This document shows positions 1 through 64,000 of a DNA stretch of 64,000 bases, piece by piece. The position numbers and the translations under genes were made by a program. This DNA comes from Streptomyces umbrinus (GTDB lineage: Bacteria; Actinomycetota; Actinomycetes; Streptomycetales; Streptomycetaceae). Below the pieces are notes generated by a model that was not told the DNA's origin, searched no databases, and saw only the letters and a program-made list of their open reading frames with translations. Numbering within the stretch: the stretch's first letter is position 1; each line of letters opens with the position of its first letter. The stretch spans positions 372,001 through 436,000 of the forward strand of contig NZ_JAUSZI010000002.1 in assembly GCF_030817415.1 (NCBI RefSeq), given 5' to 3'.

Positions 1-126
1 GACTTTCCTGATGTCCTGACAGAGGTGCGCGTCGCGGTCCCCGCGGCCGACCTCCCGGCCGTTCTTGCGGCCGCCTTCGGGCGGAAGCCCGACGGAACCA
101 CCTTGGACCATCCAGGGCGTGTTTGA
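1..126 (+). CDS. 3' end of an unidentified protein (partial)
   Basis: The first 126 bases read in frame 1 as the last 41 codons of a protein, ending at a TGA at 124-126. Nearly every codon ends in G or C, as in real genes here. The tail reads LPAVLAAAFGRKPDGTTLD and ends HPGRV. I do not recognise the family; the start lies outside the window. It converges on the sigma-factor gene that ends at 192. Confidence 0.5.
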   Translation, partial: DFPDVLTEVRVAVPAADLPAVLAAAFGRKPDGTTLDHPGRV

Positions 127-191
127 GATGTGGGCTCGGTGCGGGTCGGTGCTGGTCATGATCCGATCGCTGCGGTGTTCCGGACCGTTTC

Positions 192-1130
192 TCAGCCGAT
201 CCGCCAGGGACGGAGCTTCTCGGGGTTTCGCACCGCCCAGATGTGTCTGATCCGGTCGCCCGCGAGCTCGAACGCGAACACGGTAGCGATGTCGCCGTCC
301 TGCCGTGCCACCAGGCCGGGCAGGCCGTTGACCGTGCACTCCAGGAATGTCGTGCGGTGGCCCGACACACGGGCGATCTCGGCGTAGGCATGTGCGATCT
401 GCTCACCGCCCACGATCGGGAGCAGATGGGTGACGGCCAGGCCGCCGCCGTCGGCGGTCGCGGTGGCATCGGGGTCGAGCAGGCTGATCAGGGCATCGAT
501 GTCCTTGGCCTGCCATGCCGTTCTGAACTGCCTGACGATCCTGGCCTGCCCGGCACTCGGGCCCGCCGGGGACTGCGCGGTGCGGACGCGCCGTCGGGCG
601 GACGAGGCCAGTTGGCGGCACGCCGCCGGAGTGCGGCCGACGATCTCGGCGACCTCACCGAAGGGGTAGCGGAAGACGTCGTGCAGGACGAACGCGACGC
701 GCTCGGCCGGGGCCATCGAATCGAGGACGACCAGGAACGCCATCGTCACCGACTCGTCCAGGGTGACCCGGTCGGCCGGGTCGATGTCACCGGCGCCGGA
801 GCGCCCGGTGATCCACTCCGTGGGCTCCGGCAGCGGTTCCGGGATCCAGTCGCCCACGTACGTCTCCCGCCTGGCCCGCGCCGAGCCGAGCAGGTTCAGA
901 CAGATACGGCTGGCGACCGTCATCAGCCAGGCACCGGGCGACTCGATGGCCTGCCGCTCCTGTGCGGACATGGCGTACCAGCGGGCGTAGGTCTCCTGCA
1001 CGACGTCCTCGGCGTCGGCAAGGGACCCGAGGAGTCGATAGCCGAGGTTGATCAACTGGCGCCGCTCGCTCATGATCGCGCTGAGGCCCGGATCGCTGTG
1101 GTCGTCGCCTGGCTCGGCTCTGCTCGTCAT
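192..1130 (-). CDS. ECF41-type RNA polymerase sigma factor with C-terminal SnoaL-like domain
   Basis: A 312-residue extracytoplasmic-function sigma factor. Region sigma2 is around residues 20-90 (GYRLLGSLADAEDVVQETY). Region sigma4 is around 130-190 (MAPAERVAFVLHDVF, then EVAEIVGRTPAACRQ). The last 110 or so residues form a SnoaL/NTF2-like extension, which in the ECF41 group stands in for a separate anti-sigma factor. Two group hallmarks are visible there: a DGGG motif (here DGGGLA, with Leu where Lys is usual) and the terminal NPEKLRPW, close to the family NPDKL. The ATG at 1130 follows a GAGGGAGA ribosome-binding site about 10 bases upstream. It is divergent from the SnoaL-LUD gene, and its own promoter matches the motif shared with two other genes, so autoregulation is likely. 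The inducing signal cannot be read from the sequence. Confidence 0.9.
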   Translation of the reverse strand: MTSRAEPGDDHSDPGLSAIMSERRQLINLGYRLLGSLADAEDVVQETYARWYAMSAQERQAIESPGAWLMTVASRICLNLLGSARARRETYVGDWIPEPLPEPTEWITGRSGAGDIDPADRVTLDESVTMAFLVVLDSMAPAERVAFVLHDVFRYPFGEVAEIVGRTPAACRQLASSARRRVRTAQSPAGPSAGQARIVRQFRTAWQAKDIDALISLLDPDATATADGGGLAVTHLLPIVGGEQIAHAYAEIARVSGHRTTFLECTVNGLPGLVARQDGDIATVFAFELAGDRIRHIWAVRNPEKLRPWRIG

Positions 1131-1173
1131 GGTCCGGCGGTCTCCCTCGCTCGGTTCTGTCGCCTCTACCCGT

Positions 1174-1203
1174 TACGACAGAACAGCTCGCCGGAATGTG
1201 AGG
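1174..1203 (-). promoter_or_regulatory. ECF41-type promoter of the sigma-factor gene
   Basis: Read on the minus strand: CCTCACA (1203-1197), 16 bases, then TGTCGTA (1180-1174). This resembles the TGTCACA / CGTC promoters known for ECF41 sigma factors. Transcription would start about 38 bases before the ATG at 1130. The spacing and both boxes are the same as in the divergent promoter and in the one at 13586-13615. Confidence 0.7.
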
Positions 1204-1225
1204 TCGCCGCGCCACCTCACATTCC
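1193..1225. repeat. Perfect 12-bp inverted repeat between divergent promoters
   Basis: GGAATGTGAGGT (1193-1204) and ACCTCACATTCC (1214-1225) are exact reverse complements separated by 9 bases. The arms contain the two -35 elements, so the divergent promoters are mirror copies. The similarity continues past the arms into both -10 regions, as expected if one promoter arose by inverted duplication of the other. Confidence 0.85.
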
Positions 1226-1244
1226 GCAGGGCTGCGTTGTCGTA
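1215..1244 (+). promoter_or_regulatory. ECF41-type promoter of the SnoaL-LUD gene
   Basis: CCTCACA (1215-1221), 16 bases, then TGTCGTA (1238-1244). The -10 lies 38 bases before the ATG at 1282, leaving a leader of about 30 bases that holds the AGAGGTGA ribosome-binding site. Confidence 0.7.
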
Positions 1245-1281
1245 CCGGTGAGGACGACAACAGGACCGAGAGGTGATTCCG

Positions 1282-2382
1282 ATGAACGACTTCCAGGCCA
1301 TCGCGGACCGCGTCGAGATAGAGGCGCTGCGTGGCGAGTTCACCGACACGGCGATGATGCGCGACCGACCCCGCATGGCGTCGCTGTTCACACCGGACGG
1401 CGCCCTGCGCATGCCCAACATCCCCGTCGAACTGGTCGGCCGCGAGGAGATCCGTGCCGGGGGCGAGCGGCTGCAGAGCCAGTGGGACTTCTTCGTGCAG
1501 ACCACACACCCCGGCACCATCCTGCTCGACGGCGACACCGCGACCGGCCGCGCCTACATCCAGGAACTCGCGCGCACCCTCGACGGACGCCAGGGTCTGA
1601 ACTACGCCGTCTACCACGACCGCTACCAGCGCACCGCGGAGGGCTGGAAGTTCGCCGAGCGGGTGTACGAGGTCAGGTACCTCGACACCTCCCCGCTGGC
1701 GGGTACGGCGCCCCACGCGGGGCAGGGCTCCGGGACCAACCCGGCAGACGCCACGGCCGCCCCGGCTCCGGCCGCGTCCTTCGCCGACCCGGCATCGGCC
1801 GAACGACTGGAGCGGGCAGCCGCCGCGCTGCGGGCGGCCGGCTTCGCCGCCGAGATCCTCGACGACGCCGCGGCCGCGCGCTCCCGCATCAAGGACCTGG
1901 TCCCCGAGGGCGCCAGCGTGCTCACCGGAGCCAGCGAAACCCTCCGGCTGTCCGGCATCGACGAGGACATCAACGCCGGCGGCCGGTACGACGCCATCAG
2001 GCCGCGCGTCCTGGCCATCGACCGTGCCACCGGCGCCGACGAGATCCGAAGGCTGGTCACCGGACCCGACTTCGTCGTCAACAGCGTCGCCGCGGTCACC
2101 GAGACCGGCTCGCTCGTTCTTGCCTCGGGCAGCGGCAGCCAACTCCCCGCCAACGCGGGCGGCGCCGCCAACGCGGTCTGGATCGTCGGCGCGCAGAAGG
2201 TGGTCCCCGACCTGAGCACTGCGCTGCACCGCGTCGAGGAGCACGCCCTCCCGCTGGAGAACGCGCGCGCCCAGGCGGCGTACGGGATGCCCAGCGCCGT
2301 CAACCGCCTGCTCATCCTCAACGCGGAGACCCGCCCGGGGCGCGGCACCGTGCTGCTCCTCCGAGAGGCCATAGGATACTGA
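1282..2382 (+). CDS. SnoaL-like domain fused to LUD (LutC/YkgG-type) domain protein
   Basis: 366 residues in two parts. Residues 1-135 are a SnoaL/NTF2-like domain (start MNDFQAIADRVEIEALRGE; LFTPDGALRMPNI). After an Ala/Pro-rich linker, residues 165-366 form a LUD domain (ASVLTGASETLRLSG, SVAAVTETGSLVLASG, VWIVGAQKVVPDL, C-terminal GRGTVLLLREAIGY). LUD proteins include LutC of the lactate-oxidation complex, but many actinobacterial stand-alone LUD proteins have no assigned function. I chose the ATG at 1282 because AGAGGTGA (1270-1276) lies just upstream; an in-frame GTG at 1273 lies inside that site. The gene is divergent from the ECF41 gene and has the matching promoter, so it is probably a direct sigma target. 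The fusion is unusual: both the sigma factor and its likely target carry a SnoaL-like domain. The enzymatic role is unknown. Confidence 0.85.
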   Translation: MNDFQAIADRVEIEALRGEFTDTAMMRDRPRMASLFTPDGALRMPNIPVELVGREEIRAGGERLQSQWDFFVQTTHPGTILLDGDTATGRAYIQELARTLDGRQGLNYAVYHDRYQRTAEGWKFAERVYEVRYLDTSPLAGTAPHAGQGSGTNPADATAAPAPAASFADPASAERLERAAAALRAAGFAAEILDDAAAARSRIKDLVPEGASVLTGASETLRLSGIDEDINAGGRYDAIRPRVLAIDRATGADEIRRLVTGPDFVVNSVAAVTETGSLVLASGSGSQLPANAGGAANAVWIVGAQKVVPDLSTALHRVEEHALPLENARAQAAYGMPSAVNRLLILNAETRPGRGTVLLLREAIGY

Positions 2383-2447
2383 CCCGCGGCCCGGGGTCGT
2401 TGGGCTCCGGACTCAGGGCGAGTCATTGACGGCGGCGACAACGCGCT

Positions 2448-2951
2448 TCAGCCGCAGTACGTGTTGCTCAACAGCGTGTTGATCCGCTTGCCGTCAGCCG
2501 TGGTCACCTTGTGGTTACCGGTGCTGAAGCGCCGGGCGGCGACCTGGTCCGGGTTGGCGACGTTTCGTTGGAGGTCGGCGCACTGGGCATCGGCCTTGGC
2601 AATGTCCTCGGGTGCGCCCAGTGCGGGGTCGATGTAGCGCAGGTTGCCTTGGACCGCGACGACGCGTGCCGCGCGAAACGCCTCGTCCACCTGGGCGCTC
2701 GCGTCCGTGGGAGGAGTCGTCGGAAGACTGTCATCGGTGGGGCGGGACGAGGTGCTCGGACTCTCGTCGGGCGTGACGTCCGGATCCGGCGACTGCGTGG
2801 CTGCCGTCGCCGACGTCCGGGGCGCGCTCGATCGGTCCTGGGCGGTCTTGTCCGTACCGTCGCTCCCGCACCCTGCCAGCAGTAGTGCTACACCGGCGGT
2901 GAGGAGCGCGACAAGGACGTCCGGGCGTCGAGTGGAAGGCATCTGGCGCAT
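2448..2951 (-). CDS. Small lipoprotein, function unknown
   Basis: 167 residues. The N-terminus has basic residues, a hydrophobic stretch (VLVALLTAGVALLLAGC) and a lipobox LLAGC near residue 28, so this is a predicted lipoprotein anchored outside the membrane. A Ser/Thr/Pro/Asp-rich linker follows (about 30-85). The compact C-terminal domain has two cysteines (AQCADLQ and the terminal NTYCG) that could form a disulfide. I chose the ATG at 2951 because GTGGAG lies 8 bases upstream and the signal starts there; longer in-frame starts add an Arg-rich segment unlike a signal peptide. The fold is not recognised. Confidence 0.65.
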   Translation of the reverse strand: MRQMPSTRRPDVLVALLTAGVALLLAGCGSDGTDKTAQDRSSAPRTSATAATQSPDPDVTPDESPSTSSRPTDDSLPTTPPTDASAQVDEAFRAARVVAVQGNLRYIDPALGAPEDIAKADAQCADLQRNVANPDQVAARRFSTGNHKVTTADGKRINTLLSNTYCG

Positions 2952-3012
2952 GGGCTCCGCTCCACGGTCAGGACCGATGGCTGTTCTGGGCGAGCTCATG
3001 GTGAAGTACGGT

Positions 3013-3032
3013 GCCCGGGACCGCTCCCGGGC
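3013..3032 (-). other. Hairpin upstream of the lipoprotein gene
   Basis: GCCCGGGA, loop CCGC, TCCCGGGC: an 8-bp perfect stem about 60 bases upstream of the lipoprotein start. It could be a regulator site or a leader hairpin; there is no T-run. Confidence 0.35.
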
Positions 3033-3270
3033 GCGAGAACTCGCACCGGCGGCCGACCGGACCGCCGGGCAGCGCGTCGGCCGCCCTACCGACAACGCCA
3101 GCCCAACTCGGCTCCCACCAGGATCAGTTGGGTCACAAGGCGTGACTCGCGGGCGGTCCGGCGGGCATCATCTGTGGGTGCACCGGGGGTACGGACACCG
3201 TCAAGGGTGTACGCACTCGACCCGCGGCAACGCGCCAGGTCTGCACGCACCCACCAATGGAGCCGTCCTC

Positions 3271-3657
3271 ATGATCGAGTCCGAGCTGAAGCGAGCCCTG
3301 CACCCCCATCTGCGCAAGGAGACGTTGAAGGTGGCCCTGTCCGGGTACCTCGGGGCCGGTTTCCGGCGTGCCGTCCTCGGGGTGACAGACCGTCGGGTGC
3401 TTCTGGTCAAGAGCGCCTACTGGTCGGTCAGCGACAAGGGGCTCCTGTGGGCGGATCCGCTCGACGAGGTGGCCCTGGGCAACAGACCCAACGAGCTGCA
3501 CATGAACGGCGCCTACACCGGCAACACGTACGTCCGCATACGCCGCGCGGACGGCAGCACGTTCCGCCTCAACCCCCGTACGAGCTTCATCGGCGGGAGT
3601 GACGACACCCGGCGCAGCGTGGAAACCCTGTACTCGTCGGTCAAGGGCCGCTTCTGA
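3271..3657 (+). CDS. Small PH-like domain protein, hypothetical
   Basis: 128 residues (start MIESELKRALHPHLRKE), soluble, without a signal peptide. Alternating short strands (RRAVLGVTDRRVLLVKS, EVALGNRPNELHM, TYVRIRRADGSTFRLNP) resemble bacterial PH-like proteins of about this size that have no known function. The ATG at 3271 has GGAG 8 bases upstream (3259-3262). It converges with the glyoxalase-fold gene ending at 3670, leaving only 12 bases between the stops. Confidence 0.65.
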   Translation: MIESELKRALHPHLRKETLKVALSGYLGAGFRRAVLGVTDRRVLLVKSAYWSVSDKGLLWADPLDEVALGNRPNELHMNGAYTGNTYVRIRRADGSTFRLNPRTSFIGGSDDTRRSVETLYSSVKGRF

Positions 3658-3669
3658 TCCCACCCCCGC

Positions 3670-4095
3670 TCAGAAGACCAACTCGCCGATGCCCAGCAGG
3701 TTTCCCTCGCTGTCACGGAACCAGGCGCCGCGTTCGCCCCGTGCGCCCTTGCTCGGGTAGTTCCCCTCGATCTCGGCGATGCCGTTCCTGGTGCGGAATC
3801 CGGGAGCGTCGACCTCCTCGAACACCACGCCACGCCGCTTGAGTTCCGATACGACTGTCTCGATGTCGTCGACCTCCAACGCCATCTGGGTGAAGGTCCC
3901 GGGCGAGGCTCCCGTCGATTGGAACACGACGAAGTCCACGCCCGCGCACCGATACAACAGCCCACCGGGCCGCTCGTCGACGGGCTCCAGACCCAGTTGC
4001 TCGGAATAGAAGCGCCGTGCCCGGTCCAGGTCCTGGGCCGGAAGCCTCGTCGCCAAACGTGCCCCGGCCAGAATGTTTCTGTCGTCTGCGTTCAT
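3670..4095 (-). CDS. VOC superfamily (glyoxalase/bleomycin-resistance fold) protein
   Basis: 141 residues with the paired beta-alpha-beta-beta-beta layout of the vicinal oxygen chelate fold: first half ARLATRLPAQDLDRARRFYS and EQLGLEP, second half TQMALEVDDIETVVSELKRR, GIAEIEGNYPSK and FRDSEGNLLGIGEL. The DSEGN turn before the final strand is typical. The substrate cannot be inferred. I chose the ATG at 4095 because GTGGAGAC abuts it; upstream in-frame starts encode a Cys/Arg-rich stretch that does not fit the fold. Confidence 0.75.
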   Translation of the reverse strand: MNADDRNILAGARLATRLPAQDLDRARRFYSEQLGLEPVDERPGGLLYRCAGVDFVVFQSTGASPGTFTQMALEVDDIETVVSELKRRGVVFEEVDAPGFRTRNGIAEIEGNYPSKGARGERGAWFRDSEGNLLGIGELVF

Positions 4096-4202
4096 GTCTC
4101 CACTGTGCCGCGAGCAGCGGTCGGACGGGCGGAGGCGACAGCTGCGAGCCATGGCGCACGCCATGTGGAACCGCGCCCGTTCGTGGTGGAGGCAGGTCTG
4201 CG

Positions 4203-5018
4203 TCAGGCGCGCACCGCGCCAACCGTACTCACCATGTCGACCAGGTCGGCGAGCGCGTTCGCGAGGGCATCGAGGCCGGGACCCGCCGGGCCGCCCGGCT
4301 CGGACATGTAGACGTCCCGCCGGATCTCGATCATCAGGGCGCTGACCCGGGGGTCGTTCCCGTAGAACTTGAGCGGGACGTACGTCCCCTCGAAGGGGCT
4401 GTTGACGCCCGTGCCGCCGAAGCCCGCGAACGCCTTCTCGGCGTGGGCCAGCAGGTCAGCCGGGGTGTGGAAGGCGTCCCGGCCCAGGCAGATGGGCGGC
4501 CGGGGACCGTCACCGTGCAGTTCGTAGGGCAGGCGCTCGGTCGGGTAGGAGTGGACGTCGATGATCACGGCCCGTCCGACTGCTTCCAGCCGCTGTGTCA
4601 CGGCGTCCGTGACGGCGGCCGCGTACGGGTGGAAGTAGCGCTCGACGAGCGACTGTCCGTCGTGGTCGGCCGGGCGGAGGTCCTCCCGGTGCGTCGTCCG
4701 GGTGTAGACCGCGCCCATCCCGACGGCCAGCATCTCCTCACGCTCGTCCGGAAACCGTTCGGGGTCGACGACCAGGCGAGACAACTGGTTGACGAACTGC
4801 CAGGGCACGGCGGCGCAGCGTTCGGCTGCCGTCGACGCGATCCGGGCCGTGTGCGAGTCGGTGATGAGGTCCAACTCCCGTTCCAGGTCGGCATCTTCGA
4901 GCAAGATGCCGCTTCGCACATCCGGCGGGATCACCCGTGAGGAGTGCGGGACGTGCAGGAGGACAGGGGAGTCCGGCGCGCCGGCCACGAGACGGTAGGA
5001 AGCCGACACGTCGTTCAT
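4203..5018 (-). CDS. N-formylglutamate amidohydrolase family protein
   Basis: 271 residues, the usual family length. Characteristic segments are LLHVPHSSRVIPPDVR near the N-terminus (metal-binding His), TDSHTARIAS, NQLSRLVVDPERFPDE, IIDVHSYPTERLP and LMIEIRRDVYM. The family hydrolyses N-formyl-L-glutamate to formate and glutamate in histidine catabolism, using Zn. No other hut genes are nearby, so a role on another N-acylated amino acid is possible. The leader contains a GAGGA box before the ATG at 5018. Confidence 0.8.
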   Translation of the reverse strand: MNDVSASYRLVAGAPDSPVLLHVPHSSRVIPPDVRSGILLEDADLERELDLITDSHTARIASTAAERCAAVPWQFVNQLSRLVVDPERFPDEREEMLAVGMGAVYTRTTHREDLRPADHDGQSLVERYFHPYAAAVTDAVTQRLEAVGRAVIIDVHSYPTERLPYELHGDGPRPPICLGRDAFHTPADLLAHAEKAFAGFGGTGVNSPFEGTYVPLKFYGNDPRVSALMIEIRRDVYMSEPGGPAGPGLDALANALADLVDMVSTVGAVRA

Positions 5019-5181
5019 TCAGGAGTCCTCGATGCGGGCGCGTGGGAGTGGCGGTGGGAGCGGGTGCGGTCGTGCGTCAGGGCAGGTGCACCCTTCCTAC
5101 TACACCAACCGGCCGAGCCGGAGGGTGCGTGGGCCGCGCGGCGGACCGGCGGGAGTGGCCAACCCTCCAGCAGGGTCCGGG

Positions 5182-5820
5182 TTACAGGCCGTCGCGGACC
5201 ATGGCGGCGACGATCTGGACGTGGCGATTGGCCCCCGTGCTGGAGAACTCGTTCTCGTAGTTCAGGCCGTAGGGCCAGAAGTGGCCGCCGCCGGTGGACA
5301 ACGTGGCACCCGAACCGTCGAACTGCTTGACGAGGGCCGTGGCCTGCGCTCCACGCCAGGTACCGCTGCCTCCGAGGGAGGACCTGCCGGAGCTCGTGCC
5401 CACGCCGATGGTGTGGGCGATCTCGTGCAGCGCGGTCCGCTCGGTCATGTAGCCGCGGTTGCCGAAGCGGATGGTTCCGTTGATGTTGCCGTCGGCCGTG
5501 GGGACGGCCGGGTCGTAGCGGACGGTGATGGTCTTGCCGAGGTCGCTCACGTTGTTGTACCGGGCCACCGCGGCGTTCAGGGCGGTCGTGATGAGGTTGT
5601 AGGCCGTCTGCTGGTCCTGGGTGGGGTTGGCGGCCCGTTCGAGGGTCCAGGTGATGGTGGCCGCCGCCATCTGTTCCTTGGGGGCCGGGGCGGCCTGGGG
5701 TGCGGCCTGCGCGACGCCGGGCCCGACCAGTAAGGCTCCCGTCAGCGCGGCTATGGCCACCTTCCTTCGCCAGGGCATGGTCGCTCGCTCGGTGGGCTCC
5801 GGGGTCTGTCGTGGGCTCAT
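5182..5820 (-). CDS. Secreted zinc-metallopeptidase-like protein (HEXXH)
   Basis: 212 residues. Signal peptide: WRRKVAIAALTGALLVGPG with a likely cleavage after AQA at about residue 40. The mature part contains HEIAHTIGVG, an HEXXHXXG zinc-binding motif like those of metzincin-type peptidases; the third ligand position is less clear (HFWPYGLNYENE lies downstream). Snapalysin-like small secreted proteases are comparable in size, but the fold here is not certain, and Streptomyces has related HEXXH proteins without proven activity. I chose the ATG at 5820 because CAGGAG lies 9 bases upstream. Confidence 0.65.
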   Translation of the reverse strand: MSPRQTPEPTERATMPWRRKVAIAALTGALLVGPGVAQAAPQAAPAPKEQMAAATITWTLERAANPTQDQQTAYNLITTALNAAVARYNNVSDLGKTITVRYDPAVPTADGNINGTIRFGNRGYMTERTALHEIAHTIGVGTSSGRSSLGGSGTWRGAQATALVKQFDGSGATLSTGGGHFWPYGLNYENEFSSTGANRHVQIVAAMVRDGL

Positions 5821-6037
5821 GGAGAAGGACTCCTGTGTGTGTGGGGGGAGGTGGAGGTTGGGCTGTCGGGGGTGCGGAGATGACGGCTTGAACGGTCCAC
5901 GCCGTGGCCGATATTTCAAGCATTGTTCGAGATCCCGATCATACGTAGTGCTGTCGGAACCTCCGCCAGTATCCAGTCGCTGACAGCGCCATCAAGTGGC
6001 CCAGCCCATCCGCCACTTCCCCGGTTTGCTACGCTCC
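5821..6037. other. Intergenic stretch upstream of the secreted peptidase and the riboswitch
   Basis: No gene is evident. It contains a purine-rich tract next to the peptidase start and a perfect palindrome CGCTGACAGCG (5978-5988). A TACGCT hexamer at 6030-6035 just before the riboswitch could be its promoter -10. Confidence 0.4.
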
Positions 6038-6160
6038 CGTCGCTGCCTGTGGGGGAAGTCCGGTGAGAGTCCGGCGCTGACCCGCAACGGTGTGCGTGGC
6101 GAACCCGTGGTTCGTCGCGTGAGCCCGATCGCCCGTAGGTGGTGCGACCCGTTGACTGCT
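6038..6160 (+). ncRNA. Cobalamin riboswitch, apparently orphaned
   Basis: The plus strand carries the conserved cobalamin aptamer core: GGGGGAAGTCCGGTGAGAG at about 6050-6069 and GGCGCTGACCCGCAACGG at about 6073-6090. A GAGCCCGATCGCCCG segment (6121-6135) matches the 3' B12-box region. Such elements normally sit before metE, nrdAB or cobalamin-transport genes and switch them off when B12 is plentiful. Here no plus-strand gene follows: from about 6216 the sequence is the tail of a decayed transposase on the other strand. The ends are approximate. Confidence 0.75.
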
Positions 6161-6215
6161 CGCCGTGGACTGCGAGAGGGGACCGCACGGCCGGTGTGTC
6201 GTACGGGCTGCCTGC

Positions 6216-6791
6216 GGCCAAGCCGTTCACTCGAGTCGATGCCCTTGCGGGCGATCCGGACGCCGATGCGCTTGCCCCATAACCATCGTCGAAGGTGGGG
6301 TACGTCGTACGCCTTGTCGGCATGCAGGCGTTGCGGCTTTGAATCGGCCGCATGGGATTCGTGTCCCATGTGGAAATGGGCCACCATCGGCTTCAGTGCC
6401 TGGCTGTCGTGAGTGTTGGCCGCGGAGAGTCCGACGCGTAGGGGCAGTCCGTTCGCGTCGGACAGGACGTGCACCTTGGAACCGGGCCTGCCCCGGTCCA
6501 CGGGGCTCGGACCTGTAAGTTCGCCCCCTTCTTAGCGCGGACATGAGCTGAGTCGAGGACCGCACGGGACAGGTCGACCAGGTCCTCCTCGTCCAGGAGC
6601 TGGAGAACTTTCTGGTGCAGTCGGCCCCAGACCCGGCGCGGGACCAGATGGCGAAGCGGCGATGCACAGTCGACTTCGACTCTCCGAAGCACGGCGGCAG
6701 GGCCCGCCAGGCGCAACCACTGACGAGCACGTGATACGTAGAGTGTCGCCACCCACAAGCCGTCGAAATTGGGCACTCTCAATTTTTTCAA
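6216..6791 (-). pseudogene. IS5-family transposase remnant, multiply frameshifted
   Basis: A DDE transposase can be pieced together from three frames. It runs through GLWVATLYV, then LVSGCAWRALPPCF and KSTVHRRFAIWSRAG, then VWGRLHQKVLQLLDEEDLV and DSAHVRAKKG, then GELTGPSPVDRGRPGSKVHV and LHADKAYDVPHLRRWL, to GVRIARKGIDSSERLGR. At least three frame breaks are needed, near YV/LVSG, RAG/VWG and KKG/GEL; the last falls in a run of five Gs (about 6525). The C-terminus normally continues past SSERLGR with the catalytic Glu region but is cut off at about 6216, against the riboswitch. No terminal inverted repeats are seen. It is an inactive remnant unless frameshifting is programmed at the G-run. 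Confidence 0.8.
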
Positions 6792-6800
6792 CCCGATGGG

Positions 6801-7049
6801 CTAACTCAGCAGCCCATCCTTGCGTTCTTCCTTCGCGGTCATTCGAGCTGAATCCCACCAAACCAGCAGTGTGACGAATAGCGCCAACACTCCCGCTACC
6901 ACAGCCAGCAGGTCGATGAGTGCCGCATCAGCCAGACCCTCGCAGGCAATGCGAACGAGGCTGTAGCCGCAGAAGAGCGTGCCAACGACCAGGCCTGCGA
7001 TGATCCACTTACGCACAGAGCGGTCCCTGCGCACCCCTGGGAGACTCAT
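6801..7049 (-). CDS. Small two-helix membrane protein, hypothetical
   Basis: 82 residues with two hydrophobic segments (WIIAGLVVGTLFCGYSLVRI and LIDLLAVVAGVLALFVTLLVW), short basic ends and a charged tail (MTAKEERKD). The ATG at 7049 overlaps the stop of the preceding minus-strand frame as ATGA, suggesting translational coupling. The family is not recognised. Confidence 0.5.
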   Translation of the reverse strand: MSLPGVRRDRSVRKWIIAGLVVGTLFCGYSLVRIACEGLADAALIDLLAVVAGVLALFVTLLVWWDSARMTAKEERKDGLLS

Positions 7050-7277
7050 AGAGCCATCATCTCCGGATCGAGGTCGCCGCACTCGCACTCAGCGGAATCG
7101 GTAGTGGTGGGGCCAATTTGGTCGCGGGCTGGGAGCTCGTCGTCGTCGGGGCATTTGCGGGTGGAGCAGCATCGCGTACAGCCCGGTTGCGCCTCTGAGA
7201 TCGTCCTGCACCACAGTGCGCGGCGCGAACTCCAGGTCACCACCGATACGAACATCAGTCGTATTACCTAAGACCAT
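7046..7277 (-). pseudogene. Possible small gene with a frame change, upstream of the membrane protein
   Basis: From an ATG at 7277 one frame reads MVLGNTTDVRIGGDLEF and soon becomes an Arg/Pro-rich, unlikely sequence. A second frame over the 3' half reads KCPDDDELPARDQIGPTTTD and ends SAECECGDLDPEMMAL, with good GC at third positions, and stops in an ATGA overlap with the next gene. Joining the two needs one frame change near 7140. This may be a frameshifted Cys-containing protein; the support is compositional only. Confidence 0.3.
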
Positions 7278-7298
7278 GTAGGACACGGTCCAAGAAGG

Positions 7299-7311
7299 TC
7301 CGTCGGACGGA
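7299..7311. promoter_or_regulatory. Palindrome upstream of the padR-like gene (candidate operator)
   Basis: TCCGTC-G-GACGGA is a perfect palindrome 13 bases before the ATG at 7325. A TACTCT hexamer at 7313-7318 could be a -10, which would make the transcript nearly leaderless. PadR regulators usually bind their own promoters. Confidence 0.4.
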
Positions 7312-7324
7312 ATACTCTGCTGGT

Positions 7325-7663
7325 ATGAGTGAACGAGGAATGCAGGAGCTGGCCCTGCTGCTGCTGACGGCGCTGGCGGATGCACCTCGGCACGGATATG
7401 CCGTCGCCCAGGAGGTCAAAGCCATCACGGACGGCCGGGTGGTGCCGCGTACCGGGGCGCTGTACGGGGCGCTGGACCGGCTGCTGGCGGAGGGTTTGAT
7501 CCAGGTGGAGCGTGAGGAAGTGGTGGGCGGCCGGGCACGCCGGATCTTCGCCCTCGCTCCCGCCGGGCGGGAGCGGCTGGAGGCCGAGGCGGAGCGGCTG
7601 GCCGCCACCGCCCGGGAGGTCAGACGGCGTCTGGACACCGGCGGGGCGGCGGCACTGACGTGA
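7325..7663 (+). CDS. PadR-family transcriptional regulator
   Basis: 112 residues, the length of short PadR proteins. The winged helix-turn-helix is clear: ALLLLTALADAPRHGYAVAQ, TDGRVVPRTGALYGALDRLL, then the wing AEGLIQVEREEVVGGRARRI. The C-terminal helix is the dimerisation element. No good ribosome-binding site precedes the ATG, and a -10-like TACTCT lies only 7 bases upstream, so translation may be leaderless. The stop overlaps the next gene's GTG (GTGA), so the two form an operon; PadR genes often pair with a membrane protein in this way. Confidence 0.88.
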   Translation: MSERGMQELALLLLTALADAPRHGYAVAQEVKAITDGRVVPRTGALYGALDRLLAEGLIQVEREEVVGGRARRIFALAPAGRERLEAEAERLAATAREVRRRLDTGGAAALT

Positions 7664-8538
7664 CCGATCCACTGCTCCGTCTGTATCCAGCCACGTACCG
7701 GGCGGCCTGCGGGCAGGAAATCGTCGATGTGCACCGGGAGATGACGGCGGACATGCCCCGCGCGGCCCGGCTGCGCGCGGACGCCGACCTGGCCGCGCAC
7801 GCCGTACGGGTTCGGCTGGGCCTCGACTCGGCGTCGCCCGCGGGACGCTTCTTCGCCCTGGCTGCGCCGTTCGCTCTGGCGGCAGGTGCGGTGGACAGCG
7901 GACTGCACCTGACGCGCTGGTACGCGGGACTCGTTCGCTCGCCGGCCCCGATGTGGATCCAGCTCTCCACGATGGATGCCGCCCAGGCCGCGTACCTGCT
8001 GCTGTCACTGTTGGTGTGCCTCGGCGCGGTCATCGCCTTGACCGGGCGGTGGCTGCCGGGTGCGGGTCTGGCCGTGTGCGGGTTGCTGGGGACGGCAGTG
8101 CAGCGGGTTGTCGCCACACCAGCGCCCGGCGAGGGGGCGGTCGCTCCCGTCGCCGCGGCCCTGCTGACCACCGCCGTGGTGCTCAGCTGCCCTCCTGATC
8201 GACGCGGCAACAGGCAACTGTCCACGGCAGCCGGAGTGATGGCGGCCGCGGCATGGTTTCCCGTCGTGGTCGTGGACACCGGAGCCTTCGGCGTGACGAC
8301 GGACTACGGCGCCTGGCCGATGCTGGTACTCGCGCTCACGGGAGCCGTCCTCGCCCTGCGCGCGCGTTCCTCCGGTCTGCGTGAGCTCGGTGCGATGGCG
8401 GTGGCCTCTTCGCCTCTGGTCGCCCACGCCTACACGGATGCCTGGCTCGAGGTCCGGCCCGTACTGGGACTGTTCCTTCTGCTGCCGATCGCGGCGGCGC
8501 TCACCGCGTGCTTCCAGGTGGTTCGCCGCCGGCGCTGA
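7660..8538 (+). CDS. Multi-pass membrane protein coupled to padR-like gene
   Basis: 292 residues. A soluble N-terminal part (LLRLYPATYRAACGQEIVD) is followed by about seven hydrophobic helices, among them FFALAAPFALAAGAVDSGL, AAYLLLSLLVCLGAVIAL, AGVMAAAAWFPVVVV, MLVLALTGAVLAL and LGLFLLLPIAAALTACF. The GTG start lies inside the stop of the PadR gene. Proteins of this layout commonly accompany PadR regulators in actinobacteria; none has a clear biochemical role. Confidence 0.7.
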   Translation: MTDPLLRLYPATYRAACGQEIVDVHREMTADMPRAARLRADADLAAHAVRVRLGLDSASPAGRFFALAAPFALAAGAVDSGLHLTRWYAGLVRSPAPMWIQLSTMDAAQAAYLLLSLLVCLGAVIALTGRWLPGAGLAVCGLLGTAVQRVVATPAPGEGAVAPVAAALLTTAVVLSCPPDRRGNRQLSTAAGVMAAAAWFPVVVVDTGAFGVTTDYGAWPMLVLALTGAVLALRARSSGLRELGAMAVASSPLVAHAYTDAWLEVRPVLGLFLLLPIAAALTACFQVVRRRR

Positions 8539-8664
8539 CACAGCCGCATCGCTCAGGCCGACGGCCATCGGCGATTCACCCACGCTTGCAATAGTCCGTT
8601 GAAGTGAATACTCTCCCCGATGTTCTATTCGTGAGTTCCTTCCGGGCCAGAGAAGATCACCGAA

Positions 8665-9621
8665 TTGCCGTTCACCGTGTCTCATCCCGCCGCCGTGCTG
8701 CCGCTGATGCGCCGGCCGTTCGTTCCGGCTGCTCTGGCCGCGGGTTCCGTGGCGCCCGACGTCCCGTACTTCCTCGCCCGCATCGGCGTTTCGGAGACCA
8801 GCCCTGAGGACTGGTACGGGCCGCTCCTCAATGCCACGGAGACCCACTCGTTCGATGCGGGCCTGTTGGTCAACCTGCCTCTTGCCGTCGGCTTGGTCGC
8901 CGTCTACGGGATGCTGCGCGCGCCGGTCACCGCCCTGCTGCCGTCGGGCCTCGGCCTTCCGGAACCCGAGCGAGTGCACGGCCTGCGAGCCAGGGCCCGA
9001 CACGTGATGTGGTTGCTGGCCTCCGCACTGATCGGCGTCGCCTCCCACCTGGCGTGGGACTCCTTCACGCACGGCGACGGCTTCCTGGTCACGCACGTGG
9101 AGGCGCTGCAAGCTTCGACCCTGGGGGGCCTGACGGTCGCTCGGCTGTTGCAGTACGTGAGTACGGTCTTCGGCCTGGCGGCCGTCGCCGTGCATCTCTG
9201 GCGGCGTCGCGGCCGACTGCGTACTCGGGGTGGCACCGTGGCCCGCCTGGGTCCTGCCATGCGGTGGAGCGTGGTGGGTCTGCTGGTCCTGTCACCCGTG
9301 CTGGGCGGTGCCGTGGATGCCCGCGCCGACTTCAATGCCTACCGCCATGTGACCGAAGTGGACTACAGCCGCCCCAACACCGTCGCCCTGGGAGACGGTG
9401 CGAGCGAGACCACGTACCCCTCCAGGACGGTCCGGGCTCCCTGGGGCACCGTCACCGAAGGTGTACTGACCGGAGTCGCCACAAGAGCGGGGGCCGCCTT
9501 CGCGGTCACCCTGTTGCTGTATGCCACTGCCTGGCAGATCGGGGATGTCACCCGCCGCCCGACGAGGAGGACCAGCTCCGCGCTGTCGGTCCGGTCCCCC
9601 ACACCGCCGTCCTCTGGATGA
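8665..9621 (+). CDS. DUF4184-family membrane protein
   Basis: 318 residues. The N-terminus MPFTVSHPAAVLPLMRR and SVAPDVPYFLAR is the signature of DUF4184 proteins, as is SHLAWDSFTHGDGF, with His/Asp residues in the membrane reminiscent of membrane-bound metal-dependent hydrolases. About six transmembrane helices follow. The start is a TTG at 8665, chosen because the family begins at this residue; the upstream AGAGAAG is a weak ribosome-binding site. The last 20 residues are Ser/Thr/Pro-rich. Confidence 0.75.
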   Translation: MPFTVSHPAAVLPLMRRPFVPAALAAGSVAPDVPYFLARIGVSETSPEDWYGPLLNATETHSFDAGLLVNLPLAVGLVAVYGMLRAPVTALLPSGLGLPEPERVHGLRARARHVMWLLASALIGVASHLAWDSFTHGDGFLVTHVEALQASTLGGLTVARLLQYVSTVFGLAAVAVHLWRRRGRLRTRGGTVARLGPAMRWSVVGLLVLSPVLGGAVDARADFNAYRHVTEVDYSRPNTVALGDGASETTYPSRTVRAPWGTVTEGVLTGVATRAGAAFAVTLLLYATAWQIGDVTRRPTRRTSSALSVRSPTPPSSG

Positions 9622-9697
9622 CCCGCTGCCTCACCGCGACCGTCCAGCGGGGGCGGGCGCTGCGCGCCGGACCTGCGCGGTGTGTTCTCCCGGAGTC

Positions 9698-9780
9698 TCA
9701 GCCGTCGGTCTGGGCGGCCTCCCAGGCGCGGTAGTGCTGCTCAGGGGCGTAGGTGAAGGAGGCGTGGAGAGGACGAAGAC
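9698..9780 (-). pseudogene. Possible 3' remnant of a lost gene
   Basis: On the minus strand a frame ending at 9698 reads LHASFTYAPEQHYRAWEAAQ then TDG and a stop. Almost every codon ends in G or C. Upstream the frame turns Arg-rich and has no start. It looks like the last 25 or so codons of a deleted gene; the family is unknown. Confidence 0.3.
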
Positions 9781-9803
9781 GCGGCACGCGGCCCTTCCGG
9801 CAG

Positions 9804-10613
9804 TCAGTGCTGCAGCCGGTCAGTGTCGTGGGCGTCGGCGAAGTCCCAGAGCACCGGCAGGAGTTGCTCCGGTGTCTCGGCTTGGGGCATGTGGCCGGTG
9901 CCCTCCAGCAGACGGAACTCCGCGTCGGGGATGGCCTGTGCGTACGCGCGTCCGTAGTCGGCGTCCACGACCTGGTCGCTCGCACCCCACGCGACCAGGG
10001 TGGGGTGGGCGACCTTGGCCAGGCGGTCGGTCAGGGTGGGGTCGGCCATGGCGTTCGGGCCCGAATAGACCTGCAGGGTGGCCCGGTTGGCGGCCATCAC
10101 CGTACGTTGCGCCTCGGTCAGCGTGCTGGGGTCGAAGCGGAACTTCGAGGGGTCATGGAAGGACAGGCGGGACAGTTCGGCGGGCGTCAGGGAGAAGGTG
10201 TCGGCTATCGGGTGGCCGGGAGCCTGGATGCCGACGGCATTGACGAGGATGACGCCGCTGATCCGGTCGCTGCCCAGGGCCGCCAGTTCGGCGGCGATCC
10301 AGCCGCCGATCGAGTTGCCGACGACGGCGACGCCCCGCAGGTCGAGTGCGTCGAGCAGCCGCGCGTAGACCTGGGCCAGGGTCGTGACGTCGGTCAGCCA
10401 GTCGGGGCGGTCGGTGCCGTCGAAGCCGGGGTGGACCGGGGTGAACACCCTGGCCGGCCGCTGCTCGGCCAGGAGTCCGGCGAACGGCGCGACGGTCTGC
10501 GGGCCACCGCCTCCGTGCAGGAGCAGGAAGGGGCGCCCCCGCTGTCCGTGGAGGTCGACGGCGACGTCGAGGGTGCCCTGGTCGAGCGGGATGGTGTGGG
10601 TGCTACGGGTCAT
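9804..10613 (-). CDS. Alpha/beta-fold hydrolase
   Basis: 269 residues. Features in order are the oxyanion region LLLHGGGGPQ, the nucleophile elbow GNSIGG (Ser about 104), the acid near WGASDQVVD, and the His in EGTGHMPQAE. It resembles the epoxide hydrolase / C-C bond hydrolase group; the substrate is unknown. The cupin gene lies 46 bases upstream on the same strand and the pair is probably one operon under the divergent TetR regulator. Confidence 0.85.
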   Translation of the reverse strand: MTRSTHTIPLDQGTLDVAVDLHGQRGRPFLLLHGGGGPQTVAPFAGLLAEQRPARVFTPVHPGFDGTDRPDWLTDVTTLAQVYARLLDALDLRGVAVVGNSIGGWIAAELAALGSDRISGVILVNAVGIQAPGHPIADTFSLTPAELSRLSFHDPSKFRFDPSTLTEAQRTVMAANRATLQVYSGPNAMADPTLTDRLAKVAHPTLVAWGASDQVVDADYGRAYAQAIPDAEFRLLEGTGHMPQAETPEQLLPVLWDFADAHDTDRLQH

Positions 10614-10659
10614 TCGGTGCTCCTCAAGTGTGCGGTGCGGGAAGGAAGATGGGGCGCCG

Positions 10660-11118
10660 TCACGCGAAGTCGGTTGCGGGGACGGTGGCGTAACGGCTCA
10701 TCACCTCGACCGTCGACTCCGGGGTCAGCTCCCGGCCGCCTGCGATCATGTTCCGCAGGTCGCGGAAGTACTGGACGTACAGGTCGGGTGTGAAGGTGTT
10801 TAGCATCACCGCGGGTGTGTCGCCGAGGTTGGCGAAGGTGTGCGGGGCGCCGGGCGGGATCATGGCGAGCGTGCCGGCCGGGGCGACGCGGGTCGTCTCC
10901 CCGATGGTGAAGTGCACGGTGCCGGAGACGACGTAGAAGCCCTCGTCGTGCTGGGCGTGGCGGTGCTGCGGCGGGCCCTGGGTGTGCGGGGCGAGGGTGA
11001 TCTCCCCGATTCCGAGGCGGTGCCCGGTGGTGGTGCCGTCCTCGAGGATGCGCATCCGCGTGGGGCCCAGTTGGATCGTCTCGCCACCGTCCGGGCCGAC
11101 CACCGAAACCGTACTCAT
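10660..11118 (-). CDS. Cupin-domain protein
   Basis: 152 residues with a single cupin barrel. Metal-binding motif 1 is HRHAQHDEGFYVVSGTVHF and motif 2 is IPPGAPHTFANLGDTP. The strict AGGAGG site 5 bases before the ATG at 11118 fixes the start. It could be a dioxygenase, isomerase or small-molecule binding protein. It is upstream of, and probably co-transcribed with, the alpha/beta hydrolase; the divergent TetR gene is the likely regulator. Confidence 0.82.
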   Translation of the reverse strand: MSTVSVVGPDGGETIQLGPTRMRILEDGTTTGHRLGIGEITLAPHTQGPPQHRHAQHDEGFYVVSGTVHFTIGETTRVAPAGTLAMIPPGAPHTFANLGDTPAVMLNTFTPDLYVQYFRDLRNMIAGGRELTPESTVEVMSRYATVPATDFA

Positions 11119-11140
11119 AGTTCCTCCTGCGCGAATCCTT

Positions 11141-11160
11141 CGTGAGAGTTGACTCTCACG
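11141..11160. promoter_or_regulatory. Perfect palindrome, candidate TetR operator 1
   Basis: CGTGAGAGT-TG-ACTCTCACG: 9-bp perfect arms with a 2-base centre, in the divergent intergenic region between the cupin gene and the TetR gene. It lies 22 bases upstream of the cupin ATG. Confidence 0.7.
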
Positions 11161-11194
11161 AGAGTAGAGACGTCGAGTCTCGTTATGCAAGTGA

Positions 11195-11211
11195 ACTCTC
11201 ATAATGAGTGT
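11195..11211. promoter_or_regulatory. Second palindrome, candidate TetR operator 2
   Basis: ACTCTCAT-A-ATGAGTGT: 8-bp arms with one mismatch pair around a single central base. It shares the ACTCTCA half-site with the first palindrome, so both may bind the same TetR dimer. It lies 42 bases before the TetR start. Confidence 0.55.
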
Positions 11212-11253
11212 CGACTGCTAAAATGTGGGTGAGCCAACAGGAGGAGTGCCACG

Positions 11254-11859
11254 ATGACGGCGCAGGCGGGTACCGGCCGCACCAACCAGAAGCAGCGCAC
11301 ACGGATGGCGATCGTGGCGGCCGCCCGGGAACTCATCGGCACGGGCGCCGAGGTGACCATGCCCGCGATCGCTCGGGCGGCCCTGGTCTCGGAGGCGACC
11401 GCCTACCGGTACTTCCCCGATCTCCCCTCGCTGATCAGCGAGGCCCTCGCCGGTGTCTGGCCGCCCCCCGCCGAGGCGCTCGCACCGGTCGCGGACTCCT
11501 CCGACCCCGTCGAACGCGTCGCTTTCGCCTGCGAGTTCCTGCTGCGCGGCATCCACGCACGCCAGGGCTCGGTCCGCGCGATGATCGCCGCCACCATCAC
11601 CCGGCCCGAGACGGTGACCACACGCCCCGGCATCCGCTTCGGGCTCATCGACCATGCGCTCCTCCCCCTGGAGGGCACCCTCGGCGCGACGGACCCGGAC
11701 GTCTTCGCCCAGCTCAAGAGGGACCTCGCGGTGGTCGTGAGCGCCGAGGCGTTCTTCACGCTCACCGATCTGTGCGGCCTCGCCCCCGACGAGGCCATCG
11801 CCAGTGCCGTACGGACCGCGACCACCCTCACCGAGGCGGCAGTGCGCTCGATCGCGTAA
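11254..11859 (+). CDS. TetR-family transcriptional regulator
   Basis: 201 residues. The N-terminal helix-turn-helix is clear: RMAIVAAARELIGTGAEVTM, PAIARAALVSEATAYRYFP. The remaining helices are the ligand-binding and dimer domain. It is preceded by AGGAG (about 11240) and divergent from the cupin-hydrolase pair, with two palindromes between them, the standard layout for a local repressor of the neighbouring genes and itself. The ligand is not predictable. Confidence 0.9.
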   Translation: MTAQAGTGRTNQKQRTRMAIVAAARELIGTGAEVTMPAIARAALVSEATAYRYFPDLPSLISEALAGVWPPPAEALAPVADSSDPVERVAFACEFLLRGIHARQGSVRAMIAATITRPETVTTRPGIRFGLIDHALLPLEGTLGATDPDVFAQLKRDLAVVVSAEAFFTLTDLCGLAPDEAIASAVRTATTLTEAAVRSIA

Positions 11860-11897
11860 CGCGCGTTGCGGCCGACCGCCCGGAGTGCCGCGGATCG

Positions 11898-12570
11898 CTA
11901 GTCGTGGCCCTCGGCAAGACGGAAGTCGTCGTCGACCAGGCCCAGTCGGTGGGCCACGACCGCCGCCTGGACACGGTTGCGCAGTCTCAGCTTGTCCGTG
12001 ACGGAGGCAACGTGGGTCTTGACCGTGGTCACGCCGAGGTGAAGGGTCTCGGCGATCTCCGCGTTGGACTGTCCGACGCCGACGAGGGTGAGTACGTCTC
12101 GTTCGCGGGGCGTGAGGGTTGCCAGAATCGCCGGGTCGGTCGCGTCGCCGGTGACGTCCTGGTGGTGCGACTGGACGGCGCGCCGGACGACGCGCGCCAT
12201 GACCGCGGGGGCGAGAAGCGACTCGCCCTGCGCGGCTCGCCGTACGGCGGAGAGCATCGCGTCGGGCTCGCCGTCCTTCAGCAGATAGCCGACGGCTCCG
12301 GCGCGCAGGGCACCGTAGACCTCGGCGTCGTCGTCGAAGGTCGTGAGCATCACGATGCGCGTTGCGGGGAGAGTCTTGAGGATCCGGCGGGTCGCCTCAA
12401 TACCGTCGACTCGTGGCATGCGCAGGTCCATGAGGATGACGTCCGGGCGCAGCCGCTCAGCCATGCGTACGGCTTCGAGCCCGTCCGTGGCCTCGCCGAC
12501 CACGTCTTCCCCGGCCGTACGCAGCGGCCCGCACGAGGGTCTGGTCGTCGACGACGAGTACGCGGATCAT
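11898..12570 (-). pseudogene. NarL/LuxR-type response regulator, frameshifted near its start
   Basis: Everything after the first 15 or so residues is an intact NarL-type regulator: phosphoacceptor Asp in VILMDLRMP, Thr in MLTTFDDD, Lys in YLLKDGEPD, and a C-terminal LuxR helix-turn-helix (LTPRERDVLTLVGVGQSNAE, TTVKTHVASVTDKLRLR). The expected N-terminus, MIRVLVVDDQTLVRA, is present from an ATG at 12570 but in a different frame; the frames must switch near 12526. The upstream kinase overlaps this ATG by ATGA. Since that kinase is also truncated, I read this as a dying two-component pair, though a sequencing error could explain the shift. Confidence 0.75.
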
Positions 12571-12878
12571 GAGCGGGCTCCCAGGGGCAGCGTGACGCGC
12601 AGTCGCCAGCCGCCGGTGTGGGTGGGGCCGGCGGCGAGGGTGCCGCCGAGGATCTCCACGCGTTCACGCATCCCTGCCAGGCCGTGCCCCGACGCCGGCA
12701 GAGTGGGGTACGGGCCGACCGGTCCGGAGTTGGCCACTTCCACCGACAGTTGGGTGTCGTCGACGTCCACGACGGTTTCGACCTCGGCGCCGGGGCCGGC
12801 GTGCTTGAGCGCGTTGGTGAGGGCCTCCTGCACCACGCGGGCGGCCGTGACCCGGAGCGTGAGCGGTCGCTCTGGCCT
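12567..12878 (-). pseudogene. C-terminal fragment of a sensor histidine kinase (HATPase_c only)
   Basis: Only the ATP-binding domain remains: VTAARVVQEALTNALKHAG (N-box), VEVANSGPVG, SGHGLAGMRERVEILGGTLA (G-boxes) and GGWRLRVTLPLGA. The sensor, membrane and HisKA_3 parts with the phosphorylated His are missing. Upstream of about RPERPLTLRV the frame becomes non-kinase sequence with no start that makes sense. The stop overlaps the response-regulator ATG. The break at about 12870 coincides with the end of a plus-strand remnant, suggesting a deletion. Confidence 0.8.
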
Positions 12879-13009
12879 ACGTACTGTCCCGAGGCTGGCA
12901 GGCCTGGCAACCCGGCACCACCTACCCGACCCAAGGGGACACGACGGTTGCCTCCGGAGGGCAGACATCGTCGCCCGCGCCCGTCCTTCAGCCCCCGGTC
13001 CCCGGATAG
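12877..13009 (+). pseudogene. Possible C-terminal remnant of a secreted or membrane protein
   Basis: On the plus strand the frame beginning at the kinase break reads AYVLSRGWQAWQPGTTYPTQ and then a Gly/Ser/Thr/Pro-rich tail, GDTTVASGGQTSSPAPVLQP and PVPG before the stop. Composition and codon use look coding. The bidirectional hairpin at 13032-13060 would then serve this lost gene and the convergent AhpD-like gene. The function is unknown. Confidence 0.4.
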
Positions 13010-13031
13010 GTCCTCAACTGCCTTGCCCCTT

Positions 13032-13060
13032 GGGGCCCGTGAGAAGCAGTCACGGGCCCC
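13032..13060. terminator. Strong bidirectional hairpin terminator
   Basis: GGGGCCCGTGA, loop GAAGCAG, TCACGGGCCCC: an 11-bp perfect GC-rich stem with a 7-base loop, 17 bases past the stop of the AhpD-like gene. There is no U-tract, as is common in Streptomyces terminators. Confidence 0.8.
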
Positions 13061-13076
13061 GGTCGGCTGCCCCTCG

Positions 13077-13550
13077 TTACCCGAACTGCCCGGGCTGGTA
13101 GTCGCCGGCGGGCTGCTGGACCATGACGTTGAGGCGGTTGAAGGCGTTGATGATGGCGATGATCGACACCAGAGAGGCGAGCTGCTCCTCGTCGTAGTAC
13201 TTGGCGGCGTTCGCCCAGGCCTCGTCCGTGACCCCACCAGCCGCGTCGGCGATGCGGGTGCCCTGTTCCGTCAGTTCCAGGGCCGCGCGCTCGGCATCGG
13301 TGAACACCGTGGCCTCACGCCAGGCCGCGACCAGGTTCAGACGCACCGAGGTCTCCCCCGCGTGGGCCGCGTCCTTGGTGTGCATGTCGGTGCAGAAGCC
13401 GCAGCCGTTGATCTGGCTGGCCCGGAGCCTCACCAGCTCCTGGGTCGCGGCCGGCACTGTCGACTCCCCCATCACCTTGCCCGCCGTGACGATGTGCTTC
13501 AGGGACTTGACTGCGAGCGGGATGTCGAAGAGGTTCAAACGGGCTTCCAT
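13077..13550 (-). CDS. AhpD/carboxymuconolactone decarboxylase-family protein, likely ECF41 target
   Basis: 157 residues. The motif INGCGFCTDMHTKDA has the CXXC pair and downstream His of AhpD-like peroxidase/thiol-disulfide proteins. The rest is the alpha-helical CMD core (LFDIPLAVKSLKHIVTAGKV, TDEAWANAAKYYDEEQLASL). Such proteins act as alkyl-hydroperoxide or redox-relay enzymes. The ATG at 13550 has AAGGAG 8 bases upstream; a longer in-frame start at 13616 would begin inside the promoter. ECF41 sigma factors are typically linked to carboxymuconolactone decarboxylases, oxidoreductases or epimerases. The promoter here matches those around the ECF41 gene at the left of the window, so this is a probable distal member of its regulon. 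Confidence 0.85.
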   Translation of the reverse strand: MEARLNLFDIPLAVKSLKHIVTAGKVMGESTVPAATQELVRLRASQINGCGFCTDMHTKDAAHAGETSVRLNLVAAWREATVFTDAERAALELTEQGTRIADAAGGVTDEAWANAAKYYDEEQLASLVSIIAIINAFNRLNVMVQQPAGDYQPGQFG

Positions 13551-13585
13551 GATGCACTCCTTGCCGTTGCTGGCGGATACACCTC

Positions 13586-13615
13586 TACGACGGGACGGCC
13601 CGGCGAGATGTGACA
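13586..13615 (-). promoter_or_regulatory. ECF41-type promoter of the AhpD-like gene
   Basis: On the minus strand: TGTCACA (13615-13609), 16 bases, CGTCGTA (13592-13586). Both boxes match the ECF41 promoter type, and the spacing equals that of the two promoters at 1174-1244. The predicted start of transcription is about 30 bases before the ATG at 13550. Confidence 0.75.
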
Positions 13616-13690
13616 TCGCCGAATGTGACGCGCGTCTCAGTAGTGGAGAATCAGGGCATGTCCACGCTCGCCCGTCAGCAGGAGTCGCCC

Positions 13691-14038
13691 ATGTCCATCC
13701 GCCGAGTCATGCCCGACATCCGATCGGATGCCATGGAGGAGAGCCGGGACTTCTACGGCCTCCTGGGATTCGAGGAGGTCATGAACCTGGGCTGGGTCAT
13801 GACGCTCGCCTCTCCTTCCAACCCCACGGCGCAGGTCACCTTCATGAGCCAGGACAAGAGCGCGCCGGTCGTGCCCGACATGAGTGTCGAGGTGGACGAC
13901 GTGGACGCGGTCCATGCGGCGATGCGAGCGAGCGGCGCCGAGATCGTGCACCCCTTGCAGGACGAGGAGTGGGGAGTACGCCGGTTCTTCGTCCGTGACC
14001 CCAACGGCAAGGTGGTCAATGTGCTGAGCCACCAATGA
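13691..14038 (+). CDS. VOC superfamily protein
   Basis: 115 residues. N-terminal half MPDIRSDAMEESRDFYGLLG; C-terminal half MSVEVDDVDAVHAAMRASGA and FFVRDPNGKVVNVLSH. The RDPNG turn is typical of glyoxalase/bleomycin-resistance folds. CAGGAG (about 13679-13684) supports the ATG at 13691; an ATG at 13658 with GGAG upstream is an alternative. It is divergent from the AhpD-like gene; its own upstream region does not contain a plus-strand ECF41-type motif. Confidence 0.75.
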   Translation: MSIRRVMPDIRSDAMEESRDFYGLLGFEEVMNLGWVMTLASPSNPTAQVTFMSQDKSAPVVPDMSVEVDDVDAVHAAMRASGAEIVHPLQDEEWGVRRFFVRDPNGKVVNVLSHQ

Positions 14039-14069
14039 CACCATCCAGTGCGCCACCTGCTCGGCAGCG

Positions 14070-14579
14070 TCAGGACTGAGGTGCCGTTTCGAGTTCCCGC
14101 TTCAGGTTCCGCAGGGTCCTGTCTATGTTGCGCACCTGGAAGTCCGCGAACGTGTGGCCGCCGGTGGCCACGCGGTCGAAGACATTGGTCACGAAGGTCG
14201 GCCAGGAGCGTCGGTCATCGGTCCAGGTCTCGGTGACCCGCGTGCCATCGCCGTCCCGCTCGAAGCGGTACTCCCAGGTGGCGATCGGGGCTCTCAGGCG
14301 GGGGCGGCTGAGCCCGATCGCGTGGACCCGGAAGGCGAAACGGCTGCCCGGCTCTGCCACCGTCACCGTGCACCGAGTCACCCAGCGAAAGGCGCCACGC
14401 TTGTTGCGCCCTTCGAACGTCGTCCCGAGTGAAGCCGATTCATCGGGCGCCGACACGGTCGCGCCGAGGTTCTCCGGGCTCCAGCGCCCCATGTCGGCAG
14501 GGCGGCTGATCGCGTCGTACACGACAGCCGGTGGCACGTCCATGAGGACGCTGCGGGACACGGTGAACGTACGGGCCAC
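14070..14579 (-). CDS. SRPBCC (START/Bet v1-like) family protein
   Basis: 169 residues. Polyketide-cyclase/dehydrase-type SRPBCC pattern: SVLMDVPPAVVYDAISRPAD, MGRWSPENLGA, FEGRNKRGAFRWVTRCTVTV, TWEYRFERDGDGTRVTETW. It is predicted to be a soluble hydrophobic-ligand binding protein of unknown ligand. I chose the GTG at 14579 because AAAAGGAG lies 6 bases upstream; the ATG at 14603 has no ribosome-binding site. Confidence 0.78.
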   Translation of the reverse strand: MARTFTVSRSVLMDVPPAVVYDAISRPADMGRWSPENLGATVSAPDESASLGTTFEGRNKRGAFRWVTRCTVTVAEPGSRFAFRVHAIGLSRPRLRAPIATWEYRFERDGDGTRVTETWTDDRRSWPTFVTNVFDRVATGGHTFADFQVRNIDRTLRNLKRELETAPQS

Positions 14580-14671
14580 GATGGACTCCTTTTCCCGGCA
14601 CATTAATTACTCGCCGGTAACCATCATGGCACAGGGTCGGCAACGGAGGGTGACGTCTTTGAACTGGGCTT

Positions 14672-15661
14672 TCAGGGACGGCCGTCGGCCTCTGTCTCCC
14701 ACTCCTGTGCCGGAAGGTCGAGGAGCCGTTTGATCCGGGCGGCGTCCGGCAGGGGGCCATGATCACCTGTCACCTTGAGTGCCGACGCGGCCGTGATGTG
14801 TCCGAGCCGCAGCGCGCGCTCCATTCCCCCGCCTCGCAAGAGGCCGGTCAGGAATCCGGCGGCGAAAGCGTCACCCGCGCCGACGGGCTCCACCACCTCC
14901 GTGCGCAGAGCGGGCACCGTCCACGAATTCTCGTCGCCGAAGACGGTGACCGCACGACCGCCGTCCTTGACGACAAGGAGACGCGGATGCTGCAACAGCT
15001 TCCGTACGTCGGCCGGTTCGAGGTCGGCGTCCCACAGGTCCTGCGCCTCGTCGAGGCCGACGAAGGTGATGTCGGCGCGGTCGGCCAGGTCGCGAAGCAC
15101 GGAGGCAGCGGTCCGGGGCGGCCACAGAGCCGGACGGTGATTGACGTCGAAGCTGATGGCGTACGGGCGCTCGGCGGGCGGAGTGGCGAGCGCCTCCACG
15201 ACCAGGCTCCGGCAGGACGACGACAGTGCCGGAGTCACGCCCGTCAGGTGGACGACGGAGGCCGACCGCAGTCTCTCGTCATCCAGTACGTCGGGTCCCA
15301 GGACCGAGGCCGCCGAGTTGCCGCGGTAGTAATGGACGCGGGTACGGGTGCCGGTCGGCTCCTTCACCAGCAGGCCCGTGGGCCTTTCAGGATCGGAGCG
15401 CACGCCGCCGACGTCGACGCCCGCCGCACCGACCGCGGCACGCACACGCCGTCCCAACGCGTCGTCGCCCAGCGCCGACAGCCAGGAGACGGGGATGCCG
15501 AGGTCTGCCAGGTACATCGCCACGTTCGACTCGGCCCCGGCCACCGACACACGCAGGTCCTCGGCCGTCTCCAGCGATTCCGAGGGGCCGGGAGCCAGGG
15601 CGGCCATGGTCTCCCCGATGCAGACCACGGGTCCTTCGGCAGGCCTCCAGCCGTCCTTCAT
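14672..15661 (-). CDS. PfkB-family 2-dehydro-3-deoxygalactonokinase / gluconokinase
   Basis: 329 residues, ribokinase fold. N-terminal GPVVCIGETMAALAPGP; substrate region VSVAGAESNVAMYLADLG; C-terminal PfkB signature VVEPVGAGDAFAAGFLTGLL with the catalytic Asp in GAGDAF. PfkB members of this type phosphorylate 2-keto-3-deoxy sugar acids. In this operon the substrate would be 2-keto-3-deoxygalactonate (KDGal), made by the dehydratase upstream, giving KDPGal for the aldolase. The classical E. coli DgoK belongs to a different kinase family, so the assignment is functional, by context. Last gene of the run; GGGAG precedes the ATG, which overlaps the previous stop (ATGA). Confidence 0.85.
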   Translation of the reverse strand: MKDGWRPAEGPVVCIGETMAALAPGPSESLETAEDLRVSVAGAESNVAMYLADLGIPVSWLSALGDDALGRRVRAAVGAAGVDVGGVRSDPERPTGLLVKEPTGTRTRVHYYRGNSAASVLGPDVLDDERLRSASVVHLTGVTPALSSSCRSLVVEALATPPAERPYAISFDVNHRPALWPPRTAASVLRDLADRADITFVGLDEAQDLWDADLEPADVRKLLQHPRLLVVKDGGRAVTVFGDENSWTVPALRTEVVEPVGAGDAFAAGFLTGLLRGGGMERALRLGHITAASALKVTGDHGPLPDAARIKRLLDLPAQEWETEADGRP

Positions 15662-16617
15662 GACCTCTCCCCCGGGAGCGAACCCGAGCCGCCGTGGCGG
15701 TAGGCAGTCGCCGGTCGGCCCGGAACCTCGACACGGGCCGTGAACACCGCGCCATCGTAGGGGCCCGGCTCGGCGAGTCCCACGCGGGCCGTCGTGATGT
15801 GGAGGAGATCCTCCTGCAGACACACCCCGGCGGGCTGTCGCGCGGGCAGACTCAGTGTGCGGTCCAGGCGGCCGTCCGGCAGATACCGGCGTACGGATCC
15901 CGTGCCCCACACGGCGACCCATACGGCGCCTTCGACGTCCACCACCATGCCGTCGGGGCTGCCGTCGTCGACGGTGATGAACACTTCTGGGGGCCCGAGT
16001 TCGGCGGTGGCCGGGTCGACCGGGTAGCGCCTGATGACTCCCCGGGCGCTGTCGGCCAGGTACATGGTGGCGCCGTCGGCCGTGAAGGCCGGCCCGTTCG
16101 GCACCGTGATGTCGTCGAGGACGCGGGTCACCGTGCCGCCGTGATCGACCCGGTAGAGGGAACCGGCTCCCTCGTCGGCGTCGTAGGCCATGCTGCCCGC
16201 CCAGAAGCGGCCGAACGGGTCGGTGGTCGCGTCGTTCATACGCATGGGTCGCGCGGCGTCCGCTTCGGGCTGTGCCAGCCACCGCGTCGACCCTTCGGGT
16301 GAGAGCAGGCAGATCCCGGTGCCCGCGGCGGCGATCCAGGTGCCGGGAGCATCGGCCACGGGGGCCACCGCGCCCAGGGGAACGGGCAGTTGGGCCAGTT
16401 TCCGCAGGGGGTCGGTGGGATGTCCGACGGCGGTGAGCAGACGCCCGGCGAGGATGTCCACGAGCACGATGCCGCGGTCCGTCCAGCGGATGCCCTCACC
16501 GAGCTCCAGACGGTCAGGGCGGAGAGCTTCGGCGCCGCCTGCGACTCCGGCTCCGGCTCCGGCTGAGCCAGTCCCGCTTCCGGCTGCGCCTTCGGTGTGC
16601 GATGCGGATCCGGTCAC
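15658..16617 (-). CDS. SMP-30/gluconolactonase-family lactonase
   Basis: 319 residues. Six-bladed propeller typical of SMP-30/regucalcin: LELGEGIRWTDRGIVLVDI (metal-binding Glu), MNDATTDPFGRFWAGSM (Asn/Asp ligands), DITVPNGPAFTADGATMYLA, and DGSPDGMVVDVEGAVWVAVW. These enzymes hydrolyse sugar 1,5-lactones. Here the likely substrate is galactono-lactone from the SDR galactose dehydrogenase. The first 28 residues are an Ala/Gly/Ser-rich extension encoded by short GGCTCC-type repeats (about 16547-16580), so the true start could be a little further downstream. ATGA overlaps on both sides indicate tight coupling. Confidence 0.85.
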   Translation of the reverse strand: MTGSASHTEGAAGSGTGSAGAGAGVAGGAEALRPDRLELGEGIRWTDRGIVLVDILAGRLLTAVGHPTDPLRKLAQLPVPLGAVAPVADAPGTWIAAAGTGICLLSPEGSTRWLAQPEADAARPMRMNDATTDPFGRFWAGSMAYDADEGAGSLYRVDHGGTVTRVLDDITVPNGPAFTADGATMYLADSARGVIRRYPVDPATAELGPPEVFITVDDGSPDGMVVDVEGAVWVAVWGTGSVRRYLPDGRLDRTLSLPARQPAGVCLQEDLLHITTARVGLAEPGPYDGAVFTARVEVPGRPATAYRHGGSGSLPGERS

Positions 16618-17246
16618 GGCGTGTCTTTCCGTACGACGGTCAGGAAGGCACGGGCTCGCTCGCGCAGCGCGGTCAGGCTGCCGCCGTCGGCGGCGTCTCC
16701 GATCAGCGGCGAGCCGACTCCGACCGCGGTCGCGCCGGCGGCCAGGTACGCCCGGGCGGCGGCCTCGTCGACACCGCCCACCGGCACGAACAGCTCGTGC
16801 GGGAACGGGCCCCGCAAGGCCTTCAGATAGGCGGGGCCGCCGGCCGCCGCGGCCGGGAAGATCTTCAGCGCTGCGGCACCAAACGGGCGTGCGGCCACGA
16901 TTTCGGTAGGCGTCATCACGCCGACCAGGACGGGCAGACCGAGTTCGTGTGCCGCGACGACGCCCTCACCGAGTGCGGGCGTGACGGCGAAGTTCGCGCC
17001 GGCCCCCTGGGCAGCGCGAGCGTCCTCGGCGGTCAGGACCGTGCCGGCGCCGAGGGGCCGGTCGGGGCCGAGCTCCTTGCGCGCCTGCTCGATGACGGAC
17101 AGGGCGTCCGCGCCGGTCAGGGAGACCTCGATCAGCTCGACGCCTTCCTCGGCGAGGGTCAGCACGGTGCGTACCGAGGCTTCGGGGTCGGTGCCGCGGA
17201 TGATCGCGACCAGGCGGTGGGCGGCCAGGGCCGCTCGCAGATCCAT
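16614..17246 (-). CDS. 2-dehydro-3-deoxy-6-phosphogalactonate / KDPG aldolase
   Basis: 210 residues, class I KDPG-aldolase fold. It has LVAIIRGTDPEASVRTVLTL, the catalytic Glu in VELIEVSLTG, PLGAGTVLTAEDA, the Schiff-base Lys in FGAAALKIFPA, and phosphate-binding VPVGGVDEAAARAYLAAGA. It cleaves the phosphorylated 3-deoxy acid to pyruvate and glyceraldehyde 3-phosphate, the last step of the pathway. Context favours the KDPGal epimer, as for DgoA. The ATG at 17246 follows AAGGAG at 9 bases; the upstream ATG at 17282 has a poorer site. Confidence 0.87.
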   Translation of the reverse strand: MDLRAALAAHRLVAIIRGTDPEASVRTVLTLAEEGVELIEVSLTGADALSVIEQARKELGPDRPLGAGTVLTAEDARAAQGAGANFAVTPALGEGVVAAHELGLPVLVGVMTPTEIVAARPFGAAALKIFPAAAAGGPAYLKALRGPFPHELFVPVGGVDEAAARAYLAAGATAVGVGSPLIGDAADGGSLTALRERARAFLTVVRKDTP

Positions 17247-17312
17247 GGACGAGTTCTCCTTTTCACGCGGGTTCACATTCACGCGGGTTCTCAGAGGTTC
17301 ACACAGGTCGGT

Positions 17313-18119
17313 TCAGGTACAGCGGCAGTTCGCGGTCAGTGTCAGCCGCCACCGCACCTCGCCCGACTCGGGTACCCGCGCAGCGTCACCGGGGCCGGCC
17401 TCGGCGAGGTCGAAGACGCGGCCGAGCATCGGTTCGACGCCCGTGCTCCGGTAGGGGTGCGCGGCGGGGAAGCCGCCCAGGTTGCGCCACAGGGCGATGG
17501 ACACGGGCTGCCCGTCGGCCTCGAGGGACAGCGACAGACGGTCGGCCCGGTCGTGGACACAGCAGTGGGAGGCGTCCACGACGGCTCCGACGGCGGTGCC
17601 GTCGTCCGGGCCGAGTTGGTCGAGGCGCAGTCCGCAGGGTGCGGGCCAGCTCCCTTCGACCCGGGCGGCGCCTTGCGGCCACGCCCGGTCCAGCAGCGGC
17701 GCCGCCTCGGGGAAGAGGCGGGTGTTCGCTCCGTCGCGGATGTGCAGCGTCGAACGGTCGGAGAGGTCGAGCAGGGCGTGTGCGGCCCATACGAACCGGA
17801 AGCCCACGTCAGCCTTCAGTACGTAGTCGGCCTCGGCTCCCTCCGCGGTGCCACGGATCGTGCGGGTCAGGGTGAAGCGGTCGCAGTGGAGGACGTCGCT
17901 GTCACCGTCACGCGTCCACAGCCGTGACCAGGCGTCACCGTGGTCGGGGGTGCCGCGAACCGTGGGGATGCACTCCTCCAGTCCGCCCGCGTCCACGAAG
18001 GTGTCGCCGGGTGACACACTCTTGCGCTCGGGTGCCTCGCGCCGCCAGAGCCATTCGCGCCCCGCGGTGCGCAGTGACGTCCAACGGCCGCCGTAGGCGA
18101 GGTCGGTGACGATGTCCAT
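17313..18119 (-). CDS. Aldose-1-epimerase/galactose-mutarotase-like protein
   Basis: 268 residues. The segment GDTFVDAGGLEECIPTVRG followed by TPDHGDAWSRLW matches the conserved GG-EC-PT-G...HGD/W core of galactose mutarotase-like domains; VWAAHALLDLSD and the C-terminal MLGRVFDLAEAG also fit. In this operon it could supply the right anomer of galactose or a related sugar. It starts 9 bases after the dehydratase stop; a GTG at 18131 overlapping that stop is an alternative. I could not confirm all catalytic residues. Confidence 0.68.
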   Translation of the reverse strand: MDIVTDLAYGGRWTSLRTAGREWLWRREAPERKSVSPGDTFVDAGGLEECIPTVRGTPDHGDAWSRLWTRDGDSDVLHCDRFTLTRTIRGTAEGAEADYVLKADVGFRFVWAAHALLDLSDRSTLHIRDGANTRLFPEAAPLLDRAWPQGAARVEGSWPAPCGLRLDQLGPDDGTAVGAVVDASHCCVHDRADRLSLSLEADGQPVSIALWRNLGGFPAAHPYRSTGVEPMLGRVFDLAEAGPGDAARVPESGEVRWRLTLTANCRCT

Positions 18120-18127
18120 CGGTGCGG

Positions 18128-19273
18128 TCACCACTCCGCGAAGGAACCGTCGGAGTGCCGCCACACGGGGTTGCGCCAGGCATGACCGGTGCGGTCGGCG
18201 GCGCGTACGGCGGCTTCGTCGACGGTGATTCCGAGGCCGGGGGCGTCGCCGCGCGGGGCGTGCCCGTCGACGAACCGGAACGGCTCGGGGTCGACCACGT
18301 AGGACAGCAGGTCGGCGTCCTTGTTGTAGTGGATGCCGCGGCTCTGCTCCTGGATCAGGAAGTTCGGGGTGGCGAAGGCGACCTGGAGACTGGCGGCGAG
18401 CGCGATGGGGCCGAGCGGGCAGTGCGGGGCGAGCTGGGCGCCGTATGTCTCGGCGAGTGAGGCGATGCGGTGCACCTCCGAGATGCCGCCGGCGTGGGAC
18501 AGGTCGGGCTGGGCGACCGCGATGCCCGCGGTGAGTGCGGGCAGGAACTCGGCGCGTCCGTAGAGGCGTTCACCGGTGGCGAGCGGTACGGGGCTGGCGG
18601 CGACCAGGCCGGCCAGCAGATGGCCGTGCTCGGGTACGACGGGTTCCTCGACGAACAGCGGGTGCAGCGGGGCGAGTTCGGCGAGGACGCGGCGGGCGCC
18701 CGCGGCGGTGAAGCGGCCGTGGAAGTCGACGGCGACGTCGCGGTCCGGGCCGAGCGCCTCGCGGGCGGCGGCCACGCGGGCGACGACCGCGGCGGTTTCG
18801 GCGGCGGTGGGAACCGGTGAGGTGGCCCCGGCGGCGTTCATCTTCACCGCGGTGAAGCCCGCCTCGACCTGGGCGGTTATCTGCTCGGTCAGTTCGGCGG
18901 GTTCGTCGCCGCCCACCCAGGCGTAGACCCGGACGCGGTCGCGCACCGGGCCGCCGAGCAGGGCGTGCACGGGAGCGCCGTACGCCTTCCCGGCGATGTC
19001 CCACAGGGCCTGGTCGAGGCCGGCGACAGCGCTGGAGAGGACCGGGCCGCCCCGGTAGAAACCGCCCTTGGTGAGAACCTGCCAGTGGTCCTGGACGCGC
19101 AGCGGGTCCTGTCCGACGAGGTATTCGGCCAGGACGTCGACGGCCGCGCGGACGACTTCGGCGCGCCCTTCGACGACCGGTTCTCCCCAGCCGACCACGC
19201 CCTCGTCGGTCTCGACGCGGCAGAACAGCCAGCGGGGCGGGACCAGGAAGGTTTCGATTCGGGTGATCTTCAC
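18128..19273 (-). CDS. dgoD: D-galactonate dehydratase
   Basis: 381 residues, the normal length, and highly similar in memory to E. coli DgoD end to end: start KITRIETFLVPPRWLFCRVE, GFYRGGPVLSSAVAGLDQAL, metal ligands in VAVDFHGR, LFVEEPV and ATGERLYGR, catalytic His in LAPHCPLGPIALAASLQV, and GIHYNKDADLL; it ends WRNPVWRHSDGSFAEW. It is a mandelate racemase/enolase-superfamily Mg enzyme converting D-galactonate to 2-keto-3-deoxygalactonate. The start is a GTG at 19273 overlapping the regulator stop (GTGA). It is the key diagnostic gene for oxidative galactose catabolism in this operon. Confidence 0.93.
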   Translation of the reverse strand: MKITRIETFLVPPRWLFCRVETDEGVVGWGEPVVEGRAEVVRAAVDVLAEYLVGQDPLRVQDHWQVLTKGGFYRGGPVLSSAVAGLDQALWDIAGKAYGAPVHALLGGPVRDRVRVYAWVGGDEPAELTEQITAQVEAGFTAVKMNAAGATSPVPTAAETAAVVARVAAAREALGPDRDVAVDFHGRFTAAGARRVLAELAPLHPLFVEEPVVPEHGHLLAGLVAASPVPLATGERLYGRAEFLPALTAGIAVAQPDLSHAGGISEVHRIASLAETYGAQLAPHCPLGPIALAASLQVAFATPNFLIQEQSRGIHYNKDADLLSYVVDPEPFRFVDGHAPRGDAPGLGITVDEAAVRAADRTGHAWRNPVWRHSDGSFAEW

Positions 19274-20007
19274 TGAGACCGGGAGCCTTCCGCTTCTTCG
19301 GAGTCACCGACGCGGTCCAGATCGCGGCCGGCCTGGTCGAGCAGGGCACGCATCGCCGCCTCGGCGGCCCCCGGGTCCCGGTCGCGTACGGCATCCAGGA
19401 CGGCGCGGTGGGCCGGGACCGGGTCCTCGCTGTGCGGGGAGCTGTGCACGATGCGGTCGCGGTGGGCCAGGCCCGACTCGATGACCATCTCCATGCGTTC
19501 GAGGAGTTCGTTGTGGGTGGCGTTGAGCAGGGCTCGGTGGAAGGCGAGGTCGGCCTCGACGGCGTGGGCGGCGTCGTGGTCGTGCTCCCCCATCGCCGCC
19601 AGGGCGCCGTCCAGGGCGGCCAGGTCCTCGTCGGTGCGGCGCTCGGCGGCCAGGCGCACGGCGGCGGGTTCGATGATGGCGCGTACTTCGGCGAGGTTGT
19701 GCAGCAGCGCCCGGTCGGAGGCGTTGGTGCGGCCGCCCTCGAACTGCCAGCGCAGCACGTCGGCGTCGAGCAGGTTCCACTCGGCGCGGGTGCGCACGAA
19801 GGTGCCGCGCCGCTGGCGGGCGTCGACCATTCCCTTGGCGGCGAGCACCTTGAGCGACTCGCGCAGCGCGGTCAGGCTCACGTCCAGCTCGCTCTGCAGC
19901 GCCACCAGGTCCAGCGTGGCCCCCTCGGGGATCTCACCGCCCAGGATGCGGCGGGCGAGGAGTTCCACGGTCTGGCCGTGCACGCCGCGACGGGCATAGG
20001 GCGTCAT
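19270..20007 (-). CDS. GntR/FadR-family regulator (DgoR-like)
   Basis: 245 residues. N-terminal winged helix: VELLARRILGGEIPEGATLD, DVSLTALRESLKVLAAKGMV, RRGTFVRTRAEWNLL. C-terminal FCD helical domain: LAEVRAIIEPAAVRLAAERR, EADLAFHRALLNATHNELLE, VPAHRAVLDAVRDRD, with the Asp/His metal-binding pattern. FadR-type proteins such as DgoR sense sugar acids including galactonate. It is placed inside the catabolic operon between the SDR and dgoD, with GTGA coupling to dgoD. Its site may be the AT-rich element at 26121-26139 and 28411-28430, but this is inference. Confidence 0.88.
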   Translation of the reverse strand: MTPYARRGVHGQTVELLARRILGGEIPEGATLDLVALQSELDVSLTALRESLKVLAAKGMVDARQRRGTFVRTRAEWNLLDADVLRWQFEGGRTNASDRALLHNLAEVRAIIEPAAVRLAAERRTDEDLAALDGALAAMGEHDHDAAHAVEADLAFHRALLNATHNELLERMEMVIESGLAHRDRIVHSSPHSEDPVPAHRAVLDAVRDRDPGAAEAAMRALLDQAGRDLDRVGDSEEAEGSRSQ

Positions 20008-20041
20008 GTCGTACAGCCTTTCTGCTGTTGAGGGAGCGTGG

Positions 20042-20815
20042 TCATGCGGAGGCCTTGACGACGCTCCAGCCGCCGTCCACGACGAGACTCGTCCCGGTGA
20101 TGTAGGAGGCTTCGTCGGCGCTGAGGAACGCGATGGCCGCGGCGACCTCCTCGGGTGAGCCGAAGCGGCGCACCGCGGTCTCGGCGATGCTGCGTTCCCG
20201 TTCCTCGGGCGGGACCCTGTCCCAGGCGGCGGTCAGGATCGGGCCCGGGACGACGGCGTTGACGCGTACCTCGGGACCGTATTCGACGGCGAGTTGGCCG
20301 CACAGGGAGAGCAGGGCGCCCTTGGAGGCGGCGTAGGCGGGATGGCCGGGGATGCCCTTGTGGGCGTGGACGGACGAGGTCAGTACGACGGCTCCGCGGC
20401 GGTCCCGCAGATCGGGCAGGACGGTCCGGAAGCCGAGGAAGCCGCCGGTGAGGTTGACGGCGAGCTGTCTCTGCCACGAGGCGAGGGACATCGTGTGGGC
20501 CGGTGCCACCTCGACGGTGTAGGCGTTGCTGACGAGGACGTCCACGGGCCCGAAGTCGTGGGCGGCGGTGAGGATCCGCGTCCAGTCGTCGTCCTCGGCC
20601 ACGTCGGCTCTTACGAACCTGGCGACGCCGCCGGCCTTGGTGATCCGCGTGGCGACGGCCTCGCCCTGTTCCTCGGCGAGGTCGGCGATCACGACGGCGG
20701 CTCCCTCCTCGGCGAGGCGTGCGGCCGTGGCGGCTCCGATGCCTGAGGCCGCTCCGGTGACCACGGCCGTGCGGCCGGTGAAACGGGCGCCGTGCCGTCG
20801 TGCGGACTGCTCCAT
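20042..20815 (-). CDS. SDR-family oxidoreductase, probable D-galactose 1-dehydrogenase
   Basis: 257 residues, classical short-chain dehydrogenase. NAD-binding TGAASGIGAA, the NAG-equivalent VSNAYTVE, catalytic Ser in VVLTSSVHAH, Tyr/Lys in YAASKGALL, and VNAVVPGPILTAAW. In context it would oxidise D-galactose to galactono-lactone, which the SMP-30 enzyme opens. Family resemblance alone does not fix the substrate. The ATG at 20815 is preceded by AAGGAG at 12 bases, a long spacing; upstream in-frame starts lack better sites. Confidence 0.75.
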   Translation of the reverse strand: MEQSARRHGARFTGRTAVVTGAASGIGAATAARLAEEGAAVVIADLAEEQGEAVATRITKAGGVARFVRADVAEDDDWTRILTAAHDFGPVDVLVSNAYTVEVAPAHTMSLASWQRQLAVNLTGGFLGFRTVLPDLRDRRGAVVLTSSVHAHKGIPGHPAYAASKGALLSLCGQLAVEYGPEVRVNAVVPGPILTAAWDRVPPEERERSIAETAVRRFGSPEEVAAAIAFLSADEASYITGTSLVVDGGWSVVKASA

Positions 20816-20886
20816 CGTGGGGTTCGACTCCTTCGCGGGCGTGGGACGGTTGATCGGCCGCCTTAAGAACATATGCCGGACCGGGC

Positions 20887-22950
20887 TCACTGCCGTATCA
20901 GCACCACCAGTTCGGCGTCATGGTCGGCGCTCCACTGGAACGGCAGTCCGTAGTGGAGCAGATGGGCTCCGCTGTACGTCGTCCCCGTCGCGGTGTCTCG
21001 GTAGTGCGCCGTCGGATCCATGCCCCGCATCCGCAGCCGGTCGGGCCGCCCGGGCACGAGCGGGGCCCCGTCCAGGCGACCGGTGCCGAGGGCGGCGACG
21101 ACCGTACGGTCGTCGAGGTCGTACTGCACGCCGCAGGTGCTGTCGTGCGGTGTGCCGAGGAGGCGGGCCTCTCCCCGGTGGACGACGTCCCTCACCTTCT
21201 TGTACCGGGCGATCCACCCGGCGGCCTCGGCCCGCTCCTCCGGTCTCCAGGCGCGCAGGTCGGCGCCGATGCCGAGGACGCCGCACATGGCGTTGACGAA
21301 GCGGAAGGCGAGGCTGCGGGGGCGCGGGTCGAAGATGCCGGGGGCGTCGGTGACCCAGGAGCTCATGACGTGCGGGGCATGGGCGTGCAGGAAGCCGTAC
21401 TGGATGGACAGCCGGTCCAGCGGGGCCGTGTTGTCGCTGGGCCAGACGACGTCGGTGCGTGCGAGGGTCGCGTGCTCGATTCGGGCGCCGCCGCCCGCGC
21501 AGCCCTCGACCGTGACGTCGGGGTGGGTGGCGCGCAGGTGGTCCAGGACGCGCAGGTACCCGGCGACGTGCTGGGCGTCCAGGTCGACAGGTCCAGCACC
21601 GGGGCGCCCGCGCTCGGTGGGCGGGCGGTTCATGTCCCACTTGAGGTAGCTGATGTCGTAGGCGCCGAGCAGCCGGTCGAGCGTGCCGATCACGAAGTCC
21701 TGGACGTCTGTACGGCCCAGGTCGAGCAGAAGCTGGTTACGGACCAGACGGGCTGGGCGGCCCTCGATCCGGTAGACCCACTCGGGGTGTTCGGCGTACA
21801 GACGGCTGGCCGGGCTGACGGCCTCGGGCTCGACCCACAGGCCAAAGTCCAGCCCGAGCGCCCGGATGTCCTCGACGAACGGGCCGAAGCCCTGCGGGAA
21901 CGCCGCCGGGTCCGGGTACCAGTCGCCCAGTCCCCCGGTGTCGTCGCCGCGGCCGGTGAACCATCCGTCGTCGACGACGAACAGTTCGGCGCCGATGTCG
22001 GCGGCCAGCTTGGCCAGCTCCAGTTGGCCGGCCGCGTCGACGTCGAAGCCCGTGGCCTCCCAGGAGTTGTAGAGCACCTTGCGGGGGAGGTGCATTCGCT
22101 CGCCCGTCAGGTGGCGTTCGTAGCGGTGCCAGACGCGGGAGAGTCCGTCGAGGCCGTCGGCGCTGAAGGCGCAGGCGAGGCGTGGGGTGGTGAGGGTGTC
22201 GCCGGGGGTCAGATGTACGACTCCCTCGTGCGGGACCCGCCCGGCGCGGACACGCACGCTGCCGCCCGGCTCGGCCTCCGCGGTGATGTGCCAGTTGCCG
22301 GGCCATTCGAGGGCGATGCCATAGGCCGCCTCGGCCTCCCCGTCCTGCACGGCGAGCCACGGAGCGTACGCGTGTCCGGGTGCACCCTGAAGGCTGCCCA
22401 TGGTGAACGTGCCTCTGGCCAGGTCGAGTTGGGTGTGCTGGAACTCCTGGGACCACTGGCCGGTGAGGTATGTCAGCCGGGCGGTACCCGTGACGGGGAT
22501 GTTCACGGCGGCCGAGTCGAGCCGCTCCAGGCGGAGTTCTTCCGTGGAGGTCAGTTCGGTCCAGCGGAGGATCACGTCCGTGCCCGGCACCGTCTCGTAG
22601 CAGAGAACCGTGCGCAGTCCCAGGACGTCGTCGGTGAAGGCGAGCCGCAGGCTTCCCTCCCCTTCCTCCGCGCCGTCGAAGTCCCACCACACGCCCCGGT
22701 CCCGGTCCGGTCGTGCCGCGATCAGCTCGGATCCGGTGAACGGCCGCAGTCCGTACGGCAGATACTCGGCGGGCGCCGCGTCGGCGGGGGTGACGAAGTG
22801 GGTGCGGCGGGACCAGTCGAGGGCGGAGGGGCCGTCTTCGACGCCGAGCGGGCCCCAGGCGTCGAGTTCGGCCCAGGGTCCGTCCGGGGACAGGCGGACG
22901 GTGTAGCTGGTGTGCTCGGTGCGCAGCGTCCAGCGCGGGTACGACGTCAC
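20887..22950 (-). CDS. GH36 alpha-galactosidase (cytoplasmic)
   Basis: 687 residues, no signal peptide. GH36 layout: N-terminal beta-sandwich, then a TIM barrel from about residue 290 (LYNSWEATGFDVDAAGQLEL, ELFVVDDGWFTGRGDD). The nucleophile Asp is in YLKWDMNR (about 437), and the acid/base Asp in VWPSDNTAPLDRLSIQYG (about 503) after GCAGGGARIE. It removes alpha-1,6-linked galactose from melibiose, raffinose or galactosyl oligosaccharides brought in by the ABC importer. The GTG at 22950 overlaps the permease stop (GTGA), fixing the start. Confidence 0.92.
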   Translation of the reverse strand: MTSYPRWTLRTEHTSYTVRLSPDGPWAELDAWGPLGVEDGPSALDWSRRTHFVTPADAAPAEYLPYGLRPFTGSELIAARPDRDRGVWWDFDGAEEGEGSLRLAFTDDVLGLRTVLCYETVPGTDVILRWTELTSTEELRLERLDSAAVNIPVTGTARLTYLTGQWSQEFQHTQLDLARGTFTMGSLQGAPGHAYAPWLAVQDGEAEAAYGIALEWPGNWHITAEAEPGGSVRVRAGRVPHEGVVHLTPGDTLTTPRLACAFSADGLDGLSRVWHRYERHLTGERMHLPRKVLYNSWEATGFDVDAAGQLELAKLAADIGAELFVVDDGWFTGRGDDTGGLGDWYPDPAAFPQGFGPFVEDIRALGLDFGLWVEPEAVSPASRLYAEHPEWVYRIEGRPARLVRNQLLLDLGRTDVQDFVIGTLDRLLGAYDISYLKWDMNRPPTERGRPGAGPVDLDAQHVAGYLRVLDHLRATHPDVTVEGCAGGGARIEHATLARTDVVWPSDNTAPLDRLSIQYGFLHAHAPHVMSSWVTDAPGIFDPRPRSLAFRFVNAMCGVLGIGADLRAWRPEERAEAAGWIARYKKVRDVVHRGEARLLGTPHDSTCGVQYDLDDRTVVAALGTGRLDGAPLVPGRPDRLRMRGMDPTAHYRDTATGTTYSGAHLLHYGLPFQWSADHDAELVVLIRQ

Positions 22951-23795
22951 TTCACCGCTCCCAGGTTGAGGCCGGCCACGAAGTGCCGCTGGAACCGCAG
23001 GAACACGATCACGGTGGGCGCGGCGGCGATGACGGAGCCGGCGGCGATCACGTTCCACATCGATACGTACTGTCCCTGAAGTCCGATGAGGGCCGCGGTG
23101 ATCGGCATCTTGGTGTCGCTGCGCAGCACGGTGATCGCCCAGAGCAGGTCGTTGAAGATCCAGGTGAAGGACAGGGCGCTGAGGGCGGCCAGGGCCGGGC
23201 GGGTGAGCGGAAGGATGATCCGCCAGAAGATCTGCCAGGGCCCTGCGCCGTCGACGACCGCCGCCTGCTGGATTTCGGCCGGTATGGAACGCATGAAGCC
23301 GTGCAGGACGAAGACGTAGAAGCCGACACCGAAGCCGATCTGTACGCCGATCAGCGCGGGCAGCGTGTCGAAGACGCCCATCTGCTCGCTGAGCTTGGAG
23401 ACCGGGATGAGCAGGATCTGCGGCGGGAGCAGGTTGCCGCCGAGCATGAGCAGCAACAGGGAACGCCGGAAGGGCATTTCGTAGCGGCTGAGCGAGAAGG
23501 CGGCCATGGCGGCGAGCGCGAGCGTCACCAGGACGCAGGGCACGGTGACCAGGAGGCTGTTGATGAGGGCGCGCTGCTGGCCGCCGTCGTTCCAGGCCTG
23601 ACCGAAGTTGTCGAGGGTGAAGGACTGCGGCCAGCTGCCCAGGCCGTTCGCGGCGATGTCGTCGAAGGAGCGCAGGCTGGTCACCAGGACCAGGGCGATG
23701 GGCAGCAGCCACAGGAGGGCCAACGCCCCGGCGCCCAGGTGGAATCCGGCGGTCGCGGCCCGGTTGCGGCGCAGGGCCGTGGACGTGGCGGACAT
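22947..23795 (-). CDS. Carbohydrate ABC transporter permease, MalG type
   Basis: 282 residues, six transmembrane helices (first ALALLWLLPIALVLVTSL). The cytoplasmic EAA loop is QAAVVDGAGPWQIFWRIILP. Second permease of an alpha-galactoside importer. No ATPase is encoded here; in Streptomyces a shared MsiK-type ATPase usually energises such importers. The ATG overlaps the previous gene's stop (TGATG). Confidence 0.9.
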   Translation of the reverse strand: MSATSTALRRNRAATAGFHLGAGALALLWLLPIALVLVTSLRSFDDIAANGLGSWPQSFTLDNFGQAWNDGGQQRALINSLLVTVPCVLVTLALAAMAAFSLSRYEMPFRRSLLLLMLGGNLLPPQILLIPVSKLSEQMGVFDTLPALIGVQIGFGVGFYVFVLHGFMRSIPAEIQQAAVVDGAGPWQIFWRIILPLTRPALAALSALSFTWIFNDLLWAITVLRSDTKMPITAALIGLQGQYVSMWNVIAAGSVIAAAPTVIVFLRFQRHFVAGLNLGAVK

Positions 23796-24730
23796 CAGTC
23801 GGCCTCCCGGAACGCGCGGACGAGATAGGAGCAGATGACGCCGAAGGCCAGCACGAAGATGACAACGGCGAGTGCGGAGCCGTAGCCAAGTCGCAGGGAT
23901 TGGAAGGCGGTTGAGTACATGTAGGTGCTCAGCAGCTCGGACGAGTGGTAGGGGCCGCCGCGGGTCAGCGACCACACGACGTCGAAGGAGCGCAGCGAGT
24001 CGATGACGATGACGGACAGAACGACCGCGTTGACGCTGCGCAGTTGGGGCAGGGTGACGTGGCGGAGGCGTTGCCAGGCGCTTGCGCCGTCGACCTTGGC
24101 CGCCTCGTACAGGGCCGGGTCGATGCCCTTGAGGCCGGCGAGGTAGAGGACCATGACGTAGCCGATCTGCCGCCAGAGCGCGGGCACGATGACCGCGTAC
24201 AGGGCGGTGTCCTGGTCGGCGAGCCAGGCGTGGCGCAGGCTGCCGAGGCCGACGGATTCCAGGAGTTGGTTCAGGACGCCGTCGGGCTGGTAGATCGCCT
24301 GCCATACGAGGGCGGTGGCGACCAGGGAGAAGACGACGGGCAGGAACAGGGCCGCGCGGTAGAAGCCGACGCCGCGCCGCTCCTGCTGGAGCAGCAGCGC
24401 GGCGGCGAGGCCGAGCAGGGCGGAGAGGCCGCCGAAGAGTACGAGCCACAGGACGGTGTGGCCGGCCGCGCTGCGGAAGACGTCGTCGTGGGCCATCTCC
24501 CGGAAGTTGTCCAGGCCGACGAACTGTGGTGGGGAGACCCCGTCCCAGCGGGTGAGGGCGAGGTAGAAGCCCTGCAGGGCGGGCCAGAACACCCATACCG
24601 CTTCGGCGAGGAGCGGGACGAGGACGAACGCGAGCACCAGCGGGGGCGTACGGCGGGGGCCCCCGGTCCGCCTGCCGCGGGGCGACGGCAGGGCCGGGGA
24701 CTTCCGGTCGGGCGCGGTCAGGACTGCCAT
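23795..24730 (-). CDS. Carbohydrate ABC transporter permease, MalF type
   Basis: 311 residues. Start region MAVLTAPDRKSPALPSPRGR then LVLAFVLVPLLAEAVWVFWP (first helix); EAA loop YEAAKVDGASAWQRLRHVTL. Six predicted membrane helices. It pairs with the MalG-type permease downstream. Its ATG is one base after the binding-protein stop. Confidence 0.9.
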   Translation of the reverse strand: MAVLTAPDRKSPALPSPRGRRTGGPRRTPPLVLAFVLVPLLAEAVWVFWPALQGFYLALTRWDGVSPPQFVGLDNFREMAHDDVFRSAAGHTVLWLVLFGGLSALLGLAAALLLQQERRGVGFYRAALFLPVVFSLVATALVWQAIYQPDGVLNQLLESVGLGSLRHAWLADQDTALYAVIVPALWRQIGYVMVLYLAGLKGIDPALYEAAKVDGASAWQRLRHVTLPQLRSVNAVVLSVIVIDSLRSFDVVWSLTRGGPYHSSELLSTYMYSTAFQSLRLGYGSALAVVIFVLAFGVICSYLVRAFREAD

Positions 24731-24731
24731 G

Positions 24732-26021
24732 TCAGGCGTTCCAGATCTTCTCGGCGTCGCGCTGCCAGCCGGTGAGGATGCTGCCGATCTCCTTCGGCTT
24801 GGCCAGGAACCTGGTCAGTGCGGTGTCCGCGGTGGGCTGGAGGGCGTCGCTGGAGTCCCGGTTGAAGAACTGGGTGATCTCGGCAGCCCCCTCGACGTGT
24901 GCGCGGCCCTTCTTCACCAGGGTGGTGCCGGCGTCCTTGGCCTTCGGGTTGCACGGCAGGACGGTGCCCGACGAGCCCTTGATGTAGATCTCCTGGGACT
25001 CGGCGGTGGCGAGGTAGCTCATCAGGTCGACGACCTGCTCGCGGCGGCCGGTGCGGGCGCTGGCGAAGTAGCCGTCGACCGGGGCCTCTTCGGCGAGCGG
25101 GATCTTCGGGTCGATGACGGGGAAGCGGAAGAAGTCGATGTCGTCGAGCGCGTCCTTGGGGGCGGCATCGGCGAAGAAGGTGCCGATGAGCATCATGCCG
25201 GTGCGGCCGTTGAGCAGGGCGGTCGTGGCGTCCTGGAAGGGGACGGCGTCGCCGTTCGGGTCGAAGTAGGGCAGCACCTCCTGCCAGCGGTCGAAGAGCT
25301 TGCGCACCTCGGGGTCGTCGAACCGGTGCTTTCCGGCGAGGAGTTCGCGGTGGTACTGGGCGCCGTTGATCCGGATGTCGAGGTAGTCGAACCAGGCCGA
25401 GGCCACCCAGGCGGTGTTGCCGCCCGCGCCGAGGCCGATCGGGTCGACGCCCTTGCTCTTGAGCTTGTCGCACAGGTCGAGGAAGTCGTCCCAGCTCTTC
25501 GGCTCGCTCACGCCCCACTTGGCGAAGTTGGACTTCCGGTAGAACATGCCCCACCAGTAATACGTGGCGGGGACGAAGACCTTCTTGCCCGAGCTCGATG
25601 TGCACAGGGAGTTCAGGGCCTTGGAGTAGCTCTTGAGGTCGGGCGAGGAGCTCCAGACCTCACCGAGGTCCAGCAGCAGGTCCTTCTTCGCGTAGGCGTC
25701 CGCCACCGAGCCGGGGTACCAGGTGTACACGTCCGGCGGGTTGGCGGAGGTGAGGTAGGTCGGCAGCTGGGTGCGGAAGGTCTCCGAGGCGACCGTGTTG
25801 AGGCTGGCTCGCCCCGACCCCTGCTTGGCGTACGCGGCGACGAGGTCCTGCATCGCGGCCTTGGCCTGCGGTGCGGACACGTTGGACTGGAGGGTGACCG
25901 CGCCCTTGGAGGAGCTCTTGCCGGAGGAGGTGGAGGTGACACAGCCGCTGAGCAGCGCCGCCGTCCCGGCGGCACCGAGTCCTGCGAGGAACCGGCGTCG
26001 GCTGGTCTGATGGTTCGTCAT
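24732..26021 (-). CDS. Extracellular sugar-binding lipoprotein of ABC importer
   Basis: 429 residues. Tat-type signal RRRFLAGLGAAGTAALLSGC with lipobox LLSGC, so it is exported folded and lipid-anchored. The mature part has the MalE-like two-lobe pattern (TYYWWGMFYRKSNFAKWG, SWDDFLDLCDKLKSKGVDPI, DATTALLNGRTGMMLIGTFF). It is first in the operon and has its own promoter region at 26022-26139. The likely ligands are melibiose/raffinose-type alpha-galactosides, given the GH36 and GH27 partners. The ATG at 26021 has GGGAG 6 bases upstream. Confidence 0.9.
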   Translation of the reverse strand: MTNHQTSRRRFLAGLGAAGTAALLSGCVTSTSSGKSSSKGAVTLQSNVSAPQAKAAMQDLVAAYAKQGSGRASLNTVASETFRTQLPTYLTSANPPDVYTWYPGSVADAYAKKDLLLDLGEVWSSSPDLKSYSKALNSLCTSSSGKKVFVPATYYWWGMFYRKSNFAKWGVSEPKSWDDFLDLCDKLKSKGVDPIGLGAGGNTAWVASAWFDYLDIRINGAQYHRELLAGKHRFDDPEVRKLFDRWQEVLPYFDPNGDAVPFQDATTALLNGRTGMMLIGTFFADAAPKDALDDIDFFRFPVIDPKIPLAEEAPVDGYFASARTGRREQVVDLMSYLATAESQEIYIKGSSGTVLPCNPKAKDAGTTLVKKGRAHVEGAAEITQFFNRDSSDALQPTADTALTRFLAKPKEIGSILTGWQRDAEKIWNA

Positions 26022-26091
26022 GGATGGCTCCCTGTGAATCCGCGCGGGCGGGGCGGCCCTCCTGACGGCCGGGTCCCGCTCGCGCGGATAC

Positions 26092-26139
26092 AGATTCGCG
26101 TGGCACTCACGCCACGTCAAGAATAATTACTAATTTATT
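26092..26139 (-). promoter_or_regulatory. Promoter and AT-rich element of the galactoside operon
   Basis: On the minus strand an AT-rich element AAATTAGTAATTATT lies one base before TTGACG (26120-26115), followed by 17 bases and GAATCT (26097-26092), a plausible -35/-10 pair. The element overlaps the stop codon of the GH27 gene. The same element sits at the same distance before the GH27 promoter at 28405-28430 (20 of 26 aligned bases identical), so it is probably a shared regulator site. Confidence 0.6.
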
Positions 26140-28300
26140 TGAACTGGGTCCGGTGCACGTAGCCGTCGACTCCGCGGAACACCGCATCGACCGTGCCGCC
26201 CGGCCCGGCCACCGCTCCGAGCGCGCCCTCGAAGGCCGCACTGGGGAACTCCTGCCGCTTGGTCCAGCCCTGCCAGCCGCCGTTCTCGTACCGCTGCTGC
26301 CAGAGCGTGTAGTCGGAGGCCCGCGCGTACAGCACCACGGCGTCTCCCACGGCGACGAGTGTCGGGCTGCCGCCGACGGTCCCGCCGAGCGACGTCCACG
26401 GCGACCACTCCCCCGACGCCTCCCTGGACCGCGTCCACACGTCGTCCGCCGCGGAGCGCACGGCCACGTGGACCCGCCCCTGTGCGTCGACGGCGGCGGA
26501 CGGCCGCCCGTACACCGCCCGGCCACCGGGTGCGCCGAGCGAGGACCAGCCGGGCGACGGGCCGCGCTGCACGACCTGTCCGTCGGAGCCGGTGGCGAAC
26601 AGCGTCCAGTGCCCGGGGCCGGTGAACGCCACCGAGGGCGCGTCGGTCACCCGGCCGCCCAGGTTCTGCCAGGTGCCCCAGCGGCCGTCGGCGAAGACCC
26701 GCCGGTACACCCGCGAGTCGGTGCCGCGCACGAAGACGTCGATCCGGCCGCCGGCCGAGGCGTACGCGGCGGGCTGGCCGAGGATCCTGCCCTTCGTGGG
26801 ACCGCCGAGATCCCGCGGCCGGACCCTGCCGTTGCCGTCGGCGGTGGCCGTGTGCTGGACGAGGGAGCCGTTCGGTCCGCGCAGGAACGTCGTGAGTGTG
26901 TCGCCGTCGCGCACCACAGCCGGGCTCGCCGTGGCCTTCTGACCCAGGCTGGTGCCGGGCAGGGCGTCGGCGCCGGTCAGCTTCAGGAACGCGGTCCCGT
27001 GTGCGGGGACCTCGACCGTGTACGAGCCGGTGTGGGTACCCCGGTCCGCCCTGGCCCGCAGGTCACGCACCTTCACTCCGCCGCCGAGCCCGACGTCGGA
27101 GAACTTCACCGTGCGCTCGACCGGCCTGTCGGAGCGGTTGAGCAGCACGACCGCGCGCCTGCCGTCACCTGTGAGGACCTTGCTGTAGACGTCGCCGACG
27201 GAGTCACTGGCCACCCGTACGCCCTGAATGGCGAGGGGGTCCTGGTCGACGGCGATGATCTCCGGGTTGCGCAGCGTCTCGATCATCGAGTCCGACAGGG
27301 TGCGCGGATCGGACCCGATGACCAGCGGCGAGCCCATCTCGGCCCACATCACGAGCTGCGTGATGGACTCCTCCTGCGTCAGTTCCAGGGATCCGTCGCT
27401 CATGCGCCGCATGGGGATGAGGTAGTCCGGGTCGTTGTAGTGGCCGGGCCCCTGCGCCTCGGGGTGCCAGGCGTTCGCGTCCATGTTGCGCAGCACGTTG
27501 GGCCACTGTCCGGGGCTCGGGGTGCCCCAGGCGATGTCCGTTCCGGTGCGCCAGGAGTCGGCGATCGTAGGGGCGTAGACGTACGAGTTGTGCGCGTCCT
27601 GCTCGGGTGTGTGCGGCAGGCCCCAGTCGTCGGTGAGCGGGTTGCAGAGGTTGAGCAGCATCTTGCGGCCGGACTTGGCCACCGCGTCGCTGAACTCCTT
27701 GAACGCCGGGCCCGGATCGAGCTTGGCGCCGATGCCGCACAGGAAGTCGACCTTGACCGCGTCGATCTTCCAGCCTGCGAACTGCCGGGCATCCTCCTCG
27801 TAGTGGCCCCTGCTGCCGAGACCGCAGGTCTTGCCGCCGTCGTAGGCGCCGGCGTCGGTGTAGATGCCCGCCTTCAGGCCGCGTTTGTGCAAGTAGGAGA
27901 CCAACGCCGGGATGCCGGAGGGAAAGCGGTCCGGATGGGCGGCCAACCGCCCCTTCGCGTCCCGTGGGTTGTCGGCCTGCCAGCCTCCGTCCAGCCACAC
28001 GATGTCGTAGCCGCTGTCGCGCAGACCACTGCTGACCAGCTTGTCCGCGACGGAACGCACCGCCTGTTCGGTGGGTGCGCCGAGCCCGTAGTAGGTGTTC
28101 CAGCCCATGTAGGGCTGGGGCGCGAGACCACTGTCGTAGTACTCGGGCGCGCCCTGGTCGGCGGCGCCCCGATCGGGGCCGGTCTGCGCCGTAGCCACCG
28201 GGGCGGCGGTCACCGCCAGCACGGTTGCGATCGCGACCGCCGTGGCACGGCGCGTCAGTCTGGACGCCGCGGGTGTGCGGACCTGCGGGTGTGAAGTCAC
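26135..28300 (-). CDS. Secreted GH27 alpha-galactosidase with C-terminal propeller-like lectin
   Basis: 721 residues. Signal peptide LTRRATAVAIATVLAVTAAP, cleaved near VATAQ. GH27 barrel from about 55: PYMGWNTYYGLGAPTEQAVR, YDIVWLDGGWQADNPRDAKG, nucleophile Asp in DAVKVDFLCG (about 190), acid/base Asp in DSWRTGTDIAWG (about 252). A beta-sandwich follows to about residue 460. The C-terminal 255 residues hold about five tandem units of about 45 residues (VFVRGTDSRVYRRVFADGRW, LFATGSDGQVVQR, VAVRSAADDVWTRSREASGE, LYARASDYTLWQQRYENGGW, VFRGVDGYVHRTQF), resembling a PLL/fucolectin-type beta-propeller and probably carbohydrate-binding. Start at GTG 28300 with GGGAGAGG upstream. It releases galactose or trims galactomannan outside the cell; the operon downstream uses the products. 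Confidence 0.92.
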   Translation of the reverse strand: MTSHPQVRTPAASRLTRRATAVAIATVLAVTAAPVATAQTGPDRGAADQGAPEYYDSGLAPQPYMGWNTYYGLGAPTEQAVRSVADKLVSSGLRDSGYDIVWLDGGWQADNPRDAKGRLAAHPDRFPSGIPALVSYLHKRGLKAGIYTDAGAYDGGKTCGLGSRGHYEEDARQFAGWKIDAVKVDFLCGIGAKLDPGPAFKEFSDAVAKSGRKMLLNLCNPLTDDWGLPHTPEQDAHNSYVYAPTIADSWRTGTDIAWGTPSPGQWPNVLRNMDANAWHPEAQGPGHYNDPDYLIPMRRMSDGSLELTQEESITQLVMWAEMGSPLVIGSDPRTLSDSMIETLRNPEIIAVDQDPLAIQGVRVASDSVGDVYSKVLTGDGRRAVVLLNRSDRPVERTVKFSDVGLGGGVKVRDLRARADRGTHTGSYTVEVPAHGTAFLKLTGADALPGTSLGQKATASPAVVRDGDTLTTFLRGPNGSLVQHTATADGNGRVRPRDLGGPTKGRILGQPAAYASAGGRIDVFVRGTDSRVYRRVFADGRWGTWQNLGGRVTDAPSVAFTGPGHWTLFATGSDGQVVQRGPSPGWSSLGAPGGRAVYGRPSAAVDAQGRVHVAVRSAADDVWTRSREASGEWSPWTSLGGTVGGSPTLVAVGDAVVLYARASDYTLWQQRYENGGWQGWTKRQEFPSAAFEGALGAVAGPGGTVDAVFRGVDGYVHRTQFK

Positions 28301-28404
28301 TTGCCTCTCCCGAGGGTTGGGAAGCACGAGGACGTGACGCGGGCCGCGCTGCGACAGGGGGCCACCGACGTCACGGCGAAGACTGTGGCGCGTGGCCGAA
28401 ACCC

Positions 28405-28430
28405 TGTCAATATTAATTCCTAATTTAATA
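28405..28430 (-). promoter_or_regulatory. AT-rich element and -35 of the GH27 gene
   Basis: On the minus strand: TATTAAATTAGGAATTAATA, then TTGACA (28410-28405). The AT-rich block is an imperfect palindrome (TATTAA...TTAATA) in otherwise very GC-rich DNA. It matches the element before the galactoside ABC operon, with the same placement against the -35. Confidence 0.65.
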
Positions 28431-28602
28431 GAAAGAGGCCGGGTGATGCTCCACGCGCACCGGCGCCCGGGCAGCCGGTTCGCCCTGCTCAGGCGCCCAG
28501 GAGAGCCGCCCGAGGCGCAGAGCCACGACGTCGGCCGACGGGCCCTCAAGAGACGAACTACGCATCAGGGGTTGACAGAAACCCTCTCGCGTCACAGCCT
28601 TT

Positions 28603-28614
28603 GGCAACGTTGTC
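28603..28614. promoter_or_regulatory. LacI-type operator upstream of the GH2 gene
   Basis: GGCAACGTTGTC, core CAACGTTG a perfect palindrome. Its reverse complement GACAACGTTGCC differs at one position from the box GACAACGTTTCC before the GH76 gene (51668-51679), suggesting the mannan-locus LacI regulator may also control this gene. Confidence 0.5.
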
Positions 28615-28682
28615 ATCCGTTGGCATCACGTGCCGTGTCCTACCCGGCCCGCACCGCTGTCTTTTGATGGGACATCACGCTC

Positions 28683-31600
28683 ATGACAGATCAGTCGAGC
28701 TCGCCACGCCTGTCGCGACGCTCCCTCGTCACCACGGGTTCCACCCTGCTGGCGGGGTTCGGACTTGGTTCCCTGTTGCCCGCGCCGACCGCCGCCGCGG
28801 CGGGCATCGACGCGCCGGCCGCGCCCTTCTCGCCTCGTGAGCTGGCGCTCTACCGCCCCGTCACGGTCTCTTCGACGGCCTACGCGCCCACCCCGGGCTC
28901 GTTCGTGGTCGACCGGCTCGCCTCACCGGGAGTGCGGGGCAGCGGCTGGCGGGCCGCGGCGGGTGACCCGCAGTGGATCTCGATCGATCTGCAGGCCGCC
29001 TGCGACGTCACATGGATCCGCCTCACGTTCGAAGGCGACGCGAGTGACCCGGTGTTCACTCCCCCGATCACCGGAAATCCGGCCAGCGGCACCACGGGCA
29101 AGGAGATCCAGTCGAGCTACTCGGTCGAGTACGTGGTCGAGACGTCGACCGACCGCGAGTCCTGGACCAGCGTGTACCGCACGACGGCCGGCACCGGCGG
29201 AGTGGTGAACATCCAGCTCCCGCGCCCGGTCATCGCGCGCTGGGTGCGGATGACCTCGCGCAAGCGCTCCAACCCCAATCCGCTCGGTCTGAACGGCTTC
29301 GAGGTCTACGGCAGCCCCAAGGGGCACCGGCCGTCGGCCACCGGCTGGACGGACTGGGGCAAGCACTCCGGGCCCGCACCCAAGCTGGTGGTGGCAGACG
29401 ACGGCACGGTCCCGGTGGAGTCCGGCTGGCGGCTGACCCTCGACGACTGGGCCGACGCCGACGGCAAGGAGCTGTCGAAGACGACTGTCGACACCAGCGG
29501 TTGGCTGCCTGCCACCGTTCCCGGCACGGTCCTGGCGTCACTGGTGGACCAGGGCAAGCTGCCCGACCCCGTCGCCGGACTGAACAACCTCCATGTGCCC
29601 GAGGCCCTGTCGCGGCACGCGTGGTGGTACAAGCGGGACTTCGAGCTGCCGCGCGGTCTGCGCACCGGGGCCGGGCGGCGGATCTGGCTGGAGTTCGACG
29701 GCATCAACCACAAGGCCGACATCTGGCTCAACGGCAAGCAGGTGGGCGACCTGACGTTTCCCTTCGCCCGCTCGTCCCACGATGTGACCAAGCTGCTCTC
29801 GACCGGCGACGCCAACGCGCTCGCGGTGAAGATCACGCCGATGCCGGTGCCCGGCAGCCCCGGCGACAAGGGCCCCGCCGGCGAGGCCTGGGTGGACGCG
29901 GGTGCCAACCAGATGAACCTCAACTCGCCCACCTACCTGGCCTCTTCGGGCTGGGACTGGATGCCCGCGGTACGTGACCGGGCCGCCGGTATCTGGAACC
30001 ACGTCCGGCTGAGATCCACCGGCCATGTCGTGATCGGCGATCCTCGTGTCGACACCCTGCTGCCGAAGCTGCCCGACGTGTCGGTCGCCGAGCTGACCAT
30101 CGTCGTTCCGGTCCGCAACGCCGACACCGCCGACCACAAGGCGACGGTCTCCGCTGCCTTCGACGGCGTACGGGTGTCCAAGGTGGTCACCGTGCCCGCG
30201 GGCGAGAGCATCGACGTCACGTTCACCCCCGACGCCTTCGGGCAACTGCGGCTGCGCAACCCGAAACTGTGGTGGCCCAACGGGCTCGGTGACCCCGTGC
30301 TGCACGATCTCACCCTGGTCGCGTCGGACGACGGCGCCGAGAGCGACCGCCGCACCACCCGGTTCGGCATCCGTCAGTTCGGCTACGAGTACGAGGTGCC
30401 GCTGCCGTTCACCGCCTCCGAGGACGCCTACACCCAGTCCGTCACCTTCGACCGGCAGCAGGCCCGCTACGTACGCATCAAGTGCCTGACCAGGGCCTCC
30501 GTTTGGGGCAACTCGCTGTGGACGCTGGCCGTGTCCGACAGCGCACGCCCCTCCGTCGACCTCGCCCTGCACGCATCCGCCGACGCGTCGAGCAAGGACG
30601 GGGACGACCACGGTCCGGCCAACGCGACGGACGGCGACCCCGCGACCCGCTGGTCCTCGTCCTACGAGGACGACCAGTGGATCCGGGTCGACCTCGGGTC
30701 CTCGCAGTCGTTCGACAGGGTCGATCTGACCTGGGAGCAGGCGTACGCGAAAACCTACGTGGTGCAGGTCTCCTCGAACGACGCCGACTGGACCGATGTG
30801 GCGTCGGTGGACAACAGCGCGGTGCCGCTGCCCTTCAACAACGGCAACGCCAGCCTGCAGGTCGAGGGCTTCGCTGCGCGCACCGCCCGGTACGTCCGTA
30901 TCGCCTGCGGGGTGCGCAACACGAGTTGGGGCAACTCCCTTTGGTCCCTCGGCGTCATCGACAGTGCCAAGCCCGGGACCGACCTCGCCCTGCGTCAGAA
31001 GGCGACCGCCTCGACCGAGGAGTCCGACCACCCGGCCGCGCATGCCACCGACGGCGACACGGGAACCCGCTGGTCGTCCCAGTACGAGGACCAGCAGTGG
31101 ATCCAGGTCGACCTGGGCGCCGCGAAGAGGTTCGACCGGGTGGCGATCGTGTGGGAGCCGGCCTACCCGAAGACCTATGTGATCCAGGTGTCCGACGACG
31201 GGGACACCTGGACCGATGTGAAGTCCGTGTCCAACACGCCCGACCCGCTGAAGATCAGCGTGAACGGCGTGCGAGTCCTTGCCCGCGGCGGCAACTGGGG
31301 CTGGGACGAACTGCTGCGCCGGATGCCGCCGGAGCGGATGGACGCGGCCGTGCGGATGCACCGCGACATGAACTTCACCATGATCCGCAACTGGGTCGGC
31401 ACCTGCGACCGGGAGGAGTTCTTCGCCGCCTGCGACGAGCACGGGATCCTGGTGTGGAACGACTTCCCCAACGCGTGGGCCATGGACCCGCCGGACCACG
31501 ACGCCTTCAACTCGATCGCGCGGGACACCGTCCTGCGCTACCGCATCCACCCCAGCGTGGTGATCTGGTGCGGAGCCAACGAGGGCAACCCGCCTGCCGC

Positions 31601-32762
31601 CATCGACAAGGGAATGCGCCAGGCCGTCGAACAGCAGGCCCCCGGCATCCTCTACCAGAACAACTCGGCCGGCGGCATCATCACCGGCGGCGGCCCCTAC
31701 GGCTGGGTCGAACCGGAGAAGTACTTCGATCCGTCCACGTACGGCAGCAAGGACTTCGGCTTCCACACCGAGATCGGTATGCCGGTCGTCTCCACCGCGG
31801 CCAGCATCCGGAACATGACGGGCGACGAGCCCGAGTGGCCGATCCGCGGCGCGTGGTACTACCACGACTGGAGTGAGCGCGGGAACCAGGCACCGCACAC
31901 CTACAAGGCAGCCGTCGAAGCCCGCCTCGGGGAGACCGAGGACCTGGACGACTTCGCCCGCAAGGCCCAGTTCGTCAACTACGAGAACACGCGCGCCATG
32001 TTCGAGGCGTGGAACGCGAACCTGTGGGACAACGCCAGCGGGCTGATGCTGTGGATGTCCCACCCCGCGTGGCACAGCACGGTCTGGCAGACCTACGACT
32101 ACGACTTCGACGTCAACGGCACCTACTACGGGGCCCGGACGGCCTGCGAACCGCTGCACGTCCAGACCGACCCGAAGGGGCAGGTCCTGGCCGTCAACCA
32201 CACGCGCAAGGACCTCAAGAACGCCACCGTCTCGGCGCGGTTGTTCGACCTGTCGGGCCGACAGCTCGGCAAGACCAGGAGCACACGGCTGGACGTTGCG
32301 CCGGCCGCCACCGCGAAGGCGTTCACCAGCGCCTGGACCGACGACCTGCCCGACCTCCACCTGCTGCGTCTGACCCTGGAGAGCAGCGACGGCCGCGCGC
32401 TGTCCAACAACACCTACTGGCGCCATCGCACCGCGGCCGCCATGCGTGCGTTGACCAAGGCGCCGCAGACCAGGGTGTCCGGAACGGTGACGCGTCTGTC
32501 CCGGTCCGGGGCCCGTCACGAACTGACCGCCACCATCCGCAACCACGGTCGGTCCGTCGCCGCCATGGTCCGGCTGTCCCTGCTGAACGACAAGACCGGC
32601 CATCGCGTCCTGCCGACGCTCTACAGCGACAACTACCTGTGGCTGCTGCCCGGCGAGTCACAGACCGTCACCCTGTCCTGGCCCGCCCGGGCTCTGCCCT
32701 CGCACCGCCCGCTCCTGAAGGTGGAGGCGTACAACAGCCGCTCTGCGACAGCGCGCTCGTAG
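28683..32762 (+). CDS. Large secreted GH2 glycosidase with discoidin-type domains
   Basis: 1359 residues. Tat-type signal (LSRRSLVTTGSTLLAGFGLG). Domains: F5/8 type C (discoidin/CBM32) about 45-215; GH2 sugar-binding about 245-440 (AWWYKRDFELPRGL, WLEFDGINHKADIWLNGKQV); GH2 Ig-like about 455-565 (LWWPNGLGDPVLHDLTLVAS); an insertion of repeated discoidin units about 570-860; TIM barrel from about 865 (VLARGGNWGWDELLRRMPPE). The acid/base Glu is in VIWCGANEGNPP (about 967) and the nucleophile Glu in FHTEIGMPVV (about 1029). The C-terminus is an Ig-like domain. It resembles beta-mannosidase and exo-beta-glucosaminidase members of GH2; the substrate is not settled. Ribosome binding is weak (GATGGGA). 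A LacI-type box lies upstream at 28603-28614. Confidence 0.88.
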   Translation: MTDQSSSPRLSRRSLVTTGSTLLAGFGLGSLLPAPTAAAAGIDAPAAPFSPRELALYRPVTVSSTAYAPTPGSFVVDRLASPGVRGSGWRAAAGDPQWISIDLQAACDVTWIRLTFEGDASDPVFTPPITGNPASGTTGKEIQSSYSVEYVVETSTDRESWTSVYRTTAGTGGVVNIQLPRPVIARWVRMTSRKRSNPNPLGLNGFEVYGSPKGHRPSATGWTDWGKHSGPAPKLVVADDGTVPVESGWRLTLDDWADADGKELSKTTVDTSGWLPATVPGTVLASLVDQGKLPDPVAGLNNLHVPEALSRHAWWYKRDFELPRGLRTGAGRRIWLEFDGINHKADIWLNGKQVGDLTFPFARSSHDVTKLLSTGDANALAVKITPMPVPGSPGDKGPAGEAWVDAGANQMNLNSPTYLASSGWDWMPAVRDRAAGIWNHVRLRSTGHVVIGDPRVDTLLPKLPDVSVAELTIVVPVRNADTADHKATVSAAFDGVRVSKVVTVPAGESIDVTFTPDAFGQLRLRNPKLWWPNGLGDPVLHDLTLVASDDGAESDRRTTRFGIRQFGYEYEVPLPFTASEDAYTQSVTFDRQQARYVRIKCLTRASVWGNSLWTLAVSDSARPSVDLALHASADASSKDGDDHGPANATDGDPATRWSSSYEDDQWIRVDLGSSQSFDRVDLTWEQAYAKTYVVQVSSNDADWTDVASVDNSAVPLPFNNGNASLQVEGFAARTARYVRIACGVRNTSWGNSLWSLGVIDSAKPGTDLALRQKATASTEESDHPAAHATDGDTGTRWSSQYEDQQWIQVDLGAAKRFDRVAIVWEPAYPKTYVIQVSDDGDTWTDVKSVSNTPDPLKISVNGVRVLARGGNWGWDELLRRMPPERMDAAVRMHRDMNFTMIRNWVGTCDREEFFAACDEHGILVWNDFPNAWAMDPPDHDAFNSIARDTVLRYRIHPSVVIWCGANEGNPPAAIDKGMRQAVEQQAPGILYQNNSAGGIITGGGPYGWVEPEKYFDPSTYGSKDFGFHTEIGMPVVSTAASIRNMTGDEPEWPIRGAWYYHDWSERGNQAPHTYKAAVEARLGETEDLDDFARKAQFVNYENTRAMFEAWNANLWDNASGLMLWMSHPAWHSTVWQTYDYDFDVNGTYYGARTACEPLHVQTDPKGQVLAVNHTRKDLKNATVSARLFDLSGRQLGKTRSTRLDVAPAATAKAFTSAWTDDLPDLHLLRLTLESSDGRALSNNTYWRHRTAAAMRALTKAPQTRVSGTVTRLSRSGARHELTATIRNHGRSVAAMVRLSLLNDKTGHRVLPTLYSDNYLWLLPGESQTVTLSWPARALPSHRPLLKVEAYNSRSATARS

Positions 32763-32789
32763 GTTCCTGTCCGACGCACCCCGGCCAGG

Positions 32790-33173
32790 TCAGAGGGGCT
32801 TGAGCCGGGTGTGCAGGAGGCAGAACTCGTTGCCTTCCGGGTCGGCCAGGGTGTGCCAGTTCTCGGCGCCGGTCTGGCCGACGTCGGCGGGCCTGGCGCC
32901 GAGAGCGAGCAGCCGCTCCAACTCGGCGTCCTGGTCGCGGTCGGTGGCGTTGACGTCGATGTGCAGTGGGAGCTTCCCTCTCCGCGGGTCGCTGCTGGGG
33001 CTCAGGACGAGGGTGGGCTGCGGGCCGCCGAAGCCGACATCGGGCGGCCCGATCTCGATGCTTCCGTCGTCCTCCCGGTCGAGTTCGACGTAACCGAGGA
33101 CCTCGCACCAGAACGCGGCGAGCCGGTCGGGGTCTGCGCAGTCGAGAACCAGTTCACTGATGCGGCATGCCAT
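32790..33173 (-). CDS. VOC superfamily protein
   Basis: 127 residues. Glyoxalase-like with Trp-rich start: ISELVLDCADPDRLAAFWCE, VLGYVELDREDDGSIEIGPP, PLHIDVNATDRDQDAELERL, and NWHTLADPEGNEFCLLHTR. Such proteins are abundant in Streptomyces, mostly of unknown substrate. The ATG at 33173 is the only good start. It converges with the GH2 gene. Confidence 0.78.
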   Translation of the reverse strand: MACRISELVLDCADPDRLAAFWCEVLGYVELDREDDGSIEIGPPDVGFGGPQPTLVLSPSSDPRRGKLPLHIDVNATDRDQDAELERLLALGARPADVGQTGAENWHTLADPEGNEFCLLHTRLKPL

Positions 33174-33257
33174 GCCGGGGAGTGTACATAGACGTCCGAG
33201 AGTCGGTCGTCGGCCGCGGCACGGGCAATCACGAGATCGCGGCAGGGACGTACGTAC

Positions 33258-33839
33258 TCAGTCGCGTGCCGGGGAAGCGAGCGCCTCCGCGCGCTGTGCG
33301 AGTCGCTTGAGAGCCACCTCGCCCCAGGTCAGGTTGTCCCGTTCGAGGGACAGGCCCCGCAGACAGGTGAGATAGGGCCCGATGCGTTCGGCGGTGGTGA
33401 AGTACTCGTCCTCGGTACGTCCGGCCAACAGCCATTCCCGTACCCGCTCGTAGCGCGCGATCTTGGTCGTGGCCAGCTCCATGCGCTGGGCGACAGCGGT
33501 TCGTACGGCCTCCATGTCGCCGACATCCACGCACTGGACCTTGACCAGCAACTCGTCCCGGATCGCCGTCGGTTTGGCGGGCGGTTCGGCGGTGTAGGCC
33601 CGTACGGCGGCAAGGCCCTCCTCGGTGAGCGAAAACAGCCGCTTGTTCGGACGGCGCTCCTGCTGCACGACGCGGGCGGCGACGAGGCCCTCGCCTTCCA
33701 TACGCTCCAGCTCGCGGTAGATCTGCTGCGGTGTGGCCATCCAGAAGTTGGCGACCGACGCCTCGAACCCCTTGGCAAGGTCGTACCCCGACGCCTCACC
33801 CTCCAGAAGCGCCGCCATCACCGCATTGCGAAGAGCCAT
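33258..33839 (-). CDS. PadR-family regulator with Vir_act_alpha_C tail
   Basis: 193 residues. N-terminal winged helix: MALRNAVMAALLEGEASGYD, LAKGFEASVANFWMATPQQI, YRELERMEGEGLVAARVVQQ, RRPNKRLFSLTEEGLAAVRA. The C-terminal helical domain (about 95-190) is the longer PadR tail used in dimerisation. Transcribed alone on the minus strand; the target is unknown. A direct repeat lies upstream at about 33918-33946. Confidence 0.87.
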   Translation of the reverse strand: MALRNAVMAALLEGEASGYDLAKGFEASVANFWMATPQQIYRELERMEGEGLVAARVVQQERRPNKRLFSLTEEGLAAVRAYTAEPPAKPTAIRDELLVKVQCVDVGDMEAVRTAVAQRMELATTKIARYERVREWLLAGRTEDEYFTTAERIGPYLTCLRGLSLERDNLTWGEVALKRLAQRAEALASPARD

Positions 33840-33917
33840 GAATCCAACCTAACAGCCTGTTGATTACTCAATGCGACGACTATGAACGGGGCCTCGCGGG
33901 CGGCTTGCGGCACCTGC

Positions 33918-33946
33918 CCTTGCACTCGTCCCTGCACTCGTCCTTG
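33918..33946. repeat. Short 12-bp tandem repeat
   Basis: The unit CCTGCACTCGTC is present about 2.3 times (CCTTGCACTCGT then CCCTGCACTCGT then CCTTGC), between the PadR gene and the SGNH hydrolase gene. Possible slippage repeat, no function evident. Confidence 0.5.
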
Positions 33947-33960
33947 CCGGAAGGCGTTGT

Positions 33961-34758
33961 TCAGGAGGGGTCTTCGATGGCCTGGGCCACCGGAAGCAGG
34001 GTGGGCCGCTTGGCCTCCCGGCCGTCCCCGGACGAGCGGTCGCGCACGCGGCGGGCGAGCCAGGGTCCGAGGAAGGAGCCCGCCCAGCGCAGTTCGGTCC
34101 CGACGACCCGCAGCCTCGAATTCCTGGGCCCGTCGTCAGACAGAGGCCGGATCCAGCTGTCGTCGCTTCCCGGTACGGCGAGTGCCTCGGCGACCGCGGC
34201 GGCGATCAGGGCATGTCCGCGCGGGCTCGCGTGCAGCCGGTCGGGGCTCCACAGCCGGAGGTCGGTGACCACCGGGTGAGGCGCCGCGTCGGCCACCACG
34301 ACACCGTGGCGTCGGGCCGCCTCGCGAATGCGGCTGTTCAGAGCGGTGACCCGGGGGGCGATGGGTCTGGCGGCCGGGACGATCCGCGCGAAGTCGGGGA
34401 AGGTCAGCGTCGCGACGCGGGCACCGCTCCCGGTGAGCGCGGCGAACATCGCCTCCAGGTGCTCGGCCACCTCGTCCGCGTCGAAGCGGGGACGCAGCAC
34501 GTCGTTGACACCGGCGACGACCGTCGCCAGATCCGGGCGCAGTGCCAGTGCGGGCTCCAGCTGCTGCGAGCGCACCTCACCCGCGAGGCGCCCACGGACG
34601 GCGAGGTTGGCGTACAGGAGGCCGGGGTCGGTCCGCGCGATCTGCTCGGCGAGCCGGTCCGCCCACCCTCTCGGGTTCCCGGTGCCGTCGTCGTCACCGA
34701 GGCCCTCGGTCTGACTGTCCCCCAGGGCGACGTACCGCGCGTAGCCGCTTCTCGCCAT
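33961..34758 (-). CDS. SGNH/GDSL-family hydrolase
   Basis: 265 residues. Block I GDSQTEGLGDD (Ser about 14), Gly block LAVRGRLAGE, Asn in VVAGVNDVLRP, and Asp/His in LWSPDRLHASPRGH. No signal peptide, so an intracellular esterase or lipase-like enzyme. The last 60 residues are basic and Pro/Arg-rich. The upstream region has MarR-like palindromes (34815-34849). Confidence 0.85.
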   Translation of the reverse strand: MARSGYARYVALGDSQTEGLGDDDGTGNPRGWADRLAEQIARTDPGLLYANLAVRGRLAGEVRSQQLEPALALRPDLATVVAGVNDVLRPRFDADEVAEHLEAMFAALTGSGARVATLTFPDFARIVPAARPIAPRVTALNSRIREAARRHGVVVADAAPHPVVTDLRLWSPDRLHASPRGHALIAAAVAEALAVPGSDDSWIRPLSDDGPRNSRLRVVGTELRWAGSFLGPWLARRVRDRSSGDGREAKRPTLLPVAQAIEDPS

Positions 34759-34814
34759 GGTCGCCCGCCTTCTCCCAGCCCAGGCCTCCCGCTACCGACG
34801 GAGCGAGAGCGGAT

Positions 34815-34849
34815 GACTAATTAGTCGGCTATTAAGATAGTTGACTATC
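34815..34849. promoter_or_regulatory. Two palindromes of MarR-operator type
   Basis: GACTAATTAGTC (34815-34826) is a perfect 12-bp palindrome. GATAGT-TG-ACTATC (34836-34849) is a perfect 6+2+6 palindrome. Such TAGTTGACTA-like sites are typical of MarR-family regulators, but no marR gene is adjacent. Confidence 0.5.
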
Positions 34850-34862
34850 CCAGGAAGTGCAC

Positions 34863-34907
34863 ATGCCCGTACGGGCCAAGGCTCCGGATGCGAGCCGGAA
34901 CTCTTGA
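34863..34907 (+). pseudogene. 14-codon gene start left behind after the palindromes
   Basis: Downstream of the palindromes, CAGGAAG is followed by an ATG at 34863 reading MPVRAKAPDASRNS and a stop at 34905-34907. The layout (operator, ribosome-binding site, ATG) looks like the beginning of a MarR-controlled gene whose body has been lost. It could also be a chance mini-ORF. Confidence 0.3.
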
Positions 34908-34946
34908 CGCCAACCTCATGACTGCGTAGACATGACTGCGCAGTCA
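34904..34946 (+). promoter_or_regulatory. Promoter and palindromic operator of the lacI-like gene
   Basis: TTGACG (34904-34909), 17 bases, TAGACA (34927-34932), followed by the perfect 14-bp palindrome TGACTGCGCAGTCA (34933-34946). A half copy TGACTGCG also occurs at 34919-34926. The palindrome covers the expected start of transcription, as for an autorepressor. Confidence 0.6.
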
Positions 34947-35003
34947 GAAGATCGGGGGTCTGGCATCCTTGGGATCCGGTTCGTCGGCCGTCGGGGAGGC
35001 TCC

Positions 35004-36080
35004 ATGACGCGAGGTACAGGGCGGGGCGGGGGCTCCACCGCGCCGCGCAGTGTGGATGTGGCCCGGCTGGCCGGGGTGTCGCAGAAGACGGTGTCGCGGG
35101 TCTTCAACGACGAGCAGTACGTGTCCGACGACGTGCGCCGACGCGTCCTGGCCGCCGCCGAGGAACTCGGGTACCGGCTCAACAACGCGGCCAGGGCACT
35201 CGCTTCGGGGCGGACCCGGTCCATCGGTGTGGTGACGCTGGGCACCGCCCTGTACGGGCCGGCCACGCTGCTCATGGGCGTCGAGCGGGTCGTCCGCAAC
35301 ACGGGATACGCGCTCCGCGTGGTCAACACGATGGAAGGCGACCCTGCGGGCATCGCCGGTGCGGTGGATTCGCTCCTCGACCAGGGCGTGGACGGAATCG
35401 TCATCTCGGAGCCGATCGACGAGGAGGGCGACGGAGGGGACATCTCCGCCCGGCTCGACGTGCCGGTGCTGGTCATCGGCGCACCCTCGCCCTTCACCGC
35501 CTCCACGGTGCTGGCCGCGGGCGGCGGCGCCGACCGGATGGCCCGGGCAGCCACCGAACACCTGCTGGACCTGGGCCACATGACCGTGCATCACCTGGCC
35601 GGACCGCAGCGGTGGTACGCCGCCCGGGACCGCCTCGCCGGATGGCGTGCCGCGCTCACCGAGCAGGGCAGGGACGTCCCGCCGGTCGTCCAGGGCGACT
35701 GGTCGGCCGCGTCGGGGTACGCGGCGGGCCGCGAGCTGGCCTCCCACCCGGAGGTGACCGCGGTCTTCGCCGCGAACGACGACATGGCCATCGGTCTGAT
35801 TCGCGCGCTGACCGAGGCCGGCCGACGCGTGCCGGAGGACGTCAGCGTGGTCGGCTTCGACGACATCCCCGTCGCCGGCTATGTGACTCCCCCGCTGACC
35901 ACAGTGCGTCAGCCCTTCGACGCCGTGGCGCAGGAGGGCCTCAAGCGTCTCGTGCACTCCATCGAGAATCCGCAGGCGGACCCACTGCCCGCGAGCGACC
36001 CACCGGTCGACCTCATCGTCCGCGCCTCGACCGCGCCTGCGCCGGCCACGGAAGACCCCGGGGCGCGGCCGACGCGGTAA
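35004..36080 (+). CDS. LacI-family transcriptional regulator
   Basis: 358 residues. Helix-turn-helix SVDVARLAGVSQKTVSRVFN, hinge LNNAARALASGRTRSIGVVT, periplasmic-binding-protein-like core (VRNTGYALRVVNTMEGDPAG, AVFAANDDMAIGLIRALTEA, VSVVGFDDIPVAGYVTPPLT). I chose the ATG at 35004 because GGGGAGG lies 5 bases upstream; earlier in-frame starts overlap the operator palindrome. It precedes the GH93-like gene on the same strand and probably regulates the arabinan locus or itself. Confidence 0.9.
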   Translation: MTRGTGRGGGSTAPRSVDVARLAGVSQKTVSRVFNDEQYVSDDVRRRVLAAAEELGYRLNNAARALASGRTRSIGVVTLGTALYGPATLLMGVERVVRNTGYALRVVNTMEGDPAGIAGAVDSLLDQGVDGIVISEPIDEEGDGGDISARLDVPVLVIGAPSPFTASTVLAAGGGADRMARAATEHLLDLGHMTVHHLAGPQRWYAARDRLAGWRAALTEQGRDVPPVVQGDWSAASGYAAGRELASHPEVTAVFAANDDMAIGLIRALTEAGRRVPEDVSVVGFDDIPVAGYVTPPLTTVRQPFDAVAQEGLKRLVHSIENPQADPLPASDPPVDLIVRASTAPAPATEDPGARPTR

Positions 36081-36110
36081 CTCCCCGCTCCCCAAGGGGG
36101 TTCACCCACT

Positions 36111-36136
36111 GTCCGTTGACACCTCGGCCAACGGAC
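36111..36136. other. Hairpin after the lacI-like gene
   Basis: GTCCGTTG, a 10-base loop, CAACGGAC: an 8-bp perfect stem 30 bases past the stop. It may be a weak terminator or a regulator half-site pair. Nothing else is recognisable in 36137-36340. Confidence 0.35.
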
Positions 36137-36350
36137 GGGCTTGGCGGCCGAAGAGGGTCCCCGCCTCCATCCGGACCTTGTCGTCCCCGGACTCGAACTC
36201 GCCCGGGCCCTGGCCGTCTGGACGGCACCGGCCACAGCGTGTGCCTCCCCGCGGCACAGCCTTGACCTCGGCGCCCGGCACATCCGCGTGTTCGTCTCCT
36301 GAACCACCCCCCCTACTGGCACGACCGTGACCGTCCCCCAAGGAGGAGCT

Positions 36351-38156
36351 GTGCAAAGAAGCAGAGCAGGGAAAGCGCTCGGAACCTTCGTCGTGGCATC
36401 CGCGATGCTGGCGATACCCATGGGCACCGCGCAGGCGTACAACCCGACGGGCGGGATCCTCTACCAGCTCGGAAACGAGCCGTGCCTCAAGGGGCGGGGC
36501 AACTGCGCGGTCTACCCGAAGTCGGCGCAGCTGCCGGGCGGGCACCTGGTCGCGTCGTTCGAGAAGTCCACTGTGGTGCCGGAGACGGGCAGCGCCGACA
36601 AGCAGACCCTCCCCGTGTACAAGAGCGACGACCACGGAACGAGCTGGCAGCCGCTGTCGGAGGTCAAGGCTCCCGCGTACCTCTCCAACGACCCCAAGTA
36701 TGCGAAATACACGAGCAACTGGACGAACCCGTACCTCTACACGCTCCCCCAGGACGTCGGGAACCTGAAGCAGGGCACGCTGCTCCTCGCGAGTGTCGTG
36801 TCGGGGGACGATTACTACTACAAGGAGCACAAGGCGGCCGACCCGAATTGGACCCCGTCCAACGACGGGGACCGCAAGAACATGGCAATCGCCCTCTACT
36901 CCAGCAGTGACGACGGCAAGACGTGGAAGGTTCTCAACGTCATCGCGACCGGCGGCTGGCAGGGCGGCAGTGCGGGCGCGGTCGGCCAGAACATCGCGAG
37001 CGCGAACGCGCACAAGCAGGTGGATCCCCTCTGGGAGCCGTACCTGATGGTCTACAAGGGCAAGCTCGTCTGCTACTACTCCGACGAGAACGACTACATC
37101 GGCTTCGACCCGGCCACCGGCGTCCCGACACCGGACCCCGCGAACGACACCGCCCCGGATTCGCACGGCCAGATCCTCGTGCACAAGACCTGGGACGGCC
37201 GCAGCACGCAGTGGAGCGCCCCCGTCGTCGACCTCGCGGGACCGACCCAGGACATGGGCGGCGGCAAGACGGAAATCGGAGGCGGGCGGCCCGGCATGAC
37301 GAACGTCGTCCGGACGACGGACGGCAAGTGGATGCTCCCGTTCGAGTACTGGGGTGGCGGAGCCAACACCAGGTACGTGACCGCTGATAGCCCGCTGGAG
37401 TTCTACCGGGGTTCCGCCACCGGCGCGGACGTCGCCTCTCTGCCGGTCGCCGCCGGCTCCCGTCCTCTCGCGAGAGGCGGCAGTCCGGTCGTCGTCAGGC
37501 TTCCTGGTGGGCGCCTGGTCTACAACGCCGCGGGCAGCGGCAACGTCTGGGTCAACGAGAGCGGCCGCAGCGACGGCACGTGGAAGGAGTACCAGACGAC
37601 GTCGCCTGCGGGTTACAGCCGCAACCTGCAGTACGTCGAGGGCACAGGCCGCATCTCGATCCTCAACAATCAGGGCACCTCGACGCTCGCGTTCGCCGAG
37701 GTCGACCTGGGCCAATCGGTCGGCGCCTACTACCAGTTGGTGAACCGCAGGACCGACCAGGTGATCGGCACCGGGAACAGGACCAACGACGCGAACATCG
37801 GCAACGGGGATGTTCCCGACGTCGCGCTGGAGGAGCCCGGCTCGGCGGCGAACCCGGACACCCAGTACTGGCACCTGGTGACCGAGCCCCAAGGCGGCGT
37901 CACGCTGCTCAACAAGTCGGGCGGTCGCGCGGCGGCGATCTGGACCGGCAACGCGACTGTCGGCCAACGGATCGGCCAGTGGGTCGACAACAGCCCCACC
38001 GGCAGTTGGAACCTCGTCAGGACCGAGGACGGGTTCTACAGACTGCAGTCGGCCAAGAACCAGAACCTGTACCTGACGGGTGCGTCGGACGGAGCGGCGC
38101 TCACCTTGCAGAACGCGGTCGCGGACGGCTCGCAGGAGTGGGAACTCGTCCAGTAG
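36351..38156 (+). CDS. Secreted sialidase-fold glycosidase, GH93-like exo-arabinanase, with ricin-type C-terminal domain
   Basis: 601 residues. Signal peptide GTFVVASAMLAIPMGTAQA. The next 390 or so residues have a propeller pattern with BNR/Asp-box-like units (VYKSDDHGTSWQPLSEV, LYSSSDDGKTWKVLNVIA) and segments seen in GH93 exo-alpha-1,5-arabinanases (YPKSAQLPGGHLVASFEKST, WEPYLMVYKGKLVCYYSDEN, GRPGMTNVVRTTDGKWMLPF). The last 140 residues are a ricin-B/CBM13-like domain (YYQLVNRRTDQVIGTGNRT, GSWNLVRTEDGFYRLQSAKN, SQEWELVQ). GTG at 36351 with AAGGAGGA just upstream. The neighbours (GH43, six-hairpin glycosidase, LacI) support arabinan degradation; the family call is from memory of conserved segments. 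Confidence 0.7.
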   Translation: MQRSRAGKALGTFVVASAMLAIPMGTAQAYNPTGGILYQLGNEPCLKGRGNCAVYPKSAQLPGGHLVASFEKSTVVPETGSADKQTLPVYKSDDHGTSWQPLSEVKAPAYLSNDPKYAKYTSNWTNPYLYTLPQDVGNLKQGTLLLASVVSGDDYYYKEHKAADPNWTPSNDGDRKNMAIALYSSSDDGKTWKVLNVIATGGWQGGSAGAVGQNIASANAHKQVDPLWEPYLMVYKGKLVCYYSDENDYIGFDPATGVPTPDPANDTAPDSHGQILVHKTWDGRSTQWSAPVVDLAGPTQDMGGGKTEIGGGRPGMTNVVRTTDGKWMLPFEYWGGGANTRYVTADSPLEFYRGSATGADVASLPVAAGSRPLARGGSPVVVRLPGGRLVYNAAGSGNVWVNESGRSDGTWKEYQTTSPAGYSRNLQYVEGTGRISILNNQGTSTLAFAEVDLGQSVGAYYQLVNRRTDQVIGTGNRTNDANIGNGDVPDVALEEPGSAANPDTQYWHLVTEPQGGVTLLNKSGGRAAAIWTGNATVGQRIGQWVDNSPTGSWNLVRTEDGFYRLQSAKNQNLYLTGASDGAALTLQNAVADGSQEWELVQ

Positions 38157-38175
38157 GCGCGAGTGTCCTGCGGCC

Positions 38176-39198
38176 CTACTCCACCACGGTCGACTCCCGG
38201 ATCGTCAGGCTGCAGGGCATGCGGTGGACTCCCGAGGCGGCCCGGCCGCCCATGGCGGCGAACAGGTGCTGGGCGGCGGTGCGGCCCAGCACCTCCAGGT
38301 TCATGTCGATGGTCGTCAGCGGTGGCCTGGTCTCGGCGGACAGGACCTCCCAGTTGTCGTATCCGACGACCGCGATGTCGTCGGGAACGCGGCGGCCCCG
38401 TTCGCGGACCGCCTCGACGAACCCCGCGGCGATCTGGTCGCTTCCGCAGAACACGGCGTCGATCTCCGGGTCGGCGGTGAGTACGATCTCGGCCGCCTGC
38501 CGGCCCCATCGCCGCGACCAGGGGCCGAAGAGAACCTGGCCACCGGAGAGTGCGAGTCCCGCTTCTTCCAGGGTCTCGGCGGTGCCGGCCGCCCTGTCCT
38601 GGGCGGCCTGGTAGTGGGTGGGCCCGGTGATGTGGGCGATGCGCCGCCTGCCGACGGTCAGCAGGTGCTGGACGGCGATGCGGGCCCCGCCCACGTCGTC
38701 GGGCACGAACGAGACGTCCTGCGGATCGTCGGAGGGCGCGTAGGCATAGACGACGGGTACGGGCAGATCGAGGTTGATGGACGGCCGTGGATCCGTGCTC
38801 TCGCCGACCACGATGATCCCGTCGACTCGACGGGCCAGCAGGGTGCGAAGGTAGTGCCGTTCGCGGATGGCGTCTCCGCGGGCGTCACAGAGCAGGACCG
38901 CCATCTCCCCCGTGCCGAAGGCGTCCTCCGCGCCGAGCAGTACGGGGATGCCGAAACGTCCGACGCTGTCGCTGGTGAGCAGCCCCACGGTGCGGGTCTG
39001 GCCGGAGATCAGGCTCTGGGCGAGCGCGTTCGGCTGGTATCCCAGTTCCTCCGCCGCCCGGAGAACACGCTGCAAGGTCTCGGCGCGGACCTGGCTCCGG
39101 CCGTTGAGAGCCTTGGACGCGGTCGCGATCGACACGCCCGCGTGTGTGGCCACATCGGTGATCGTGGTTGCGCGTCGCCGCGTAGAACCCATCGTCAC
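38176..39198 (-). CDS. LacI-family transcriptional regulator of the arabinan locus
   Basis: 340 residues. Helix-turn-helix TTITDVATHAGVSIATASKA then LNGRSQVRAETLQRVLRAAE; hinge YQPNALAQSLISGQTRTVGL; effector core VVGYDNWEVLSAETRPPLTT. GTG at 39198 or ATG at 39192: AAAAGG precedes both. The start overlaps one copy of the box CGAAAACCTTTT, and the second copy sits at the divergent promoter of the six-hairpin gene, so it probably represses both itself and the enzymes. Confidence 0.9.
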   Translation of the reverse strand: MTMGSTRRRATTITDVATHAGVSIATASKALNGRSQVRAETLQRVLRAAEELGYQPNALAQSLISGQTRTVGLLTSDSVGRFGIPVLLGAEDAFGTGEMAVLLCDARGDAIRERHYLRTLLARRVDGIIVVGESTDPRPSINLDLPVPVVYAYAPSDDPQDVSFVPDDVGGARIAVQHLLTVGRRRIAHITGPTHYQAAQDRAAGTAETLEEAGLALSGGQVLFGPWSRRWGRQAAEIVLTADPEIDAVFCGSDQIAAGFVEAVRERGRRVPDDIAVVGYDNWEVLSAETRPPLTTIDMNLEVLGRTAAQHLFAAMGGRAASGVHRMPCSLTIRESTVVE

Positions 39199-39209
39199 GA
39201 AAACCTTTT
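39198..39209. promoter_or_regulatory. LacI-type box A (arabinan locus)
   Basis: CGAAAACCTTTT at the start codon of the LacI gene. GAAAA-CC-TTTTC is a perfect palindrome. An identical 12-mer is found at 39357-39368. Confidence 0.6.
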
Positions 39210-39507
39210 CCGCCTAGAGGAAACCATCACTTCAGACGCCGTCTGCCCTCGCCCGGTCCGAACCTAGACCGGTAAGCCCTTGCCATGTAAGGGATATGGC
39301 TAAGAGATGCGACTCACTCTCGGCTATTGACAGTGCGTCAGCCCGCCTCTACGTTGCGAAAACCTTTTAGGTCAGCCTCATGTGCGGCGCCTCACCCGCG
39401 CATTGCGCGTGTCAGGGACACGCCATAGCCCACGGCCCCGGCGGTCGCGCGGCTCAAACGCACCATCGCGAGCAACCGCCTGCTGTCAACCGGACAGGGA
39501 GCCTCCG
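39199..39507. other. Divergent regulatory region of the arabinan locus
   Basis: 309 bases without a gene. It holds the promoter and box of the rightward enzyme gene and a candidate promoter for the LacI gene on the minus strand (TTACAT at 39290-39285, 18 bases, TAGGTT at 39266-39261). I see no other feature. Confidence 0.5.
39327..39368 (+). promoter_or_regulatory. Promoter and LacI-type box B of the six-hairpin glycosidase gene
   Basis: TTGACA (39327-39332), 17 bases, TACGTT (39350-39355), a near-consensus promoter. It is followed immediately by GCGAAAACCTTTT (39356-39368), which contains the 12-mer seen at the LacI start. An operator over the transcription start fits repression. Confidence 0.7.
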
Positions 39508-42500
39508 ATGAGAAGACCGCACGCCCTCCTGGTACGACGTCGGCGCACGAGATGCCTCCTCGTCGCACTGATGCTCAGCGTCTGTTCCGTCGTCGCCGGG
39601 ACCCCGGCCCACGCCGCGCAGACCATCGGCTTCCCCACCTTCGGCGGACCCGCGATCCCGGCCGCGCCCGTTGGCTACACGCCGGGCGACATGATGCGGA
39701 GCATCTACGACGCGGAGAGTTCTGGGACCGACTTCTGGATGGACCGCCTCCTGGCCCGCTCGGGCAACGACCCGGCGGGCTCTTGGCTGATGAGCCGTGG
39801 GCGCGCGGTGTTCATGAAGACCCACGACCCCGCGGTGCTCGGCTTCGGCGGCCATGTCGCCTACTGGGAGAGCATCAACGACCAGAACGCCTACAGCGTC
39901 GCGATCAGCCCGGGCACCTTCACGGAGCAGGTCGCCCAGCGCCGGCAGGTGCCCAGCCACTGGAAGAGCGTGCACACCAGCGGTTCGGTCACGGTCGACC
40001 AGACCAAGTTCATCACCGACAACAACGTCGCCGTGACCAACCTGTCGATCAAGAACAACGGCAGCAGCGCCACCACCCTGCAGTTACGGGCCACTTCCCC
40101 GTACGCCACCACGGGCAGCGGCAGCGAGCTGACCGGGCAGGTCAACGCCTACAACAACCTCACCACGATCCGCCCGCGGCTGACCGGCGACGGTTTCGCC
40201 GTGTCCGGCGGCGGCCTCAACCGGTCCGTGACGATCGCGGCCGGGGCCACCGTCACCACCAAGGTGGTCATGGGCTTCGTCACCGACGAGATCCCCCAGT
40301 CGCTCACCGAGTACAACGCCTACGCCGGTTACTCCAGCGCCCCCGCGTTCGCCACCCACGTCAGGGCCTACAACCTGTGGTGGGCGCGGAACGTGCCCTA
40401 TATCGACGTGCCCGAGGGCGCGATCAAGAAGAACATCTACTACCGCTGGTGGCTGATGCGCTTCAACAGCCTCGACGCCGACATCCCCGGGCAGACCTTC
40501 CAGTTCCCGACCTCCACCGAAGGCGTCCTCGGCTACAACAACGCGATCGCGCTGACCCAGCCCATGCACATCGACGACCTGAAGTATCTGCGCAACCCGG
40601 CCTACGCGTACGGGGACTGGCTGAGCGTCGGCCAGACCTCCAAGGGGGCCCGGTTCCTCGACAACCCGGGCGACCCGGAGAACTGGTCCAACAGCTACAC
40701 CCAGTACATCGCCGAGGCGGCCTGGAAGAGCTACCAGATCCACGGCGGCCAGCCGGGCATCGCCGCCAACCTGGCCCGCTACGCCGAAGGTGACGTCAAG
40801 GGACAGCTCGCGCACTACGACCACGACAACAACAAGCTCATCGAGTACGACTGGGGTGCCCTGACGGGCAACGACGCCGACGCGGTCTCCTTCCACTGGA
40901 AGCCCGGCAACATGGACCGCGCCGAGTCCGCCTACCAGTACAGCGGCGCGCTCGCCGCCGCGCAGGCCTACGAGGCGACCGGCAACACGGCCAAGGCCAC
41001 CGAGATGCGCACCCTCGCGACGCAGATCAAGGACGCCATCGTCAACGTGCTCTGGAACCCGGGCCGGCAGCTGTTCGAGCACCGGGTGAAGTCGACCAAC
41101 GAATGGGTGCCCTGGAAGGAGATCAACAACTACTACCCGTTCTCGGTCGGAGCCGTCCCCAACACAGCGGCGTACAAGCAGGCCCTGCGGTTGTACGACG
41201 ACCCGGCCCAGTATCCGGTCTTCCCGTTCTACACGGCCAACCAGGTCGACAAGAAGGCCGCCGCCGACGCGGGCAACCCGGGCTCGAACAACTTCTCCAC
41301 CATCAACTCGACCGTCCAGTTCCGGCTGTACTCGTCGGTGCTGCGCAACTACTCCAACTCCTGGATGAGCGCGACCGACTACAAGAAGCTCCTGTACTGG
41401 AACACCTGGGCGCAGTACGTCGGCGGCAACACCCAGTGGCCGGACGCCAACGAGTTCTGGGCCGACTGGAACGGCAGCTCGATCAACTACCGCTCCTGGA
41501 TCCACCACAACATCCTGGGCAGCAGCAACTGGACCGTGATCGAGGACGTCGCCGGTCTGCGGCCCCGCAACGACGCCAAGGTCGAGCTCTCCCCCATCGA
41601 CATCGGCTGGAGCCACTTCACCGTCAACAACCTCCGCTACCGGGGCGCCGACCTGTCCATCGTCTGGGACGACCCGGCCGACGGCGTGGTGCGCTACCCC
41701 GGCGTGCCCGAAGGGTACTCGATCTACGTCAACGGCAGCAGGGCCGCCACCGTCAGCTCGCTCGTGCCCTTCACCTGGGACCCGGCCACCGGTGACGTCA
41801 CCACGAGCGGCACGGTCACCCACCACACGTCCGTGGCCGGGCTGAAGGCCCCGAACCAGGTCGTCCAGGACAGCCCGCAGATGGTCGACATGCTCGCCAA
41901 GGCCGGCGTCGACCTGACCGCCGACCTCACCAATCTCGCCTCCGGGGCGACCGTGTCCGCCTCCCACACGGGGTCCGGCAGCGTCGCTTCCGGCGCGGTC
42001 GACGGCTACCCCACCAACGAACCCTTCTGGGGTGCGGGCGGCTCCCCCAACAGCCAGGACTGGTACGAGCTGAACCTCGGCGCCGCCCGCACGCTCAACG
42101 AGGTGCGCCTGTACTTCAAGGACAGCCGCCCGGCCAGTACCACCTACCGGGCTCCGTCCGCGTACACCATCCAGTACTACAACGGCAGTTCATGGGTGAG
42201 CGCACCCGGGCAGGCGAAGAGTCCGGCCGCGCCGCGGGCCAACTACAACGTGGTGCAGTTCCCGGCGATCAGCGCCCAGCGCATTCGGGTCCTGGCCACC
42301 AACGCGTCCGGGGCGAAGACGGGCCTCACCGAGGTCAAGGTGTTCAACAGGGGCGGTGTACAACCACCGGCCAACCAGGCCACATCCGCAGCGACTTCGG
42401 CGTCGTACACCTCATCCTGGGAGTCCGTCACCGCGGTCAACGACGGGATCGATCCGCCGTCGTCCAACGACACCGTGAATCCGCGCTGGGGGACCTGGCC

Positions 42501-42816
42501 GGAGACCGGCCAGCAGTGGGCTGAGCTGACCTGGCCGTCCGCGAAGACCCTCGACAGGGCCGAGGTGTACTTCTTCGACGACGACCAGGGCATCGACATG
42601 CCCGCCTCATGGAAGCTGCAGTACTGGAACGGCAGCGCCTACGTCGACGTGCCCGGTGCGGGCGGCTATCCGCTGGCCAAGAACCAGTACAACACCGTCA
42701 CCTTCACCGCCACGAGCACTACGCGGCTACGGGTGCTGCTGACCGGGAACGGCACCAACTCCGTGGGGCTTTTGGAGGCGAAGGTGTACGGCCCCGCCTC
42801 GACCGCCAAGCGATGA
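39508..42816 (+). CDS. Secreted six-hairpin glycosidase (GH142-like) with two discoidin modules
   Basis: 1102 residues. Signal peptide RCLLVALMLSVCSVVAGTPA, cleaved after AHA. Residues 40-290 are a beta-sandwich and about 300-740 an (alpha/alpha)6 barrel (IYYRWWLMRFNSLDADIPGQ, SYTQYIAEAAWKSYQIHGGQ, AHYDHDNNKLIEYDWGALTG, VLWNPGRQLFEHRVKSTNEW, WPDANEFWADWNGSSINYR). Two F5/8 type C-like domains follow (about 800-935 and 945-1095). The barrel resembles MGH1-like and GH142 enzymes, some of which are beta-L-arabinofuranosidases; activity is inferred from context. ATG at 39508 after GGGAG. The GH43 gene starts 14 bases downstream, so the two are co-transcribed. Confidence 0.72.
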   Translation: MRRPHALLVRRRRTRCLLVALMLSVCSVVAGTPAHAAQTIGFPTFGGPAIPAAPVGYTPGDMMRSIYDAESSGTDFWMDRLLARSGNDPAGSWLMSRGRAVFMKTHDPAVLGFGGHVAYWESINDQNAYSVAISPGTFTEQVAQRRQVPSHWKSVHTSGSVTVDQTKFITDNNVAVTNLSIKNNGSSATTLQLRATSPYATTGSGSELTGQVNAYNNLTTIRPRLTGDGFAVSGGGLNRSVTIAAGATVTTKVVMGFVTDEIPQSLTEYNAYAGYSSAPAFATHVRAYNLWWARNVPYIDVPEGAIKKNIYYRWWLMRFNSLDADIPGQTFQFPTSTEGVLGYNNAIALTQPMHIDDLKYLRNPAYAYGDWLSVGQTSKGARFLDNPGDPENWSNSYTQYIAEAAWKSYQIHGGQPGIAANLARYAEGDVKGQLAHYDHDNNKLIEYDWGALTGNDADAVSFHWKPGNMDRAESAYQYSGALAAAQAYEATGNTAKATEMRTLATQIKDAIVNVLWNPGRQLFEHRVKSTNEWVPWKEINNYYPFSVGAVPNTAAYKQALRLYDDPAQYPVFPFYTANQVDKKAAADAGNPGSNNFSTINSTVQFRLYSSVLRNYSNSWMSATDYKKLLYWNTWAQYVGGNTQWPDANEFWADWNGSSINYRSWIHHNILGSSNWTVIEDVAGLRPRNDAKVELSPIDIGWSHFTVNNLRYRGADLSIVWDDPADGVVRYPGVPEGYSIYVNGSRAATVSSLVPFTWDPATGDVTTSGTVTHHTSVAGLKAPNQVVQDSPQMVDMLAKAGVDLTADLTNLASGATVSASHTGSGSVASGAVDGYPTNEPFWGAGGSPNSQDWYELNLGAARTLNEVRLYFKDSRPASTTYRAPSAYTIQYYNGSSWVSAPGQAKSPAAPRANYNVVQFPAISAQRIRVLATNASGAKTGLTEVKVFNRGGVQPPANQATSAATSASYTSSWESVTAVNDGIDPPSSNDTVNPRWGTWPETGQQWAELTWPSAKTLDRAEVYFFDDDQGIDMPASWKLQYWNGSAYVDVPGAGGYPLAKNQYNTVTFTATSTTRLRVLLTGNGTNSVGLLEAKVYGPASTAKR

Positions 42817-42829
42817 AGGGTGTGCCCAA

Positions 42830-44329
42830 GTGACGCGTTCCAGATGCCTGTCCGTGCTCACCGCCGTGCTCGCCATGGTGGTCGCCTTCCTGGTGGCACC
42901 GCCGCACGCGGCCGCCGCCGTCACGTTCACCTCGACGGGGGTGAACCAGAACGGCGCCAACTGTCTTGATGTACCAGGCAGTTCGACGACCAACGGAACA
43001 CAGCTCCGCGCCGGCACATGTGCCTCCGGTGCCGGCCAGTCCTTCGGCTTCACCCCGGTCGCGGGGACGGCCGACACCTACACGATCAGTACGCATGCCT
43101 CCGGCCAGTGTGTCGACGTGTACGGCGCGTCCACCGCGGACAACGCCACGATCATCCAGTGGACCTGCCACAACGGAACGAACCAGCAGTGGCGGCTCGT
43201 GCCCGTGACCGTCGGCGGAACCGACAGGACGTTCAACCTCGTCTCCGTCGGCTCCGGCAAGTGCGTCGTGCCGAGCGGCGGTTCGTCGGCCTCGAACACG
43301 GGCCTGGTGCAGCTGCCGTGCGGTACGGGGAACGGCAGGGTGTGGCGTCTGCCCGGCTTCACCGGCGGCGGCACGAGCCCGGGCACGTTCACCAATCCGC
43401 TCTCGCAGCGCGGACCCGACCCCTGGCTCACGTACCACGACGGGTACTACTACCTCGCCACAACCACCTGGAACTCGACGGTCACCATGCGCAAGGCCGG
43501 CACCCTGGCGGGCCTCGCCACGGCCACCGACCAAGTGATCTTCAACCTCACCAGACCCAATGGCGCCGGCACGATGTGGGCCCCGGAGTTCCATCTGCTC
43601 GACGGTCCCAACGGGAAGCGGTGGTACTTCTACTACACGGCCGGGCGGGAACCGTACGACCTGGGCACCCAGCGGATCCACGTCCTGGAGAGCGCGGGCC
43701 TGGACCCGATGGGCCCCTACAGCTTCAAGGCCGACCTCCTCGACCCGACCCAGGACAACACCTGGGAACTGGACCCGGGCATCCTGCAGTTGAACGGTCA
43801 GCTCTATCTCCTCGGCACGTTCTACAACGGCTCGCAGCCGATGTTCATCCGGCCGCTGTCGAACCCGTGGACCGCGAGCGGCACGCGCCGGGTGCTGTCC
43901 ACTCCCACCTACAGCTGGGAGACGGTGGGCGGCGCGGTCAACGAGGGCGCCGAGGTCCTCCAGCGGGGCGGCAAGACGTACATCGTCTACTCCGCCAGTC
44001 ACTGCTCCACGCCCGACTACAAGCTGGGGATGCTCACGTACAACGGAGGTGACCCGCTCAACTCCTCCTCCTGGGTCAAGTCACCGAACCCGGTCTTCCA
44101 GCGGTCCAACGCCAACGGTGTGTACGGCCCCGGCCACAACGGCTTCTTCAAGTCGCCCGACGGGACCGAGGACTGGATCGTCTACCACGCGAACAACTCC
44201 GCGGGCGGTGGCTGCGACATGAACCGGTCCACCCGGGCGCAGAAGTTCACCTGGAACGCCGACGACACGCCGAACTTCGGCACACCGGTGGCCCTCGGCG
44301 TCACACTGACGGCGCCGTCGGGAGAGTAA
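42830..44329 (+). CDS. Secreted GH43 alpha-L-arabinofuranosidase with N-terminal ricin-type CBM
   Basis: 499 residues. Signal peptide LSVLTAVLAMVVAFLVAPPH. The CBM13-like trefoil spans residues 30-175 (GANCLDVPGSSTTNGTQL, TNQQWRLVP, GRVWRLPG). The GH43 five-bladed propeller runs from about 185. Its base Asp is in QRGPDPWLTYHDGYYYLA, the pKa-modulating Asp in NTWELDPGILQ, and the acid Glu in AVNEGAEVLQRGGKTYIV; MWAPEFHLLDGPNGKRWYFY is typical. It looks like the exo-alpha-1,5-arabinofuranosidase branch. GTG at 42830; its last 29 bases overlap, tail to tail, the phosphatase gene on the other strand. Confidence 0.87.
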   Translation: MTRSRCLSVLTAVLAMVVAFLVAPPHAAAAVTFTSTGVNQNGANCLDVPGSSTTNGTQLRAGTCASGAGQSFGFTPVAGTADTYTISTHASGQCVDVYGASTADNATIIQWTCHNGTNQQWRLVPVTVGGTDRTFNLVSVGSGKCVVPSGGSSASNTGLVQLPCGTGNGRVWRLPGFTGGGTSPGTFTNPLSQRGPDPWLTYHDGYYYLATTTWNSTVTMRKAGTLAGLATATDQVIFNLTRPNGAGTMWAPEFHLLDGPNGKRWYFYYTAGREPYDLGTQRIHVLESAGLDPMGPYSFKADLLDPTQDNTWELDPGILQLNGQLYLLGTFYNGSQPMFIRPLSNPWTASGTRRVLSTPTYSWETVGGAVNEGAEVLQRGGKTYIVYSASHCSTPDYKLGMLTYNGGDPLNSSSWVKSPNPVFQRSNANGVYGPGHNGFFKSPDGTEDWIVYHANNSAGGGCDMNRSTRAQKFTWNADDTPNFGTPVALGVTLTAPSGE

Positions 44330-45542
44330 CGGCCGCTTCGGAACCGGTGGCTCCACTCGCTCCGCAGACCGTCGGTTCGGGAACGACCACTTCCCGGACC
44401 GTCGGTTTGCGGATCAGGAGCAGCGCCGCGTCGTCGTGCAGCCGACCGCCGACATGGGCCAGCAGTTCGTCATGCAGCGCGGTGAGGGTGCGGGCCGGCT
44501 CGTCGGACACGTGGCGTGCCAGCCCATCGGCGAGCTGGTAGAACTCACGGCCGCGGTCGCGGGCCTCGGTGACGCCGTCGGTGTAGAGCAGCAGCTGATC
44601 CCCGTCCGTGAACGGCAGGATCTCCAGGGCGGGGGTGTGCTTCGTGAGGGCGCGCAGGCCGAGGGGCGGGGCCGGATGCGTGGGCTCCACCGCCTCGACG
44701 CCTCCGGACGCGCGTATCAGCAGCGGAGGCGCGTGTCCGCAGTTCACGACCTCCAGCTGCCCTGCCTGTGAGTAACCGGCGACCACGGCGGTGACGAAGT
44801 CGTCGCAACCGAGGTTGCGCGCCAGGCTCCGCTCGATCCTGTCTATGACGGCCAAGAGGTCGGGCTCGTCGTAGGCGGCCTCACGGAAGACACCGAGCAC
44901 CAGAGCAGCGGTACCCACGGCCGGCAGCCCCTTGCCCCGCACATCGCCGACGATCAGCCGCACTCCGTACGGGGTCGGTATCAGTGCGTAGAGATCCCCG
45001 CCGATACGGGCCTCGGCCGCCGCGGCGCTGTAGCGGACGGCCACCTGGAACGGGCCGACGGTCGCCGGTACGGGCTTGAGGAGCGCGTGCTGGGCGGTCT
45101 CCGCGACCGAGCGGACGGCGGCGAGCACCCGGTCACGGCGCCCGCGCAGCGCGCTGGCCAGGCCACTCGCCACGGTGACGGCGGCCAGGGCGGACAGTAC
45201 GGCTGCAAGCTGGCCGCCCGGAACGCCGTCCCGGGTGCCGAGCGTCGCGCCGAGGACCGCGGCGAGGACACCGACGCACACGACACCGCGCGGCCCGTTC
45301 GTGGTGGCGGCCAGCGCGGGCCCGGCCGCGAGAAGGGGCAGCCAGACCATCCCGGCTCCGCCGGCGAAGTCCGCGAGCACGACGACGGAGACGATGAGCA
45401 CGGGCAGTGCGTGCAGTACGGGCATCCCGACGGCAAGCCGCGCGGTGGCCCGGCCGCGTGCCGAAGCCCCGGGATCGGTGACCCGGTTCCTGAGTGTCCG
45501 TATGGACCAGTGGTTTCCGCCATGATCACGGGCCTGACTCAT
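44301..45542 (-). CDS. Membrane-bound PP2C/SpoIIE-type serine phosphatase
   Basis: 413 residues. Three to four membrane helices in residues 40-130 (VLHALPVLIVSVVVLADFAG, LPLLAAGPALAATTNGPRGV), then a SpoIIE domain: AVRYSAAAAEARIGGDLYAL (metal Asp), VRLIVGDVRGKGLPAVGTAA, VVNCGHAPPLLIR, LLLYTDGVTEARDRGREF and HDDAALLLI. Such proteins dephosphorylate anti-anti-sigma factors. No STAS or anti-sigma gene is adjacent. I prefer the ATG at 45542; a start at 45599 lacks a ribosome-binding site. Confidence 0.88.
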   Translation of the reverse strand: MSQARDHGGNHWSIRTLRNRVTDPGASARGRATARLAVGMPVLHALPVLIVSVVVLADFAGGAGMVWLPLLAAGPALAATTNGPRGVVCVGVLAAVLGATLGTRDGVPGGQLAAVLSALAAVTVASGLASALRGRRDRVLAAVRSVAETAQHALLKPVPATVGPFQVAVRYSAAAAEARIGGDLYALIPTPYGVRLIVGDVRGKGLPAVGTAALVLGVFREAAYDEPDLLAVIDRIERSLARNLGCDDFVTAVVAGYSQAGQLEVVNCGHAPPLLIRASGGVEAVEPTHPAPPLGLRALTKHTPALEILPFTDGDQLLLYTDGVTEARDRGREFYQLADGLARHVSDEPARTLTALHDELLAHVGGRLHDDAALLLIRKPTVREVVVPEPTVCGASGATGSEAAVTLPTAPSV

Positions 45543-45641
45543 ACTTCGTCCGCTGTCCTCACCTGTGCACGGCGCACATTCCTGGAATGTCGGTTTCATC
45601 CAGGAAACGGTGTTGGCGCGGACGTCACAAGAAGCGGATTT

Positions 45642-46400
45642 TCAGATAGTGAGCGACAGGCTCCTGGTCACGCGGTTCGCGGTCGGAATCAGCCGCTCCC
45701 GGATGTCCTGCAGCCGGGAAAGCCGGTCCACCGGCATCGAGACACCGAGCGAGCCGAGCGTGTCCCCGCTGTAGACGGGCACAGCGACGCAGACCGTGCC
45801 CAGGGCGTACTCCTCCAGGTCCGTGACCGCTGGGGCCACGGGTGAGGTGTCCAGACGCCTGAGCAGTTCCGGCCTGCTGGTGATCGTCCGCGGTGTGAGG
45901 TCGGCGAGGTGGTGCCTGGAGAGGTAGTCCTTGCGGTTCTCCTCATCCAGCTCCCTGAGCACGGCCTTGCCCAGCGCGGTGGCGTGGCCCGCGTCCTCGA
46001 AGCCCACCCAGAGGTCGACGCGGGGCGCCCGGGGGCCGTCGACGATCTCGGCGACCCGGATCTCGCCCTCCTCGTAGAAGGTGAGGTAGGCGGCGGTCGT
46101 GAGCTCGTCGCGCAGCGCGGCGAGCGTGGGGCGGACACGGCTGAGCAGCGCCTGACCACGCCCCGTGCTCTGCATCACCTGCAGCTTGTCGCCCAGGACG
46201 AAGCCGCCGTCGTCCAGTTTCCGCAGGTATCCGTCGTGGACCAGCGTCCGCAGCAGGTGGTAAGCGGTGGCCAGGGGCAGGCCCGTCTCGCGTGCCAGCT
46301 GCTTCGCCGGTGCCCCGTTCTGGTGCGCGCTGACGGCCTCCAGGAGGCGGAAGGCCCGCTGGACGGACGTGATGAGGGTGGGGCCGTCGTGCTCGCCCAT
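45642..46400 (-). CDS. IclR-family transcriptional regulator
   Basis: 252 residues. Winged helix: TSVQRAFRLLEAVSAHQNGA, LARETGLPLATAYHLLRTLV, DGYLRKLDDGGFVLG. The IclR effector domain follows: LWVGFEDAGHATALGKAVLR and EYALGTVCVAVPVYSGDTLG. It lies 48 bases downstream of the RraA-like gene on the same strand, so the pair may be co-transcribed and the regulator may respond to a keto acid. Confidence 0.9.
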   Translation of the reverse strand: MGEHDGPTLITSVQRAFRLLEAVSAHQNGAPAKQLARETGLPLATAYHLLRTLVHDGYLRKLDDGGFVLGDKLQVMQSTGRGQALLSRVRPTLAALRDELTTAAYLTFYEEGEIRVAEIVDGPRAPRVDLWVGFEDAGHATALGKAVLRELDEENRKDYLSRHHLADLTPRTITSRPELLRRLDTSPVAPAVTDLEEYALGTVCVAVPVYSGDTLGSLGVSMPVDRLSRLQDIRERLIPTANRVTRSLSLTI

Positions 46401-46448
46401 GACACCAGCGTGCGCCGGACGGGCGACGGGAGCAAGGCGAGCAGCGCC

Positions 46449-46916
46449 CTATGCGCGAGTGACAAGGATCCCGTCGGTGTCGCTGTAGAGGTGGCAGCCG
46501 GGCTTGAACGTCACTCCGCCGAAGGAAACCTCGACGTCCCTGTCCCCGACACCCTCCTTACGGCTCTTCCGGGGGTTGGATCCGAGGGCCTTCACACCAA
46601 TGTTGATCTTCGACAGTGCCTCGACATCGCGGACGGCGCCATTGATGACGACACCCTCCCAGCCGCTGGACGCGCCCAGGTCCGCGATGAGATCGCCCAT
46701 CAGAGCGGCGCCCAGCGAACCGCCGCCGTCGACTACGAGCACCCGCCCCGCGCCGGGCTCACCGAGGGTGGCCTTGAGGATCACGTTGTCCTCGTGGCAT
46801 CGCACGGTCGTGACGGCACCCTCGAACGATGTCCGGGCACCGAAGAGCCGGAACTGGGTGGTGCACGACTGGAGGTCGTCCCCGTGCTCGTCGTAGAGGT
46901 CGGCTGTGGGCTTCAT
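46449..46916 (-). CDS. RraA-like / HMG-aldolase family protein
   Basis: 155 residues. The RraA signature is complete: [72 protein letters not shown]. In E. coli RraA inhibits RNase E. In actinobacteria and proteobacteria related proteins are 4-hydroxy-4-methyl-2-oxoglutarate aldolases with oxaloacetate decarboxylase activity, using the Arg/Asp and Mg site seen here (GAVRD). Context does not decide. ATG at 46916 with AGAGGA upstream. Confidence 0.85.
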
Positions 46917-46957
46917 AGGATTCCTCTCGTGCAAACCGGGCGCGGACGACAGCCCCA

Positions 46958-47800
46958 TCATTCCCTGGCAGTACCGCGTGTACTGCGAGAGCCCCCTGAG
47001 ATCGGCAACGTCCCTGAAGTCAGGAAGAACGTGACGGCGTAGGTGAAGCGTCCGGTGCGGACCGCTTGATCGAACTGGGCGACGAACCGGTCGGCGTCGG
47101 CAGCGTCGAGGTGTCCGCGGGCGGCAGCGGTGTGGGCCCAGCTTCGGAGTCCCATCACGTTGTCGACCGCCGTCGGGTCGCGGACGACGAGGGTGTGGGC
47201 TTCCACCGCGATGTCTTCCAGGGCGCGGGCGGCGAGCATGCCGGCATGTCGATGCGCCAGCGTGCCGTTGCGCAGGTTGGCCTCGGCGCGGAAGCGCAGC
47301 ACCTGGGCTGCGAGGTGCTGGTCCTCGATGTCGAGGACCTGGGTGGCGTAGTCGGGGTCGGCCAGTACGATCCGGCCGCCTGGGCGGACCACGCGGGACA
47401 TCTCGTCGACGACCCGCGCCGGATCCTCCACGTGCTGGAGCACGCGATCCGCCCAGGCGCCGTCGAAGCACGGGTCCCGGAACGGGAGACGGTGCCCGTC
47501 CGCCACGACTACGTGTCCGAGGCCCGCCCCCTTCATCGTGGTGGCCATCGTCAGGGAAGTGTCCGCTCCGACGACCCGTGCTCCCGATTCGGCGCTCAGA
47601 GCCAGCGCACCGTCCCCCGCTCCGGCGCCCACGTCGAGGAATCGGCCGCCGGGACGAGCATGCAGGAGTTCTCGCAACCGCTGTTTGTAGGCCCCGTAGA
47701 ACGGCTCGGCGGTCAGCCGCTTCAGGACCTCGACGAGCTCGGCCGGCCGGGCTTGGCTGTCGACCGCGGTGAAGGCGTGTGGCACGTCGCGGCGGCTCAT
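46958..47800 (-). CDS. Class I SAM-dependent methyltransferase
   Basis: 280 residues. Motif [19 protein letters not shown], motif II acidic residue in [31 protein letters not shown] (UbiE/COQ5-type post I), [20 protein letters not shown] and [15 protein letters not shown]. Substrate not predictable. It lies 41 bases upstream of the RraA-like gene on the same strand, possibly one transcript with it and the IclR gene. Confidence 0.88.
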
Positions 47801-48020
47801 GGGTGAAAACTAGCGCTGAGCGGGACAGCCGTGGCGTCCCCCATCGGGCTGGACGGATCGGCCGACGTGATCACCGTGCCGGTCGGCGGTCGGTGGTCGG
47901 CGGGCCTGTAGCCTGCGCGGGCTCCGGCAGGGGGCTCTCAAGAGGGGCTCTCAAGACGCCGAGACGACTCGCGCGCGCCCTGTGCTTCTGCTCACACCGC
48001 CCTCGCCTCCTGTAATTTAC

Positions 48021-48032
48021 TAGGACGTCCTA
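48021..48032. promoter_or_regulatory. 12-bp perfect palindrome before icmF
   Basis: TAGGACGTCCTA in an AT-rich patch (TTTACTAGGACGTCC, then TACTATTTAATC), 47 bases before the icmF start. GntR-like or TetR-like regulators bind such sites; no matching regulator gene is adjacent on the plus strand. Confidence 0.55.
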
Positions 48033-48078
48033 CTATTTAATCAGTCAGCGTTCCCCTGACCTGTCTGGGAAGGCCCCC

Positions 48079-51000
48079 ATGAGCGACCTGCACCGCCCCG
48101 TGCACCCCATCCGTCTGGTCACCGCGTCGGCGCTGTTCGACGGGCATGACGCGTCGATCAACATCATGCGGCGGATCTTCCAGTCCCAAGGGGCCGAGGT
48201 GATCCATCTCGGGCACAACCGGTCGGTGCAGGAGGTCGTGGACGCGGCCCTCGAGGAGGACGCACACGGTGTGGCGGTCTCGTCCTACCAGGGCGGGCAC
48301 GTGGAGTACTTCGAGTACCTGGTCGACTCGCTGCGCCGGCAGGGAGCCGAGCACGTGCGCGTGGTGGGCGGCGGGGGCGGCGTCATCGTGCCCGAGGAGA
48401 TCACCCGGCTGCGCAACAGCGGGGTGACCATCTTCTCCCCGGAGGACGGCCAGCGCATGGGCCTCGCCGGGATGGTCAACACGGTGGTGAAGGACTGCGA
48501 CTTCGACCTCTGGGACGGCAAGCCCGCCGACGTGGCCGCCGTCCTCGCGGGCGACCGGTTCGCGATCGCCCGCGCGATCACGGGTGCGGAACTCGGCAAG
48601 CTGCCCGCGGATCTCGTGGAGCAGTTGCGTGCCGCCGGGGCCGTACGCAGCACGCCGGTGGTCGGCATCACCGGCACCGGCGGTTCGGGCAAGTCGTCGC
48701 TCACCGACGAGTTGGTGCGCCGGTTCCGTCTCGACCAGCAGGACAAGCTGCGGATCGCGGTGATCGCGGTCGACCCGACCCGCCGTCGTGGCGGTGGTGC
48801 GCTGCTCGGTGACCGGATCCGGATGAACTCCCTCGACGGGAACCGGATCTTCTTCCGGAGCCTCGCCACCCGGGGCAGCCACGAGCTGCCCGAGCACCTT
48901 TCCGAGGTGATCGACGTGGTCAAGGCCGCCGGTTTCGACCTGGTGATCGTCGAGACGCCGGGCATCGGCCAGGGCGACGCGGCGATCGTGCCGTTCGTGG
49001 ACACCTCGATGTACGTGATGACGCCGGAGTTCGGCGCCGCCTCGCAGCTCGAGAAGATCGACATGCTCGACTTCGCCGACGTCGTGGCGATCAACAAGTT
49101 CGAGCGGCGCGGTGCCAAGGACGCGCTGCGCGACGTGGGACGCCAACTGGTCCGTAACCGCGAGGCGTTCGGGAAGGGGCCCCAGGACATGCCGGTCATC
49201 GGCACCTCGGCGGCCACGTTCAACGACGACGGTGTCACCGCGCTCTACCAGTACGTGAAGGCGGCGCTGGCCGAGCACGGGTTGCCGTTGTCCGAGGGCA
49301 CGCTGGCGCCGGTCGACGTGCGCCACTCCTCCGGCATCCGGCAGGTCGTTCCCGCGGACCGGGTGCGCTACCTCGCCGAGATCACCGACTCGGTCCGCGG
49401 GTACCACGCCGCCACCGAGCTGCTGGCCGAGGCCGCCCGGCGGGTTCAGCGCCTGGAAGCGGTCGAGGGTGAGCTGCTCGCGGCCGGCTCCGAAGCGGGG
49501 AACGTCCAGTCGCTGCTCGACGGCGCCCGCAAGCAGCTCCCGCAGGACGTCAGGGAGCAGATCGCGAATTGGCCCGCCGTCGTGGCCTCGTACTCCGGCG
49601 ACGAGTTGGTCGTGAAAGCGCGGGACAAGGAGATCCGCACCCAGCTGACGCGTGAGTCGCTTTCGGGCAACAAGATCCCGCGCGTCTCACTGCCCCGGTT
49701 CACCGATCACGGGGAGCTGGTGCGGTTCTGGCGCCGCGAGAACCTGCCCGGCCACTTCCCGTTCGCCGCCGGGGTGTTCCCCTTCAAGCGCGACGGTGAG
49801 GACCCGGCGCGGATGTTCGCCGGCGAGGGAGATCCGTTCCGCACCAACCGACGCTTCAAGCTGCTGTCCGAGGGCCAGCCCGCCACCCGGCTGTCCACCG
49901 CCTTCGACTCGGTCACGCTCTACGGCCGTGACCCTGACGAGCGTCCCGACATCTACGGCAAGGTCGGCACGTCCGGCGTGTCGGTCGCGACCCTGGACGA
50001 CATGAAGACGCTCTACGACGGCTTCGACCTGATCGCGCCGACGACCTCGGTGTCGATGACGATCAACGGCCCGGCCCCCACCGTGCTCGCGTTCTTCCTG
50101 AACACCGCCATCGACCAGCAGGTCGAAAGGTTCCGTACCGCCGAGGGCCGTGACCCCTCCCCCGAGGAGACGACCGAACTGAGTGCCCACGCACTGGCGA
50201 ACGTGCGCGGCACGGTGCAGGCCGACATCCTCAAGGAGGACCAGGGACAGAACACCTGCCTGTTCTCCACCGAGTTCTCCCTGCGGATGATGGCCGACAT
50301 CCAGGAGTGGTTCATCGCCAACAAGGTCCGCAACTTCTACTCGGTGTCCATCTCCGGCTACCACATCGCCGAGGCCGGGGCGAACCCCATCAGCCAGCTC
50401 GCCTTCACCCTCGCCAACGGCTTCACCTACGTGGAGGCCTACCTCGCGCGGGGCATGAACATCGACGATTTCGCCCCCAACCTGTCGTTCTTCTTCTCCA
50501 ACGGCATGGACCCGGAGTACTCGGTCCTGGGCCGGGTCGCCCGCCGGATCTGGGCCGTCGCGATGAAGGAGAAGTACGGGGCCAACGAGCGCAGCCAGAA
50601 GCTGAAGTACCACGTCCAGACCTCAGGACGCTCCCTGCACGCCCAGGAGATGGACTTCAACGACATCCGCACCACTCTGCAGGCGCTCATCGCCATCTAC
50701 GACAACTGCAACAGCCTGCACACCAACGCCTACGACGAGGCCGTGACCACCCCCACCGAGGACTCCGTCCGCCGGGCCCTGGCCATCCAGTTGATCATCA
50801 ACAGGGAATGGGGTCTGGCCATGAACGAGAACCCCCTCCAGGGCTCGTTCATCATCGACGAACTCACCGATCTGGTCGAAGAGTCCGTCCTCCAGGAGTT
50901 CGAGCGGATCAGCGAGCGGGGTGGCGTGCTCGGCGCCATGGAGACCGGCTATCAGCGCGGCCGCATCCAGGACGAGTCGATGCTCTACGAGCAGCGCAAG

Positions 51001-51309
51001 CACGACGGCACCCTTCCCCTCATCGGCGTCAACACCTTCCGCAACCCGCACGCGGACACCGCCGAACCCGTCGTCATCGAGCTGGCCCGAGCCACGGAGG
51101 ACGAGAAGCAGTCCCAGCTGGAGCGTGTGCGCGACTACCAGTCCCGCCACCGCGACCCGGCCCACGCGGCCCTGGCCGCCCTCAAGGACGCCGCCGTGAG
51201 CGGTGACAACGTCTTTGCCGTCCTCATGGAGACCGCCCGGGTCTGCTCGCTCCAGCAGATCACCGACGCCTTCTTCGAGGTGGGGGGCCAGTACCGCCGC
51301 AACGTCTGA
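48079..51309 (+). CDS. icmF: Fused isobutyryl-CoA mutase (cobalamin domain, G-protein chaperone, mutase)
   Basis: 1076 residues with the IcmF order. Residues 10-145 are the B12-binding domain (LVTASALFDGHDASINIMRR with the lower-ligand His; VSSYQGGHVEYFEYL). Residues 190-420 are a MeaB/ArgK-like GTPase (P-loop GITGTGGSGKSS at about 195; VDPTRRRGGGALLGDRIRM; ETPGIGQGD; INKFERRGAKDAL). From about 520 comes the acyl-CoA mutase barrel (GVSVATLDDMKTLYDGFDL, TTSVSMTINGPAPTVLAFF, NTCLFSTEFSLRMMADIQEW, YSVSISGYHIAEAGANPISQ). It interconverts isobutyryl- and n-butyryl-CoA with adenosylcobalamin, linking valine or butyrate metabolism to polyketide precursors. ATG at 48079; a palindrome at 48021-48032 may be its operator. 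Confidence 0.95.
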   Translation: MSDLHRPVHPIRLVTASALFDGHDASINIMRRIFQSQGAEVIHLGHNRSVQEVVDAALEEDAHGVAVSSYQGGHVEYFEYLVDSLRRQGAEHVRVVGGGGGVIVPEEITRLRNSGVTIFSPEDGQRMGLAGMVNTVVKDCDFDLWDGKPADVAAVLAGDRFAIARAITGAELGKLPADLVEQLRAAGAVRSTPVVGITGTGGSGKSSLTDELVRRFRLDQQDKLRIAVIAVDPTRRRGGGALLGDRIRMNSLDGNRIFFRSLATRGSHELPEHLSEVIDVVKAAGFDLVIVETPGIGQGDAAIVPFVDTSMYVMTPEFGAASQLEKIDMLDFADVVAINKFERRGAKDALRDVGRQLVRNREAFGKGPQDMPVIGTSAATFNDDGVTALYQYVKAALAEHGLPLSEGTLAPVDVRHSSGIRQVVPADRVRYLAEITDSVRGYHAATELLAEAARRVQRLEAVEGELLAAGSEAGNVQSLLDGARKQLPQDVREQIANWPAVVASYSGDELVVKARDKEIRTQLTRESLSGNKIPRVSLPRFTDHGELVRFWRRENLPGHFPFAAGVFPFKRDGEDPARMFAGEGDPFRTNRRFKLLSEGQPATRLSTAFDSVTLYGRDPDERPDIYGKVGTSGVSVATLDDMKTLYDGFDLIAPTTSVSMTINGPAPTVLAFFLNTAIDQQVERFRTAEGRDPSPEETTELSAHALANVRGTVQADILKEDQGQNTCLFSTEFSLRMMADIQEWFIANKVRNFYSVSISGYHIAEAGANPISQLAFTLANGFTYVEAYLARGMNIDDFAPNLSFFFSNGMDPEYSVLGRVARRIWAVAMKEKYGANERSQKLKYHVQTSGRSLHAQEMDFNDIRTTLQALIAIYDNCNSLHTNAYDEAVTTPTEDSVRRALAIQLIINREWGLAMNENPLQGSFIIDELTDLVEESVLQEFERISERGGVLGAMETGYQRGRIQDESMLYEQRKHDGTLPLIGVNTFRNPHADTAEPVVIELARATEDEKQSQLERVRDYQSRHRDPAHAALAALKDAAVSGDNVFAVLMETARVCSLQQITDAFFEVGGQYRRNV

Positions 51310-51330
51310 TCCGGCACCCGTCAGCAACCG

Positions 51331-51606
51331 TCAAGTGCCGCGCAGGCTCGGGAACAGAGCACGGGCGCGGGCGGGGTCCGGTGACACGAAGATGCCGCCC
51401 GCCGCCACCAGGAGTGTGGAGGGGTCCTCTTCGGTGGCGATGGAGCCGGCCACTGAGATCTTGCGGTTCTCGGCTCCGGTGACCTGGGCGTGCACGCGCA
51501 GGGGTGTCCGCAGAGGAACGGGACGGTGGTATCGCATCTGAAGGGAGATGGTCATCCCCGGCGTCCCGGCGGCGGCACACGCCCACCCCATCAGCTCGTC
51601 CGGACC
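51331..51606 (-). pseudogene. Truncated hotdog-fold (PaaI-type) thioesterase
   Basis: The minus strand ending at 51331 encodes the last 90 or so residues of a PaaI-type thioesterase: DELMGWACAAAGTPGMTISL, YHRPVPLRTPLRVHAQVTGA, NRKISVAGSIATEEDPSTLL, VAAGGIFVSPD. The N-terminal part, with the HxGG-type active-site helix that normally precedes DELMGW, is missing; upstream of about 51606 the frame has Ser/Arg-rich sequence. A 5' deletion has joined it to the upstream region of the GH76 gene. Confidence 0.65.
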
Positions 51607-51667
51607 AGACTGTCGCAGGGATGAACTACTCGTGCTGCCAGAAGCGTTGACGATCCAATGGGTCAAT

Positions 51668-51679
51668 GACAACGTTTCC
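51668..51679. promoter_or_regulatory. LacI-type operator before the GH76 gene
   Basis: GACAACGTTTCC, 28 bases before the ATG at 51708. It shares the AACGTTTCC core with the two boxes at 57340-57351 and 57407-57418. Confidence 0.65.
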
Positions 51680-51707
51680 ATAGCCGCAGCCTTTGGAGGC
51701 GCTCCCC

Positions 51708-52877
51708 ATGCCCAACTTTCCCTCTCGGCGAGTGATGGTCGGTTCCGGCCTGGCCGCGATGACAGCGATGGCCACCGCACCGGCAGCCGCAGCGGAACGC
51801 TCGGGTCCGGCCCGGGCGCTGTCGCGTGCCATCGCCGCGTACTCCGCGATCGAGAGACACTTCGGCACGAAGGACGGTTCCGGGCTGGTCCGCGAGCAGT
51901 ATCCGTCGGCCGCCGACGACAAGCCCTACTCGTACGAATGGCCCTTCTCCCAGGTGCACATCGCCGCACTCGACCTCACGGCCGTGGACGCGACGTACGA
52001 GCCGGAACTGGCCCGACGGTCGAAAGCGCAGGAGCACTTCTGGAACGCCGGCGGAGGCACGACCGGGCTTCCCGGATACGACTCCTACCCCGTCGCCCCG
52101 TACGGCACGGGCGGCGACATGTTCTACGACGACAACGAATGGGTCGGCCTGGCGAAGGTCCAGCGCCATCTGCAGACCGGGGACACCGCCGCTCTGGCAC
52201 GCGCGAAGGAGATCTTCGCCCTGGTCAGGTCCGGCTGGGACACCGATACGAGCCACGCCGCACCCGGCGGCGTCTTCTGGACCCAGGCCGACTGGAGCCA
52301 CGACCGCAACACCGTCTCGAACATGCCGGGTGCCCAACTCGCCCTGCGCCTGCACCAGATCACCGGCGAGGCCGACTATCTGAACTGGGCGAGACGCTTC
52401 TACGACTGGACGAACACGCATCTGCAGCGCCCCGACGGCCTGTACTGGGACCACCTCGACCTCAAGGGCACCGTCGAGAAGACCGTCTGGTCCTACAACC
52501 AGGGCGTGCCGGTCGGCGTCAACGTTCTCCTCTACGAGGTCACCCGCGACCGCGCCTATCTGCGCCGGGCCGAGCGGATCGCCGAGGCCGCGTACGACTA
52601 CTACGTCACGCAGGGGCGGCTGTTCGCGCAGCCCGTGTTCTTCAACTCGATCTTCTTCAAGAACCTGCTGCTCCTGGAGTCGGCGACCAAGAAGGACAAG
52701 TACCACCAGGCGATGGCCGACTACGCCGACCAGGTGTGGTCCACGATGCGCGACCCCGCCACCGGCCTCGTGCACTTCAACGCGGCCGGCGGTACGGAAG
52801 CGATCCAGCAGGCGGCATTCGCGCAGATCTATGCCGTGCTCGCGTGGCCCCGCGCCAAGTGGCGGACGCTCTACTGA
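51708..52877 (+). CDS. Secreted GH76 endo-alpha-1,6-mannanase
   Basis: 389 residues. Tat/Sec signal with twin Arg (FPSRRVMVGSGLAAMTAMAT), cleaved after AAA. (alpha/alpha)6 barrel with the GH76 catalytic Asp-Asp motif in MFYDDNEWVGLAKVQ, plus NAGGGTTGLPGYDSYPVAPY, GGVFWTQADWSHDRNTVSNM and SYNQGVPVGVNVLLYE. GH76 cleaves the alpha-1,6-mannan backbone of yeast cell-wall mannan. GGAG lies 8 bases before the ATG. The LacI-type box upstream matches those of the GH125/importer genes. Its stop is immediately next to the convergent LacI gene's stop. Confidence 0.88.
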   Translation: MPNFPSRRVMVGSGLAAMTAMATAPAAAAERSGPARALSRAIAAYSAIERHFGTKDGSGLVREQYPSAADDKPYSYEWPFSQVHIAALDLTAVDATYEPELARRSKAQEHFWNAGGGTTGLPGYDSYPVAPYGTGGDMFYDDNEWVGLAKVQRHLQTGDTAALARAKEIFALVRSGWDTDTSHAAPGGVFWTQADWSHDRNTVSNMPGAQLALRLHQITGEADYLNWARRFYDWTNTHLQRPDGLYWDHLDLKGTVEKTVWSYNQGVPVGVNVLLYEVTRDRAYLRRAERIAEAAYDYYVTQGRLFAQPVFFNSIFFKNLLLLESATKKDKYHQAMADYADQVWSTMRDPATGLVHFNAAGGTEAIQQAAFAQIYAVLAWPRAKWRTLY

Positions 52878-53933
52878 CTACGGGTGCCCGATCTCTCCCG
52901 TGCCGCGCGCGATCAGCTGGACCGGGAGGACGACACGGCGGGAGGGGGCGTCGTCGCCGTTGATGCGGTCCAGCAGAAGGTGGGCGGCATGGCGGCCGAG
53001 TTCCTCGGTGTCGGAGGTGACCACGGTGACCGGAGTAGGGAGCATGTCGGCCAGTTTGAAGTCGTCGAAGCCGACGACCGCGACGGTGGTCTGGAGCTGC
53101 CGGCAAGCGCGTAGGACGCCCTCGGTGAGGAATCCCGTGGTGGAGAAGACCGCGGTGGGTGGACGGTCGGAGGTGAGCAGGGTGTGGGTGGCGGACTCGG
53201 CCTCCTCGGCGGTGCCGCGGCTCAGGGTGACGACCAGGTCGTTGTCGGGGCTGATGCCACTGCGGCGGAGGGCCTTGCGGTAGCCGCGCAGCCGTCGGCC
53301 GGTGCTGTAGTAGGAGGGGGCGACGAGAATGGCGATCCGGCGGTGACCCTGGTCGATGAGGTGCTGGGTGGCCTTGTGTCCGCCGTCCTCGTTGTCGACG
53401 AGCACGACGTCGGCCTCGGCGCCGGTGGCCGGCCGGTCCACGAAGACGATGGGCACGTGGTCATGGCCGTTGATCTCGTTGAGGAACGCGTGGTCGCCCT
53501 GGTCGGGGACGATGATGAGCCCGGCGACGCGTCGTCCGATGAGCTCGCCCACGGCGCGGCGTTCGACCTCCGGGTCCTCGTCGGCCGTGCTGAGGAGGAC
53601 CGCGTAGCCGGCCCTGTTGGCCACTTCGACGGCGGCCTTGGCCAGGGACGCGTAGAACGGGTTGGTCAGGTCGCCGAGCAGCAGCCCGATGGTCATCGAG
53701 TTCTGTCCGGGACGCAGCGAGCGCGCGATCTCGTTGCGCTGGTAACCGATGGCGCTGATAGCCGCGTTCACCCGCTCGGCCGTCTCCTCGCGGACCGTTC
53801 CGATGCCGTTGACGACGCGGGAGACGGTGACGACGGCGACTCCGGCACGCTCCGCGACATCGCGCATCGTGGGCCTGGCGTTCTGGTGGCGCGGGGGACG
53901 ACTGCTCACGTGAGTTGAAGACCAACCTTCCAT
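52878..53933 (-). CDS. LacI-family regulator of the mannan locus
   Basis: 351 residues. Helix-turn-helix TMRDVAERAGVAVVTVSRVV, then NGIGTVREETAERVNAAISA; hinge YQRNEIARSLRPGQNSMTIG; core VDRPATGAEADVVLVDNEDG and VAVVGFDDFKLADMLPTPVT. The start assignment (ATG at 53933) lacks a clear upstream ribosome-binding site. A related box GGATACGTTTCT lies 28 bases upstream, suggesting autoregulation; the same box type controls GH76, GH125 and the importer. Confidence 0.9.
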   Translation of the reverse strand: MEGWSSTHVSSRPPRHQNARPTMRDVAERAGVAVVTVSRVVNGIGTVREETAERVNAAISAIGYQRNEIARSLRPGQNSMTIGLLLGDLTNPFYASLAKAAVEVANRAGYAVLLSTADEDPEVERRAVGELIGRRVAGLIIVPDQGDHAFLNEINGHDHVPIVFVDRPATGAEADVVLVDNEDGGHKATQHLIDQGHRRIAILVAPSYYSTGRRLRGYRKALRRSGISPDNDLVVTLSRGTAEEAESATHTLLTSDRPPTAVFSTTGFLTEGVLRACRQLQTTVAVVGFDDFKLADMLPTPVTVVTSDTEELGRHAAHLLLDRINGDDAPSRRVVLPVQLIARGTGEIGHP

Positions 53934-53960
53934 CGCGTACCGGGGCCGGGACCGCCCTCA

Positions 53961-53972
53961 GGATACGTTTCT
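53961..53972. promoter_or_regulatory. Degenerate LacI-type box before the mannan-locus regulator
   Basis: GGATACGTTTCT, 9 of 12 positions matching GGTAACGTTTCC. It lies between the binding-protein stop (54002) and the LacI start (53933). Confidence 0.45.
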
Positions 53973-54001
53973 GGTCCCGGCCCGCCGCTCGGTCCGCGGC
54001 G

Positions 54002-55297
54002 CTAACCGTTGCTCTTGATCACATCGTTGATCTTGTCGGTCATCGTCTGGAGGTCGGAGAGCGGCTTCTTGCCGTTGAGGATGTCCGGCCAGTACGCGGT
54101 GATCAGGTCGTTCGACTGGCTGGCCCACTGGGTGGTGAAGCGCACGCCGATGGTGGTCTGCGTGTTCAGTCCCTCCTTGACCGTGGACGCGACCGTCGTC
54201 TGGCCGGACTTGTCGAGGGCGCCGAAGTAGGACTTCTGGGCCGAGAGGTAGGCCGGGGCCGCGACCGGGGAGTCGGGCAGCACCTTGGTCCACACGGTGG
54301 AGTCGAGGTACTTGAGGACCTTGAAGGTGGCGTCCGCGTTCTGGGTGTACGACGGGGTGCAGATGCCCACGGCGTCGTACAGGGTGGCCGGCCTGGTCAC
54401 CTGGGGAAGGGGCGCGAACCCGTACTTGATCTTCGGCTTGTCGGTGAGGAAGCCGGCGGCAAGCCACTGGCCGCTCCACAGCATCGGGATCTGCCCGGAG
54501 GCGAACAGCGCCTGCTGGTTGCTGATGTCGTAGCCGGGCGGTGCGATGGCCCCGCTCTTGATCCCCGCCACGACCTTGCGGACGCCTTCGGTGTACGTCG
54601 CGTCGATGGTCGTCTTCGTGGGCTGGTGGACCGAGTCGGCGAACGGCGCGCCCCCCGCGGACAGCGCGTACGTGCTGAGAGAGAAGGGGCCGTCCGTGGA
54701 GGTCAACGCGTCGGCGACCAGGCCGTACTTGGCGCCCTTCGCGTGCAGTTCGGCGGCGGCGTCGAACATCTGGTCCCAGGTCCACCCGGTGGCGGGCACG
54801 GTGATGCCGGCGGTCTTGAAGGCGTCGATGTCATACCAGATGCCGTAGGTGTTCAGCAGCGAGGGAACACCGCCGATCTTGCCGTCGGCGGTCTTCCAGT
54901 TCTTCATGGTGGACGAGACGAAGCTGCTCGCGCCGAAGTCGCTGGAGCCGGAGAGCCGGGAGGACCAGTCGGTGAGCAGGCCCTGGTTGGTGTACTGCTG
55001 CTCGGTGTCGTTGCCGCACCAGAACAGGTCGGGCAGTTTCTTGGCCTGGGTCAGGGCCGCGAGTTTGTCGCTGTAGTTGCCGTTGGGGGTGTCGATGCGC
55101 TTGACCGTGATGTTCGGGTCGTGAAAGCCGGTCAGCGCCTGGTCGATGGCCTTGTTGGTGGCAGCGGACTCCCAGGTCATGAGGGTGACCGTCGCCTTGC
55201 CGTCCGACTGCTCTCCGGACGAGCCGCCGCAGGCCGCCGTCGCGAGCAGTCCCCCCGCCGTCAGCAACGCTCCGGCGAGACGGATCAATCGTTTCAT
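54002..55297 (-). CDS. Sugar-binding lipoprotein of the mannan-locus ABC importer
   Basis: 431 residues. Lipoprotein signal KRLIRLAGALLTAGGLLATA with AAC lipobox. MalE-type mature region: VTLMTWESAATNKAIDQALT, LPDLFWCGNDTEQQYTNQGL, TGWTWDQMFDAAAELHAKGA, QALFASGQIPMLWSGQWLAA. Third gene of the importer operon. The ATG at 55297 has AGGAGG 5 bases upstream; the ATG at 55300 is too close to it. Likely ligands are alpha-mannooligosaccharides. Confidence 0.9.
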   Translation of the reverse strand: MKRLIRLAGALLTAGGLLATAACGGSSGEQSDGKATVTLMTWESAATNKAIDQALTGFHDPNITVKRIDTPNGNYSDKLAALTQAKKLPDLFWCGNDTEQQYTNQGLLTDWSSRLSGSSDFGASSFVSSTMKNWKTADGKIGGVPSLLNTYGIWYDIDAFKTAGITVPATGWTWDQMFDAAAELHAKGAKYGLVADALTSTDGPFSLSTYALSAGGAPFADSVHQPTKTTIDATYTEGVRKVVAGIKSGAIAPPGYDISNQQALFASGQIPMLWSGQWLAAGFLTDKPKIKYGFAPLPQVTRPATLYDAVGICTPSYTQNADATFKVLKYLDSTVWTKVLPDSPVAAPAYLSAQKSYFGALDKSGQTTVASTVKEGLNTQTTIGVRFTTQWASQSNDLITAYWPDILNGKKPLSDLQTMTDKINDVIKSNG

Positions 55298-55352
55298 CAT
55301 GGCCTCCTGATACCTGGCTGGTACACGGCTCGTTGGTGGGTCGGGATGTGGA

Positions 55353-56264
55353 TCAGCGCTGGTTGACGGTGCCCAGAGCGCTCAGGCCCTGGATGAAGTA
55401 GCGCTGGGCGACGAAGAACACGGCCAGTGGCGGGAGCATGTAGAGCAGGTTGGTGGCCATGTAGAGGTTCCAGTCCGGGGTCTGGCCTGCGAACTGGGAG
55501 GCGAAAGAGGCCATGCCGACGCTCAGCGGCCACTTCTCCGACGAGTACAGATAGATGAGCGGGTTCAGGTAGTCGTTCCAGGACATCTGGAAGGCCAGGA
55601 TTGACATCGTTATCCAGGCAGGCTTGGTGATCGGGAGCATGACGCTTACGAAGATCCGGACGTGTCCCGCGCCGTCGACCTTGGCCGCCTCGTCGATGGA
55701 ATGAGGGATCGACAGGAAGTACTGGCGGGCGAGGAAGATGAAGAGCGGATTGCCGCCCAGGAAGGCCGGGACGATCAGCGGCAGCCAGGTGTCGTACCAC
55801 CCGATGTCCTTGAACAGCTGGAACAGCGGGATGATGCCGACCACCGGGGGCAGCAGCATGCTGCCGACGAAGACGTAGAACCACACCTTCCGGCCGGGGA
55901 AGCGCAGCCGGGCCAGGGCGTAGCCGGCCATCATCGAGGTCATCACGCCGCCGATCACCGACAGACCGGTGATGACGACGGAGTTCAGCAGCAGCCGCGG
56001 GAAGTGGATGACCTTCGGCCCGTCGATGAAGTTCTTGAAGTGGAACTCGTGGGGCAGCAGTCTCGGCGGGACCTCGAAGACCGCCGAGGGGCCCTTCAGC
56101 GCAACCGTGAGCATCCACAGGATGGGCAGGATCATCACCGAGCTGATCAGCAGCGCGACGGCGTACCAGGACGCCGTGCGTACGGCCCTGCCGCGCGGCT
56201 TCGCCGGCGGGGCTGTCGTCGGCGCCGTCGTCGGCGCCCTCGTGACGTCAGGAGACGTGGTCAC
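55353..56264 (-). CDS. Carbohydrate ABC permease, MalG type (mannan locus)
   Basis: 303 residues, six membrane helices. First helix YAVALLISSVMILPILWMLT; EAA loop IDEAAKVDGAGHVRIFVSVM. The N-terminal 25 residues are Ala/Pro/Thr-rich. It starts at a GTG overlapping the previous permease by 17 bases. Confidence 0.9.
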   Translation of the reverse strand: MTTSPDVTRAPTTAPTTAPPAKPRGRAVRTASWYAVALLISSVMILPILWMLTVALKGPSAVFEVPPRLLPHEFHFKNFIDGPKVIHFPRLLLNSVVITGLSVIGGVMTSMMAGYALARLRFPGRKVWFYVFVGSMLLPPVVGIIPLFQLFKDIGWYDTWLPLIVPAFLGGNPLFIFLARQYFLSIPHSIDEAAKVDGAGHVRIFVSVMLPITKPAWITMSILAFQMSWNDYLNPLIYLYSSEKWPLSVGMASFASQFAGQTPDWNLYMATNLLYMLPPLAVFFVAQRYFIQGLSALGTVNQR

Positions 56265-57255
56265 TGTAGGTCCAAATCGACGAGAAGCGGGCGGTGGCGG
56301 CGATCACGACGACGATGACGAGGAAGAGCACCCACACCTGGGCGGAGGCGTAGCCGAACTGGGAAACCTGACCGAGTTTGGGGAAGCCGTTGCCGTAGAT
56401 CGACAGCATCAGCGTCCTGGTGCTGAACCCGGGACCGCCCAGGCCGTCCGGCGAAAGGATCTTCGGCTGGTTGAACGCCTGAAGCGCCGTCACCATCTGC
56501 AGGACCACCTGCAGCACCATGATCGGGCTGATCAGCGGCAGGGTGATCCGGAAGAACACCGTGCGGGGGCCGGCACCGTCGAGCCTGGCCGCTTCGTACA
56601 GTTCGGTGGGGACCGCCTGGAGCGCGGCGAGGAAGATGATCATCGTGGCGCCGACGCTCCACAGCATGACGATCACGATCGAGGGCATCGCGGAGTTCTC
56701 ACCCGACAGCCACTCACTGGTGGGCAGGTGGAGCCAGTCCAACACCTGGTTTGCCAGGCCGACTTGGGGGTTGAACACGAACTTCCAGAGCGTGATCGTG
56801 GCCACCACGGGCAGCACGACCGGCAGATAGCACAGGGTCCGCAGCAGGCTGACACCCCGCATCCGCTGGTTGCAGAACACCGCCAGGGCCAGCCCGATGG
56901 CCAGCGACAGCGGCACGTACAGGACGACCAGCAGCAGCGTGGCGCGCACCGACGGCCAGAAGGACGGGTCGGTGGTGAACATCCTGCGGAAGTTGTCGAG
57001 GCCGATGAACTCCGGGTCCGACAGGCCGTTGTAGCTGGTCAGCGCGAAGTAGGCGGACCGGAACAGCGGGTAGAGGACGAACGCCGTGAAGCCGATGACC
57101 GCCGGCGCCAGGAACACGTACGCGGCCACGGTGTCCGAGGACCGCTTGCGTCGCCGTCGCCAAGGTCGTCCGAAGCGCCCCGGGCTCCCCCGGTCGGGCG
57201 GCCGGTCCACAGGCGGTGCGGTGGTTCGCGTCTCTTGGTGCGGAGTGGCTGTCAC
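56248..57255 (-). CDS. Carbohydrate ABC permease, MalF type (mannan locus)
   Basis: 335 residues. First helix AAYVFLAPAVIGFTAFVLYP; EAA loop YEAARLDGAGPRTVFFRITL. First gene of the importer operon, divergent from the GH125 gene with the LacI boxes between them. No ATPase gene is present, so a general sugar ATPase must serve. Confidence 0.9.
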   Translation of the reverse strand: MTATPHQETRTTAPPVDRPPDRGSPGRFGRPWRRRRKRSSDTVAAYVFLAPAVIGFTAFVLYPLFRSAYFALTSYNGLSDPEFIGLDNFRRMFTTDPSFWPSVRATLLLVVLYVPLSLAIGLALAVFCNQRMRGVSLLRTLCYLPVVLPVVATITLWKFVFNPQVGLANQVLDWLHLPTSEWLSGENSAMPSIVIVMLWSVGATMIIFLAALQAVPTELYEAARLDGAGPRTVFFRITLPLISPIMVLQVVLQMVTALQAFNQPKILSPDGLGGPGFSTRTLMLSIYGNGFPKLGQVSQFGYASAQVWVLFLVIVVVIAATARFSSIWTYSDHVS

Positions 57256-57339
57256 ACGCGCTCACCTTCTGACTCCGAGGAGTTGGCGATGACTCGGACC
57301 GGGCGGACCCGGCCGTCTGGTGGTCTCCAGCTCCTTCAA

Positions 57340-57351
57340 GGTAACGTTTCC
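57340..57351. promoter_or_regulatory. LacI-type operator between importer and GH125 genes
   Basis: GGTAACGTTTCC, identical to the box at 57407-57418; located between the divergent starts at 57255 and 57405. Confidence 0.75.
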
Positions 57352-57404
57352 ATTCCCTGTTGATCACACGGTGGCGCACGCCCCAGAGGGAGTCAAGAGG
57401 CGCG

Positions 57405-58802
57405 ATGGTAACGTTTCCCAAGCCAACAGCCGGAACCGCGTGGGCGGTTCCGGAGTCGCTGAGGACACTCGGCCGACGGCTGTCCACCGAACTGCGGGGC
57501 AGCCCGGCAGCGGACATCGTCGAGAGTTGCCTGACCAACACCTGGACCACATCGATGAGTTGGGGCACCCCGCCGTCGGATGCCCCGGAAGTCCCGGGAG
57601 TGCCGGAAGTCTTCGTGAGGACCGGAGACATTCCGGCGATGTGGCTGCGGGACAGCACGGCCCAGGTCCGCCCCTACCTCGCCGTGGCCGAGGATCCCGA
57701 GGTCGGCGACGTCCTGGTCGGTGTCTCGCGCCGCCAGATCCGCTGCGTCCTGCTGGACCCGTACGCCAACGCCTTCAACGACGGACCCACCGGAACGCAC
57801 GGCGAGCCCGCCGACCGGCCCACGCCCGGGGCATGGGTCTGGGAGCGCAAGTACGAACTCGACTCCCTCTGCGCGCCGTTGCAGTTGGCGTACGCGATCC
57901 GGCGGGCAACGGGCCGCGAGGACCACCTCGACGACGCCTTTCACCGCGCCGCCTGGACGATCGTACGGTTGTGGCGGGCGGAGCAGTCCCACACGCACTC
58001 GCCCTACTGGTTCGTCCGGCCGTCCGGCCCCTTCGCCAGTGACAGCCTTCCCCAGGGCGGCCGCGGAGCCGGCGTCCGGCGGACCGGTATGACGTGGTCG
58101 GGCTTCCGGCCGAGCGACGATCCCTGCCGGCACGGCTACCTCGTCCCGGCCAACGCACTGGCGTCGGCGAGCCTGCACGGGCTGGCCGAACTGGCCTCGT
58201 CCGCTCTCCGCGACGTCGAACTCGCCCGCGAGTCCCGGAGGTTGGCCGACGAGATCGACGCCGGAATCCTCGCGCACGCGGTGGTCGAGGCAGGCGGCGC
58301 ATCCGTACTCGCCTACGAGGTGAACGGCCTCGGCCCAGTACTGCTCGGCGACGACGCCAACCTCCCGAGCCTGCTGGGCCTTCCCCTGAGCGGCTGGTGC
58401 GCACCGGAGGACCCTCTCTATCAAGCCACCCGGCGTCTTGTGCTCTCCGAGGCGAACCCTTCGTTCTTCGGCGGCAGGTACGCGTCCGGCGTCGGCAGTA
58501 CGCACACGCCGGGCGGTCACGTCTGGCCCCTGGCCATCGCCACGGCCGGCCTGACCGGCGACGAGAACGCCGCGGCACAGGCCCTGCGGACGCTGGCCGC
58601 CACGACCGCCGGTACCGGCCTGATGCACGAGAGCTTCCATGTCGACGACCCCGGCCGGTTCACCCGGTACTGGTTCGGCTGGGCCAACGCCATGTTCTCC
58701 GAACTCGCCCTCGATCTGTGCGCGGGAGGCGTACGGCAACTGTTTCCCGTGCATCCGCGGGCTCTGCCGGCTACTCCGAGCGCGAGCGGCAGGCCCGCCT
58801 GA
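57405..58802 (+). CDS. GH125 exo-alpha-1,6-mannosidase
   Basis: 465 residues, no signal peptide, so cytoplasmic. GH125 signature TGDIPAMWLRDSTAQVRPYL near residue 70, then DPYANAFNDGPTGTHGEPAD, VWERKYELDSLCAPLQLAYA, TGMTWSGFRPSDDPCRHGYL, VNGLGPVLLGDDANLPSLLG and MHESFHVDDPGRFTRYWFGW. GH125 enzymes are metal-independent inverting enzymes that remove terminal alpha-1,6-mannose, here from oligosaccharides made by GH76 and imported. I chose the ATG at 57405 because GAGG lies upstream and the conserved region begins soon after; a TTG at 57360 is possible. The LacI box 57407-57418 overlaps the first codons. Confidence 0.9.
   Translation: MVTFPKPTAGTAWAVPESLRTLGRRLSTELRGSPAADIVESCLTNTWTTSMSWGTPPSDAPEVPGVPEVFVRTGDIPAMWLRDSTAQVRPYLAVAEDPEVGDVLVGVSRRQIRCVLLDPYANAFNDGPTGTHGEPADRPTPGAWVWERKYELDSLCAPLQLAYAIRRATGREDHLDDAFHRAAWTIVRLWRAEQSHTHSPYWFVRPSGPFASDSLPQGGRGAGVRRTGMTWSGFRPSDDPCRHGYLVPANALASASLHGLAELASSALRDVELARESRRLADEIDAGILAHAVVEAGGASVLAYEVNGLGPVLLGDDANLPSLLGLPLSGWCAPEDPLYQATRRLVLSEANPSFFGGRYASGVGSTHTPGGHVWPLAIATAGLTGDENAAAQALRTLAATTAGTGLMHESFHVDDPGRFTRYWFGWANAMFSELALDLCAGGVRQLFPVHPRALPATPSASGRPA
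57407..57418. promoter_or_regulatory. LacI-type operator overlapping the GH125 start codon
   Basis: GGTAACGTTTCC begins at the G of the ATG (57405-57407). Binding here would block transcription or its elongation. It is a second exact copy 67 bases from the first. Confidence 0.7.
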
Positions 58803-58949
58803 CCTGAGTCAGCCGTGGCCGTCGGGAGGACAGCTCGGCCGGTCCGGCGGCGCCAGGACGGCGACGCTGCGACTCGGCCATTCCGGATCCGTACGCTGCG
58901 CCTTCGCCGCGCCTGAACCGTCACCGTCCCGCACCCCGAGGAGCCTGCC

Positions 58950-59190
58950 GTGCTGCGCCTGCCCGACACAGTCCACGTCATGACCGACTCCACCCGGCCA
59001 CACACGGCGGTTTCGGGCACCGAAGGTGTCCGGACGGTGCGCAGCACCCAGGTCACCACCGAGCGGACGGCCGGCGGTATGCGGGTATGCGCCCGCGCAG
59101 GCGCGGCGGGTCTGTCGCGGATCGTGCTGCACTGGAGGCACAACGCGCCCGAAGACGCGCGGATCAAGGCTGGGATGTCGGGGCGGGTGC
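58950..59190 (+). pseudogene. 5' fragment of an unidentified gene
   Basis: A good ribosome-binding site GAGGAG (58938-58943) precedes a GTG at 58950. The frame reads LRLPDTVHVMTDSTRPHTAV, RTVRSTQVTTERTAGG, AAGLSRIVLHWRHNAPEDAR with strong GC at third positions for about 75 codons. Beyond about 59190 the frame becomes Arg/Gly-rich and runs into the oxidoreductase gene on the other strand. I think only the N-terminal part of a gene survives; the family is not recognised. It may have belonged to the mannan locus. Confidence 0.4.
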
Positions 59191-59289
59191 TGGAGCACGA
59201 GTCGGGGTCGCGCCGCCCGGAAGGCCGCGGGGACGGGCCAGGGCCGCTGCTTGGGCAGTCCCCGCGGCTTCAACGCCGTCGGAATCGGC

Positions 59290-60573
59290 TCAGAGCAGCC
59301 TGTCCTTCGCCTTGTAGTAGGCGCCGCCGAAAGGCAGGAACCAGGGCGTGCCGTTGTAGAAGGGGACGGGGACTTTCGGGAAGCCGAATCCGCGCAGCGG
59401 GTTGGCCTCGGGCTTGCCGTCCATCATCTCGGCGACCGTCCGCCCCATGTACGTGGCCATCTGGACGCCGTGGCCGCAGTAACCCATGGAGTAGTACAGG
59501 CCGTCGACTTCACCGGCGTGCGGGATGCGGTCCCAGGAGAAGCCGACCATGCCGCCCCACACGTAGTCGATCCGCACCGTGGCGAGCTGCGGGAAGATCT
59601 CGGTCATCTCCCGCTTGAGGATATCTCCACTCTTGATGTCGGAGGCCGGGTTGGAGGGGGCGAAGCGGGCCCGGCCGCCGAAGGCGAGGCGGTTGTCCGG
59701 GGTGAGGCGGACGTAGTGGCCGACGTTCTTGTGGGCGACCAGCAGGCGGCCGTTCGGGATGAGTTCCTTGGCGCGTGCCTCCCCCAGCGGCTCGGTGACG
59801 ATGATGAAGCTGCCGACGTTGATCAGCCGTTTGCGGAACCACGGCATCGACTTGTCGGTGTAGGCGTCCGTCGCCGCCATGACCTGCTTGGCACGGATGG
59901 TGCCGTTCATTGTCTCCACCAGGAAGCCTCCTCCGGACAGGCGGGTGAGGCCGGTGGCGGCGTTGCGCTCGTGGATCTCGGCGCCGGCGCGCTCGGCGGC
60001 GTCTGCCAGGCCGCCGACGAATTTGCCCACGTGCAGGCCCGCGCTGAGCGGGTCGAGCAGGGCACCGTGGTAGTAGTCCGTGCCGAGCTCGGCCCGCAGT
60101 TCGCTCTTGCTCAGGACCACCGTCTCGTGGCCGAAGTTCTCGGCCAGATCGCGCTGCTTGGCCCGCAGGCCCTCGAAGTGCCCGGGCTTGCAGACCGCGC
60201 CGAGGCGCCCGGAGCGGTTGAAGTCGCAGTCGATGTTCTCGGTGTGGGTGAGTTCCTCGACGACGTCGACCGCCTCGCGGAAGGCGTCGTACAGCTCACG
60301 GGCCCGCTCCTGCCCGTAGCGCTTGCGCGCGTCGGCGGGGCTGATGGTGATGCCCTGGGTGCACATGCTGCCGTTGCGCCCGGAGGCGCCCGAGCCCACC
60401 TTGTCCTTCTCGACCAGGACGACCCGGGCGCCCTTGCGGGCGGCGTGATAGGCGGTGGACAGGCCGGTGAGACCGCCGCCGATCACCACCACGTCCGCCT
60501 CGTCGGGCAGGTCCTTTCCGGAACGGTCGGGGAAGGCGGGGGCTGTGTCCAGCCAGTAGGGGATCTGCTTCAT
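59290..60573 (-). CDS. FAD-dependent amine oxidoreductase (DAO / PuuB-like)
   Basis: 427 residues. N-terminal dinucleotide-binding motif VVVIGGGLTGLSTAYHAARK, GSGASGRNGSMCTQGITISP, and a C-terminal DAO-type segment WGGMVGFSWDRIPHAGEVDG then YYSMGYCGHGVQMATYMGRT. It resembles gamma-glutamylputrescine oxidase-like and glycine-oxidase-like flavoproteins that oxidise secondary amines. It is the last of a minus-strand run of catabolic genes. ATG at 60573; GAGGA upstream. Confidence 0.87.
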   Translation of the reverse strand: MKQIPYWLDTAPAFPDRSGKDLPDEADVVVIGGGLTGLSTAYHAARKGARVVLVEKDKVGSGASGRNGSMCTQGITISPADARKRYGQERARELYDAFREAVDVVEELTHTENIDCDFNRSGRLGAVCKPGHFEGLRAKQRDLAENFGHETVVLSKSELRAELGTDYYHGALLDPLSAGLHVGKFVGGLADAAERAGAEIHERNAATGLTRLSGGGFLVETMNGTIRAKQVMAATDAYTDKSMPWFRKRLINVGSFIIVTEPLGEARAKELIPNGRLLVAHKNVGHYVRLTPDNRLAFGGRARFAPSNPASDIKSGDILKREMTEIFPQLATVRIDYVWGGMVGFSWDRIPHAGEVDGLYYSMGYCGHGVQMATYMGRTVAEMMDGKPEANPLRGFGFPKVPVPFYNGTPWFLPFGGAYYKAKDRLL

Positions 60574-60620
60574 GGCGTGCGTCCTCTGTGTTCTCGGTCT
60601 GTTTCGCCGTTGTGCTTCGG

Positions 60621-61286
60621 TCAGCAGCCGAGCAGCTTCGGCAGGCCCGACAGGTCCCGCAGCTCGTCGTACGGCTGGTAGTCGGCGCTGCCGGGGCGGC
60701 CGTAGCGGTTGATCCACACCCGGCGCTTCAGGCCGAGGTCGCGGGTCGGGATGTGGTCGTACTCCCAGCCCTGCGCGGTGTGGATGACCTGGGACGGCTC
60801 GACGCCCATGGTCTTGAAGGCGTACTCGAAGGTCTGGCGGTCCGGCTTGTAGGCGCCGGCCTGCTGGGCGGTGATGACGTAGTCGAACTCGACGCCGATG
60901 TTCTCCACGTTGCGCGCGATCAGGTTGTCGTCGGTGTTGGAGATGATGGCGATCTCGTACTTGGTCTTCAGGGCGCGCAGCGCGTCCGGAACCTCCGGGA
61001 AGGGGCCGAAGGTGGGGACGGCCTCGACGAGGGCGTCCCCGTCGGAGTCGCGGTACTCCAGGCCGTGCAGACGCATGGCGTTGCGGAGGCTGGAGTGCAG
61101 GATCTCGTGGTACGGACGGTAGGCCTCCAGGACGGCCTGGAACCGCATGACGCGGAAGTCGTCGAGGAACTCGTCGACGTCCAGGTTGTCCAGGTCCAGC
61201 CGGTCTTCGAGGACCTTCAGGGTCGTGGGGGCGAGCTCGAAGTTGATCAGGGTCGCATAGGCGTCGAAGGTGACGATCTCTCGCAT
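60621..61286 (-). CDS. Haloacid dehalogenase type II-like HAD hydrolase
   Basis: 221 residues, the L-2-haloacid dehalogenase length. Motif I VTFDAYATLINFE with nucleophile Asp, motif II IAIISNTDDNLIARN, motif III Lys in AGAYKPDRQTFEYA, and VIHTAQGWEYDHIPTRDLGL then WINRYGRPG. It may act on a phosphorylated or halogenated metabolite of the neighbouring pathway, or be a housekeeping phosphatase. It lies between the oxidoreductase and the aldo/keto reductase. Confidence 0.85.
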   Translation of the reverse strand: MREIVTFDAYATLINFELAPTTLKVLEDRLDLDNLDVDEFLDDFRVMRFQAVLEAYRPYHEILHSSLRNAMRLHGLEYRDSDGDALVEAVPTFGPFPEVPDALRALKTKYEIAIISNTDDNLIARNVENIGVEFDYVITAQQAGAYKPDRQTFEYAFKTMGVEPSQVIHTAQGWEYDHIPTRDLGLKRRVWINRYGRPGSADYQPYDELRDLSGLPKLLGC

Positions 61287-61342
61287 GGTGTTCGCCTCAG
61301 TCTCGCGGGATTCCGGATTTTCCAGGGGGTGGGGTGGGGGCT

Positions 61343-62281
61343 TCAGACGACGCGTTCACCGGGGGTGACGATCGCGTCGAGTGCGGCCAGATCGGCCGGG
61401 TCGGGGGTCCAGTCGGCCGCCGCCGCGTTGGCGGTGACCTGTTCGGGGGTCATGGCGCCGCAGATGACGGAGCCGACAGCGGGGAGCGCGGCCAGTGCGC
61501 CCACGGCGACCTGAAGGAGGGTGAGTCCTCGTTCGGCGCCGTACGCGGTGAGCGCCTCGACCTTGTCGAGGGCCGCGTCGGTGAGCCAGCCCTGCCGCCA
61601 GGACAGCCGGCTGCCGGGCGGGGGCTCCTCTCCGCGCCGGTACTTTCCGCTGAGCAGGCCGTTGGCCAGCGGGTAGTACGGCAGGAGGCCCACACCGTGG
61701 CTGACGCAGGCGGGGACGACGTCCTTCTCCACAGCGCGGTCGAGCAGGTGGTAGCGGGCCTGGACCGACACGAAGGCGTCCGTGAGGTCCTCAGGCGGGA
61801 GGTTGGAGCAGCCGATGTACCGGATCTTGCCCTCGTCGACCAGTTCCCGGAGCGCGGCCACCGTCTCCTCCAGCGGAGTGACGCCGTCCGGCTCGTGGTA
61901 CTGGTACAGGTCGATGCGGTCGGTGCCGAGCCGCCGCAGCGACGTCTCGACGGCGTACCGGAGGTAGGCACGTGCCCCGCGCGGTCCGTACAGGTCCGCG
62001 TCCCTGCCCATCTCCATGCCGAACTTGGTGGCCAGCACGACTTCGTCGCGGCGCCCCTTGAGGGCGGTGCCGAGGAGCCGTTCGCCGTCACCGCGCCCGG
62101 TGCCGCTCTCCCCGAACCCGCCGTACACGTCGGCGATGTCGAAGAGGGTGATCCCCGCGTCGAGAGCCGCGTGGACGACGGCCTTCGTTCCGTCCTCGTC
62201 GAGTCGGGAGCCGAAGTTGTTGCCGCCGACGCCCACCACGGAGACGGCAGGGCCGCGTTCACCGAGCACGCGGTATCTCAT
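61343..62281 (-). CDS. Aldo/keto reductase
   Basis: 312 residues. TIM-barrel AKR: catalytic Asp and Tyr in [17 protein letters not shown], Lys in [12 protein letters not shown], His in [10 protein letters not shown], and NADP-binding C-terminus [17 protein letters not shown]. Reduces an aldehyde or ketone with NADPH. Start ATG overlaps the ALDH stop (ATGA), so the two are translated together. Confidence 0.9.
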
Positions 62282-63738
62282 GACCGGCTCCCGAAGCCGA
62301 TGCAGACGTTCTTGGTCTGCGTGTAGCTGTCGAGTGCCGCGAGGCCCTTCTCCCGGCCCCAGCCGCTGTGCTTGTAGCCGCCGAAGGGCAGTTCCACGCC
62401 GGTGCCGACGCCGGTGGCGTTGACGTAGACCTGGCCGGCCCGGATGCCCTCGGCGAGCCGCATCGCCTTGTCGATGTCACGGGTCCAGACGTAGGACGCG
62501 AGGCCGTACGGGCTGTCGTTGGCGATGTCCAGGGCCTCGTCGGCGTCGTCGAACTCGATGACGGTGATGACGGGGCCGAAGATCTCCTCGCGGGCGCACC
62601 GGGCGTCGTTGGTCAGGCCGGTGAGCACGGTCGGTTCGACGTAGTAGCCGTCGGCCAGGGCCGGTTCGGACGGGGCACGGCCACCGGCCCGTGCCACGGC
62701 GCCCTCCTCCCGGGCCAGGTCCAGGTAGCCCAGCACCCGGTCGCGCTGCCGGGCGGCGACCAGCGGGCCGACGTCCGGGTCGGTGAGACCCGGGCCGACG
62801 CGCAGTGCGGCGGCGTGGGCGACGAGCTTGTCGAGGAACTCCTCGGCGCCGCGCTGGAGCAGCAGCCGGGTGCCGGCCGAGCAGGTCTGGCCGGCGTTGC
62901 CGAAGGCCGAGGCGGCGACTGCTCCGAGGGCCAGGTCGAAGTCGGCGTCGGCGAAGACGACGACCGGGGACTTGCCGCCCAGTTCCGTGACGGAGGGGAC
63001 CACGTTGGCGGCGGCAGCCTGGGCGACCTTTATGCCGGTGGGCACCGAGCCGGTGAAGGTGACCTGGTTGATGTCCGGGTGCCCGGCGAGCGCCGCGCCG
63101 GTCTCGCCGTCACCGGGGACGACGTTCAGGACGCCCGGCGGAAGGCCGCACTCCAGGGCGATCCTGCCGATCTCCAGCGGGGTGAGGGGCGCCTCCGGGG
63201 AGGGCTTGAGCACCACGGTGCAGCCCGCCGCCAGCGCGGGGGCGGAGCCCCTCGCGGTGTTCTGCAGGGGGTAGTTGAAGGGGATGATCTGGCCGGAGAC
63301 GCCGATCGGCTCTCGGACGGTGTAGTCGATGAGGCCGGGCCCGAGGGGGATCGTGGTGCCGCCGAGCTTGTCGGCGACACCCGCGTAGAACTCGAAGTAC
63401 CGGGCGGCGGCTTCGACGTCGGCCTTTGCCTGGCGCAGTGGCTTGCCGACGTCCTGGCTCTCCAGGCGGGCCAGCCGTTCGCCCTGGTAGCGGATGGCCT
63501 CCGCGATCCGGTAGAGGATGCGGCCCCGGTCGGCGGCGCGCATCGCGGCCCATTCGGGAGAGGTGAGCGCCGCGCGGGCGGCGGCCACCGCCTGGTTCAC
63601 GTCCGCCTCGCCGGCCAGGGCCACCTGGGCGACGGCCGTGCCGTTCGACGGGTCGAGGACGGTGAAGGAGCGTCCGTCGGCGGCGGGGACCTGCTTGCCG
63701 TCGATGAGCAGTTCTGTCAGCTGCGGTTCGCCGGTCAT
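62278..63738 (-). CDS. NAD(P)-dependent aldehyde dehydrogenase
   Basis: 486 residues, usual length. NAD-binding [20 protein letters not shown], Glu in [17 protein letters not shown], catalytic Cys in [39 protein letters not shown] and [15 protein letters not shown]. Betaine/gamma-aminobutyraldehyde-dehydrogenase-like. It oxidises an aldehyde in the pathway, possibly an amino-acid semialdehyde. Overlaps the partial upstream gene by ATGA. Confidence 0.92.
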
Positions 63739-64000
63739 GGCCGGATCTCCCCCAGCACCTCGCCGAAGATGACGACCTCGTCGCCGGGGCGGACGGTGCG
63801 GATCCGGCGGACCCAGAGCACGATGCCGTCCTGCGGGGCGGTGACCTCTTCCAGCGTGTTGCCGTAGTGGTCGGTGATGGTGGCGATCAGGTCGCCTTCC
63901 TTGCAGTTCTCCCCCGGCTCGGCGCGGGCGACGAAGAAGCCGCCGGCGGCGGAGCGGGCGAAGGTGCCGGAGACGGTGGTGTAGGTGTCCCGCAGCTCCG
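63735..64000 (-). CDS. AstE/AspA-type (succinylglutamate desuccinylase/aspartoacylase) protein, C-terminal part
   Basis: Partial: the gene runs off the right end, leaving the last 88 codons. The sequence ([60 protein letters not shown]) matches the C-terminal beta-barrel of the AstE/AspA family. The catalytic Zn domain would lie beyond 64000. In ectoine degradation a member of this family (DoeB/EutE) deacetylates N-acetyl-diaminobutyrate. TGA overlaps the ALDH ATG. Confidence 0.7.

Follow-up and report, generated by a model that had tools for sequence, protein, structure and literature searches.

Ser177 ECF41 sigma factors, CCTCACA promoters and an adjacent SnoaL-LUD gene in Streptomyces umbrinus

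The locus and its three promoter sites

The window, the whole 64,000-nucleotide stretch of the Streptomyces umbrinus genome analysed here, carries an ECF41-type sigma factor gene, a divergent gene encoding a SnoaL-LUD fusion protein, two facing promoters between them and, 12 kb away, an AhpD-like gene of the carboxymuconolactone decarboxylase (CMD) family with a promoter of its own. Promoters are assigned to the C or the G class by the second base of the -35 element. The features are:

192..1130, minus strand: ECF41/SigJ-type sigma factor, 312 aa, with sigma2, sigma4 and a C-terminal SnoaL-like domain (Pfam, NCBIfam)
600..602, minus strand: codon of Ser177, within RQLASSARRRV of the sigma4 recognition helix; the ECF41 lineages compared with it have Arg here (alignments)
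1174..1203, minus strand: sigma-gene promoter, C class, CCTCACA-N16-TGTCGTA (pattern match; kept in relatives)
1215..1244, plus strand: SnoaL-LUD promoter, C class, CCTCACA-N16-TGTCGTA (pattern match; kept in relatives)
1282..2382, plus strand: SnoaL-LUD fusion protein, 366 aa, SnoaL_4 (7-127) and LUD (176-331) (Pfam)
13077..13550, minus strand: AhpD-like/CMD family protein, 157 aa (Pfam CMD, 7.6e-20; ahpD_dom)
13586..13615, minus strand: CMD-gene promoter, canonical TG class, TGTCACA-N16-CGTCGTA (pattern match, relatives)
13625..13638, minus strand: conserved box GAGACGCGCGTCAC, starting 23 bp before the CMD -35 element (pattern search)

The sigma factor has the fused sigma2-sigma4-SnoaL-like architecture by which ECF41 proteins are recognized, as do Ecf41Bli of B. 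licheniformis, Ecf41Rsp of R. sphaeroides and SigJ of M. tuberculosis. Pfam identifies Sigma70_r2, Sigma70_r4_2 and SnoaL_2, the last with an E-value of 2.6e-5 and 25.2 bits, slightly below the Pfam cut-off of 27; the NCBIfam SigJ model NF007214 scores 299.9 bits, above its cut-off of 271, and SigJ (5xe7) is the top match among solved structures. Pfam and NCBIfam thus agree with an earlier note, made from the letters of this DNA, that had proposed an ECF41 protein with its own SnoaL-like domain. The WLPEP linker motif of the group (PMC3426412) appears as YVGDWIPEP, with I for L. ECF41 genes have no anti-sigma gene beside them; in the part covered here, which comprises the divergent neighbour, encoding SnoaL-LUD, and 191 bp on the downstream side, none is seen.

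ECF41 promoters have been described as TGTCACA-N16±1-CGTC, with targets of the COE type: carboxymuconolactone decarboxylase, oxidoreductase and epimerase (Wecke et al., 2012; PMC3426412). In divergent <ECF< >COE> loci the motif often precedes both genes, and a COE neighbour is not absolute, 34% of entries being ECF alone and 6% ungrouped in table 4 of that paper. The same work bears out the earlier note's statement that ECF41 proteins control carboxymuconolactone-decarboxylase-type genes. The window shares with the group the 16-bp spacer, GTC in the -10 element and divergent genes with a two-sided motif. It differs in three respects: the -35 elements of the sigma gene and its neighbour are CCTCACA, TGTCACA being found at the third site; the adjacent gene is SnoaL-LUD rather than COE, the CMD gene lying 12 kb off; and the sigma factor has Ser177 in place of the recognition-helix Arg.

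All three sites combine a 16-bp spacer with a [TC]GTC -10 element, and their spacer letters are similar (GAGCTGTTC, GGGCTGCGT and GGGCCGTCC). The facing -35 elements of the sigma and SnoaL-LUD promoters are 11 bp apart, and the -10 elements precede the start codons by 43 nt (sigma), 37 nt (SnoaL-LUD) and 35 nt (CMD). The earlier note had read these -35, N16 and -10 elements correctly, and its placement of them 30-40 bases before the starts is about right. Its motif, which merges the two -35 classes, matches the window exactly three times and three more times with two mismatches; shuffled windows contain on average 2.72 sites with at most two mismatches and reach six in 5 of 100 shuffles, so it is the exact matches, not the total, that stand out. 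A genome-wide search, the check named in the earlier note, finds the motif exactly three times in 12.4 Mb, at these sites, and its reversed-pattern control nowhere. The looser NSTCACA-N16-YGTC matches 76 times in the same genome (control, 27), and the stricter one 66 times in 39 of 101 genomes of the genus (control, 1). In alignments with relatives, the promoter elements are among the best-conserved parts of both intergenic regions.

Other genes in the window include a histidine kinase gene reduced to its ATPase part and possibly 5'-truncated (12567-12968, minus strand), beside a NarL-type response regulator gene (11898-12503), and overlapping open frames at 5992-6861 (minus strand) whose translations resemble, by eye, pieces of an IS transposase.

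The facing promoters and residue 177 in relatives

The LUD domain of the SnoaL-LUD protein is identified by Pfam with an E-value of 4.6e-17. This domain is shared with the LUD family (LutB, LutC; PF02589; PMC3924224), from which the protein encoded here differs in its N-terminal SnoaL_4 domain and in the ECF41-type promoter before its gene. A sequence search of solved structures yields five weak matches, the best being a LinA-type dehydrochlorinase (0.0026), on the SnoaL side. An AlphaFold2 model was set aside for fold searches, with a mean pLDDT of 57 and a SnoaL half mostly below 50.

A scan with the SnoaL-LUD protein gave 111 related stretches, and the best 80 of these (79 loci) were kept; the closest matches among them come mostly from named Streptomyces. 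An alignment of the protein covers 22 sequences. In 55 of the 79 loci a sigma factor at least 60% identical to that of the window is encoded divergently, and promoters are found on both sides in 39, on one side in 14 and on neither in 2. The divergent gene encodes a fused SnoaL-LUD protein in 35 of the 55 loci, LUD alone in 16, SnoaL alone in 2 and separate or other arrangements in 2. Fused genes with the promoter pair occur in Streptomyces, Amycolatopsis, Pseudonocardia and Paractinoplanes, and LUD-only genes are present in a number of further actinobacterial genera. In a tally that counted only -35 elements with C at position 2 and not those of the G class, 92 promoters at the 55 loci read CCTCACA (89), GCTCACA (2) or ACTCACA (1). 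The gap between facing -35 elements is 11 bp in 34 of 39 pairs and otherwise 10 bp (1), 5 bp (1) or 0 bp (3). When 20 selected intergenic regions are aligned, CCTCACATT and its mirror image are nearly invariant and the conservation reaches into the spacer. The divergent promoter pair of the earlier note is thus kept in relatives, together with the adjacent SnoaL-LUD gene as its putative target by sequence. Searches of an open-access library yielded no report linking ECF41 or SnoaL with LUD, in keeping with the note's remark that it knew of no description of such a target. Relatives of SnoaL-LUD are present in 14 of the 101 genomes and CMD relatives in 81, with different E-value cut-offs for the two counts.

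The promoter class is associated with residue 177 of the sigma factor. Proteins at least 60% identical to the window sigma factor and with a scored promoter almost always have C as the second base of their own -35 element; more distant ECF41 proteins have G. Among 103 aligned sigma factors with a scored promoter, the Ser177 proteins comprise 61 C and one G (L154, with a CGTCACA site), one gene of G081 being entered twice among the 61, and the Arg177 proteins 0 C and 41 G; of the latter, 26 were scored on their own upstream region (TG, CG, GG or AG) and 15 through the promoter of the operon that they form with a CMD gene. Of all 163 sigma factors collected, Ser occupies position 177 in 84 and Arg in 78, one fragment being unalignable. 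In a quick tree of 160 sequences (three of the 163 omitted) the Ser177 proteins form one clade with an SH-aLRT value of 100; a long-branched Arg sequence, L006, is drawn within it with unsure placement.

The likely meaning of this association comes from solved ECF sigma4-DNA complexes. With the -35 element numbered T-36 G-35 T-34 C-33 A-32 C-31 A-30, the two classes differ at -36 and -35. The complexes of E. coli SigE and B. subtilis SigW have R176 and R175, respectively, bonded to the G-35 base, while the residues aligned with R172 and Q173 of the window protein contact -31 and -34 (PMC6713349). We infer from the helix pattern how residues and bases correspond, with Ser177 at the place of SigE R176. 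As in SigE and SigW, the helix has an alignable Arg pattern and the expected -31 and -34 contacts are kept, R172 and Q173 being the same in both promoter classes, as are bases -31 and -34; unlike SigE and SigW, the window sigma factor has Ser at the R176/R175 position and C, not G, at -35. Since the corresponding Arg bonds the -35 G in both complexes, the promoter code is best read as having changed in nature, and a single amino acid replacement may account for this.

Alternatively, the CC class would be real and its preference set by residues of the clade other than Ser177. Ser177 seemingly arose once in the tree, so the 24 other clade-diagnostic residues are confounded with it. Yet of the 25 diagnostic positions (counted with L154 omitted) only 177 falls in the recognition helix, and its counterpart in two solved complexes is the Arg bonding the changed base; this alternative is accordingly given little probability. 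It is reasonably probable, by contrast, that an ECF41 clade rewrote its -35 code by replacing the G-35-reading Arg with Ser, separating its CCTCACA promoters from those of a dozen Arg177 paralogues within one cell, and that a Lys172 sub-branch shifted again. Since the clade adjoins LUD, SnoaL-LUD and CMD genes, the code appears to travel with the sigma factor and not with the target gene.

The Lys172 sub-branch lies within the Ser177 clade and has the helix KQLA[AS]SAR, a pattern selected after the sequences were seen; 11 of the 13 loci examined (L164, L165, L167, L168, L290 and L293-L298) carry a putative divergent CCTTACC, a possible second shift of the -35 code. Two further Ser177 sigma factors (L155, L156) have CCTGACA at their own sites.

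The CMD gene and its promoter

The earlier note had assigned the third site to the same sigma factor, in a three-gene regulon. Promoters were sought at 90 CMD loci, mostly the better-scoring of 143 CMD matches, and found in 68 and not in 22. Beside a Ser177 sigma factor there are 2 C-class promoters (both CCTCACA), 0 of the G class and 1 locus with none; beside another ECF41 gene the counts are 0, 18 and 7. Orphan CMD genes number 0 C, 20 G and 6 without a promoter where a Ser177 sigma factor is encoded elsewhere in the genome, and 0, 28 and 8 where no sigma factor at least 55% identical was found; the genomes with a Ser177 sigma factor were listed by hand at this identity from the 22 best candidates per genome, and one of those without (G087) has a 46-47% relative, also with Ser. 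Away from a Ser177 sigma factor, therefore, 66 of 66 CMD promoters are of the G class, starting with TG (58), CG (6) or GG (2), that of L194 looking doubtful. The association of class with a Ser177 neighbour has a Fisher p of 0.0004 with relatedness ignored and, as all the sequence sets are related, p values overstate independence. The unclassified CMD gene beside a Ser177 sigma factor (L139, in G081) has no promoter match and lies downstream of that sigma gene's CC promoter.

We conclude that 13586-13615 is, by its sequence, a true ECF41 promoter, read probably by another ECF41 protein, an Arg177 paralogue. A CMD relative in G064, 83% identical, is preceded by TGTCACA...CGTCGTA, the same form as the third site. 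An Arg177 sigma gene with its own TGTCACA promoter is found some 1.3 kb away from it, beyond an SDR gene. S. umbrinus has 13 further ECF41-like sigma factors, 14 in total; 12 ECF41 proteins have Arg177. A second Ser177 sigma factor (C2:5357178), about 50% identical to that of the window, could read CC sites too. In S. phaeochromogenes (L043) the sigma factor is 96% identical to that of the window.

The opposing view, that one ECF41 sigma factor reads all three sites and that the sigma, SnoaL-LUD and CMD genes form one regulon, has in its favour that the sites share their spacing and -10 element, have alike spacers, which a single reader would predict, and are the only exact motif matches in the genome. 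LUD, CMD and SnoaL genes stand in a row beside relatives of the window sigma factor in L077 and L080, and in G031, G093 and G081 a Ser177 sigma factor is paired with CMD, so in some genomes these functions do go together; moreover, G-class sites precede the own genes of two Ser177 sigma factors (CGTCACA in L154, TGTCACG in L147). Against it, CMD promoters are of the G class both where no sigma factor at least 55% identical was found (28 of 28) and where one is encoded elsewhere (20 of 20), those beside a Ser177 sigma factor are of the C class in both classified cases, and the bases that follow GTC in the -10 element, the source of the likeness, vary among CMD promoters; GTA in this place was for this reason rejected as a mark of a single regulon. 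One shared regulon is hence improbable, and cross-reading of 13586-13615 by the window sigma factor is unlikely. Of the three-gene regulon, the pair of sigma and SnoaL-LUD genes is supported; the inclusion of the CMD site, of the TG class, is not, two classes having been merged.

CMD genes and sigma genes of the L176 type are found within 20 kb in 4 of 35 same-contig pairs, compared with 0.3 expected (55 of the 143 CMD rows), an Arg177 paralogue at C2:5587012 being of this type; this proximity argues weakly for any one paralogue, as three of the four sigma factors fall in other Arg177 sub-branches. Elsewhere in the S. umbrinus genome, C2:9856000-9919100 (L169-L172) groups five ECF-type sigma relatives (a partial match in two cases), a CMD gene and six [TC]GTCACA-N16-TGTC sites within about 63 kb.

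The box upstream of the CMD promoter recurs. Among 46 orphan CMD promoters, 31 have GNGAC-N4-GTCAC ahead of the -35 element, against 0.015 expected from mononucleotide shuffles, an excess owed partly to common descent since the sequences are related; the loci lie in L110-L138 and L183-L242. The box starts 23 bp before the -35 element in 24 cases, 34 bp in 4 and 24, 25 and 28 bp in one each, the two main distances being one helical turn apart. When narrowed, the pattern has 12 matches in the S. umbrinus genome (control, 1). The Streptomyces Crp motif is quoted as GTG(N)6GNCAC (PMC10033298), which the window box fits with one mismatch, GAG for GTG; a co-activator, perhaps Crp-like, that aids the ECF41 RNA polymerase at CMD promoters would be a reasonable guess.

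A proposed mechanism and its setting

Taken together, the likely reading is that the Ser177 ECF41 protein reads CCTCACA and drives its own and the SnoaL-LUD gene, the CMD gene being under an Arg177 paralogue. In the proposed mechanism, a distinct ECF41 clade would have exchanged for Ser177 the Arg with which the sigma4 recognition helix reads -35, and the resulting holoenzyme would read CCTCACA-N16-[TC]GTCG[TA]A in place of TGTCACA-N16-CGTC. The fused SnoaL domain would keep the sigma factor inactive until a small molecule or state alters its shape, a form of control proposed for ECF41 in the review literature. Once released, the sigma factor would transcribe outwards from the facing promoters into its own gene, giving positive feedback, and into SnoaL-LUD. 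The CMD gene would most likely be transcribed by one of the 12 Arg177 paralogues, possibly helped by a Crp-like activator. The SnoaL-LUD protein has a SnoaL domain as well and so, speculatively, may act on the compound sensed by the sigma factor; it is perhaps an enzyme for a related small molecule.

That the facing 71-bp repeat is instead the operator of a dimeric repressor or activator is scarcely credible and was rejected: it is a well-conserved imperfect inverted repeat, but the distance between its arms varies (11, 10, 5 or 0 bp), a single arm is detected in 14 loci, and each arm has the promoter layout published for ECF41, its elements spaced by 16 bp and followed after 37-43 nt by a start codon.

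Because TGTCACA-N16-CGTC and two-sided divergent ECF41 promoters were published in 2012, the kind of system is already known; what appears to be new here is the Ser177/CCTCACA branch with its putative LUD-type targets. CCTCACA could already be among the subgroup motifs of the 2021 ECF reclassification or of Wu et al. (2019) on ECF41 and ECF42. A search of an open-access library yielded nothing relevant, judged by title, on CCTCACA with a sigma factor in Streptomyces, and the available text of a RIViT-seq study (PMC9205884) presents no ECF41 regulon. Streptomyces genomes carry many ECF41 copies, and the branch bears on how such paralogues avoid each other's promoters: a one-residue, one-base switch found in dozens of genomes would be a directly testable answer to cross-reading. 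Ser177/CCTCACA would also supply gene circuits with a sigma-promoter pair that is already separate, and LUD and SnoaL-LUD proteins join the likely ECF41 targets.

Several arrangements elsewhere touch on these genes. The adjoining LUD, CMD and SnoaL genes of L077 and L080 are the parts that in Streptomyces are fused or scattered, which suggests one small detoxification or redox module. At L103:5914 a SnoaL gene has a canonical TGTCACATTCC...CGTCGT site upstream, with no LUD or sigma match in that stretch. In G065 the paired sites occur as identical mirrored copies (C1:17930-18000 and 8501660-8501730) equidistant from the two ends of an 8.5-Mb contig; a terminal inverted repeat is thus the probable setting of this locus.
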